Shown: one piece after another, positions 1 to 31,666 of the stretch
Numbering within the stretch: position 1 is the stretch's first letter
Layout of the letters: each line of letters starts with the position of its first letter
IMG/VR virus record: IMGVR_UViG_3300031812_000016
Coordinates: 1 to 31,666 of that record
DNA from: a virus
Reading direction: 5' to 3' (one strand)
Length of the DNA stretch: 31,666 bases
Made by a program: the position numbers and the translations under genes
The notes under the pieces: model-generated
The model's input: the letters and a program-made list of their open reading frames with translations, nothing else
Databases searched by the model: none
What the model was told of the DNA's origin: nothing

Positions 1-2108
1 GTGGCGTCTTCTTGTTCAACCCATCCGGGTATTTTCGTTCCGGATGCGTAGAGCCGTTTGCGTGCCTTCCGCTCACCTGGATCGTGCCAGGGGCGGTATG
101 TAACCGACCCTTCCGCCATGAGCTTGTCCAGGAGCTTTTGATGCACGCTGCGCGGGATGCCAGCGGCTTGGAAAGCGGTGCGCCAGTAGGCTTCGCTGCG
201 ATTGCCTGGCGACAGCGGCTCGCCGCCAAAGCCGTTGCGGACGCATGCCAGCGCGGTGACGATCATCTCGGGCGTCATGTCGGCGCTCGGCGGCGTCCAC
301 GGCACCAGGCGATGCGCCGAGTCCCCGTTGGCGAGCTCGGCATCCTCTGTGACAAGCCACCTGTTCGGCGCGCGCCTTGCATACTGTGACTTTCCGGTCT
401 CGAGCCGCAGGTAGAGGTCCCGCATGTCGTCGGCGATCCCGTATTCCTGCGCTTCCTCGGCGGACATGGGGCGGAGGGACCATAGGAGGCGGATGGCGCC
501 GCCGATTGCGCCGGAGCCGCGCGCGCGTTGGAGGGCCGTCCCTTCGCCGGACTTGGTTTCGTGGTGTAGGAGGCAGATGTGAGCATCCAAGCGCGCGGCG
601 AGGGTGCGGAGCGCGCGCATGACGGGGCGCATGGCCGAGGCGGCGGATTCCTCGCCGGTGTGGATTTCCACCAGGGGGTCTAGCCACACGACGTCCGGCT
701 TGAGTGCTTCCAGGGTCGCGCGCAGGTCGCTCATGCCCTGCGTTTCCGTGCCGATGCCGTCGCGGGTGACTTCGATCAGCGGCACGCAGTCCGAGAGGTC
801 GATGATGCGCAAGTTTTCTGCGACGCGCTTGCGGTCGCGCGGGTGGTCAGCGATGAGTGTGATCGCCGCATGCGCGCGGCGTTGGAGCTCTTCGATGTCG
901 TCTTCGATGGCGCAGAGGACGACGCGGCATGGAGCTTCTGGGGCGACTAGGCCGGCCCACGGCACGCCGGCGGCGAGCGCGATCGAGACGTGGATGGCTA
1001 AGGTCGTCTTGCTGACGCCCGGCGGGCCGCAGAGCATGCCGAGCTTGCCACGAGGCAGCGCGCCTGGGCCGCCGATCCAGCGGCGGGGCGGGATGGCTGT
1101 CTCGTCGTCCAGCAGCGGCGCGTGGGTGGGGAGCGGCCGCCGCGGCGGCGCGGGTGGTGTCTCGGGCGTGCGGCGCGCGGGCGGGGGCGGCACGGGCTCC
1201 GGCTCGGCGTAGACCCATGGTGGCGGCTCGTCGTAGGGCGGCGGCTCGGGCGGGACGATCTCGACGCGAATCGTGTGCGGCCGAGGCGGTGCGGCGCGCG
1301 GGCGTTGCGTGCCGTCGCGGAAGGCACGGTCCACCTTGGCGCGGATGTCCTGAGGCGTCCACGGCTCGCGGCCGGGCTGCGACGGCATAGCGAGCCCGGC
1401 GGCGATCAGCGCTTCACGGGCGTAGGTGGGGTCTATCTCGCCGCCTGCGGCAAGCGCGCCGAGCTTCAGGGCGGCGGCGTTGAGGGTGTGTTCCTGCGCG
1501 CCGAATGGCGCGGTGCGGATGGCGTCGCATTCGGCGTCCAGCGCGGCAAGGGCGTAGGCGGTGCCTTTGGAGTCCGGCGGGTGTGTGCGGCTTGGCGTGG
1601 GAAGCGGCGCTGGCGGCGCTGGTGGCGGTGTGAGAAGATCCAGCAGCCAATCGGGCAGCGGCGCTGGCATCGCGTCGTCTTCGATGCTGTAGCCGGGAGA
1701 TGGTGGGAAGATCACGTAGCCGCCTTCGCCGCGAACATCGACGCCGGGGGCGATCTTGCCGACGGAGTTCCGGATTGGCGTCTCGGGCGCTTGGAAGAGC
1801 AGATGGACGCCGCCGGACATGGTGCGATGGCGGCGCGTGCGTGGTAGGCGGTGCGCATTGGCGGCGAGCCATTCGAGGCCGGGAGCGCCGTCTTTCACGT
1901 CAATGTCTATGGCGATGATGCCGGAGCCTCGCCCTGTTGGCACGCCGATCATGGCGGCTCCGGCGTTGCGGAACTGCTCGCGGACGGTGCTGGGGTCGCG
2001 CGTTGCGTCGTAGAGCCCGCGTGGCGTGAGCGGTCGCTTGGTCTGTGCACACGCGAACACGGGCCATTGCTGCGCGAGAAATGCGGCGGCTTCCGCGATG
2101 TTGGTCAT
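1..2108 (-). CDS. Prim-pol / RepA-type primase-helicase, 3' end outside window
   Basis: The minus-strand frame is open for 702 codons from ATG at 2106-2108 to the left edge, so the C-terminus is missing. The N-terminal ~200 residues look like a bifunctional DNA primase/polymerase domain. The metal-binding pair D68/D70 lies in AIDIDVKDG, H102 lies in GGVHLLF, and a VDVRGEGGYVIFPPS strand follows. A Pro-rich linker leads to a RecA/RepA-type AAA ATPase with Walker A GPPGVSKTT at 361-369, acidic and LHHETKSGEG motifs, and a winged-helix-like tail. The family primes and unwinds phage DNA in the cytoplasm. The start overlaps the stop of the nuclease gene as ATGA, which implies coupled translation. 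The domain call is confident; the exact polymerase activity is inferred from the family. Confidence 0.9.
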   Translation of the reverse strand, partial: MTNIAEAAAFLAQQWPVFACAQTKRPLTPRGLYDATRDPSTVREQFRNAGAAMIGVPTGRGSGIIAIDIDVKDGAPGLEWLAANAHRLPRTRRHRTMSGGVHLLFQAPETPIRNSVGKIAPGVDVRGEGGYVIFPPSPGYSIEDDAMPAPLPDWLLDLLTPPPAPPAPLPTPSRTHPPDSKGTAYALAALDAECDAIRTAPFGAQEHTLNAAALKLGALAAGGEIDPTYAREALIAAGLAMPSQPGREPWTPQDIRAKVDRAFRDGTQRPRAAPPRPHTIRVEIVPPEPPPYDEPPPWVYAEPEPVPPPPARRTPETPPAPPRRPLPTHAPLLDDETAIPPRRWIGGPGALPRGKLGMLCGPPGVSKTTLAIHVSIALAAGVPWAGLVAPEAPCRVVLCAIEDDIEELQRRAHAAITLIADHPRDRKRVAENLRIIDLSDCVPLIEVTRDGIGTETQGMSDLRATLEALKPDVVWLDPLVEIHTGEESAASAMRPVMRALRTLAARLDAHICLLHHETKSGEGTALQRARGSGAIGGAIRLLWSLRPMSAEEAQEYGIADDMRDLYLRLETGKSQYARRAPNRWLVTEDAELANGDSAHRLVPWTPPSADMTPEMIVTALACVRNGFGGEPLSPGNRSEAYWRTAFQAAGIPRSVHQKLLDKLMAEGSVTYRPWHDPGERKARKRLYASGTKIPGWVEQEDA

Positions 2109-2449
2109 GCGATGCATCCCCATTCGCGCAGACGGGCCACGGCCTCCTCCTGGTCAGTGACGACCGCGACGCGATGGCCGAGGCGCGTCAGCATGGCGTG
2201 GAACGCGGCTTGGCGGTCCGACACGCGCCCGCCAGGCGCTTTGACCTCAAGCCAGGCGGTGCGACCGTTGGGGCAGATGCAGATCAGGTCCGGCGCGCCG
2301 GCGATCATGCCTTCGTCGCGCAGGCGGCGGCCTGCGACGACGCTGCGGCGTCCGGCGTTGGGGATGTGAAGGGCGACAACGCCATACAACGCGAGGCGGT
2401 TGCGGATCGCGATCTGGATGGCGCGCTCGGGGGCGCGTGTAGGCTTCAT
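2105..2449 (-). CDS. VRR-NUC family nuclease
   Basis: This is a 114-aa protein starting at ATG 2447-2449, which overlaps the previous stop as ATGA. It shows the PD-(D/E)xK signature of the VRR-NUC (virus-type replication-repair nuclease) family: D54 in GAPDLICI, E68 and K70 in WLEVKAPGG, and Q80 further on. Its length matches stand-alone phage VRR-NUC proteins. Such enzymes cut branched or duplex DNA, including Holliday-like structures, during phage replication. The gene sits directly upstream of the primase-helicase, a common pairing. A longer reading frame extends upstream, but the ATGA junction and the family N-terminus (helix APERAIQIAIRNRL) favour this start. The DNA substrate is not visible from the sequence. 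Confidence 0.88.
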   Translation of the reverse strand: MKPTRAPERAIQIAIRNRLALYGVVALHIPNAGRRSVVAGRRLRDEGMIAGAPDLICICPNGRTAWLEVKAPGGRVSDRQAAFHAMLTRLGHRVAVVTDQEEAVARLREWGCIA

Positions 2450-2961
2450 CGCCGACCGACGCCCGTGATGCACGACGCCATGCCGCGATATACTTCGTGG
2501 TGGCGGCATTCGCCGCACAAACGGTTGTGTGGCCCCTCGGATGGGAAAATGCGTTCGCAGCGTAGGCATTTCCGCGGCCGCGCGGTGGTGTGCGCCTGGG
2601 TTGTGGCCTGCTTCGCGTAATCTGCCTCAGTCCGCAGTTCATCGGCCTTAGCCTTCACGGCTGGTATTGTGCGCTTCAGGCGTTCGGCGATCTCGGCATG
2701 CGCCACGCCGTCGGCGAGCATCTGGCGAAGCGTTGCGATCTCCTCGGGCTTCCACTTGCGCGTCAGGTTTTTGGGCGGGGGCGCGAGTTCGTCCGTGCGG
2801 TGTCTAGTCTCGGCGCAGATCGCGCGCAGGATGTCGCGCGGCAGGTCTTTGTGCGCGCGAAGCATGCGATCAAGGGGCCAGCCCTGTCGCCAGCGCATAG
2901 TGATGCGAGCGATGCGGTTTGGCGTAAGGCGAGGATGCGAGGTATTTGCGTCAGCGCACAT
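2446..2961 (-). CDS. HTH (SANT/GcrA-like) protein with C-terminal zinc knuckle
   Basis: This is a 171-aa protein. The start at 2961 is chosen because GGAG lies six bases upstream; it overlaps the preceding gene by 11 bases. Residues ~66-103 (from RKWKPEEIATLRQMLADG) resemble a SANT/Myb or GcrA-type helix-turn-helix. The C-terminal tail carries four cysteines, C132, C135, C149 and C152, as a CxxC-x13-CxxC knuckle around SEGPHNRLCGECR, likely binding one zinc. The N-terminal 60 residues are basic and unrecognised. The architecture suggests a DNA-binding regulator or replication accessory factor. No specific function can be assigned. A further in-frame ATG at 2898 would shorten it but lacks a comparable ribosome site. 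Confidence 0.75.
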   Translation of the reverse strand: MCADANTSHPRLTPNRIARITMRWRQGWPLDRMLRAHKDLPRDILRAICAETRHRTDELAPPPKNLTRKWKPEEIATLRQMLADGVAHAEIAERLKRTIPAVKAKADELRTEADYAKQATTQAHTTARPRKCLRCERIFPSEGPHNRLCGECRHHEVYRGMASCITGVGRR

Positions 2962-3307
2962 TCGCCGCTCCGGCCAGTTCGAGACTGATCTTCCGGATGA
3001 TGGCACGCGGCACGTCGCGCCAGTCGTCTACGCGCAGGACGAAGCCATCTGGCGTCACGAGGTGCTCGCGCGCGTAGGCGTGGGCGTCCGCGTCGCTGGC
3101 CAGAACGCGCCACGGCGTGAGCGGGCGCGGCACGTCGGAGAACTCCCAGGCGCGGACTGCGACAGGTCCCGACGCGCGGACGGCGCGGCGCACTTGGGCA
3201 GCTTCGAACGCAGCTGCGTGGCCTTCTGCCAGCGTGTTCCATTGCGGTGGCGGGACTGACGCGCTTGCATCCAGCAGCAGCGCCAAAGCGACAGCGCAGG
3301 CGCTCAT
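2951..3307 (-). CDS. Short DUF1194-like (vWA-type) protein
   Basis: This is a 118-aa protein with start ATG 3305-3307 overlapping the regulator's stop as ATGA. The N-terminus reads VALALLLDASASV, a hydrophobic strand followed by a DxSxS metal-ion (MIDAS-like) motif at D13-S17. A helix with GHAAAFEAAQVRRAV and a strand VAVRAWEFSDVPRPLTPW follow. That order resembles the N-terminal half of DUF1194, a von Willebrand A-like family of roughly 220-250 residues. The second half of the fold is absent, so this is either a truncated or minimal version, or a coincidental resemblance. The hydrophobic start could act as a signal peptide. The function is unknown; its place between repressor and replication genes is unexpected for such a fold. 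Confidence 0.7.
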   Translation of the reverse strand: MSACAVALALLLDASASVPPPQWNTLAEGHAAAFEAAQVRRAVRASGPVAVRAWEFSDVPRPLTPWRVLASDADAHAYAREHLVTPDGFVLRVDDWRDVPRAIIRKISLELAGAANVR

Positions 3308-3543
3308 GGCTGCGCTGGCTCGCTATCTTGCGCCACGCTGCGCAGCCGTGCCACGCGGGCGGCGGCCAGCTCTTCGGCGCTGACAACCCCGCCGCAAGCC
3401 TTCTCGACGAGCACGCAGCGCGTATCGGGCACGCCCGAGCGCCGCCATTCCGCAAGCGTGCGCGGGGAAATGCCGATCCGGCGACGGAACTCAGCGGGTC
3501 CGCCCGCCGCTTCGATTGCACGGGAAAGGGGGTCTGCCATCAT
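3304..3543 (-). CDS. Cro/YdaS-like HTH regulator
   Basis: This is a 79-aa protein starting at ATG 3541-3543 (a second ATG follows immediately). A helix-turn-helix spans about residues 7-40, with GGPAEFRRRIGISPRTLAEW and then a recognition/turn segment RRSGVPDTRCVLVEKACGG. This layout is typical of YdaS/Cro-type phage regulators, in which the protein binds operators as a dimer. The C-terminus is an Ala/Arg-rich helix. It is the first gene of the minus-strand replication operon and faces the divergent plus-strand operon, the classic position of a lysis-lysogeny or early switch protein. A palindrome lies 10-26 bases upstream of its start. No CI-like partner with a protease domain is visible here. 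Confidence 0.85.
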   Translation of the reverse strand: MMADPLSRAIEAAGGPAEFRRRIGISPRTLAEWRRSGVPDTRCVLVEKACGGVVSAEELAAARVARLRSVAQDSEPAQP

Positions 3544-3550
3544 GCCGCGA

Positions 3551-3579
3551 CCATGCGAGATTTTCGCATTGCGTGTCAA
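3551..3579 (-). promoter_or_regulatory. Candidate promoter for the replication operon
   Basis: On the minus strand a perfect TTGACA (-35) occupies 3579-3574. A -10 at the usual 17-base spacing would be GCATGG (3556-3551), a poor match. Transcription would then begin almost at the ATG of the regulator (3543), giving a leaderless or nearly leaderless message, as in lambda PRM. The -35 is clear; the -10 and start point are inference. Confidence 0.5.
3553..3569. promoter_or_regulatory. Operator-like inverted repeat in the early switch region
   Basis: ATGCGA and TCGCAT form perfect 6-base arms around a 5-base centre (GATTT). The site lies between the TTGACA box and the start of the Cro/YdaS-like gene, inside the presumed promoter. 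Binding there would block RNA polymerase, so autorepression by the regulator is the simplest reading. A half-site match, TGCGAGA, recurs at 3636-3642 on the other side of the control region. Confidence 0.5.
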
Positions 3580-3626
3580 CCGCCTTCGGCAACGCGCGAT
3601 CAGATTGCGGCGGCGATTTTTCTGCA

Positions 3627-3653
3627 TTTCCCCCTTGCGAGACGTGCGGGAAA
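3627..3653. promoter_or_regulatory. Second inverted repeat upstream of the plus-strand operon
   Basis: TTTCCC (3627-3632) and GGGAAA (3648-3653) are complementary arms 15 bases apart. They enclose the TGCGAGA half-site and a weak -35-like TTGCGA (3635-3640). The repeat lies 33 bases before the first plus-strand start codon and may be an operator for the rightward operon. The promoter itself is not clear from sequence: the best -10 candidate, CATGCT, is poor. Confidence 0.35.
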
Positions 3654-3685
3654 CTTGCATGCTCACCCTATCAATGGAGGGAGAC

Positions 3686-3925
3686 ATGACCATGCACCCC
3701 GATCCGCACGCGCCACACCCGATCAAGCGCAGCCGGATGGTCCTCGCTGCCAAGCCGCGCGCCCAGAAGCCGAGCGCGTTGCGGCTTGTGCTGGGGGCGT
3801 CGCTGGAAGGCGCGGTGTTTTTCGTGTCGCTCGCGGTGCTGCTGCTGGCGGTGCTGCTGATCGCTGGCACCGATGCGCAGGTGCATGCGTGGGCGCATTG
3901 GGCGCGCAATCTGGTAGGAGGATGA
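3686..3925 (+). CDS. Small single-pass membrane protein
   Basis: This is a 79-aa protein. ATG 3686 is preceded by GGAGGGAGAC, a strong ribosome site, and is preferred over the upstream open frame. Residues 1-45 are basic and Pro/His-rich. A long hydrophobic helix (from LEGAVFFVSLAVLLLAVLLI) follows and then a short tail AHWARNLVGG. The expected topology is one membrane segment. It is the first gene of the rightward early operon. It could be a host-takeover or superinfection-exclusion type protein, but nothing in the sequence identifies a function. Confidence 0.7.
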   Translation: MTMHPDPHAPHPIKRSRMVLAAKPRAQKPSALRLVLGASLEGAVFFVSLAVLLLAVLLIAGTDAQVHAWAHWARNLVGG

Positions 3926-3929
3926 AGCG

Positions 3930-4307
3930 ATGGACTTCCCTGACGATTACCGCGATGCGTCCTGGCTCAACGAGCGAGACGAGGACGCGGAGATCTGCGC
4001 TGAAGCTGGTTTCGCGGCGTTTGACGCCGCGGAAATCCTGGCGATCATCACTGATCGCCGCGCCTCCCAATGGGCGCTGGAGGCTCCCATCGACGTCACG
4101 CGCGCGCGGGATATCCTGCGCGCGGCGTTGGTCAGCGTCGTCGCGCTGATCGGCGGCGACGGTTCCACCGACGCCCTTCGCATGTCGCGGGCAATCAATG
4201 CGTCGCCCGAAGGCCGTGCCCTGCGCGACGCGCTGCGCCGTGGCGAGCAGGTCGCCGAGCGCGACCTGCTGACGCTCTACGCCGCCATCATGCGGGAGGT
4301 GGGCTGA
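3930..4307 (+). CDS. Hypothetical phage protein
   Basis: This is a 125-aa protein. ATG 3930 follows GGAGGATGAAGCG, a clear ribosome site, and the stop overlaps the next ATG by one base (TGATG). The N-terminus is acidic (MDFPDDYRDASWLNERDEDAE). The rest is predicted mostly helical, with Ala-rich stretches and a central hydrophobic helix (ILRAALVSVVALIGG) that looks like a buried helix rather than a membrane span. I do not recognise the family. Its place two genes upstream of RecT suggests a role in early DNA metabolism or host modulation, but only by association. Confidence 0.65.
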   Translation: MDFPDDYRDASWLNERDEDAEICAEAGFAAFDAAEILAIITDRRASQWALEAPIDVTRARDILRAALVSVVALIGGDGSTDALRMSRAINASPEGRALRDALRRGEQVAERDLLTLYAAIMREVG

Positions 4308-4792
4308 TGACCACTCCCGCCGCCTACTGCCACGCGCTCGGGCAAGCCGTTCGGCCGCTGATCGCGGCCGATCCGGCGAAGCTCGTGCGCGACGCCGCGG
4401 CGTCCGTCGCCTACGCAGCGGGCATCGCCGACTTGGTGGCCGCCGCCCGCGCGGCGGCTGAGACTTTGCGGCATCTCGACGACGCCGCAGCCGAAATCGA
4501 GCGCGCCCGCGAGGCGCTCGCCACCACGCTGCGTGACGTGATGGCCGACACTGGGCTTACGTCCGTCCGGGTGCCGGGCGGCACCTGGTATCTGCGGGAG
4601 CCGACGCCGCGCGTGATCGTCACGGACGAAAGCGCGCTGCCTCTGGAATATCTCGTGCAGCCGCCGCCGCGCCCCGACGTGGCGGCGATCCGCGCCGCGC
4701 TCCGCGCAGGCCGCGACGTGCCAGGCGCGGTGCTGTCCAACGGGGGCGATCCCGCCCTCTGCTACCGCGGCAACCAGGGAGACAAGCCATGA
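4307..4792 (+). CDS. Gp157-like protein
   Basis: This is a 161-aa protein starting at ATG 4307, one base overlapping the previous stop and joined to recT by ATGA. The N-terminal 90 residues are a long Ala-rich helical region. The C-terminal part reads TSVRVPGGTWYLREPTPRV, then LPLEYLVQPPPRPDVAAIRA, then ALRAGRDVPGAVLSNG. This follows the pattern of siphovirus Gp157 proteins: a short beta unit, a Glu-Tyr near the end, and the xxIRxALxxGxxVPGA motif. Gp157 relatives are usually encoded beside RecT/Erf annealing proteins and are thought to assist recombination. The assignment rests on C-terminal pattern and context. Confidence 0.7.
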   Translation: MTTPAAYCHALGQAVRPLIAADPAKLVRDAAASVAYAAGIADLVAAARAAAETLRHLDDAAAEIERAREALATTLRDVMADTGLTSVRVPGGTWYLREPTPRVIVTDESALPLEYLVQPPPRPDVAAIRAALRAGRDVPGAVLSNGGDPALCYRGNQGDKP

Positions 4793-5643
4793 GCCTCACG
4801 ACCCGCCCGGCCAATCCGATGGCCCCGCAGACATTCGCCGAGGCTGAGCGCTTCGCCCGCATGCTCTCGGGAACGGACCTCGTGCCTGCTGCCTATCGCG
4901 GCAAGCCCGAGGCGATCCTGATCGCCATGCAGATGGGCTACGAAGTCGGCCTGAACCCGATGCAGGCCATTCAGAACATCGCCGTGATCGGTGGCAGGCC
5001 TGCCATCTGGGGCGATGCGATGCTTGCGCTCGTTCTGGCCCATCCTGCTTGCGAATACGTGCGCGACGGGGTGGATGGCGAGGGCGATGGCCGTCACGGC
5101 TGGTGCGAGGCCAAGCGGCGCGGCGCGCCGGTGATCAAGCGAACATTCTCCGTGGCCGACGCCAAGCGCGCCGGCCTGTGGTCCAAGTCCGGTCCCTGGC
5201 AGCAGTATCCCGACAGGATGCTCCAGATGCGCGCGCGCGGCTTTGCGCTGCGCGACGCTTTCCCGGACGCTTTGCGCGGCCTCATCTCGCAGGAGGAAGC
5301 GCATGACATACCGTCTGCGCAAGGACCTGTGATCGACGTGGCAGCGGAGCCCGCAAGCGCGCCGCCTGCGCCCGTCAAAGCTGTCGGACCTGAGGCCGAT
5401 ACGCGCTGGCCGATTGTCGCGCCAGATGGCACGCTACACCAAGTCGCGCCACATAGATGGCACGATGCGATGCTCCGCGCGCTGATCCGCCTGACGACAG
5501 CGGCTGACCTGGAGCGGTGGCACGACGCCATGGCACCGCACATGGAGGTCATCTGCGCTATGGGCGGCTACAAAGAGGTCGAGCGCGCCCGCGAAATAAT
5601 CCGCGAGCGGCTTAACGATCTAGAGCAAGAGGAGGCTGCGTGA
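4789..5643 (+). CDS. recT: RecT-family single-strand annealing protein
   Basis: This is a 284-aa protein whose ATG overlaps the previous stop (ATGA). The N-terminal core contains PEAILIAMQMGYEVGLNPMQ, followed by AIQNIAVIGGRPAIWGDAML. These are hallmark RecT/Bet-type segments in which the enzyme recruits and anneals complementary single strands. A second conserved block is KSGPWQQYPDRMLQMRARGF and then ALRDAFPDALRGL. The last 100 residues are a less conserved linker plus a helical tail. Length fits the family. In phage biology it pairs with a 5'-3' exonuclease; none is visible in this operon, so the VRR-NUC protein, a host enzyme or an unrecognised neighbour may fill that role. Confidence 0.85.
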   Translation: MSLTTRPANPMAPQTFAEAERFARMLSGTDLVPAAYRGKPEAILIAMQMGYEVGLNPMQAIQNIAVIGGRPAIWGDAMLALVLAHPACEYVRDGVDGEGDGRHGWCEAKRRGAPVIKRTFSVADAKRAGLWSKSGPWQQYPDRMLQMRARGFALRDAFPDALRGLISQEEAHDIPSAQGPVIDVAAEPASAPPAPVKAVGPEADTRWPIVAPDGTLHQVAPHRWHDAMLRALIRLTTAADLERWHDAMAPHMEVICAMGGYKEVERAREIIRERLNDLEQEEAA

Positions 5644-5644
5644 G

Positions 5645-5983
5645 ATGACGCAAACGCGGCGTAATGAGACGCAACGACAGATCGCCGAATGTGTCCGCGC
5701 GAATGATATGACTCGCGCTACACAGGTCGCCAAAACAATCGCAGACACGGGCCATGAAGCCGTAGAGCGATTAATTGTCAGGCTCTACGACCAAACCAAT
5801 GGCGGCGGCGTTCTGCGCTGGTGCGAACCTGATGTCGCCAATGATGCCGCAGCCACATTGCTCGTTCTACTGGCCGAGCGCGACGCAGCGCGCACTGAGT
5901 TGACCGACGTGCTGGCTGAGAATGATGCTTTGTGCTTCGTCCTCAACAACCTGCGCGCCGAGATCTCGGAGCCGACGCAATGA
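5645..5983 (+). CDS. Hypothetical early protein
   Basis: This is a 112-aa protein starting at ATG 5645, just after the recT stop. The following gene's ATG overlaps its stop (ATGA). The sequence is largely helical, with a central GGGVLRWCEPDVANDAAATL segment and a C-terminal helix (RTELTDVLAENDALCFVLNN) that could be a coiled coil. The DNA is visibly less GC-rich and its codon choice less biased than in flanking genes, consistent with recent acquisition or relaxed constraint. I do not recognise the family. Confidence 0.6.
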   Translation: MTQTRRNETQRQIAECVRANDMTRATQVAKTIADTGHEAVERLIVRLYDQTNGGGVLRWCEPDVANDAAATLLVLLAERDAARTELTDVLAENDALCFVLNNLRAEISEPTQ

Positions 5984-6183
5984 CGCCCACACTCATCGCC
6001 GAGTTGCATAGCTGCGCAATCGAGGCTGACTGCATGCGCGCGCATCTGCTCGCAGAGCGCATCCGCGATATAGCGCACACGCTCGAAGAGATGACCCTGT
6101 TGCCCGTGGCGGCGCTCACTCCGCCGCCGCGCGGCAAGCCTCAGCTGCGCGTGATCACGGGCAGCGGAACCGCCAACACCTAA
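5980..6183 (+). CDS. Hypothetical small helical protein
   Basis: This is a 67-aa protein starting at ATG 5980, overlapping the previous stop as ATGA; the open frame begins earlier. It is mostly a single amphipathic helical region (ELHSCAIEADCMRAHLLAER), with two cysteines, followed by a Pro-rich tail with a basic stretch (PPPRGKPQLRVITG). It is not recognised. The tight overlaps on this strand support translation. It may be an accessory factor for the neighbouring recombination proteins, but nothing specific points that way. Confidence 0.55.
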   Translation: MTPTLIAELHSCAIEADCMRAHLLAERIRDIAHTLEEMTLLPVAALTPPPRGKPQLRVITGSGTANT

Positions 6184-6197
6184 AACGGGAGACTCGA

Positions 6198-6962
6198 ATG
6201 CGTAAGTCCACTGACCGCGACCAGATCGACATCCTTGCGATCAGCGGGGCGAGCCTGACTGTGCATGTGCTCGGCACGAGCCCGCTCATCTTCCACCGCA
6301 TGTCAGAGAAGGCCAAGCGTGAGCTGCTCCTTCCGCGCGGGCGCAAGACGGCCGCCGACAAGGCGTCGCAGCTGAAGCATGAGCCGATCCAGGAATACCG
6401 AGCGAGCGTGTATCGCTACGCGGACGACACGCACCCGACGCGGTTGCGGTTCCCGGCGGCTGCTTTCAAGTCCGCCATGGCGACGGCTGCGCTTGATCTG
6501 CCCGGCGCGAAGCGCAGCGAGATCGGGCGGCTGACCTGGGTGGAAGGCGCGGACGTCGCCATCTACGGCGTGCCTCAGCTCTACATGTCCGTGGTGCGCT
6601 CGAGCGATATCAACCGCACGCCGGACGTTCGCACGCGCGCCATTGTCGCGCGCTGGTGCTGCAAGGTGCGCGTGAATTTCGTTGCGCCCAAGTTGACGGC
6701 GCAGGGCGTTGCGAATTTGCTCAGCGCCGCCGGTGTCACTGTTGGAATCGGCGATTTCCGGCAGGAGAAGGGCAAGGGCAACTTCGGCCAGTTCGTGCTG
6801 GTTGATGAGTCCGACCCGCAGTGGCGCGAGATCGCGGAGACTGGCGGGCGAGAGGCGCAGGACGATGCGCTGGCCAATCCGCGGCCATATGACGAGGAGA
6901 CAGCCGAGATGCTCGAATGGTTCTCATCTCGTATCGTTGCTCTTGGGAGGGCTGTGGCATGA
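6198..6962 (+). CDS. Conserved phage protein, possible RAMP/Cas7-like fold
   Basis: This is a 254-aa protein with a good ribosome site (GGGAG) before ATG 6198. It begins with a beta strand LTVHVLGTSPLIFHRMSEKA and continues with a basic helical stretch and EYRASVYRYADD. PAAAFKSAMATAALDL follows, and a glycine-rich segment VGIGDFRQEKGKGNFGQF lies near residues 184-203. I recall similar proteins as conserved hypotheticals next to annealing proteins in phages. The alternating strands, the buried TSPLIFHR motif and a late Gly-rich loop are reminiscent of RRM-type RAMP (Cas7-like) RNA-binding folds. That resemblance is inference only. The protein probably binds nucleic acid and works with RecT. 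The stop overlaps the next start (ATGA). Confidence 0.72.
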   Translation: MRKSTDRDQIDILAISGASLTVHVLGTSPLIFHRMSEKAKRELLLPRGRKTAADKASQLKHEPIQEYRASVYRYADDTHPTRLRFPAAAFKSAMATAALDLPGAKRSEIGRLTWVEGADVAIYGVPQLYMSVVRSSDINRTPDVRTRAIVARWCCKVRVNFVAPKLTAQGVANLLSAAGVTVGIGDFRQEKGKGNFGQFVLVDESDPQWREIAETGGREAQDDALANPRPYDEETAEMLEWFSSRIVALGRAVA

Positions 6963-7438
6963 TCGTGCTCACGACAAAACAACGTGAAGCGCTGTTGGCT
7001 CTAGCTGAACTTCATCAAGGCCGTATCACGCCCGAGATGGTCGTTGAAGCAGCGCGCGATCCGAACAGCCCGCTTCATACCGCCTTCACTTGGGATGATG
7101 CACAAGCAGCGCACGAGCATCGTCTCGCGCAAGCGCGCGTGCTGTTGCGGCGCGTTCGGGTCGAGATCGAAACAGGTGCGCGGTTGATCCGCGTGCCGTA
7201 TTTCACGCGCGATCCCGAGGCCGCGCCACGCGAGCAGGGGTATTTGACGCTGCCGCGGCTAAGGACGCAGGAGGACGTGGCGCGCGCGGCGCTTGTGGCG
7301 GCGTTCGCGCGTGCGGCGCGTGCGTTGCAGGATGCGCGCGACCTGGCCGAGGCGCTGGGGATTGGCGAGGAGATTGATGCGCTCAGGCGCGACGTGCTGC
7401 GGCTGCGCGACGAGGCGGCTCGTCACACCGTAGCGTGA
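6959..7438 (+). CDS. Hypothetical protein, last gene of the rightward early operon
   Basis: This is a 159-aa protein starting at ATG 6959, overlapping the previous stop (ATGA) although the frame is open further upstream. An N-terminal winged-helix-like segment (LTTKQREALLALAELHQGRI) is followed by FTWDDAQAAHEHRLAQARVL. A beta region RLIRVPYFTRDPEAAPREQG and a long Ala/Arg-rich C-terminal helix complete the protein. The middle motifs look like a conserved phage family that I have seen only as hypothetical. Its stop codon lies inside a perfect 9-base inverted repeat (7418-7443), and the pentamer array begins ten bases later. A DNA-binding role is plausible but unproven. Confidence 0.65.
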   Translation: MIVLTTKQREALLALAELHQGRITPEMVVEAARDPNSPLHTAFTWDDAQAAHEHRLAQARVLLRRVRVEIETGARLIRVPYFTRDPEAAPREQGYLTLPRLRTQEDVARAALVAAFARAARALQDARDLAEALGIGEEIDALRRDVLRLRDEAARHTVA

Positions 7439-7443
7439 CGAGC
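7418..7443 (+). terminator. Perfect hairpin over the last stop codon of the early operon
   Basis: GCTCGTCAC (7418-7426) and GTGACGAGC (7435-7443) are exact complements with an 8-base loop. The TGA stop (7436-7438) lies in the right arm. No T-run follows, so it is not a canonical intrinsic terminator. It may be a Rho-independent-like pause, an RNA-stabilising 3' stem, or a protein site at the edge of the array. The structure is certain; the function is inference. Confidence 0.45.
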
Positions 7444-7447
7444 GTTC

Positions 7448-7975
7448 GGCATGGCGTGGCTCGGCGGGCAGGGCATGGCTGGCGTGGCGCGGCCTGGCGC
7501 GGCGCGGCGAGGCCCGGCGGGGCGCGGCCGGGCGGGGCGTGGCTGGCGCGGCTGGCGAGGCGAAGCGGGGCATGGCGAGGCAGGGCTGGCTCGGCTGGGC
7601 GCGGCGCGGCATGGCGCGGCATGGCGCGGCGCGGCCGGGCAAGGCATGGCTGGCGAGGCGAGGCGGGGCATGGCGAGGCGCGGCTTGGCTGGGCTTGGCG
7701 AGGCATGGCTGGCGCGGCATGGCGCGGCGCGGCCGGGCGCGGCGAGGCCTGGCGAGGCGGGGCTGGCGTGGCGCGGCCTGGCGCGGCGCGGCGAGGCCCG
7801 GCAAGGCGCGGCCGGGGGTGGCATGGCGTGGCTGGCGTGGCTGGGCGGGTCGGGGTCGGGCACGGCCGGGCGAGGCACGGCTCGGCCTGGCGCGGCTAGG
7901 CTGGGCCTGGCGAGGCGAGGCATGGCGGGGCGTGGCGCGCGGGGCTGGCGCGGCACGGCCGGGCATGGCCCGGCG
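7448..7975 (+). repeat. Degenerate GGC-pentamer tandem array (about 100 units)
   Basis: This is an almost unbroken run in which GGC recurs every five bases, the two following bases varying (GC, GA, AT, GT, CT, CG, GG and others). About ten units are four bases long, nearly always GGCT. By hand I count roughly 100 units in ~528 bp. GGC is on the plus strand throughout, so this strand is extremely G-rich. Stops are nearly absent in all frames simply because of composition. Long Ala/Gly/Arg and Pro/Ala/Arg frames on both strands therefore have no support as proteins. GG runs three bases apart could form two-tetrad G-quadruplexes. Rightward transcription would favour R-loops. The role is unknown; possibilities include a replication or partition site, a transcription barrier, or a protein-loading array. 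Confidence 0.9.
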
Positions 7976-7978
7976 AAA

Positions 7979-7998
7979 AATCGCGCGCATGCGCGATT
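7979..7998 (-). terminator. Hairpin with T-run, likely end of the leftward late operon
   Basis: AATCGCGC (7979-7986) and GCGCGATT (7991-7998) pair perfectly around GCAT. Read on the minus strand the stem is followed by a run of T, the form of an intrinsic terminator for leftward transcripts coming from the lysis genes. It lies 21 bases upstream of the plus-strand -10 box, so it could also act as an operator for that promoter. Confidence 0.55.
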
Positions 7999-8003
7999 CC
8001 CTA

Positions 8004-8032
8004 TTGACTAGGCGGCCCGATGGGCCTATGGT
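8004..8032 (+). promoter_or_regulatory. Promoter of the 61-aa/HTH gene pair with operator-like palindrome
   Basis: TTGACT (8004-8009), a 17-base spacer and TATGGT (8027-8032) make a good sigma70-type promoter. The spacer contains GGCCC-GAT-GGGCC (8014-8026), a perfect 5-base inverted repeat. It is ideally placed for repression, possibly by the HTH protein encoded by the second gene. It is the clearest promoter in the window. Confidence 0.65.
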
Positions 8033-8081
8033 GCGCTCACCGGCGAGGGCAATCCAGCCCGCCCGGCGAGGAGAACAGCAG

Positions 8082-8267
8082 ATGCGCCTTTTCACCGTCC
8101 AGGCATGCGCCACCACCGGCCAGTGGATCGAGGGCACCCTGACCGAGATCGGTACGATCGACAAAGCGGAGCACCTAAGCAAGACCGACACGGCCGACGT
8201 GCATTACGACACTTTCGAGCACAATGGCGAGACGTGCGCGGTGGAAGTGCATTGGGTCTACGAGTGA
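8082..8267 (+). CDS. Small hypothetical protein
   Basis: This is a 61-aa protein with ATG 8082 preceded by GGAGAACAGCAG. It has its own promoter ~50 bases upstream. The sequence alternates short strands (MRLFTVQACATTGQWIEGTL) with an acidic C-terminal half (DVHYDTFEHNGETCAVEVHW), suggesting a small beta-rich fold. Two cysteines are present. The stop overlaps the GTG start of the HTH gene (GTGA), so the two are co-translated. I do not recognise the family. Together with the following DNA-binding protein it could form a toxin-antitoxin-like or regulatory pair, but no toxin motif is visible. Confidence 0.7.
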   Translation: MRLFTVQACATTGQWIEGTLTEIGTIDKAEHLSKTDTADVHYDTFEHNGETCAVEVHWVYE

Positions 8268-8470
8268 CCCCCGACGCCTTCCGCGCGGCGCTGGCCGCTC
8301 TGGGATACACCCAGAGCGGCTTTGCTCGAGTGGCCCGCGTGAATCCGCGCACCGTCCGTAAATGGGCGGCTGGCGAGCGCGCCATACCGGGGCCGGTCGT
8401 GGCGCTGCTGGAGCTGCTGGCGGCTCAGAACCTTCCATCTCGCAGCCGATCCGCCGCGCCCTCGCGCTGA
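8264..8470 (+). CDS. XRE/YdaS-type helix-turn-helix protein
   Basis: This is a 68-aa protein starting at GTG 8264, overlapping the previous stop (GTGA). Residues 4-50 form a compact HTH: FRAALAALGYTQSGFARVAR followed by VNPRTVRKWAAGERAIPG. The pattern is that of short phage regulators, in which RTVRKWAAGE is the recognition region. The tail is Ser/Arg-rich. It is probably a transcription factor that binds the palindrome in its own promoter and may set the timing between early and late transcription. Its last 46 bases overlap the end of the spanin-like gene on the opposite strand, so the two 3' ends are antisense to each other. Confidence 0.78.
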   Translation: MTPDAFRAALAALGYTQSGFARVARVNPRTVRKWAAGERAIPGPVVALLELLAAQNLPSRSRSAAPSR

Positions 8471-8649
8471 GCCTCGCGCGCGGCAGCCTCGCCACGCTGC
8501 CGCGCCTCTTCGCCGCGCCGCGCGGCCTCCGCCGTCATCGCGTCGCGCCCAGCGCGCTGCCCTCGCAGGAACGCCGCGCCGATCACCGCCACCGCCGCCG
8601 CCACCGCCGCGACGTAGCCCCACACCCGCGAGAGAAGCCCGCTGATCAT
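8425..8649 (-). CDS. Spanin-like small membrane protein (Rz-type candidate)
   Basis: This is a 74-aa protein starting at ATG 8647-8649, overlapping the endolysin stop (ATGA). An N-terminal membrane helix (VWGYVAAVAAAVAVIGAAFL) is followed by a highly charged Arg/Glu/Ala helix suited to a periplasmic coiled coil (EAARRGEEARQRGEAAAREA). That is the layout of an inner-membrane spanin (Rz), the protein that helps breach the outer membrane at lysis. It is shorter than lambda Rz, and I find no nested lipoprotein (Rz1) frame with a lipobox. It is the last gene of the late operon. A holin-like role is the main alternative. Confidence 0.6.
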   Translation of the reverse strand: MISGLLSRVWGYVAAVAAAVAVIGAAFLRGQRAGRDAMTAEAARRGEEARQRGEAAAREAQREGAADRLRDGRF

Positions 8650-9386
8650 ATCCGCCTGCTCCTCAGCCAAGACGCAGCGAGCCACCCCGCCGCGACCACC
8701 ACGATCAGGCCCGCCACGATGAGCGCCACAGCGACAGTCGGATGCAGCCCGCCGAAGGCAGAGACGAGCGGCGGCACACCAGCAGCGAGCGGCGCAACAA
8801 CCGTTGTCACCTGCGTTGCCACCTGGACGGTATCCGTGCCCTGCACCTCGCGGATCGTCAGCGGCGACGCTGCCACGCGCGCCTTCGCCGCCTCCTCGAT
8901 CGCCGCTATGCGCCGGAGCCATCCGCGCCCAAAGACCTCAAACGTCCGGAGCGTCCGCAGAAACGCGCGCCGACGCTCGCACAGGTTCGAGATGACCATG
9001 CTCGGATCCTGCTCACGCACCGCCGCAAGCGTCACGCGCCCAATCGCGCCGTCCTGCGGCACGCCGACCACCGCTTGTAGCTCTCGCGCCGCGTGCCGCA
9101 CGCCGCTGTTAACCGCGTAGTCGAACACCGCCAGGTCAACGCCCGGCGGCAGCTCATCGCCTCGGATCGGGTTCCAATAGCGCGCAAGGTAAATCTCGCG
9201 CGCCTCGGCTTCCGTCAGCGCGCGCACGTCATCCGCCGTTAGAGTCTCGTCGTCGCGCCACCCGCGTAGCGTGCGCAGCGTGATGCCGTATTTCGTCGGG
9301 CCGCCGCGATCGCTCGGATGATCGATGAAGCCGCCTTCGTGCCGAAGCACGATCGCCACACACTCGGAGAATCGCCGATTGCTCAT
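8646..9386 (-). CDS. Endolysin, GH108 muramidase with C-terminal membrane anchor
   Basis: This is a 246-aa protein. The start at 9386 is chosen for the GGGAG ribosome site eight bases upstream. Residues 1-160 match the glycoside hydrolase 108 family: the catalytic glutamate is E17 in VLRHEGGFIDHPSDRGGPTK, and YGIT follows. A peptidoglycan-binding-3-like segment includes DLAVFDYAVNSG and VGVPQDGAIGRVTL. The enzyme cleaves the glycan strands of peptidoglycan. Residues ~213-240 form a strongly hydrophobic helix (ALIVAGLIVVVAAGWLAASW) with a basic end. This suggests a membrane-anchored lysozyme that may not need a classical signal peptide at the N-terminus. It lies between small membrane proteins in the lysis cassette. 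Confidence 0.88.
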   Translation of the reverse strand: MSNRRFSECVAIVLRHEGGFIDHPSDRGGPTKYGITLRTLRGWRDDETLTADDVRALTEAEAREIYLARYWNPIRGDELPPGVDLAVFDYAVNSGVRHAARELQAVVGVPQDGAIGRVTLAAVREQDPSMVISNLCERRRAFLRTLRTFEVFGRGWLRRIAAIEEAAKARVAASPLTIREVQGTDTVQVATQVTTVVAPLAAGVPPLVSAFGGLHPTVAVALIVAGLIVVVAAGWLAASWLRSRRI

Positions 9387-9439
9387 TTTTTGTCTCCCGA
9401 ATCCGGGCCTGTGCGGCAGACCAATGCGAGGGATCGGCG

Positions 9440-9679
9440 TTATAGCCCGATGGCGCGAAGCGCCGCCGGTATAGCCGGCGCGATGTAGGGGGCGCTTGAG
9501 ACGCCGCCCAAGGCGATCACTACCCATAGGCCGATACGGCGCAGGTCATCTCGAAGTCGCGTGATCTCGCTGCGCGCGTCGTCCAGCCGTTTCATGGTTT
9601 CCGCGTGGCGCTGCGCGCAGAGCGCGACATGAACCGCAAGGTCCGTCGCTTCCTGGGGGATCGTCTCAATGCGAACCAT
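9440..9679 (-). CDS. Small membrane protein, XhlA/holin-like
   Basis: This is a 79-aa protein starting at ATG 9677-9679. The N-terminal half is a heptad-like helix (HAETMKRLDDARSEITRLRD) and the C-terminal half is a membrane segment (IGLWVVIALGGVSSAPYIAP). This coiled-coil-then-membrane layout resembles XhlA-type lysis accessory proteins and some holins. Position just before the endolysin gene supports a lysis role. No catalytic motif is present. Alternative: a membrane chaperone for the endolysin. Confidence 0.68.
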   Translation of the reverse strand: MVRIETIPQEATDLAVHVALCAQRHAETMKRLDDARSEITRLRDDLRRIGLWVVIALGGVSSAPYIAPAIPAALRAIGL

Positions 9680-9699
9680 TGGTCAATCCTTCCCGCCGC

Positions 9700-9816
9700 T
9701 CATGTAAGCCCCCACACGACCAGCGCCGCCGCCGCCTGTATCAGCAGCGCCAGCCCGGCATGCGCAAGCGCGCAGCTTTCAACTGCGAGCGCGCGCCACA
9801 TCAATCTAGGACTCAT
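9700..9816 (-). CDS. Very short membrane peptide in the lysis cassette
   Basis: This is a 38-aa open frame from ATG 9814-9816, which shares one base with the stop of the upstream gene (TGATG), to TGA at 9700-9702. It is dominated by one hydrophobic helix (AHAGLALLIQAAAALVVWGL). It has no strong ribosome site of its own and would rely on coupled translation. Position and hydrophobicity fit a small holin or holin-like peptide, and it fills an otherwise empty 136-base gap. Its reality is uncertain. Confidence 0.45.
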   Translation of the reverse strand: MSPRLMWRALAVESCALAHAGLALLIQAAAALVVWGLT

Positions 9817-10274
9817 CAGTACGTCACAGCCTGCCGGAAAGCCTCGTCGAGCGCCGCATCCAGCGCCGCGCCGTCCAGCTTGAGCAGCGCGCCGGCGAGC
9901 TGGCGCAGCAGGGGATGGCCGCGCTCAAACTCGGTCGCATCTTCCCATTCGATGCGGGCTTCCGTGCGCTGCGGCTCAGGCAGTTTGTCAATCGCCGCCT
10001 CGACCTTGGCGAGCGTGAAGCCGCTGCGCACAAGCCACAGCCGCAGCTGTCGCCGTGTGATGGCAGGCGGCACCGGCTCCGGAGCAGGCGGCGGCGGGAC
10101 GTAGCTGGCCACCGGCCCGAACTCTCCCGCGACGGCGGCGGCGAACAGCTCTCGCCCCATCGGCTCGGGATCATCTGGTGCCGCGGTGAACGGCACCCAC
10201 CCAAGATGCGGGTGATCTATCTCGCCGTCGATGCCGCCGAGTGCGTTGAAGCGCGGATTGCGGAACTTCATCAT
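9816..10274 (-). CDS. Tail fibre assembly-like protein
   Basis: This is a 152-aa protein starting at ATG 10272-10274, overlapping the fibre gene stop (ATGA); a second ATG follows at once. The N-terminus (FNALGGIDGEIDHPHLGWVP, then FTAAPDDPEPMGRELF) is typical of short proteins encoded after tail fibres in alphaproteobacterial phages. A Pro-rich linker follows (YVPPPPAPEPVPPAITRRQL), then a helical C-terminal region. Such proteins are regarded as fibre chaperones or fibre-attached components. The assignment comes from position and sequence character rather than a diagnostic motif. Confidence 0.65.
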   Translation of the reverse strand: MMKFRNPRFNALGGIDGEIDHPHLGWVPFTAAPDDPEPMGRELFAAAVAGEFGPVASYVPPPPAPEPVPPAITRRQLRLWLVRSGFTLAKVEAAIDKLPEPQRTEARIEWEDATEFERGHPLLRQLAGALLKLDGAALDAALDEAFRQAVTY

Positions 10275-11290
10275 GCGATCCTCAGCCAGAGGGAGGTCTT
10301 GTGTGGGGTGTTATTGCCGGTATAGCCGGATGTTCCGAGCCGCCAGCCCAGCGACCCCATGAGCCGCCAGGTGCCGGAGAGCGCGGTGGTGCTGCGTCCC
10401 GCCTCGCCGCCATTGCCGCCGTCGTTGGCATAGCGGAGATCAGAACCGGCGACGGTGTCGCCGGGGTTCAGGCCGCTATCGGTGCTGCACCAAGCCAAAA
10501 CGTAGGTGCCGATTGCGCCGACCGCAGCGCCAGCGGTCGCGGCGAGCACCTGGCCGGTGGTGAGAGCGGCGGCGATCGCGCTGTCGACGTAGCCCTTGGT
10601 GGCCGCATGGTTAGTAGCCGTGGGGGCACCGGGCAGCGTCAGAGGCCCGGTCATCGTGTCGCCCGCCTTGGCGACCCGAGCGTTGACCAACGCGTCCACA
10701 TACGCTTTTCGGACAACGTCATTATTGTCGGTTGGATCAATGCTTTGAACGCGCGGCAGAACGCCGCCGCTGAAAGACAAGCGCCCGGTTGCGCGATCCA
10801 CCGAAAACACGTCGCCAATAAAAGTGCCCGAATCGTCGAAGCGACGCAGCCGAAGCGTCGAACCTGTATTCCCGCCCGACTCCGCGTCGTTCATCACTAA
10901 GAAAGCCCACCGCTCCAAGTTATTAGTGCTGAACCGCAAGCCCCTGGTGGTGGCCGTTGACGAATTGAGCCGCAAAACAGCCGCAGACTTGTTGATGACA
11001 AGGTCGCCCGTCATCGTGTCGCCCGTGCGCATCACCGCGCCAGCCGGGGCGACAGTGTTGGCGACCGGATTGATCGTTGCGACCAGGATGTCATCCACGC
11101 CGTCGTAGAGCTTCAGCTCCCATTGCGTGCCGGAGACTTCGCGCACCCACAGCATGCCGCCCTGGGCATACGTTGGCCGACTCGCGCCGCGATGCAGCGT
11201 GTGCAGTGCATCGCGCCAATTCCGCAGCGTCGCATTGAGCTGCGCGCCGCTGAATGGCGATTGCGGATTGCCGTAATCATGCTGCGCCAT
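10271..11290 (-). CDS. Tail fibre / receptor-binding protein
   Basis: This is a 339-aa protein starting at ATG 11288-11290. Two copies of the fibre repeat xxGDTMTGxLxx are visible: VMRTGDTMTGDLVINK near residue 90 and VAKAGDTMTGPLTLPG near 210. The second is followed by TNHAATKGYVDSAIAA, and an earlier copy of the latter motif reads DNNDVVRKAYVDALV. These motifs mark trimeric phage fibre shafts. The N-terminus probably attaches to the J tip complex. The last ~90 residues form a glycine/serine-rich beta tip (DSGLNPGDTVAGSDLRYAND and beyond) likely to touch the host surface. It is placed directly after the gpJ-like gene, as expected for a side or tip fibre. Confidence 0.88.
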   Translation of the reverse strand: MAQHDYGNPQSPFSGAQLNATLRNWRDALHTLHRGASRPTYAQGGMLWVREVSGTQWELKLYDGVDDILVATINPVANTVAPAGAVMRTGDTMTGDLVINKSAAVLRLNSSTATTRGLRFSTNNLERWAFLVMNDAESGGNTGSTLRLRRFDDSGTFIGDVFSVDRATGRLSFSGGVLPRVQSIDPTDNNDVVRKAYVDALVNARVAKAGDTMTGPLTLPGAPTATNHAATKGYVDSAIAAALTTGQVLAATAGAAVGAIGTYVLAWCSTDSGLNPGDTVAGSDLRYANDGGNGGEAGRSTTALSGTWRLMGSLGWRLGTSGYTGNNTPHKTSLWLRIA

Positions 11291-11292
11291 CG

Positions 11293-14200
11293 CTACACCT
11301 GCCTGCCATAGCCGACGGCCACCCAGTCCGCGACACGCGCGACTCCGAGGCCAGCGGCGTTGAAGAATTGCATGCGGAAACCTGCCTTGGACTGGTTTGT
11401 GACGCTCACGTAGTCACCAGAAGCCAGATTGCGTCCTGTCACGACGATGGACGGTACGGCAGCAAATGGAGCGGCGAACGTCACGTCAAGTCCAGAGCTC
11501 GGCACCGACACGGCATCTGCACTCTCGGTGCGGTCTGGCATGTCGATCTCAACCGTCAGCGCCGACACCACGGGACGCGTCGCGCCATTGTCGAGCGATG
11601 CAAGCGTGAGGCGGAACTGAAACGCGCGCGCCGTGTAGTCGCCGACGACAAATGGTTCCCATTCGCTCCACGTTGGGTTGTTGTTTGGGTCGTCCAACGT
11701 CTTGCGCAGCTCGATCGTCGCCGACCATTCGTTCGAATCATCTGCAAATATGTTGCTCACCGCAAACAGATTGGGCCAAGCGAACATGTCATCGCTCGAC
11801 AGCAGGCCTGCTACAGTGATCGCGGCGGACACGCGCGAAACGTAGACCTGCGTCAGATCAGGTGAAGAAAACCGGTAGGTTCCTGACGTATGGCCGGCCG
11901 ATATCACAAGATTGTTGTTCGCAACCGTCGTGTTGGTCTTGATGCCAGTCCACGCCGGATGCTGCGGCAGTGTCGCGACCGCGTTCAGCTCGGCGAGCGG
12001 CTCGGCAAGGTTCACGAATACGGCCGGGTTCGCACTCATTGCGCCCGTCGGCAGCTCGGCGCGGATCAGGAACGAGCCACGCATCAACGGCACTTCCACT
12101 TCGGCCGCCATGACACCGACTGCGATATCCACCGCAGCAGTCCATTTCGCATTGGAGAGCAGCGGCGAGAACCGCACGCGGTAAGTGGCGTAGCCGTGCG
12201 CTCGCACTGGCGACCACATCAGTCGCAGCGTCTCGCCGCGCACTGTGCCGCGCACATTGGTCACATCGTCTGGCGGAGCGTCCAACCCGACGAGCGACGT
12301 CGTCAGCGTCGCCCAAGCGGAGTTGCGTCCCAGCGCATCGGTGGCACGGACGCGGAATGCGGCTGGACCTGGGCGCGTGTCCAGCACGTCGATGCTGCTC
12401 GTCGCAGTCACGCCGACCGGTCGCCAACCCGGATCGTCGGCGAGCTGCGCTTCCACCTGGTAGGTCTGCACACGCGGATCAGGCGACAGCTGCCACGACA
12501 CATTCGCGACCGACGTGGCTGCGCCGCCGACCAGCACGATAGACTCACTCACCGTCACATCAGACGGCGGCTGCACAGGGCCGGTCGGGAAAGCGGTGAA
12601 TCCGGGTGGCGTCGCAGAGAGGCCCTGTTCGATCCGAGCGTATTTCGTCGGATCGTGCAGCAGCGCAGTAATCTCGTAGATCGACGGCTCTACCTCGGCG
12701 ACCGAGACAACGCGGAATTGCCTTGGGGCGACCGCATTGGACGCCAAAAGCCACACCGCGTTCGGCACGGGCAATGACGGCAACGCGCTTGCGAGCGACA
12801 ACGTGGTGTGCGTTCCAGCGCCTGTCGTCACGGGGCGCTGCGCCACGGTCCCATCAGGCAGCGTGACGCGCAGCGCGTAGGACTGCCCAGGCTCGAGCGT
12901 CACGGGCGCATCCAGCGTCACCGTGGTAGTCGTGGCTGTTGCGATGCGGCCACCGTAACGCACACCCGCCAGCCATTGATCCGCCACTGCGATCACGTCG
13001 CCGGGACGCAGGTCAGCGTGATCGAGCGCCGCGCGATAGGTGACGGTTGTCGTGGCGGTCGCCTCGGTGTCGAGCACCCATCGACCAAGCCGCCGCGCCA
13101 GGCCGCGCGAGGTTACGCCGAGCGCCGCGATCTCGATAGGCCGCGATCCCCAACGCGCTAGTGCTTGCTGATCCTCCACCAGCTCGATGGTGGGCCGATA
13201 ACCAATCTCTGGATCATTCCACGTCACCTGCGCGACGGTGTGACGCGATGACAATGCCGTTCCTGAATAGCTGAACACGCCTTCAACGACATTGGCATTC
13301 GTGACGAGCTTCACCGGCTCAGCAGGCGAATCCTGCGTCGCGGTGATCAATCCCGCGCCCCAATGGACCATACCTCGGAATGCCGCAGCGATGGACTGCA
13401 CCGCCTCCCAAGCTTCGCGCGCGTCGTTGATCACGCCATTGAACGTGTAGCGCGGCTGCTGGCCACCAGCACCGTCCGGCACCATCTCGTCGCAGTACTG
13501 CGCAATCGTGTAGAGCGCCCACTTGTCGACCGCTGTGGCCGGGATGCTTGAGCCGAGACCGTATCGGTCGTTGGTCAGCAGGTCGTAGAACACCCAAGCA
13601 GGATTGTCGGTCCATGCGATCTGGAACGTGCCGTCCCACAGCCCTGCGTAGGTGCGCGTCTGCGGATTGTAGTTCGACGGCACCTTGATCTTCAGGCCGC
13701 GCACGTCGTAGCTGCGCGTCGGTAGACGCGATCCGAACACCTCGGCATCGACTGCCAGCCCGATATAGGCGCTGTCTGAGTAAGCGATCTGCCAATCGCG
13801 CAGCTCAGTGTAGCTGCTCCACCACGTCTCGTTCTGAAGTAGCGCATTGCTGTCGTTGTCGGCAGTGAGCCGTCGCACGCGCACCTGCCACGGGCCGGGC
13901 TGCGGCAGACGCACGCGGTAGGCTCGCTCATAAGGCGCAGTGCATTTGCCCGAGATCGTGTCGCTGACGGCCTCGACCCACGGATCGGTGTCGCGCTTGA
14001 TGTCAATCGCGATTGCCACGCTCGTGCCGACCATGTCGCCGGTCGATGAGTTGGTCAGGACCAGTGCAGGCACGCGAATCTTCACTCGCAGCGCGCTAAT
14101 GTCGCTAGTGGTGATGGTGCGGACCACCGGCGTATCATTCCGCACGCGCTGCGCGACCGCCACTTCCGTCTCGGCGAAAGCGAATCCAGGGAGCGCATGC

Positions 14201-14451
14201 TGATCCGGCAAGCCGACGACGGAAACCCACGTGACGCCACGGAAGTTCACGCTTCCGTCCGGGTTCATCAGCGGCGTGTCATCGAAATAGATCGAGCGCG
14301 CGCCATCCACGAGGCCGACAATCTCGCCCTCGCCGAGCACGTCCACCAGGTAGGCGGTCGTCTTGGCGCGCAGAGTGTTCGGCGCTTCCTGCGGCGTGCG
14401 GCCACCGCCACCGCGCTTTCCGCCACCGCCGTGGCCACGTAACGTCGTCAC
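11293..14451 (-). CDS. Central tail tip / host specificity protein J
   Basis: This is a 1052-aa protein starting at GTG 14449-14451, overlapping the previous stop (GTGA). After a Gly-rich leader (GHGGGGKRGGGGR), the sequence TAYLVDVLGEGEIVGLVDGA opens the conserved gpJ core. That core continues with ...WVFYDLLTNDRYGLGSSIP and PEIGYRPTIELVEDQQALAR. Fibronectin-III-like modules lie at roughly residues 640-830 (PSDVTVSESIVLVGG onwards). The C-terminal ~200 residues are beta-rich and probably host-facing. Length is close to lambda J (1132 aa). The protein forms the tail tip, guides adsorption and triggers DNA release. The neighbours I, K, L, M and H upstream follow the lambda order exactly. Confidence 0.93.
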   Translation of the reverse strand: MTTLRGHGGGGKRGGGGRTPQEAPNTLRAKTTAYLVDVLGEGEIVGLVDGARSIYFDDTPLMNPDGSVNFRGVTWVSVVGLPDQHALPGFAFAETEVAVAQRVRNDTPVVRTITTSDISALRVKIRVPALVLTNSSTGDMVGTSVAIAIDIKRDTDPWVEAVSDTISGKCTAPYERAYRVRLPQPGPWQVRVRRLTADNDSNALLQNETWWSSYTELRDWQIAYSDSAYIGLAVDAEVFGSRLPTRSYDVRGLKIKVPSNYNPQTRTYAGLWDGTFQIAWTDNPAWVFYDLLTNDRYGLGSSIPATAVDKWALYTIAQYCDEMVPDGAGGQQPRYTFNGVINDAREAWEAVQSIAAAFRGMVHWGAGLITATQDSPAEPVKLVTNANVVEGVFSYSGTALSSRHTVAQVTWNDPEIGYRPTIELVEDQQALARWGSRPIEIAALGVTSRGLARRLGRWVLDTEATATTTVTYRAALDHADLRPGDVIAVADQWLAGVRYGGRIATATTTTVTLDAPVTLEPGQSYALRVTLPDGTVAQRPVTTGAGTHTTLSLASALPSLPVPNAVWLLASNAVAPRQFRVVSVAEVEPSIYEITALLHDPTKYARIEQGLSATPPGFTAFPTGPVQPPSDVTVSESIVLVGGAATSVANVSWQLSPDPRVQTYQVEAQLADDPGWRPVGVTATSSIDVLDTRPGPAAFRVRATDALGRNSAWATLTTSLVGLDAPPDDVTNVRGTVRGETLRLMWSPVRAHGYATYRVRFSPLLSNAKWTAAVDIAVGVMAAEVEVPLMRGSFLIRAELPTGAMSANPAVFVNLAEPLAELNAVATLPQHPAWTGIKTNTTVANNNLVISAGHTSGTYRFSSPDLTQVYVSRVSAAITVAGLLSSDDMFAWPNLFAVSNIFADDSNEWSATIELRKTLDDPNNNPTWSEWEPFVVGDYTARAFQFRLTLASLDNGATRPVVSALTVEIDMPDRTESADAVSVPSSGLDVTFAAPFAAVPSIVVTGRNLASGDYVSVTNQSKAGFRMQFFNAAGLGVARVADWVAVGYGRQV

Positions 14452-15161
14452 GTCCGCCCCCAGGCTTGCACGCCCAGTGCGCCAGGCGGGATCGCAGGCA
14501 ATTCGGAAGAACTGGCGAGCTCTTCCACCACCAGCCCAGCCGAAGCAAGCACGGCACCAACGCGCACGCGGCCGTAGATGAGCGGCACCGGCACGCCCTG
14601 CACGGACGTGTTCGTCGGCCCCGACAGGAGATAGGACTCGGCGCGCTCAACCGCACCACGATTGGGCATCTTAGGCTGCGGCGAGAGCAGCGCCGCCGCG
14701 CCCGACAAAGTCAATGCGATGCCAACAGAAGCAACGTTTCCGGCGGTCAACAGCCCCGGAATGACCGGCGCAGCCCAGTTGCCGCCCAGGAAACCAGCCG
14801 TCGCCCCAGCAGCGACCGGCGTGGTGAACGCGAACGCGAACGCCGCTGCAACAAGCGTGATGCCGACGATGATCTTGCCGACGCCGCGCCCGCCTCTCCC
14901 GCGCACCACCGGCACAATGTGCAGCTCAGCATCGCCGAGCCGCATAGGCAGCGTGTCGACATCGAGATCGCGACGATCGCGCCCGCGCCGGCGCACCACG
15001 CGCCATTCGCCTTCGGCCAACGCCGCGCGCATGGCCGGATGCAAGCAGCAAAGCGCGCGCACCCCCTCAGCCGCCGTCTCGACCGCGAGCCGATGCTCGC
15101 GCCCGAAGCGACGACCAAGATCACCGTGCAGACGGATTGTCCGCAGCATATCGCAAGACAT
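14448..15161 (-). CDS. Lambda gpI-like tail assembly protein
   Basis: This is a 237-aa protein. The N-terminal ubiquitin-like part (MLRTIRLHGDLGRRFGREHR) matches tail assembly protein I. A Gly/Ala-rich hydrophobic middle (IIVGITLVAAAFAFAFTTPV) and a conserved C-terminal block (GPTNTSVQGVPVPLIYGRVR, VGAVLASAGLVVEEL) follow. It acts with gpK during tail-tip assembly. Two ATGs are possible, 15161 and 15149; neither has a good ribosome site. The family pattern slightly favours 15149, while the longer one is listed. It overlaps the gpK-like gene by ~40 bases and the J gene by four. Confidence 0.85.
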   Translation of the reverse strand: MSCDMLRTIRLHGDLGRRFGREHRLAVETAAEGVRALCCLHPAMRAALAEGEWRVVRRRGRDRRDLDVDTLPMRLGDAELHIVPVVRGRGGRGVGKIIVGITLVAAAFAFAFTTPVAAGATAGFLGGNWAAPVIPGLLTAGNVASVGIALTLSGAAALLSPQPKMPNRGAVERAESYLLSGPTNTSVQGVPVPLIYGRVRVGAVLASAGLVVEELASSSELPAIPPGALGVQAWGRT

Positions 15162-15843
15162 GGGTCACAAACCGCATCCAAGGGCCAAGCGGCTCAGCGC
15201 GAGAGAGTCGATTGCGAAGATGGTGCAGGACTAGGCCATTCGGCAACACGATGCCCCCATGGTTGGTCGTGCTCGCCATCACCTGCGCAAGCACCACGTC
15301 ACCTGGGCGCATCTCCTCTGGCGCAATCTGCCGGAAGCCAGCAGCGGCGAAGTTCTCGCGGTAAAGATCGCCGCCATGCTCCCACCACTCATCGTCGCGC
15401 GGGAACTCCGGCAGGTCGATGCCGCGATGCTCCGCATACCAGTCGCGAATCAGCGCATAGCAGTCGCCGCGACCGTCGCTGCCAGATGGGCCTGGGCGGA
15501 AATCGCGCCCGAGCAGCGGCGGACGAGGCACACCATCGCCCCACCACAACACCGCGCCCGCGCCGGCACTGGTCACCGTCAGCACGCCCCATGGCACGCG
15601 CGTCGCGATTTGCCCGCGCATGTCGGCAGCTGATGGCCAGGCCGGACCTTCGGGGTGCGAATGCACCACCGCCTGCACCTCGTCATGGAACGCCGACGCA
15701 TCCATCTCGAATGCGCCCAGCTCGGCTGAACGGTTGGGCATCGGCACGTATTTGCCGCCGACGACGAGGCCGCATGACTCGTGCGGATACTCTGCCAATG
15801 CATGCGCCCGCGCGGCCTCCTCCACTTCCGGTCCGAACATCAT
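15121..15843 (-). CDS. Lambda gpK-like tail assembly protein (JAMM + NlpC/P60)
   Basis: This is a 240-aa protein from ATG 15841-15843, sharing one base with the previous stop; a GTG one codon earlier is an alternative. The N-terminal JAB/MPN metallopeptidase domain has E22 (EYPHESCGLVV) and the JAMM motif HSHPEGPAWPSAAD at 61-74, with H61, H63 and D74 as zinc ligands. The C-terminal NlpC/P60 domain has catalytic C128 (GDCYALIRDWY), H195 (TNHGGIVL) and H207/H208 downstream. In lambda this protein is needed to build the tail tip. The two enzyme domains may process tail components or cut peptidoglycan cross-links at entry. All catalytic residues appear present. Confidence 0.9.
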   Translation of the reverse strand: MMFGPEVEEAARAHALAEYPHESCGLVVGGKYVPMPNRSAELGAFEMDASAFHDEVQAVVHSHPEGPAWPSAADMRGQIATRVPWGVLTVTSAGAGAVLWWGDGVPRPPLLGRDFRPGPSGSDGRGDCYALIRDWYAEHRGIDLPEFPRDDEWWEHGGDLYRENFAAAGFRQIAPEEMRPGDVVLAQVMASTTNHGGIVLPNGLVLHHLRNRLSRAEPLGPWMRFVTHVLRYAADNPSAR

Positions 15844-16544
15844 CACACCCTCGTCCTGCCCAGGCCGGGGAACGCCCAGGTCGGCAACACGCTCGCCTGG
15901 CCGAAACGCGCACGGCAGTCACTCAATCGCTTGCCGCATCGATCATTGGCCGCAGTGGTCGGTGCGCCTGTTTCATCGAAATAGAGCGTGCCAGTGTATG
16001 GGCACTGCGCACGACTGTAGTCGAACGCGCCGTCGCGGTAGATGCGATAGCGACGCGAGCACACATCCGCCAGCATTGGTCGGCCAGGCAAGCGACGGCC
16101 TTCCTGTTCAAGCGATGCCGCGAGCTCCCATTCGATCAGCGTCGGGTCGTGTCGCGTCTTTCGCTCGATGCGCCAGATATCGGGTTCGAGATGCGCGTTC
16201 GGATCAGCTGTTGGTTCGCCGTCGAGATAACGCCGAAACGTCACCAACCGCGTCAACGTTGCGCCGAGCAGGTCAGACGTGCCGAGCACGCTGCCGATGA
16301 TGCCACCGATGTTGGAGACGCGCAAACGCGGGCGAGGTGGCGCCCCTTGGCCGGACCACGCAAAGCCTTCCGCCTCGATCGGCATCGGCTGATAATCGTG
16401 CCCCTGATAGCGCACGACCGTCTGCGCATCGCGCGTCATCGCAGTGAAACGCAGCACGCCCGCGCCATACTCGCTCGCGTCAAGCGTGAATAGCTCAACG
16501 CGCGCGTCGGCCTCAGGCTGCTGTAGTAGGGTCGGCAGCGTCAC
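15843..16544 (-). CDS. Lambda gpL-like minor tail protein (Fe-S type)
   Basis: This is a 233-aa protein from ATG 16542-16544. The N-terminal beta domain includes VELFTLDASEYGAGVLRFTA and MPIEAEGFAWSGQGAPPRPR. The C-terminal domain has four cysteines, C162, C181, C203 and C210 (LADVCSRRYR, AQCPYTG, DRCGKRLSDCRARFG). They are spaced like those that hold an iron-sulfur cluster in lambda gpL. It forms part of the tail-tip ring that closes the tube. The C-terminal FGQASVLPTWAFPGLGRTRV motif is also typical. It lies between the M- and K-like genes, as in lambda. Confidence 0.9.
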   Translation of the reverse strand: MTLPTLLQQPEADARVELFTLDASEYGAGVLRFTAMTRDAQTVVRYQGHDYQPMPIEAEGFAWSGQGAPPRPRLRVSNIGGIIGSVLGTSDLLGATLTRLVTFRRYLDGEPTADPNAHLEPDIWRIERKTRHDPTLIEWELAASLEQEGRRLPGRPMLADVCSRRYRIYRDGAFDYSRAQCPYTGTLYFDETGAPTTAANDRCGKRLSDCRARFGQASVLPTWAFPGLGRTRV

Positions 16545-16547
16545 GGA

Positions 16548-16904
16548 TCACGCTCCAAGATCGAACACCTCGACGAATGACGCACTGATGTCCACCAGCA
16601 GCCCCCCTCTTGGCGTGACGGTCCACTCGTGACAGACGAACGCGCGCTGTGTCGCTTGGCCAGGGGGTGTCCAGCGGAATGCCTGCACGCCGCCGCGCGC
16701 GGCGAGAAAATTGATGATCGCGTCAGCATTGGCTTGCGTTACCGGAGACCAAGAGACGGTCCAAATCTGCGGCTGCGCATTCAGCCCGTCTGCCATCCGC
16801 TGCGAATAGCCGTCGCCGAACTGCGCCACGCGCACGCGGGGTCGCATTGTCAGCGTTGTGCCGACTGTCGGCGGCACGGGCGGAGTGAATACCGGCGCTG
16901 GCAT
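16548..16904 (-). CDS. Lambda gpM-like minor tail protein
   Basis: This is a 118-aa protein starting at ATG 16902-16904, three bases after the tape measure stop. The pattern RVRVAQFGDGYSQRMADGLN, followed by WTVSWSPVTQANADAIINFL and FRWTPPGQATQRAFVCHEWT, is characteristic of the gpM family (tail-tip distal tail-like protein). Family length is ~110 residues. It is a structural ring between the tape measure and gpL, with no enzymatic motif. Confidence 0.88.
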   Translation of the reverse strand: MPAPVFTPPVPPTVGTTLTMRPRVRVAQFGDGYSQRMADGLNAQPQIWTVSWSPVTQANADAIINFLAARGGVQAFRWTPPGQATQRAFVCHEWTVTPRGGLLVDISASFVEVFDLGA

Positions 16905-16907
16905 GTG

Positions 16908-19022
16908 CTAGCCCTGCCAGAGCATGCCGCCCGCGCGGCGCTGCTCTTTGATCGCGTCGAGCACACCAGCGCGCACCAATCGCCCGATCTCGCGCGCAAG
17001 ACGCTGCTGGTCGTCAATCTCGCCTGCGCCGCCCTGGATCGTCACGTTGATGGTCTGTTGCACCACTGGCATGCCCGTTCCGACCACTTCTACGCCAAGA
17101 CGACCGTTGCGCATACGACGCAATGGCATGATTGCCTCAGGGCCCGCCTCGCCCATCAGCCCGACACCACGCGCAAGCGGGAAAACGGTCGGCTGCGTGA
17201 CAATGCCACCGCGCGCAAATGGCACGACGTTGCCGCCGACAAAAACGTTGCCCTGCGCATTCTTGAAAATGCCGCCAAACAGACCAAGCAGCCAGTTGCT
17301 TCCGGGCTCGATTAGTGTGCGGCGAATAAAGATGCGTGCAATGTCTTGCAAAAGGCCACGCAACACCTCGGAGAGACGACGCCCACGCACGATCGCGTCC
17401 TCAAATGCCGAAGAAAATGCGAAGCCGAGTTCACGAGCGGTATCGCTCACCTGACGCGTGCGTTCCTCGGCGCGTTGGAGCTCATCGAGGGCGGCTTGCG
17501 CTTCGCGCCGGATCGTCTCGTCCGGCAGCGGCTTACCTGCGCCTGCTGCGCCGACAACCACCCGCCCAAGGTTTTCCAACCGGCGCTGATAGCGCTCATA
17601 GGCGGTTTCGTTGTCCCGGATCAGTCTTTCGCGCTCACGAAGGATTTCCGCGAGTTCGCGTTCCGCGTCTCGATTTTCGCGCGTGGCCTCCGTGGCGCCA
17701 CGCTGCGTCTGCGTCAGTCGCCTCAGCGCTTCGTCGCGCGCGCGCGTGGCGGCGGTCACCAGGCGCTGCCCCTCGGCGGCGTCGATCGCGCCGGCCGCCT
17801 CCGCCTCGCGGATGCGCGCGAGGCGGGCCTGGAACTCCCGCTCGATGCGCAGGCGCGCGTCCAGGTTCTCCTGCAGGCGCGCGATGTCCTCCGCTGCGCG
17901 CTGGCGGCGCAGCGCCGCCTCGTTGCCGCCGCCAGCGCGGCTGTCGGGGTTGAGGATCTGGCGTGCGCGTTCCTCGGCGGCGCGGGCCTCGGCTTCAAGG
18001 GCAGTGATCTCGCGCTGCACCTCGTCGAGCTGCTGGCGGATCTCGGCGATCAGGCCGGAGCGGGTGACGCCAGCCTGCTCGCGGGCCACGCCTACCGCCC
18101 CGCGCTGGATGGTGCCGCGGCGGGGCTGCGAGGACAGCGCCGCCTGGCCGGCCTCCTCGGCCTCAAGTTCGGCGAGGCGGCGCTGGAGCGCGTCGCGGTT
18201 CTGCTCCAGTCTGGCGCGGCGTTCGTCCAGGCTCGCGCCGGTCATGACGCGGTTGAGGGCGTCCGCCACCGTGGACAGGGCGGGGGCGACCTGCGCCAGG
18301 AGATTCCGCGCCAGCGACGAGAAGGCGCGCTCCAGCGCGGCAATTTTGTCCGACGCCTCGTCGGCCTTGGCGATCAGGTCGGCGCCCGCGATCGCGCCAA
18401 AGCGCAGCGCCTCGGCGGTGAGGCGTTCCAGCCCGTCCCGCCCCTGCAGCAAGAAGGGGATCATCCGCTGGCCGAGCCGGTCGCCGAACACAGCCGTGGC
18501 GGCGGCGGTGCGCTCGGCGGGATCGGAAAGGCCGGCGATGCGCTCGGCGAGTTCGGCCATGACGGCCTCGGTCGCACGCGCATTGCCCGCGGTGTCGCGG
18601 AAGGAAATGCCGAGGCGGTTGAAGGCTTGCTGGGCTGCCTGCTCGCCGCTGGCGGCGTCGGCGATGCGGCGCGTCAGCGCCTGCAGGCTGCGCTGCAGCT
18701 CCTCGTTGGACAGCCCGACCTGTGTGGCGGCGTACCCGAAGGCTTGCAAGGCGTCGGTGGAGACGCCGGCAGCGTCGGCAAGTTCGCCCAGGCCGCCGAC
18801 CGCGTCCACCGCGGAGCGCACCATCGCTGCGACCCCACCGATGGAGAGGCCGGCGAGCACGGGCCCGAGCAACCGCAATGCACGGGAGGCGTTCTCCGCA
18901 CCCTGCACCAGCCGCTGCATCTCGCGTTCGCCGGCATCGCCGACGCGGCGCAAGTCGCTTTCGACCTGCCGGCCGCCGTCCAAGCTCAGCCGAACCGACA
19001 CGCGCCGCGTGCTATCCGACAT
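16908..19022 (-). CDS. Tail tape measure protein
   Basis: This is a 704-aa protein starting at ATG 19020-19022, overlapping the T extension by 11 bases. The N-terminus (VSVRLSLDGGRQVESDLRRV) and a hydrophobic helix (LLGPVLAGLSIGGVAAMVRS) are followed by long Arg/Glu/Ala coiled-coil stretches from about residue 255 to 550. The C-terminal lambda-type block reads FSSAFEDAIVRGRRLSEVLR, then VVPFARGGIVTQPTVFPLAR and GLMGEAGPEAIMPLRR. The protein sets tail length, is packed inside the tube, and its ends help DNA cross the envelope. By the lambda rule of about 0.15 nm per residue the tail would be about 100 nm; that is an estimate only. Confidence 0.93.
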   Translation of the reverse strand: MSDSTRRVSVRLSLDGGRQVESDLRRVGDAGEREMQRLVQGAENASRALRLLGPVLAGLSIGGVAAMVRSAVDAVGGLGELADAAGVSTDALQAFGYAATQVGLSNEELQRSLQALTRRIADAASGEQAAQQAFNRLGISFRDTAGNARATEAVMAELAERIAGLSDPAERTAAATAVFGDRLGQRMIPFLLQGRDGLERLTAEALRFGAIAGADLIAKADEASDKIAALERAFSSLARNLLAQVAPALSTVADALNRVMTGASLDERRARLEQNRDALQRRLAELEAEEAGQAALSSQPRRGTIQRGAVGVAREQAGVTRSGLIAEIRQQLDEVQREITALEAEARAAEERARQILNPDSRAGGGNEAALRRQRAAEDIARLQENLDARLRIEREFQARLARIREAEAAGAIDAAEGQRLVTAATRARDEALRRLTQTQRGATEATRENRDAERELAEILRERERLIRDNETAYERYQRRLENLGRVVVGAAGAGKPLPDETIRREAQAALDELQRAEERTRQVSDTARELGFAFSSAFEDAIVRGRRLSEVLRGLLQDIARIFIRRTLIEPGSNWLLGLFGGIFKNAQGNVFVGGNVVPFARGGIVTQPTVFPLARGVGLMGEAGPEAIMPLRRMRNGRLGVEVVGTGMPVVQQTINVTIQGGAGEIDDQQRLAREIGRLVRAGVLDAIKEQRRAGGMLWQG

Positions 19023-19724
19023 GCGTCATGCCCCCGCTATCCGTCGGCGCATCCCGCGCGGCGATGCCTTCCGCCACGCCGGCGCGCAGCTCCGCCAGCA
19101 GCTCGGCCGCCGCCCACCCCGACACGCCCGCCTCACGCGCCAGCGCCAGCGCGCCGCTCATGTCCATTTCCGGCCCCGCCATCCCGGCTGCCATGCACGC
19201 CATGCCTGCCGCCCACACTGCTGCGCCCTCGACGCTCTCGGGGGCGTGCGCGGCGTAGGGGCAGGACAGGCCGCAGTCGCGCCCCAGCGCCGCGCAGCCG
19301 CGGCAATACTCCGGGCCGGTGCCGGCGTGCCACGCCGCGCGGCGCCTCAGGCGTTTCCCTCGGCGGCCACCTTGCGCACCGGGATCAGCGCCCGGTCGAA
19401 AAACGCCGACGCCATCTCGTCGAGGTCCATCAGCCGTTCGACAGCCTCAGGCGAAAGCGGCAACGGATTGCCATCCGCGTCGCCAACACCCTCCCAGGCG
19501 GTAACGGCGTGCCGCGCCAGCGACTTCACCAGAAACGCAAAGGCAAGACCGCGCTCGAGGTCGGGATCAATCTCCGCATCCGCCTCGCGCAGCGCGGCAA
19601 GCCGCCGATGCGCCGACGCCTGCGCCGCTGCGACGATGGCCGTGGTGACGGGCCGGATTTCCACCCGCACGCCGCGCGGCAGGTCGATCCAGTAAGGTTC
19701 GGTCGGGATGTCGAGGGTGAGCAT
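19012..19724 (-). CDS. Tail assembly chaperone G-T fusion made by -1 frameshift
   Basis: The first 124 codons are those of the G protein (frame from 19724). At GGGAAAC (19359-19353 on the minus strand) a -1 slip moves translation into a frame open to TAG at 19012-19014. This adds 113 residues for a total of about 237. The T part starts RLRRRAAWHAGTGPEY and holds a four-cysteine cluster (EYCRGCAALGRDCGLSCPYA). An Ala-rich helical end includes GVSGWAAAELLAELRAGVAE. In lambda, G and GT act as chaperones that load the tape measure, in a fixed ratio set by the slippery site. The T frame has no start codon of its own near its beginning. GTG 19218 is the first likely internal start, which would omit the Cys cluster. 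Confidence 0.8.
19347..19724 (-). CDS. Tail assembly chaperone G
   Basis: This is a 125-aa protein starting at ATG 19722-19724, sharing one base with the tail tube stop. It opens MLTLDIPTEPYWIDLPRGVR and is then mostly helical (IVAAAQASAHRRLAALREAD, GLAFAFLVKSLARHAVTAWE). It ends in an Ala/Glu-rich tail KVAAEGNA that carries the slippery site. Position between tail tube and tape measure plus the frameshift signal identify it as the G-type chaperone. It is present only during tail assembly, not in virions. Confidence 0.87.
   Translation of the reverse strand: MLTLDIPTEPYWIDLPRGVRVEIRPVTTAIVAAAQASAHRRLAALREADAEIDPDLERGLAFAFLVKSLARHAVTAWEGVGDADGNPLPLSPEAVERLMDLDEMASAFFDRALIPVRKVAAEGNA
19353..19359 (-). 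other. Programmed -1 frameshift site GGGAAAC
   Basis: The heptamer has the X XXY YYZ form in the G reading frame (G GGA AAC; codons 123-124). The lambda G/GT site is GGGAAAG, one base different. The 0-frame stop TGA follows two codons later. A GC-rich stretch just downstream (19320-19346) could form a stimulatory structure. Confidence 0.82.
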
Positions 19725-20680
19725 CAGGCGTAAAGGCTCCCCGGCTCGTTGTTCCGCAGCACCACCGTCATCATCCGACCTGCCGTCGTGTTGAAGGCCG
19801 CGCGGAAGTCGAAGGTGGCTTCGACACCGCCCGGCCCGTCCACCGGCGTCTTGGCGACAGAAAGATAGACCTGATGCAGCGTCACAGTCAGCCGCCGATC
19901 GGCGTTGATGCGGTATTCGAACTCAAACTCGGCCGCCGTGTTGTTCGCCGCCTGAGTCAGCAGCACCGTGTCGGCGAAGCGCGCGGTGATCTGGCCGGTG
20001 GCCTGCGCGATGCCGGGGTCCACGCCTTCCACCTTCCGGTCTGCGCGGATGGTGCGGACCATCTCCATGTTGTTCTGGTAGACCACCCGCGCCGCCGTCA
20101 CCTGCCCGAGCACAGACGTGTTCCGCCGGATCTCGCCCTGCGCCTTGTTGAACAGGGTCAGCGCCGAGCTGGTCGGCGTGCCGGCGCTGCTGGTCGCGTT
20201 GCGCGTCGATCCCTGCCCCATGAGCGTGACGGTCGCGATGGCCGGACCGGTAGGCGAGAAGTCGATCTCAAGCGTGTCCGCCCGCACGCCGGTACACACG
20301 TCGTAGGACGGCACATCTGGATAGGCGATCTCGACGCTGTTGGACGGCAGCGTTGCCGCGCCGGAGACGAAGGTGTGGACGAAGTTCGGGGTGGTGCCTG
20401 TCGTGGTCGGTGGCCCGAGAAGCAAGCGCAGCCAGTGGCCGATGTGGATGAGGTCCACCGGCACCACGGCGCGGCCCGCGACCGTCACCGTGTCAAGGAA
20501 TGGCGTCGCCGCGTCGCGGTTGCCGTCGAGCCCGATCACGTTGTTGTCGATGAGCGGCTGTTCAGCACCAAGGTCCACCGAGAGGAACGGCATGCGCAAC
20601 CAGTTTCCGCCTGGCGGCGTGCCGTAGGTGGCTTCCTTCTGCATGTGGACGCGGCAATTCGCGCCGATGGCACGTGCCAT
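19724..20680 (-). CDS. Major tail (tube) protein
   Basis: This is a 318-aa protein. Start ATG 20678-20680 has a strong AGGAGAG ribosome site. It begins ARAIGANCRVHMQKEATYGT, a common opening of phage tail tube proteins, and continues through beta-rich segments such as VSGAATLPSNSVEIAYPDVP, DTLEIDFSPTGPAIATVTLM, MEMVRTIRADRKVEGVDPGI and ITARFADTVLLTQAA. Length exceeds the lambda V protein (246 aa). It polymerises as hexameric rings around the tape measure. The strong ribosome site fits a structural protein needed in many copies. Confidence 0.9.
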   Translation of the reverse strand: MARAIGANCRVHMQKEATYGTPPGGNWLRMPFLSVDLGAEQPLIDNNVIGLDGNRDAATPFLDTVTVAGRAVVPVDLIHIGHWLRLLLGPPTTTGTTPNFVHTFVSGAATLPSNSVEIAYPDVPSYDVCTGVRADTLEIDFSPTGPAIATVTLMGQGSTRNATSSAGTPTSSALTLFNKAQGEIRRNTSVLGQVTAARVVYQNNMEMVRTIRADRKVEGVDPGIAQATGQITARFADTVLLTQAANNTAAEFEFEYRINADRRLTVTLHQVYLSVAKTPVDGPGGVEATFDFRAAFNTTAGRMMTVVLRNNEPGSLYA

Positions 20681-20711
20681 TGCGGTCTCTCCTCTGGCCT
20701 AGGGGCAGGGG

Positions 20712-21161
20712 TCATGCGAGCGGCGTGGCCGCCGCGGTGAAGTAGATCGTGACGGGCACCAGCGCCGCGCGCGCAGCGGCGGCGCCCTCGAACTCGACAT
20801 CCTCGAAGGAGGGGGACTCGGGCTGCGCCCATTCCACCGCGCCCGAAAGGGTGCGGTCGGCGGTGATGGCGGCGCCGATGTCCATCAGCAGCGCATCGAG
20901 CAGCGAAGCGCGGACGGCAGCAGTCGCGCCGGGCGCGACGATCTCCACCTCGGCGCGGTGCTGGATCGCCCAGGCGAGCGGCGAGAGGATCGCCGTCTCC
21001 TCCACCGTCTCGCCATCGCGCACCACGACAAGCCCGCCGGCCGGCAGGCGCTGCGGCACCGTCTCGTTGCGCAGCACGAGGGGCGGCGGGCTGCGGGTGC
21101 CGAGCGACGCCGAGATGCGCGAGAACAGCGCGGCGATGGCGGCCTCGCGGGTGCTGCTCAT
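20712..21161 (-). CDS. Tail terminator-like protein (gpU position)
   Basis: This is a 149-aa protein. ATG 21159-21161 overlaps the previous stop (ATGA); the frame is open further upstream but that part is a shadow of the DUF6441 gene. Features are MSSTREAAIAALFSRISASL, LVVVRDGETVEETAILSPLA, HRAEVEIVAPGATAAVRASL and ending VPVTIYFTAAATPLA. The helix at the start, the central strands and the position before the tube gene match minor tail protein U/tail terminator proteins, which cap the tube and join it to the head. Confidence 0.78.
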   Translation of the reverse strand: MSSTREAAIAALFSRISASLGTRSPPPLVLRNETVPQRLPAGGLVVVRDGETVEETAILSPLAWAIQHRAEVEIVAPGATAAVRASLLDALLMDIGAAITADRTLSGAVEWAQPESPSFEDVEFEGAAAARAALVPVTIYFTAAATPLA

Positions 21162-21880
21162 GCGGCCCTCCTCGCCTGTTCGTTCCACGCCTCGACGAAG
21201 CGCTGGGGCAGCCGCCGCGACGCCGCGCGCTGGACGGCGGCGACATCGAGGCGCTTGGACAGCGCGACCTGGGGCAGAAGCAGGAACATCGGCACGAAGC
21301 CCTGTTTCAGCAGCGCCGCCTGCCAGCCTCGCGCGCCCTTGCGCCGGGCCGTGGCGACGGCGGTGAGACCTCCCGCGATCAGCGCGGGCCGGCGCCGGCC
21401 CTCGGCGGGCGCCTGGCGCACCGGCAGGCACCACACGAAGCCCCGGCCATTCTTGAACGGGCGCAGGAAGGCCTTGCCGCTGGCCACCATCTGCGCCGGG
21501 GTGACGCGCAGCCCCTTCTCGCCACGACCGCGACGGCCGCTGGCGGCGTTGAAACCGGTCGGGATGGCCAGGAACTTCCGGCCGCTTCTCGGGGTGATCG
21601 TCACGCCGCGGTCGAAGGCGTCCACGATCGTCGGCGCCTTGGTGAACACGAGCCCGGCCGGGCGTAGCGACCGGCCGGAGGAGGGGAACACCCGCGACCG
21701 CCAGGCGTTGGCGAGGCCGCCGCCCCTCGCCCCGAAGGCGCTGCGCGTCTGCGCCCGGAGCGCCTGCTTCGCTGCCTCCGTCTCGGCGCGGATCGCCTCC
21801 ATCGCCGCGCGCTTGCCGGCCTCGGCCTCGGCTTCGAGCATGCGACGGAGGCTGCCCGTGAGGACCGCCCCGAGCCTCAT
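21158..21880 (-). CDS. DUF6441-family minor tail protein (gpZ position)
   Basis: This is a 240-aa protein starting at ATG 21878-21880. It is basic. Conserved-looking blocks are GGGLANAWRSRVFPSSGRSL, RPAGLVFTKAPTIVDAFDRG, VTITPRSGRKFLAIPT and QGFVPMFLLLPQVALSKRLD. I recognise this order from DUF6441 proteins of alphaproteobacterial phages. Its place between the head-joining gene and the U-like gene equals lambda gpZ, which works at the head-tail connection. Function beyond structural is unproven. Confidence 0.78.
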   Translation of the reverse strand: MRLGAVLTGSLRRMLEAEAEAGKRAAMEAIRAETEAAKQALRAQTRSAFGARGGGLANAWRSRVFPSSGRSLRPAGLVFTKAPTIVDAFDRGVTITPRSGRKFLAIPTGFNAASGRRGRGEKGLRVTPAQMVASGKAFLRPFKNGRGFVWCLPVRQAPAEGRRRPALIAGGLTAVATARRKGARGWQAALLKQGFVPMFLLLPQVALSKRLDVAAVQRAASRRLPQRFVEAWNEQARRAA

Positions 21881-21889
21881 GGCGCGCTC

Positions 21890-22198
21890 CTATCGCTGGC
21901 AGAGCACGCGCCAGACGGTGCCGCTGGCGTCGCGCTCGGCATGGGTGACGGTGAGCAGCTCGGCGCCGATGGCGAAGGTATCGCCCGGGCCGAGCGAGGG
22001 CAGGGCGGCGATGGCGACGGAGAGGATGTCGGTGGCCGAGAGAATCTCGGTACCGAAGCCGCCAGCGATCCTGTCAGGCGAGGAGCGCAGCAGGCGCACC
22101 GGCACGGGTGGACCGGTGCCGCCCGCGCGATACACCGCCTCGGCGCCGATGTTCGCATCGGCGACCAGCGCCGCCATGGCGTCGGCGAAGGCGCTCAC
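21890..22198 (-). CDS. Head-tail joining protein (gpFII-like)
   Basis: This is a 102-aa protein starting at GTG 22196-22198, overlapping the DUF2190 stop (GTGA). It opens with a helical segment (FADAMAALVADANIGAEAVY), followed by strands around PPVPVRLLRSSPDRIAGGFG. It ends with a typical joiner motif (LGPGDTFAIGAELLTVTHAE then VWRVLCQR). Family length is about 115 residues in lambda. It would sit below the portal ring and accept the tail terminator. Confidence 0.75.
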   Translation of the reverse strand: MSAFADAMAALVADANIGAEAVYRAGGTGPPVPVRLLRSSPDRIAGGFGTEILSATDILSVAIAALPSLGPGDTFAIGAELLTVTHAERDASGTVWRVLCQR

Positions 22199-22545
22199 GC
22201 GCCGACCGCAGGCCCGCGGCCGAGCAGCACACGCACCGTTGCGTCAGCGGCGAGTGCCGCCACCGTGCAGAAGCCGACCTGGAAGTTGTTGGTCGCCGTG
22301 GTGGTAATGCGGCGGTTGGTGTTGTCCCAGAACACACGCGCGCCCGCCGAGATGGCGAGGGACGGCTCCTTGGGCAACTCGAACTCGCCGACCACTGCGC
22401 ATTCGACGGTGTCGTTCTGCGCGCCCCCGCTCTGCGCCACACCGAACAGCGCGCCGACCAGGATGCCATCGCCGGGGGCCGCGCCGCCTGCGTAGGGGAT
22501 GGCGAGGGGGATCGACCGCCCGTCGGGGCGAATGCAGTTCTTCAT
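22195..22545 (-). CDS. DUF2190 capsid cement/decoration protein
   Basis: This is a 116-aa protein starting at ATG 22543-22545 after a strong AGGAGAGACAG site. The pattern is that of DUF2190: MKNCIRPDGRSIPLAIPYAG, GDGILVGALFGVAQSGGAQN, VGEFELPKEPSLAISAGARV, FWDNTNRRITTTATNNFQVG and final VRVLLGRG. These proteins decorate or stabilise the capsid and are encoded next to the capsid gene. The excellent ribosome site implies high expression. Confidence 0.87.
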   Translation of the reverse strand: MKNCIRPDGRSIPLAIPYAGGAAPGDGILVGALFGVAQSGGAQNDTVECAVVGEFELPKEPSLAISAGARVFWDNTNRRITTTATNNFQVGFCTVAALAADATVRVLLGRGPAVGA

Positions 22546-22606
22546 CTGTCTCTCCTGTTCGTTTCGACGGATCGGCGCCCACCAACGCGGTGAGCGCCGT
22601 CACACG

Positions 22607-24673
22607 TCAGTTGCCGGGGTTGAAGTAGGCGCCGCGCCAATCCACTGCGCCGACGCCGAAGTCGAACACCACGCTGATCTCGACGCCATCGGCGCCCTGC
22701 ACCGGGCCGGTGGTGACCTGCGGCCCCTCGACGCCGTTGAGGTAGCCGTAGACATAGACCGGAGTGACAGACGGTTCGGCGAACACATACCAGCGGTTGC
22801 CGGCAATCAGCGGGTCCACCACAGGCTGGATGAAGCTGGCGAACACATTCGCCTGCCCGACCTGGTTCGGGGTGATCGTCGCGGTGAGCTGCCGCGCGAT
22901 CAGTTCCTGGTCCGGGCCGACCAGCAGGCGCATGTTGCTGCCGACACTGATCGGCAGTCCGTCCAGCGTCTTCTGCTTCATGACCGCCGCGCGCGCCAAT
23001 GCGAGGTTCGCGAGGTCGAGCGCCGTGCCTGTGCTGGCCTTGTTCTGCCGCGCCGTCGCCGTCGAGAACACGCGCGTGCCGTCGCTCAGCGTCGGACCGT
23101 CGCCGTTCGCGCTGTTGAGCAGCGCGTAGGCGGTGGCGTTCTCGAAGTCGGCGACGCGGCGGCCGATCATGGAGGCGAAGTCGGTGAAGGCGCCAAGGTC
23201 GTCGTTGACCAGCATCTGGCGGGTGACGCGAATGCGCCGGGCATAGGTGGCAAGCGTCACCGTCTCCTGCGTCTCAGAGATGGTGCCGACCTGGATTTCC
23301 CCACCCTCGCCCAGCGCAGCAAGGTTCGGGAAGTCGCCGACGCGCAGGTGCCGGTGCGGCTTGAAGTCGCGGAAGTCGCGCCGGAGAAAGATCTGCCGAT
23401 AGGTCGGCTGCGCCGGCTGGTAGGCGGCGAGCAGCATCTTGTTGGCCGCGGCCGAGAGCAGCAGCGGGAAGTCGGAGCTGGTGTGGAAGGCACGTTCGGC
23501 GAGCAGCGCGGTGTTGCGCGGCGGGTTGCGCTCGCCGCGGCGGGCGAGGAGTTCGCGAATCATGTCCGAGGGGCGCCAGCCCAGGAACTCGGCGTGGCGA
23601 CCGTCGCCCTTGGGCTGGTAGCCGGGCATGGCGCGCACGGCGAGAGCCTCGGCCATGGCGTCGCGCAGCACCTCCGGGTCGTCGCCCGAGGGGCCGGACT
23701 CGGGACGCGCCGGGATGGACGGGCGCGGCCCCTGCGCCACCAGCGCGTCGAACAGGGCGCGGCGAGTGGCGTCACCGGTCCAGCCCTGCGCGATGGCCTC
23801 GGCGCGGACGGCCGCGATGCGCTCGGCCGGCAGCAGGGCGCGCGCTGCCTCGGCGGCGGCGTCGATGGCGGCGATGCGCTCGCGCTCGGCGCGCTGCGCT
23901 TCGGCGCGGATGGTCTCAGGGTCGGGCGCAGCGCGGTTGGTCTCCGCCGCCGCGGGGCTGGATGTGTTGGTCACGGTGATCTCCTCAGAAGGTCTGGACG
24001 GCGCGGCGGCAGGCGCCGCCGATGGCGTGGCGGCCGGCACGGCCGGCGTCGTCTCGGGCATGGTGGGCTCCTCATTCGGCAGGGCGGGCTCGATCGCCGG
24101 CGCGGGGAGGCCCTGCTCCCCCTGCGCTCGGACTGCGGCGTCCCGGTCCACCGGGATCGGGACGACGGAGATCTCGAAAGGTTCCCAGTCCACCGCGCGA
24201 TGAATGGTCTCGCCGGTGTCGGGGTCGGGACGCGGTTCGTAGCGGTGCACGCGGTAGCCGACGCTGACGGCGCGCAGCGTGCCGTCGGCAATGCGCTGCC
24301 AGACCGGCTCGACGTCCGCGGCGCTGCTGAACTGGAGCGTCGCGTAGCCGCGGCCCCGTTCGAGGCGGGCGGCGGTGACGCGGCCCAGCACGTCGCGCAC
24401 GCCGCCGCGCCGGTGAGTATCGAGCACTGGGGCGCGGCCCGAGCGCAGCACGTCCATGCGCACCGCGTTCGGCGACATGTCCAGCTCCTCGGTGATCAGG
24501 CCGAGGGAAGGGACGAAGTTGCGGGCGCGGGCGCCGGTGCTCCACACCACCTCGACGGTGCGCGCGGCACGATCGACGGTGGCGGGAGCGGCAATGGCGC
24601 GCTGCGCCGTGATCGGCATGGCAGGGAGCGCCGACGCGGCTTCATCGCCGCTCGGTTCGATGACGTCCGTCAT
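22607..24673 (-). CDS. Prohead protease / major capsid protein fusion
   Basis: This is a 688-aa protein, ATG 24671-24673, three bases after the portal stop. Residues ~20-185 form an HK97-type S78 prohead protease with H87 (LDTHRRGGVRDVLGRV), S137 (LRAVSVGYRVHRYEP) and an acidic EPFEISVVPIPVD segment. A Pro/Ala/Thr linker at ~210-250 and a helical scaffold-like region to ~340 follow (QRAERERIAAIDAAAEAARA). The C-terminal ~300 residues are an HK97-fold capsid protein (YARRIRVTRQMLVNDDLGAF, VYVYGYLNGVEGPQ). Protease, delta/scaffold and capsid are thus one polypeptide that must cleave itself apart during maturation. The arrangement is known in some phages but uncommon; lambda uses separate C and E genes. 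Confidence 0.92.
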   Translation of the reverse strand: MTDVIEPSGDEAASALPAMPITAQRAIAAPATVDRAARTVEVVWSTGARARNFVPSLGLITEELDMSPNAVRMDVLRSGRAPVLDTHRRGGVRDVLGRVTAARLERGRGYATLQFSSAADVEPVWQRIADGTLRAVSVGYRVHRYEPRPDPDTGETIHRAVDWEPFEISVVPIPVDRDAAVRAQGEQGLPAPAIEPALPNEEPTMPETTPAVPAATPSAAPAAAPSRPSEEITVTNTSSPAAAETNRAAPDPETIRAEAQRAERERIAAIDAAAEAARALLPAERIAAVRAEAIAQGWTGDATRRALFDALVAQGPRPSIPARPESGPSGDDPEVLRDAMAEALAVRAMPGYQPKGDGRHAEFLGWRPSDMIRELLARRGERNPPRNTALLAERAFHTSSDFPLLLSAAANKMLLAAYQPAQPTYRQIFLRRDFRDFKPHRHLRVGDFPNLAALGEGGEIQVGTISETQETVTLATYARRIRVTRQMLVNDDLGAFTDFASMIGRRVADFENATAYALLNSANGDGPTLSDGTRVFSTATARQNKASTGTALDLANLALARAAVMKQKTLDGLPISVGSNMRLLVGPDQELIARQLTATITPNQVGQANVFASFIQPVVDPLIAGNRWYVFAEPSVTPVYVYGYLNGVEGPQVTTGPVQGADGVEISVVFDFGVGAVDWRGAYFNPGN

Positions 24674-24676
24674 GAC

Positions 24677-26164
24677 TCAACCCTGGCTATCTGTCTCGCG
24701 CGGCGGCGCTGCAGCGCCCGTCGCCGCAATCTCGATCGCCGCCATCTGCGCCGCATCCTGCGCCGCACCGGACTTGGCAACGCGCCGCGGGTCGGTGTCG
24801 AGCGCGAGCCCCGCGTCGTCCAGCAGCGCGTTGGCCTCGCGGATCATCTCGACGGCGGCGCGGAAGTCGTAGCCGAAGGCGCCGACCGCCTCCGGCTGCG
24901 GCACGAAGCCGGCGCGCACCTGGGCGATCAGGGCGGTGGTGTCCTTGAGCGGGTCGATCATCTCGTGCGCAGGAGGCACGTGGCTGACGCCGTCCGGCAT
25001 CTCCGCGCCCCACAGCCCGAGCAGCGCGCCCTGGGCGTGGAAGCGCTCGGCGATGGGGCGGACCAGCATCGGGATCAGCATGCCGTACTGCACCTGCTCG
25101 CAGAGCCTGCGGAACTCGATCTTGCCGGCCCGCAGGCTGGAGTAGTTCGCCTGGGTCAGGTCGCCCGAGACCTGGTCATAGGTCAGCCCCGTGCCGACCG
25201 CCGCGGCCTCGAGCGCCCGGCGGGCGAAGGCGGCGTGGCTGCCGCCGCCCGAGGGGTTCACCACCTCCACGCTGCCCATGCCGCGGCGGTAGAGGATCAT
25301 GCCCGGCTCGAATGTCTCGACGGCGCGGCCCTGCGCGTCGCGCAGCAAACCAGCGGCGGCGCCGGTCAGCGCCTCGTCGCCCTCCTCCGTGACCACCGCG
25401 GCGAGGCACGCCTCGATCTTGGCCTTCATCAGCAGCGCCGCCTCGTAGTCGCCGAGGTCGCGCAGCCGCAGCAGGATGGGCGCCAACCAGGAGACGTCGC
25501 GCAGCTGGCCGGGGCGACGCTTGCGGTAGACGTGCAGCACATCGGCGGCCGGCACGCGCTCGCTCCCCAGCCAGGTCGCACCCGGCAGTATCCAGCTCGC
25601 GCCCGGATGCACGCGGTGCAGCCAGTAGCCAATAGGCTGACCGGCATCGCCGAGCGCGATGCCCTGGATGGTCGGCGCGCCCTCCACCATGCCGTTGCGC
25701 GCAGTATCCAGATGGTCGCTTTCCAGCACCTGCAACCGCAGGCCGACCGGGTTGGCGGGCGTCGGATCGGCGGGCAGGAAGCGAACGAAGCACTCCCCGC
25801 TCTCCACCACCGCCCGCATCACCAGCGCCTGCAGGCCGTAGAGATCGAGCCGCCCCTCGGCGTCGCAGGCGGTGCTTTCCGCCCAGCGCTGCCACGCCCG
25901 GCTGTGCGCATCGTCGGGCCAGCGCGTCGTGATGCCGGCGCCGACCGCGTTGCCGGTCCACAGGTCCACGATGCGCGCGGCGTAGGGATCGTTGCGCACG
26001 GCGTCGCGGGCACGACGCGCCACAGTCGCCGCCGCGATGCCGACCTCGGCGTTGGCGCTGCCGCCGGACGGCGCCCAGGCGGAGGTGCGGTGATCCTGGG
26101 CCGCCGCATAGCCGCGCAGCGCCTGCCAGGCCGCTGCCACGCGCCGCACGAAGCGCTCCCTCAC
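24677..26164 (-). CDS. Portal protein, lambda gpB type
   Basis: This is a 495-aa protein starting at GTG 26162-26164, overlapping the gpW-like stop (GTGA). Typical motifs are DAVRNDPYAARIVDLWTGNA (early), QVLESDHLDTARNG, VLHVYRKRRPGQLRDVSWLA, and GTGLTYDQVSGDLTQANYSS followed by LRAGKIEFRR. The last are near-invariant in lambda-family portals. It forms the dodecameric ring at one capsid vertex through which DNA is pumped. Length is close to lambda B (533 aa). The C-terminal tail is Ala-rich and may be trimmed. Confidence 0.93.
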   Translation of the reverse strand: MRERFVRRVAAAWQALRGYAAAQDHRTSAWAPSGGSANAEVGIAAATVARRARDAVRNDPYAARIVDLWTGNAVGAGITTRWPDDAHSRAWQRWAESTACDAEGRLDLYGLQALVMRAVVESGECFVRFLPADPTPANPVGLRLQVLESDHLDTARNGMVEGAPTIQGIALGDAGQPIGYWLHRVHPGASWILPGATWLGSERVPAADVLHVYRKRRPGQLRDVSWLAPILLRLRDLGDYEAALLMKAKIEACLAAVVTEEGDEALTGAAAGLLRDAQGRAVETFEPGMILYRRGMGSVEVVNPSGGGSHAAFARRALEAAAVGTGLTYDQVSGDLTQANYSSLRAGKIEFRRLCEQVQYGMLIPMLVRPIAERFHAQGALLGLWGAEMPDGVSHVPPAHEMIDPLKDTTALIAQVRAGFVPQPEAVGAFGYDFRAAVEMIREANALLDDAGLALDTDPRRVAKSGAAQDAAQMAAIEIAATGAAAPPRETDSQG

Positions 26165-26397
26165 GCCCCACCTCCCCGCCGGAAGCTGGCGAGCGTCATG
26201 CCGGGCCGGCGCTCGGCGCTGTTCAGGGCGCCATGCAGCGCGGCCAGCGCCCGGGCCAGCTCGTTAAGGCTGCGATATTCGACCGTGCGGCCTTCGAAGC
26301 TCACGCGCGTCGTGCCGCCCGTGTAGGCAGCCGCCAGCGCCGCCGCGCGGCTGCCCGGCGGTTGCGCCAGCGCCCAGGCTAGCACAGCGGGATTCAT
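26161..26397 (-). CDS. gpW-like head completion protein
   Basis: This is a 78-aa protein, ATG 26395-26397, with a GTGA junction to the portal gene. Its core TTRVSFEGRTVEYRSLNELA, preceded by a helix of about 25 residues and followed by another (ARALAALHGALN), is the pattern of gpW/head-tail joining proteins. It seals the packaged head below the portal. Length (78) is close to lambda W (68). It is placed between terminase and portal as in lambda. Confidence 0.85.
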   Translation of the reverse strand: MNPAVLAWALAQPPGSRAAALAAAYTGGTTRVSFEGRTVEYRSLNELARALAALHGALNSAERRPGMTLASFRRGGGA

Positions 26398-26409
26398 GTC
26401 ATTTCTCCT

Positions 26410-28365
26410 TCAACGCAGCCAGCCGTTACGCGGCGCAAGCCAAGACCGCGGGCGTGTGGCGATCGCGGTCGGCGTATCTGTGGTTGTGACCGGCGCAGTC
26501 TCCGCCACCGGCATGGCCAGCGCGTCCGCCATCCGCGCCCATCGCCCTTCGCCCCAGCCGTCCATGCCGAGCGCCGCGGCGGCGGCGCGGGCATAGACGC
26601 GGCAGTCCAGCGCCTCGTTGCGCTCCCGCGTCTTGACCCATTCGAGCCGCCGGAAGCCACGCCGATCCGCGCGCGCAACCAGCTGCTCGGCGCAGAGCTG
26701 GCGGCAGAACTCCTCGCCCGCAGCGTGGACCGGCAGGTGCACGTAGCCCGGCGGGAAGGGATCGCCGCTCTCCTCCGTCGGCCGGTCGAGCTTGAGCCAG
26801 CCGTAGGTCTCGGCCTTGAGGAAGGACGACCCCACCGGCCAGACCTTGAGCCCGCCGAGCTTGCGCCCGTTCCGCCTGACCTCCGTCGCCGCCGGCTGGC
26901 CGACCGCCGCGCGCAGGCTGTCCTGCCCCTTGACGGCGATGGCGCGCCCCGCCCCGGCCCGCCGCACGAAGGCGTAGACCTCGGCCGTGGTCATGCCGTC
27001 GCCGCTGTCGATTGCCGCCATGGCGATGGGCAGGCGATGGCCGCTCTCGTGCCGCCAGGTCTCGCCGAGCAGCAGGCGAAGATCCTCCCACACCTGCGCC
27101 TCGAAGGGGTTCCCCGCGAGGACGCGGTGCTCGATCAGCCAGGACTGCCGGTCCCGCCCCCAGGCCCAGACCGAGGCCTCGAGCCGGTCGCGCTGCACGT
27201 CCACGCCGGCCGTCAGCAGCAGCCCGCCCATGGGCACGGTGCCCGGGGGCCAGTGCTCCCGCCGGTCGTAGAGGCGCTGCCAGTCCGGCGCCTCGCCAGA
27301 TTCCTGCCAGGTCTCGCCGAGCACGGTGTTCCGGAAGGTCTTGATCGCCCGATCGTCGCCCTGCGCCTTGAGCCACAGCCGCGCAATCTCCGCCCAGGAC
27401 AGCCAGCCCGGCGGCGAGTAGAGCGCCGAGATGTGGAAGCCGATCGCATGCGGGTCCTCGGCCTCGGCGGTCGGGCGCCACTCGCCGGCGGCCAGCATCC
27501 GCGCCTTGTGCTGCTCGCCGATCGGCTGCTCGCAGGCCTCGCAGAGGTAGCGCGCCGTCTCGGGTGCGTCCTCCTCCCACACCAGCCGCTCGAAGCGGAG
27601 ATGCTGGCGGTGGCCGCAATGCGGGCACGGCACGAAGTAGCGCCGCTGGTCGGTGGCCAGAAACTCCCGCTCGATGCGCGACAGCCCGGCGATGGTGGGC
27701 GTGCTGACCAGGAACACCTTGCGCCGCCACCCGAAGGTGCGCGCCCGCGCCTCGGCGAGCGCGATCGGGTCGCCTTCGCCCTCGACGTCGCCCGGATAGG
27801 CGTCGATCTCGTCCAAAAACAGGAACCGCGCCGACATGGAGCGCAGCCCGACCGCGCTGTTGGCGCCGGTCATCACCAGCTGGCCGCCGGGGAACTCCTT
27901 GCTGAGCTGCCGGTTGCCGCTGTCGCGCGACCTTGCCGGAGCAACCCGCTCCCGGATCGCCGGCGTTTCCTCGATCAGCGGCTCGATGCGCTGCTCGGAG
28001 AAGCGTTTCGCCAGCTCCGTCGTCGGCTGCACCGCCAGCATCGGCCCGGGCGCGTGGTGGATGACGTAGCCGATCCAGTTGCTGCCGGCCGTCGTCGCCC
28101 CCACCTGCGCGGCCTTCATGAACACCACGCGCCGCGCCGGATGGGAAGGCGACAGCGCGTCCATGACTTCGCGCAGGTAGGGCGTTCGCGCGGTGCGATA
28201 GGGGCCTGGCTCGGCAGAATCCCGGCTGCCCAGTATCCGGTGCCGATCAGCCCACTCCGAGACCAGCAGCGCCGGCTCGGGCATCATGCCGTCGTGCCAG
28301 GCACGCAGAATGTCGGAGTCGCCCTCGAAACGCCCGAGCTCCTCCAGCAGCGACGCGCCGAACAT
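26410..28365 (-). CDS. terL: Terminase large subunit, GpA family
   Basis: This is a 651-aa protein, ATG 28363-28365, overlapping the small-subunit stop (TAATG). The ATPase domain has a Walker A-like MKAAQVGATT at 83-92 and Walker B FLFLDEIDAY at 181-190, followed by the coupling segment LVSTPT. A zinc-ribbon-like insert has CxxC pairs at C247/C250 and C275/C278. The nuclease domain includes D389 (LTAGVDVQRDRLEASVW) and acidic residues around IDSGDGMTTAEVYAF. The enzyme cuts concatemers at cos sites and drives packaging. The length matches lambda gpA (641 aa). A cos site is not identified in the window. Confidence 0.95.
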   Translation of the reverse strand: MFGASLLEELGRFEGDSDILRAWHDGMMPEPALLVSEWADRHRILGSRDSAEPGPYRTARTPYLREVMDALSPSHPARRVVFMKAAQVGATTAGSNWIGYVIHHAPGPMLAVQPTTELAKRFSEQRIEPLIEETPAIRERVAPARSRDSGNRQLSKEFPGGQLVMTGANSAVGLRSMSARFLFLDEIDAYPGDVEGEGDPIALAEARARTFGWRRKVFLVSTPTIAGLSRIEREFLATDQRRYFVPCPHCGHRQHLRFERLVWEEDAPETARYLCEACEQPIGEQHKARMLAAGEWRPTAEAEDPHAIGFHISALYSPPGWLSWAEIARLWLKAQGDDRAIKTFRNTVLGETWQESGEAPDWQRLYDRREHWPPGTVPMGGLLLTAGVDVQRDRLEASVWAWGRDRQSWLIEHRVLAGNPFEAQVWEDLRLLLGETWRHESGHRLPIAMAAIDSGDGMTTAEVYAFVRRAGAGRAIAVKGQDSLRAAVGQPAATEVRRNGRKLGGLKVWPVGSSFLKAETYGWLKLDRPTEESGDPFPPGYVHLPVHAAGEEFCRQLCAEQLVARADRRGFRRLEWVKTRERNEALDCRVYARAAAAALGMDGWGEGRWARMADALAMPVAETAPVTTTDTPTAIATRPRSWLAPRNGWLR

Positions 28366-28937
28366 TACGACACCTTGATGCTAACATCATGCCGCGCCGC
28401 CAAATGTTCGCGCAGCCGCTGTTCCATCATGGTCTGCAAGCGATGCGCATCGACGCCGAGCTCCGCCGCCATCTCGGCGGCGACGCGCGCCGGCCAGGCG
28501 AGGATGGCGTCGCGCTCCTCCTTGGCGAGGCGATGCACCAGCATGAGGGCGCGGGCCTTGTCCACCAACTTGCCGCGACGCTCGTCAAGCCTGAGCCGGC
28601 GCTCCTGCGCCTTGAGCACCTCGTTGGCGGTGCGCGCGTCGTGGAACGTGCTGCCGGCGGCGCGCGGAAGCGCATCGGCGGCAGGCGGCGCTGCGATGGG
28701 CGGTGGCGTCGCGGGTCGCGATGCGGCCGATGGAGGCGGCGCCAGCGTCGCGGTCTTGCGCGCGGGATCGCTGCTCTCGGCCAGCCGGGCGCGGACCTTC
28801 TCGACGTCCCACCAGCCATCCGGCTCGGGCGCGATGCGCCCCGCGCGCTGGGCCTTCTGCAGCGCGGTGTGGGAGATGCCGAGCCGGCGCGCCACCTCGC
28901 GCTGCGAGGCCACCCGGCCCGGCGCCGCGGCGATCAT
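28365..28937 (-). CDS. terS: Terminase small subunit, Nu1-like
   Basis: This is a 190-aa protein, ATG 28935-28937, preceded by GGGGGAG at a rather long 12-base spacing. The N-terminal winged HTH (REVARRLGISHTALQKAQRA then DGWWDVEKVRARL) binds DNA, as in lambda Nu1. A Pro/Ala-rich linker (residues 66-95) is followed by a helical block with NEVLKAQERRLRLDERRGKL and a C-terminal helix. Nu1 proteins recognise the packaging site and load the large subunit. It is the first gene of the leftward late operon. The upstream open frame is a shadow. Confidence 0.85.
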   Translation of the reverse strand: MIAAAPGRVASQREVARRLGISHTALQKAQRAGRIAPEPDGWWDVEKVRARLAESSDPARKTATLAPPPSAASRPATPPPIAAPPAADALPRAAGSTFHDARTANEVLKAQERRLRLDERRGKLVDKARALMLVHRLAKEERDAILAWPARVAAEMAAELGVDAHRLQTMMEQRLREHLAARHDVSIKVS

Positions 28938-28946
28938 AATGTGATC
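28932..28946. promoter_or_regulatory. Small inverted repeat at the start of the late operon
   Basis: GATCA and TGATC are perfect arms 5 bases apart, overlapping the start codon of the TerS gene. It could be an autoregulatory site. The 113-base gap to the divergent plus-strand gene must contain the late promoter, but I see no convincing -35/-10 pair there. Confidence 0.3.
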
Positions 28947-29050
28947 AAGCTCCCCCGAAGATAGCAATACGATGAGCGCGAATGACGCTTGGCTCAGCCC
29001 CCGCCGCAGCGCGAATGGTCCGTCACGCGATGAGCAGGACGGAGAGCCCG

Positions 29051-29275
29051 ATGACCAAGCGTGAAGCCAACCAGCAGCGGAGCCTCGAAGCCTTCCTCGC
29101 CAAGAAGGCGGAGTTCGACGCCCTGCTGGCCGAACTGCAGCAGGCCAGTGTGGACCACTTCGGGGCGGACCCCGAGGCGGTGCTCTGGGGCGAGACCGCC
29201 TGGCTCGCGGACGCCACCGCGAAGCTGAAGGACATCGCGGACCAGCACTTCCGCCGAGGCGAATACGCCCGCTGA
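29051..29275 (+). CDS. Hypothetical 74-aa protein
   Basis: ATG 29051 is chosen because GGAGAGCCCG precedes it; earlier ATGs at 28982, 29015 and 29030 lack this. The protein is helical and acidic in its C-terminal half, with a coiled-coil-like stretch (KKAEFDALLAELQQASVDHF) and WGETAWLADATAKLKDIADQ. I recall similar small proteins in phages and plasmids, always uncharacterised. It is divergently oriented from the late operon and precedes the DUF3489 gene by 101 bases. Possible roles: anti-restriction, regulator co-factor or moron. Confidence 0.65.
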   Translation: MTKREANQQRSLEAFLAKKAEFDALLAELQQASVDHFGADPEAVLWGETAWLADATAKLKDIADQHFRRGEYAR

Positions 29276-29302
29276 CGCGGCGCGCCTCCCGCACCGCCCC
29301 GA

Positions 29303-29317
29303 CCGGGCCGAGCCCGG
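29303..29317 (+). other. GC-rich hairpin between two plus-strand genes
   Basis: CCGGGC and GCCCGG pair around CGA within the 101-base spacer. It has no T-run, so it is not a typical terminator; it may attenuate or stabilise the transcript into the DUF3489 gene. Confidence 0.3.
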
Positions 29318-29376
29318 CGGGGCTCCCGGCAGTAGGGGGCCGAGAGGGTCGGCTCCCGGAACCGGAGACCCCGACG

Positions 29377-30150
29377 ATGAGGCTGACCGACACCCAGCGC
29401 ACCATCCTCAGCCAGGCGAGCCAGCGCGACGACGGGCTGGCAGTCCCGCCCGAGCGCCTCCCGGCCGCGGCGCGGCAGACGGTGGCGAAGGCCCTGCTGA
29501 AGCACGACCTGGTCATCGCGGTGCACCGCCCCGCCTACGACGCGGTCGCGAAGTGGACGGTGGACGGCGACGAGATGCTGCTCAAGATCACCGACGCCGG
29601 CCTGCGCGCCATCGGCATCGAGCCGGAGAGCGAGGTGGTCGAAGACATCGAAGCGGCCTTCGACCCGCTCACCGGCACCGCCGGGGCGGATGTCCCCGCC
29701 GAGGCCGCCGAACCCGCCCACACCGCGCCCACGCCCGCCCCACGGGCCCGCCTGCGCGACGCTGCCGCGGCCGTGCTCGCCGCCTGGGACGACGACGCCA
29801 ACCGCGCGATGGACATGGTCAGCGCCCTCGACGGGCCGATGGCGGGCCTGCGCGCCGCCCTGGCGGGGGTCACGCCCGCCCGCGCTCCGCGCGATCCCGC
29901 CGCGCCGCGCAAGCCGCGCGCGGGCACCAAGCAGGAGACGGTGCTGGCGATGCTGCGCCGCCCCGAGGGCGCGACGGTGGCGCAGATCGCCGAGGCCACC
30001 GGCTGGGCGCCGCACACGGTGCGGGGGTTCTTCGCCGGCCTCAAGCGCCGCCAGGGCATCACCGTCATCGCCGCCGAGCGCATCCGAATGGTCGGGCCGA
30101 ACAGGGAAGGCGCGCGCGGGAGCTACACCATCTACCGCATCGCCGAGTGA
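29377..30150 (+). CDS. DUF3489 domain protein
   Basis: This is a 257-aa protein from ATG 29377, nine bases after GGAG. The N-terminus (MRLTDTQRTILSQASQRDDG then KALLKHDLVIAVHRPAYD) resembles a winged-helix region. A Pro/Ala-rich low-complexity linker lies at ~100-125. The C-terminal ~75 residues (GTKQETVLAMLRRPEGATVA followed by QIAEATGWAPHTVRGFFAGL) are the DUF3489 domain, an HTH-like unit often found in phage and plasmid genes of alphaproteobacteria. It is probably a DNA-binding regulator. The gene converges on the methyltransferase gene, ending 27 bases from it. Confidence 0.88.
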   Translation: MRLTDTQRTILSQASQRDDGLAVPPERLPAAARQTVAKALLKHDLVIAVHRPAYDAVAKWTVDGDEMLLKITDAGLRAIGIEPESEVVEDIEAAFDPLTGTAGADVPAEAAEPAHTAPTPAPRARLRDAAAAVLAAWDDDANRAMDMVSALDGPMAGLRAALAGVTPARAPRDPAAPRKPRAGTKQETVLAMLRRPEGATVAQIAEATGWAPHTVRGFFAGLKRRQGITVIAAERIRMVGPNREGARGSYTIYRIAE

Positions 30151-30176
30151 CGCCAGCGAGCCACCTGATCCGTTCC

Positions 30177-31028
30177 TCACGCCGCCGCGTGCACTCCCCG
30201 CGCGGCGGCGACACCCTCGAACACCCTGTCCTCCCCCGCCAGCACCGCCGGCTCGCCGGTGAAGGCCTGCCAGCGCCGAACCGCCACGTCGACGTAGCGC
30301 GGATCAATCTCCATCGCGTAGCAGACCCGCCCCGTGGTCTCGGCCGCGATGATGGTGCTGCCGCTGCCGCAGAAGGGCTCGTAGGCCGCCTCCCCCGGGG
30401 CGCTGTTGTTCAAGATCGGCCGGCGCATGCATTCCACGGGCTTCTGCGTGCCGTGCACGGTCGCCGCGTCCTCGTCGCCGCCGGTGCCGATCGGCCAGAG
30501 CGTCGCCTGGTCGCGTGCGCCCTGCCAGTGGCCCGTCGCCCCCTTGCGCACGGCGTAGAGGCACGGCTCGTGCTGCCAGTGGTAGTCCCCCCGCCCCAGC
30601 ACAAAGCGCGGCTTCGCCCAGACGATCTGGCTGCGCACCGCGAAGCCCGCCGCCTCCAGGCTCTCGATCACGGTGCGCGCGTGCACGCCGGCGTGCCAGA
30701 CGTAGGCGACGTCGCCCGGGAACAGCGCCCAGGCCTCGCGCCAGTCGGCGCGGTCGTCGTTGGCCACCCGGCCGGTGCGCATCGTCGCCGAGACGCCGGC
30801 CTCGTTCCGCCACTCAGGGTCGTAGTTCACCCCGTAGGGAGGATCCGTGACCATCAGGTGCGGCCGCGCGCCGCCGAGCAGCCGCGCGACATCGCTGGCC
30901 CTGGTGCTGTCGGCGCAGAGCAGCCGGTGCTCGCCGAGCAGCCAGAGGTCGCCGGGGCGGGTGACCGCTCGGCGCGGCGGGTCCGGTTCGGCGTCGGCGG
31001 GGTCCTCGGCCGGCTCGCCCTCTGCCAC
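30177..31028 (-). CDS. DNA (N4/N6) methyltransferase, beta-class order
   Basis: The coordinates start at GTG 31026-31028, the first reasonable start after the frame changes; the same frame is open back to 31640 but encodes nonsense there. Features are VTRPGDLWLLGEHRLLCADS and catalytic DPPY (MVTDPPYGVNYDPEW), with the SAM-binding motif FCGSGSTIIAAE after it. This is the order of beta-class amino-methyltransferases. Such enzymes in phages modify adenine or cytosine N4 and can protect DNA from host restriction. The usual relative carries an N-terminal ParB-like domain in the same frame. Here that domain lies in the frame one base away (see next entry), so the protein is either split, expressed separately or made by frameshifting. 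Confidence 0.8.
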   Translation of the reverse strand: MAEGEPAEDPADAEPDPPRRAVTRPGDLWLLGEHRLLCADSTRASDVARLLGGARPHLMVTDPPYGVNYDPEWRNEAGVSATMRTGRVANDDRADWREAWALFPGDVAYVWHAGVHARTVIESLEAAGFAVRSQIVWAKPRFVLGRGDYHWQHEPCLYAVRKGATGHWQGARDQATLWPIGTGGDEDAATVHGTQKPVECMRRPILNNSAPGEAAYEPFCGSGSTIIAAETTGRVCYAMEIDPRYVDVAVRRWQAFTGEPAVLAGEDRVFEGVAAARGVHAAA

Positions 31029-31531
31029 CCTCTCGTCTGACGCGGCACCGTTGGCAACCGGCGGGCTGGCAACCGCCGGGTTGCCACCGGATCGAGCCCG
31101 GCCAGCAGCCGCTCGATCTCCGCGCCGTCGAAGCCGGTCAGCGCCAAGTCGATGCCGCCCATCTCCTGCAGCTTCGCGAGCTCCGCCTGCAGCAGCGCCT
31201 CGTCCCATCCCGCGTTCAGCGCGATGCGGTTGTCGGCAAGCCGCAGCGCCGCCTTCTGCGCCTCGGTGAGGCCAGCGCGGACGATCGTCGGGACCGTGGC
31301 GAGGCCAAGGGACTGCGCGGCCAGCACCCGGCCGTGGCCGGCGATGATCTCGCCCCGCTCGTCGACCAGCACCGGGGCGACGAAGCCGAACTCGAGGATG
31401 CTGGCCGCGATCTGCGCCACCTGCTCGGGCGAATGCGTGCGCGCATTGCCGGCATAGGGCAGCAGCGAGGCGACCGCGCGCGCCTCGACGGCGCTCGCAG
31501 CCCATGGGACCTGGGGCATCGGGACCTGCAT
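30854..31531 (-). CDS. ParB-like N-terminal domain of the methyltransferase, frame-shifted
   Basis: ATG 31529-31531 opens a 225-aa frame. Residues ~15-100 are a clear ParB-like domain: LPYAGNARTHSPEQVAQIAA, FGFVAPVLVDERGEIIAGHG, VLAAQSLGLATVPTIVRAG and LTEAQKAALRLADNRIALNA. Homology ends near FDGAEIERLLAGLDPV (about residue 147). After this the frame reads Arg/Pro/Thr-rich shadow sequence, while the methyltransferase linker and catalytic domain continue in the -1 frame. The switch falls in a cluster of TGGCAACC repeats. An indel mutation, an assembly error or a real frameshift are all possible. In intact relatives the ParB domain is thought to read DNA or nucleotides for the methylase. No good ribosome site is seen; ATG 31519 is an alternative start. 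Confidence 0.75.
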   Translation of the reverse strand: MQVPMPQVPWAASAVEARAVASLLPYAGNARTHSPEQVAQIAASILEFGFVAPVLVDERGEIIAGHGRVLAAQSLGLATVPTIVRAGLTEAQKAALRLADNRIALNAGWDEALLQAELAKLQEMGGIDLALTGFDGAEIERLLAGLDPVATRRLPARRLPTVPRQTRGWQRASRPRTPPTPNRTRRAERSPAPATSGCSASTGCSAPTAPGPAMSRGCSAARGRT

Positions 31532-31567
31532 GATGGTGGAACGGAGGGGGCGCCGCGGCTGGCAACC
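31052..31567. repeat. TGGCAACC repeats around the ParB/methyltransferase frame switch
   Basis: TGGCAACC occurs at 31052-31059, 31067-31074 and 31560-31567 on the plus strand and inverted (GGTTGCCA) at 31079-31086. The 31067 copy and the inverted copy could form a hairpin with a CGCC-type loop. The copies at 31052-31086 cover the point where the coding frame changes, which makes slippage or a binding site plausible. Confidence 0.55.
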
Positions 31568-31666
31568 TGGAAAACGGGGCTGACGCTGGCGACCTTGCGC
31601 GCGCTTGCTCCCCGCATAAGTATTCGCGGGAAGGAACCAAGCAAATATATTAGCAACGTCCGGTCA
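31568..31666. promoter_or_regulatory. AT-richer right edge, possible leftward promoter
   Basis: This segment is markedly less GC-rich than the rest. On the minus strand TTGCTT (31637-31632), a 16-base spacer and TACTTA (31615-31610) could be a weak promoter for the ParB/methyltransferase gene. No gene is supported here; a neighbouring gene or control region outside the window is likely. Confidence 0.3.

Follow-up and report, generated by a model that had tools for sequence, protein, structure and literature searches.

A degenerate pentamer array in a phage genome as the probable guide region of a VIPR locus

VIPR (Viral Interference Programmable Repeat) was named in a 2026 preprint that is not peer reviewed (bioRxiv 2026.04.26.720920; PMC13142463). 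In the system as described in the main text of that preprint, vrRNAs with 9-16 GGY/NN repeats are bound by Vipr, a RAMP protein, which recognizes double-stranded DNA through their NN bases under a 1-nt skip rule. Next to vipr there is a vap gene, and phages and prophages that compete with the carrier are predicted as targets. VIPR guides can silence a reporter gene and also block phage lambda, and seven types are distinguished, some with staggered or ribozyme-interspersed arrays (PMC13142463).

We analyzed a viral DNA stretch of 31,666 nt from an uncultured phage (IMG/VR record IMGVR_UViG_3300031812_000016, hereafter the window). It carries a striking repeat, explained here by its ties to VIPR, a recently described system that is guided by RNA and thought to predate CRISPR. 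Its likeness to the VIPRs described in the preprint's main text (Escherichia phage SUSP1, type II, and a P. fulva prophage; PMC13142463; PDB 36pp) lies in the combination of vipr, vap and coding-strand 5-nt GGY/NN repeats, borne by a phage, and its blocks of 10-13 units fit the 9-16 units per vrRNA given there. It differs in that each SUSP1 vrRNA is described with a structured 3' tail, whereas the window has a continuous, tail-less array of ~528 bp punctuated by GGCT; in that its core is almost purely GGC; and in its vap family, as Felixounavirus TP1, whose Vipr is SUSP1-like, has a vap of another family.

The window protein also resembles the RAMPs of class 1 CRISPR systems (type III-A Csm3/Cas7, type VII Cas7 and Cas7-11) in its RRM core, thumb-like helical insert and glycine-rich loop, and both arrangements involve repeated subunits on a guide RNA at a fixed periodicity. 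However, the CRISPR period is 6 nt, against 5 nt in the window, and CRISPR guides hold a contiguous spacer, whereas guide information in the window would lie in the NN of each unit. No CRISPR repeats, spacers or cas genes were found among the window repeats and the window ORFs searched, and PADLOC returned no match for vipr or vap. TIGR-Tas systems likewise have phage-borne tandem guide arrays with short split guides, but they differ from the window in their Nop-domain Tas protein and edge/loop repeats, neither of which was seen there.

The array and its neighboring genes

The array consists of ~528 bp of degenerate GGCNN pentamers on the + strand (7448-7976; we set its end one base beyond the 7975 of the initial annotation). 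That annotation, made from the sequence alone, had described GGC at a 5-base step and anticipated an autocorrelation peak at 5, and both held: GGC follows GGC at 5 nt 86 times within the array, TRF reports period 5 with 99.8 copies, and lag-5 identity is 0.656 vs 0.399 +/- 0.018 in mononucleotide shuffles, with harmonics at 10, 15 and 20 (the conclusion on the array being independent of these controls). Clean GGCNN runs extend up to 12-16 units, the longest in 1000 shuffles being 5. The array is the single occurrence in the window and lies on the + strand only; outside it, neither strand has a GGCNN run of at least 5 units. The core is kept in ~96% of units while the NN dinucleotides are approximately random, so that the early inference of selection on the spacing was correct. 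Irregular units comprise nine GGCT and one GGCG (7463), in agreement with the observation that 4-base units are nearly always GGCT, together with a 9-mer at 7934 and the mutated units AGCGG (7564), GGGGT (7815) and GTCGG and GGTCG (near 7849-7858).

As initially placed, the array sits between a rightward early operon, which stops at 7438, and a leftward late operon beyond 8646; a short rightward promoter/HTH unit separates it from the latter. The features of the locus are as follows.

6198..6962, + strand: vipr, encoding a 254-aa single-RRM RAMP protein, phrog_4652 (unknown function); assigned from profile, fold and array linkage
6959..7438, + strand: vap (VIPR-accessory), ~159 aa, phrog_15946; ATGA overlap with the vipr stop
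7448..7976, + strand: putative guide (vrRNA) array, ~103 GGCNN units in blocks closed by a 4-nt unit
7979..7998, no strand assigned: perfect palindrome, AATCGCGC-GCAT-GCGCGATT, after an A-run; read from the sequence
8004..8032, + strand: sigma-70-like promoter, TTGACT-17-TATGGT; promoter scan, 1 found and 0.2 expected

The palindrome is a candidate for a leftward terminator or for the 3' tail of the last guide; a terminator scan gave it no score. The promoter lies downstream of the array and, by position, serves the next rightward genes. An Rfam scan of the window and a blastn search of the array junction against cultured phages both returned no match. The window terminase is 87-90% identical to those of prophages of Caldovatus, Roseomonas, Neoroseomonas and other Acetobacteraceae, and the host is therefore very likely a member of that family. 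A leftward ORF at 30177-31640 looks, read by eye, like a ParB-like protein with a DNA methyltransferase.

The vipr product matches phrog_4652 with an E-value of 7e-15 and gave no match in a Pfam search. A profile of 70 family members, with the window protein as row 1, matches PDB 36pp ('SUSP1 Vipr protein') with an E-value of 1.1e-42, and the motifs R-x-RP-x-F-x-x-W and AG-xxx-G-x-GD-x-RP...GRF align between the two; this link requires the family profile, as phmmer with the 254-aa window protein alone found no match in the PDB, 36pp included. The family-invariant residues are G26, R147, W153, G179, G183, (G185), R188 and G197, of which G183-x-G185-xx-R188...G197 is placed between the last helix and the last strand, the RAMP glycine-rich loop region. 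An AF2 model built from the 70-sequence input (pLDDT 91.8, pTM 0.87) gave Csm3/Cas7 RAMPs as its best Foldseek matches (prob 1.00, TMq 0.44), and all 50 PDB matches listed were CRISPR RAMP chains or effector complexes with them (Csm3, Csm5, type VII Cas7, Cas7-11, gRAMP). Judged by profile and modeled fold, the 6198-6962 product is thus identified as Vipr, a small RAMP protein related to Csm3/Cas7. RecT (4789-5643) had been considered as the array-binding partner and was dropped upon finding vipr.

The likely start of vap is at 6959, within a longer ORF that begins at 6917. All 57 distinct vap relatives lie in vipr loci, on the same strand and usually adjacent, with the ATGA overlap in many; the search for relatives found none in Felixounavirus TP1 next to its SUSP1-like Vipr. 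The AF2 model of the vap product has a pLDDT of 89.7, and a fold search with it gave no confident match among solved structures.

Association of arrays with vipr across phages

We scanned IMG/VR for (GGCNN)7GGC and obtained at least 120 stretches, many of which were true arrays with an NN entropy of 3-3.8 bits and a GC content of 39-76%. On the low-GC contigs L116 and L029, the arrays are intergenic, on the coding strand, and adjoin a gene whose C-terminus is like that of the window ORF at 6198-6962. An iterated search from this ORF found the Vipr family in 85 of 121 loci among the pattern matches listed. Among the listed viral loci picked by pattern and bearing a degenerate array, 82 of 107 carried a vipr gene, 80 of them on the array strand. 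Across the 85 loci with Vipr, array and gene were a median of 58 bp apart (99% within 1 kb). In 11 of the 25 degenerate-array loci without Vipr, the array lay within 1.5 kb of the end of the contig or of the fetched stretch.

The association was also seen when loci were sampled by Vipr homology. A 5-nt GGYNN array lay beside vipr in 8/8 cultured-phage loci (Gordonia phages UmaThurman, ODay and Trine, Mycobacterium phage Saal, cyanophage Cy-LDV1, Pseudomonas phages LESphi2 and Medea1, and E. coli Felixounavirus TP1). In these cultured relatives GGT is mixed with GGC, the GGC of the window being a local form of GGY. A divergent, protein-picked Vipr clade had 5-nt arrays in 22/22 loci, with CGCNN as the core and CACNN in one. 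Among 37 closer relatives of the window Vipr, many of them near-identical, some had clean GGYNN arrays and others GTTNN or mixed cores, which escape a strict GGY scan; the cores in this group are GGC, GG[TA] or GTT. In a minority of protein-picked relatives the array was weak or present in other letters only.

As a negative control, 80 prophage loci picked by terminase contained 0 Vipr and 0 arrays. A search for GGCNN arrays in related phages at the same gene junction had been proposed: 22 of 23 relatives' loci, picked by lysozyme or RecT, had neither Vipr nor array within the stretch fetched, and the exception, L271, has Vipr with CGCNN arrays, the form used by its clade. The contigs of two others, L286 and L299, carry the same Vipr clade as L271 elsewhere. 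Array presence thus follows the vipr gene and not the gene junction.

Guide blocks, proposed function and rival explanations

Taken together, these findings indicate that the window array very probably encodes the guide RNAs (vrRNAs) of a phage-borne VIPR locus, with vipr, vap and array all on the + strand. This reading is based on the array, the vipr-vap-array linkage, Vipr homology and fold, and regular phase-break spacing; RNA expression, RNP formation, the 1-nt skip rule and phage repression come from the preprint's account of other VIPRs (PMC13142463). Sequence-level VIPR features found in the window include Vipr homology, a RAMP fold, GGY/NN pentamers, vap and guides of 10-13 units. The locus adds an Acetobacteraceae phage to the known VIPRs, and its array is among the longer continuous guide arrays in the loci compared.

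Split at its 4-nt units, the array (all + strand) divides as follows.

7448..7480: 5' array end, two short blocks (4 and 3 units) with 4-nt ends GGCG 7463-7466 and GGCT 7477-7480
7481..7544: block 3, 12 NN units (GT GC CT GC GC GA CC GG GC CG GG GT) and GGCT
7545..7587: short blocks 4 (GGCGC GGCT) and 5 (GA GA GG AT GA AG, then GGCT)
7588..7651: block 6, 12 NN units (TC TG GC GC AT GC AT GC GC CG AA AT) and GGCT
7652..7710: block 7, 11 NN units (GA GA GG AT GA GC TT TG TT GA AT) and GGCT
7711..7764: block 8, 10 NN units (GC AT GC GC CG GC GA CT GA GG) and GGCT
7765..7833: block 9, 13 NN units (GT GC CT GC GC GA CC AA GC CG GT AT GT) and GGCT
7834..7946: block 10, ~21 units, several mutated cores; an irregular 9-mer precedes the last GGCT
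7947..7976: last block, 6 units, without a 4-nt end

Blocks 3, 6, 7, 8 and 9 have 10-13 NN units each and block 10 is perhaps two guides, and the array can be read as roughly six complete guide blocks and some fragments. Runs of units are common to blocks 3/9, 5/7 and 6/8: the first seven units of block 9 are those of block 3, 284 bp away, block 5 is a truncated copy of block 7, and units 1-5 of block 8 are identical to units 6-10 of block 6. These shared runs point to growth of the array by internal duplication, followed by NN change.

Phase breaks are spaced regularly in other arrays as well. Over 57 intervals in strict arrays, the mean was 10.8 units with a CV of 0.37 vs 0.77 if random, and 82% fell within 8-14 units vs 31% if random. 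Locus L228 has blocks of 11-11-11-11 closed by GGCG or GTCG, L221 has blocks of 9-16 units closed by GGCG before GTC, and the 4-nt unit is CGCA in L250 and GGCA in most other arrays. Because this spacing equals the reported guide length (9-16), we read the 4-nt GGCT units as most likely marking the boundary between consecutive guides. A broader formulation, to which we give about an even chance, is that the 4-nt unit punctuates continuous VIPR arrays: by breaking the phase by one base, in letters specific to each Vipr clade (GGCT here; GGCA, GGCG|GTC, GTCG|GTT and CGCA elsewhere), it would close one guide and open the next with neither tail nor ribozyme, and the core trinucleotide that the protein reads would likewise differ between Vipr clades (GGC, GGT, GTT, CGC, CAC). 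Neither point is made in this form in the preprint's main text, and its supplement (figs S17, S18) may have them (PMC13142463). Phase breaks as guide boundaries and cores that differ between clades are two testable points on how Vipr reads RNA. A structured 3' tail after each repeat tract is absent between the window blocks, where only the 4-nt unit stands, and the palindrome at 7979-7998 follows the last block; as the preprint reports other array layouts, the absence of tails is not decisive (PMC13142463).

In the mechanism that we propose, the GGCNN array would be transcribed rightward with vipr and vap or after them. Each pentamer of the RNA would be covered by one Vipr subunit, which would hold the GGC as a scaffold and leave both NN bases exposed for pairing. 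The ~10-13 units of a block would together read a DNA sequence with the pattern NNxNNxNNx (1-nt skip), where x would often fall at codon wobble positions, and the gene so targeted, in a rival phage or prophage that shares the Acetobacteraceae host, would be repressed. The GGCT units, breaking the 5-nt phase every 10-13 units, would end one guide and start the next in a tail-less continuous array. We infer that the locus is active, with rival phages as its targets, whose genes it probably lets the window phage switch off; as no natural target was found, this function rests on family membership.

With a 1-nt skip, the window guides matched 1.8 Mb of related loci no better than shuffles did, block 6 had nothing under 3 mismatches of 24 in 279 Acetobacteraceae genomes, and blocks 7, 8, 9 and 10 gave nothing beyond chance in 25 host-clade genomes. 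A 1-nt skip performed no better than 0, 2 or 3 in local DNA, so that the rule was not confirmed in this limited DNA. Three exact 10-unit scans of IMG/VR gave 0, 2 and 0 matches; the two, both 20/20 matches to block 9 (L258, L259), extend to 21-22 of 26, lie in unrelated phages and were taken as chance. As these scans covered few guides with zero mismatch tolerance, the null result is weak evidence against a natural target match.

Could the array instead act as DNA? The initial annotation had proposed an R-loop/G-quadruplex zone that primes replication, a barrier against colliding transcripts, or a loading platform for a phage protein perhaps encoded just upstream. The third idea anticipated the partner, the RAMP protein of 6198-6962, though the array is best read as guide RNA and not as a DNA platform. 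The first two amount to a DNA or R-loop element, in which hybrids of the G-rich transcript, or two-tetrad G-quadruplexes, would serve to prime replication or to halt colliding transcripts at the early/late junction. The strong GC skew across this convergent region, with a G-rich non-template strand, and RNA folding somewhat better than shuffles (z -3.2) fit such an element, which we nevertheless regard as very improbable: in other phages, the genes on either side of an array run in the same direction, arrays can precede or follow vipr, and their GC content spans 39-76%; their presence tracks vipr and not the junction; and neither the degenerate NN nor the regular phase breaks are explained. 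Moreover, the conserved letters are not just G-rich but can be CGC, CAC or GTT, and the CGCNN arrays largely refute the idea.

We likewise give next to no credence to a Gly/Arg/Ala-rich repeat protein, even though long open frames cross the array (for example 7451-8011, or 7259-8191 on the other strand) and gp40 of UmaThurman is an annotated CDS at such an array. GGCNN hardly forms a stop codon in any frame, which makes the openness meaningless; the 4-nt units change the reading frame every 10-13 units, and unrelated phages preserve the 5-nt pattern, with other cores in other clades, and not a peptide. A neutral satellite or an assembly artefact, for which near-copies such as blocks 3/9 might speak as products of slippage, is just as implausible, as slippage does not give degenerate NN with a fixed core and the same pattern recurs with the same protein in finished cultured-phage genomes; this protein association refutes the satellite alternative. 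Somewhat less remote, if still unlikely, is an inactive, VIPR-derived relic degrading via slippage and internal duplication. The mutated cores (7564, 7815, 7849-7858), the fragment blocks 4 and 5, the duplications between blocks 3/9, 5/7 and 6/8 and the empty target searches suit it, but vipr and vap are intact, with all Vipr family-invariant residues present, and cores kept in ~96% of units beside near-random NN need ongoing selection. The reading as a VIPR guide region is thus the one that we retain.

Variant and unannotated loci

The vipr genes of all 8 cultured phages are annotated as 'hypothetical protein', and many such proteins of well-known phages (Felixounavirus, Mycobacterium phage Saal, Gordonia phages) belong to VIPR. 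At least one annotated phage CDS is really a VIPR array: gp40 of Gordonia phage UmaThurman (L129, 4634-4957) is a guide array.

Several loci have further elements near the array. In Gordonia phage Trine (L135, 4640-4920), three copies of a tRNA-3'-half-like element (GCTCCGATGGTCGCATCCGGGGTTCGACTCC..GGGGGAGCA) flank GGCNN guides after vipr; ARAGORN called one of them as an odd tRNA, and the element may be a tRNA-like 3' tail that tRNA-processing enzymes of the host cleave. Rfam on 15 relatives found tmRNA only and no hammerhead, and a permuted tmRNA (85 bits, E 1e-14) lies at 3511-3693 of the viral contig L065, a few hundred bases upstream of vipr. In the Vipr clade of L271 and L283-L304, CGCNN arrays (one CACNN) flank the gene on both sides. 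L271, whose lysozyme is 61% identical to that of the window phage, has a tail with a structured hairpin, and the gene next to its vipr is a different one, winged-helix-like; the contigs of L286 and L299 have late genes related to those of the window.

In L009, L013, L017, L062 and L075, degenerate GGCNN arrays lie in the interior, and no Vipr was found in the DNA fetched; these arrays are perhaps orphan vrRNAs of satellites, or accompany more divergent Viprs. L228 (11300-11560) and L235 (11290-11480) have GTTNN arrays with a GTCG or GGCG phase break, in L228 every 11 units, and a Vipr 38-45% identical to the window's. Finally, two plasmid records, L305 (Sulfitobacter, 4989-5744) and L306 (Paracoccus, 2671-3435), encode Vipr relatives 45-48% identical to that of the window, and the Sulfitobacter Vipr adjoins phage tail genes.
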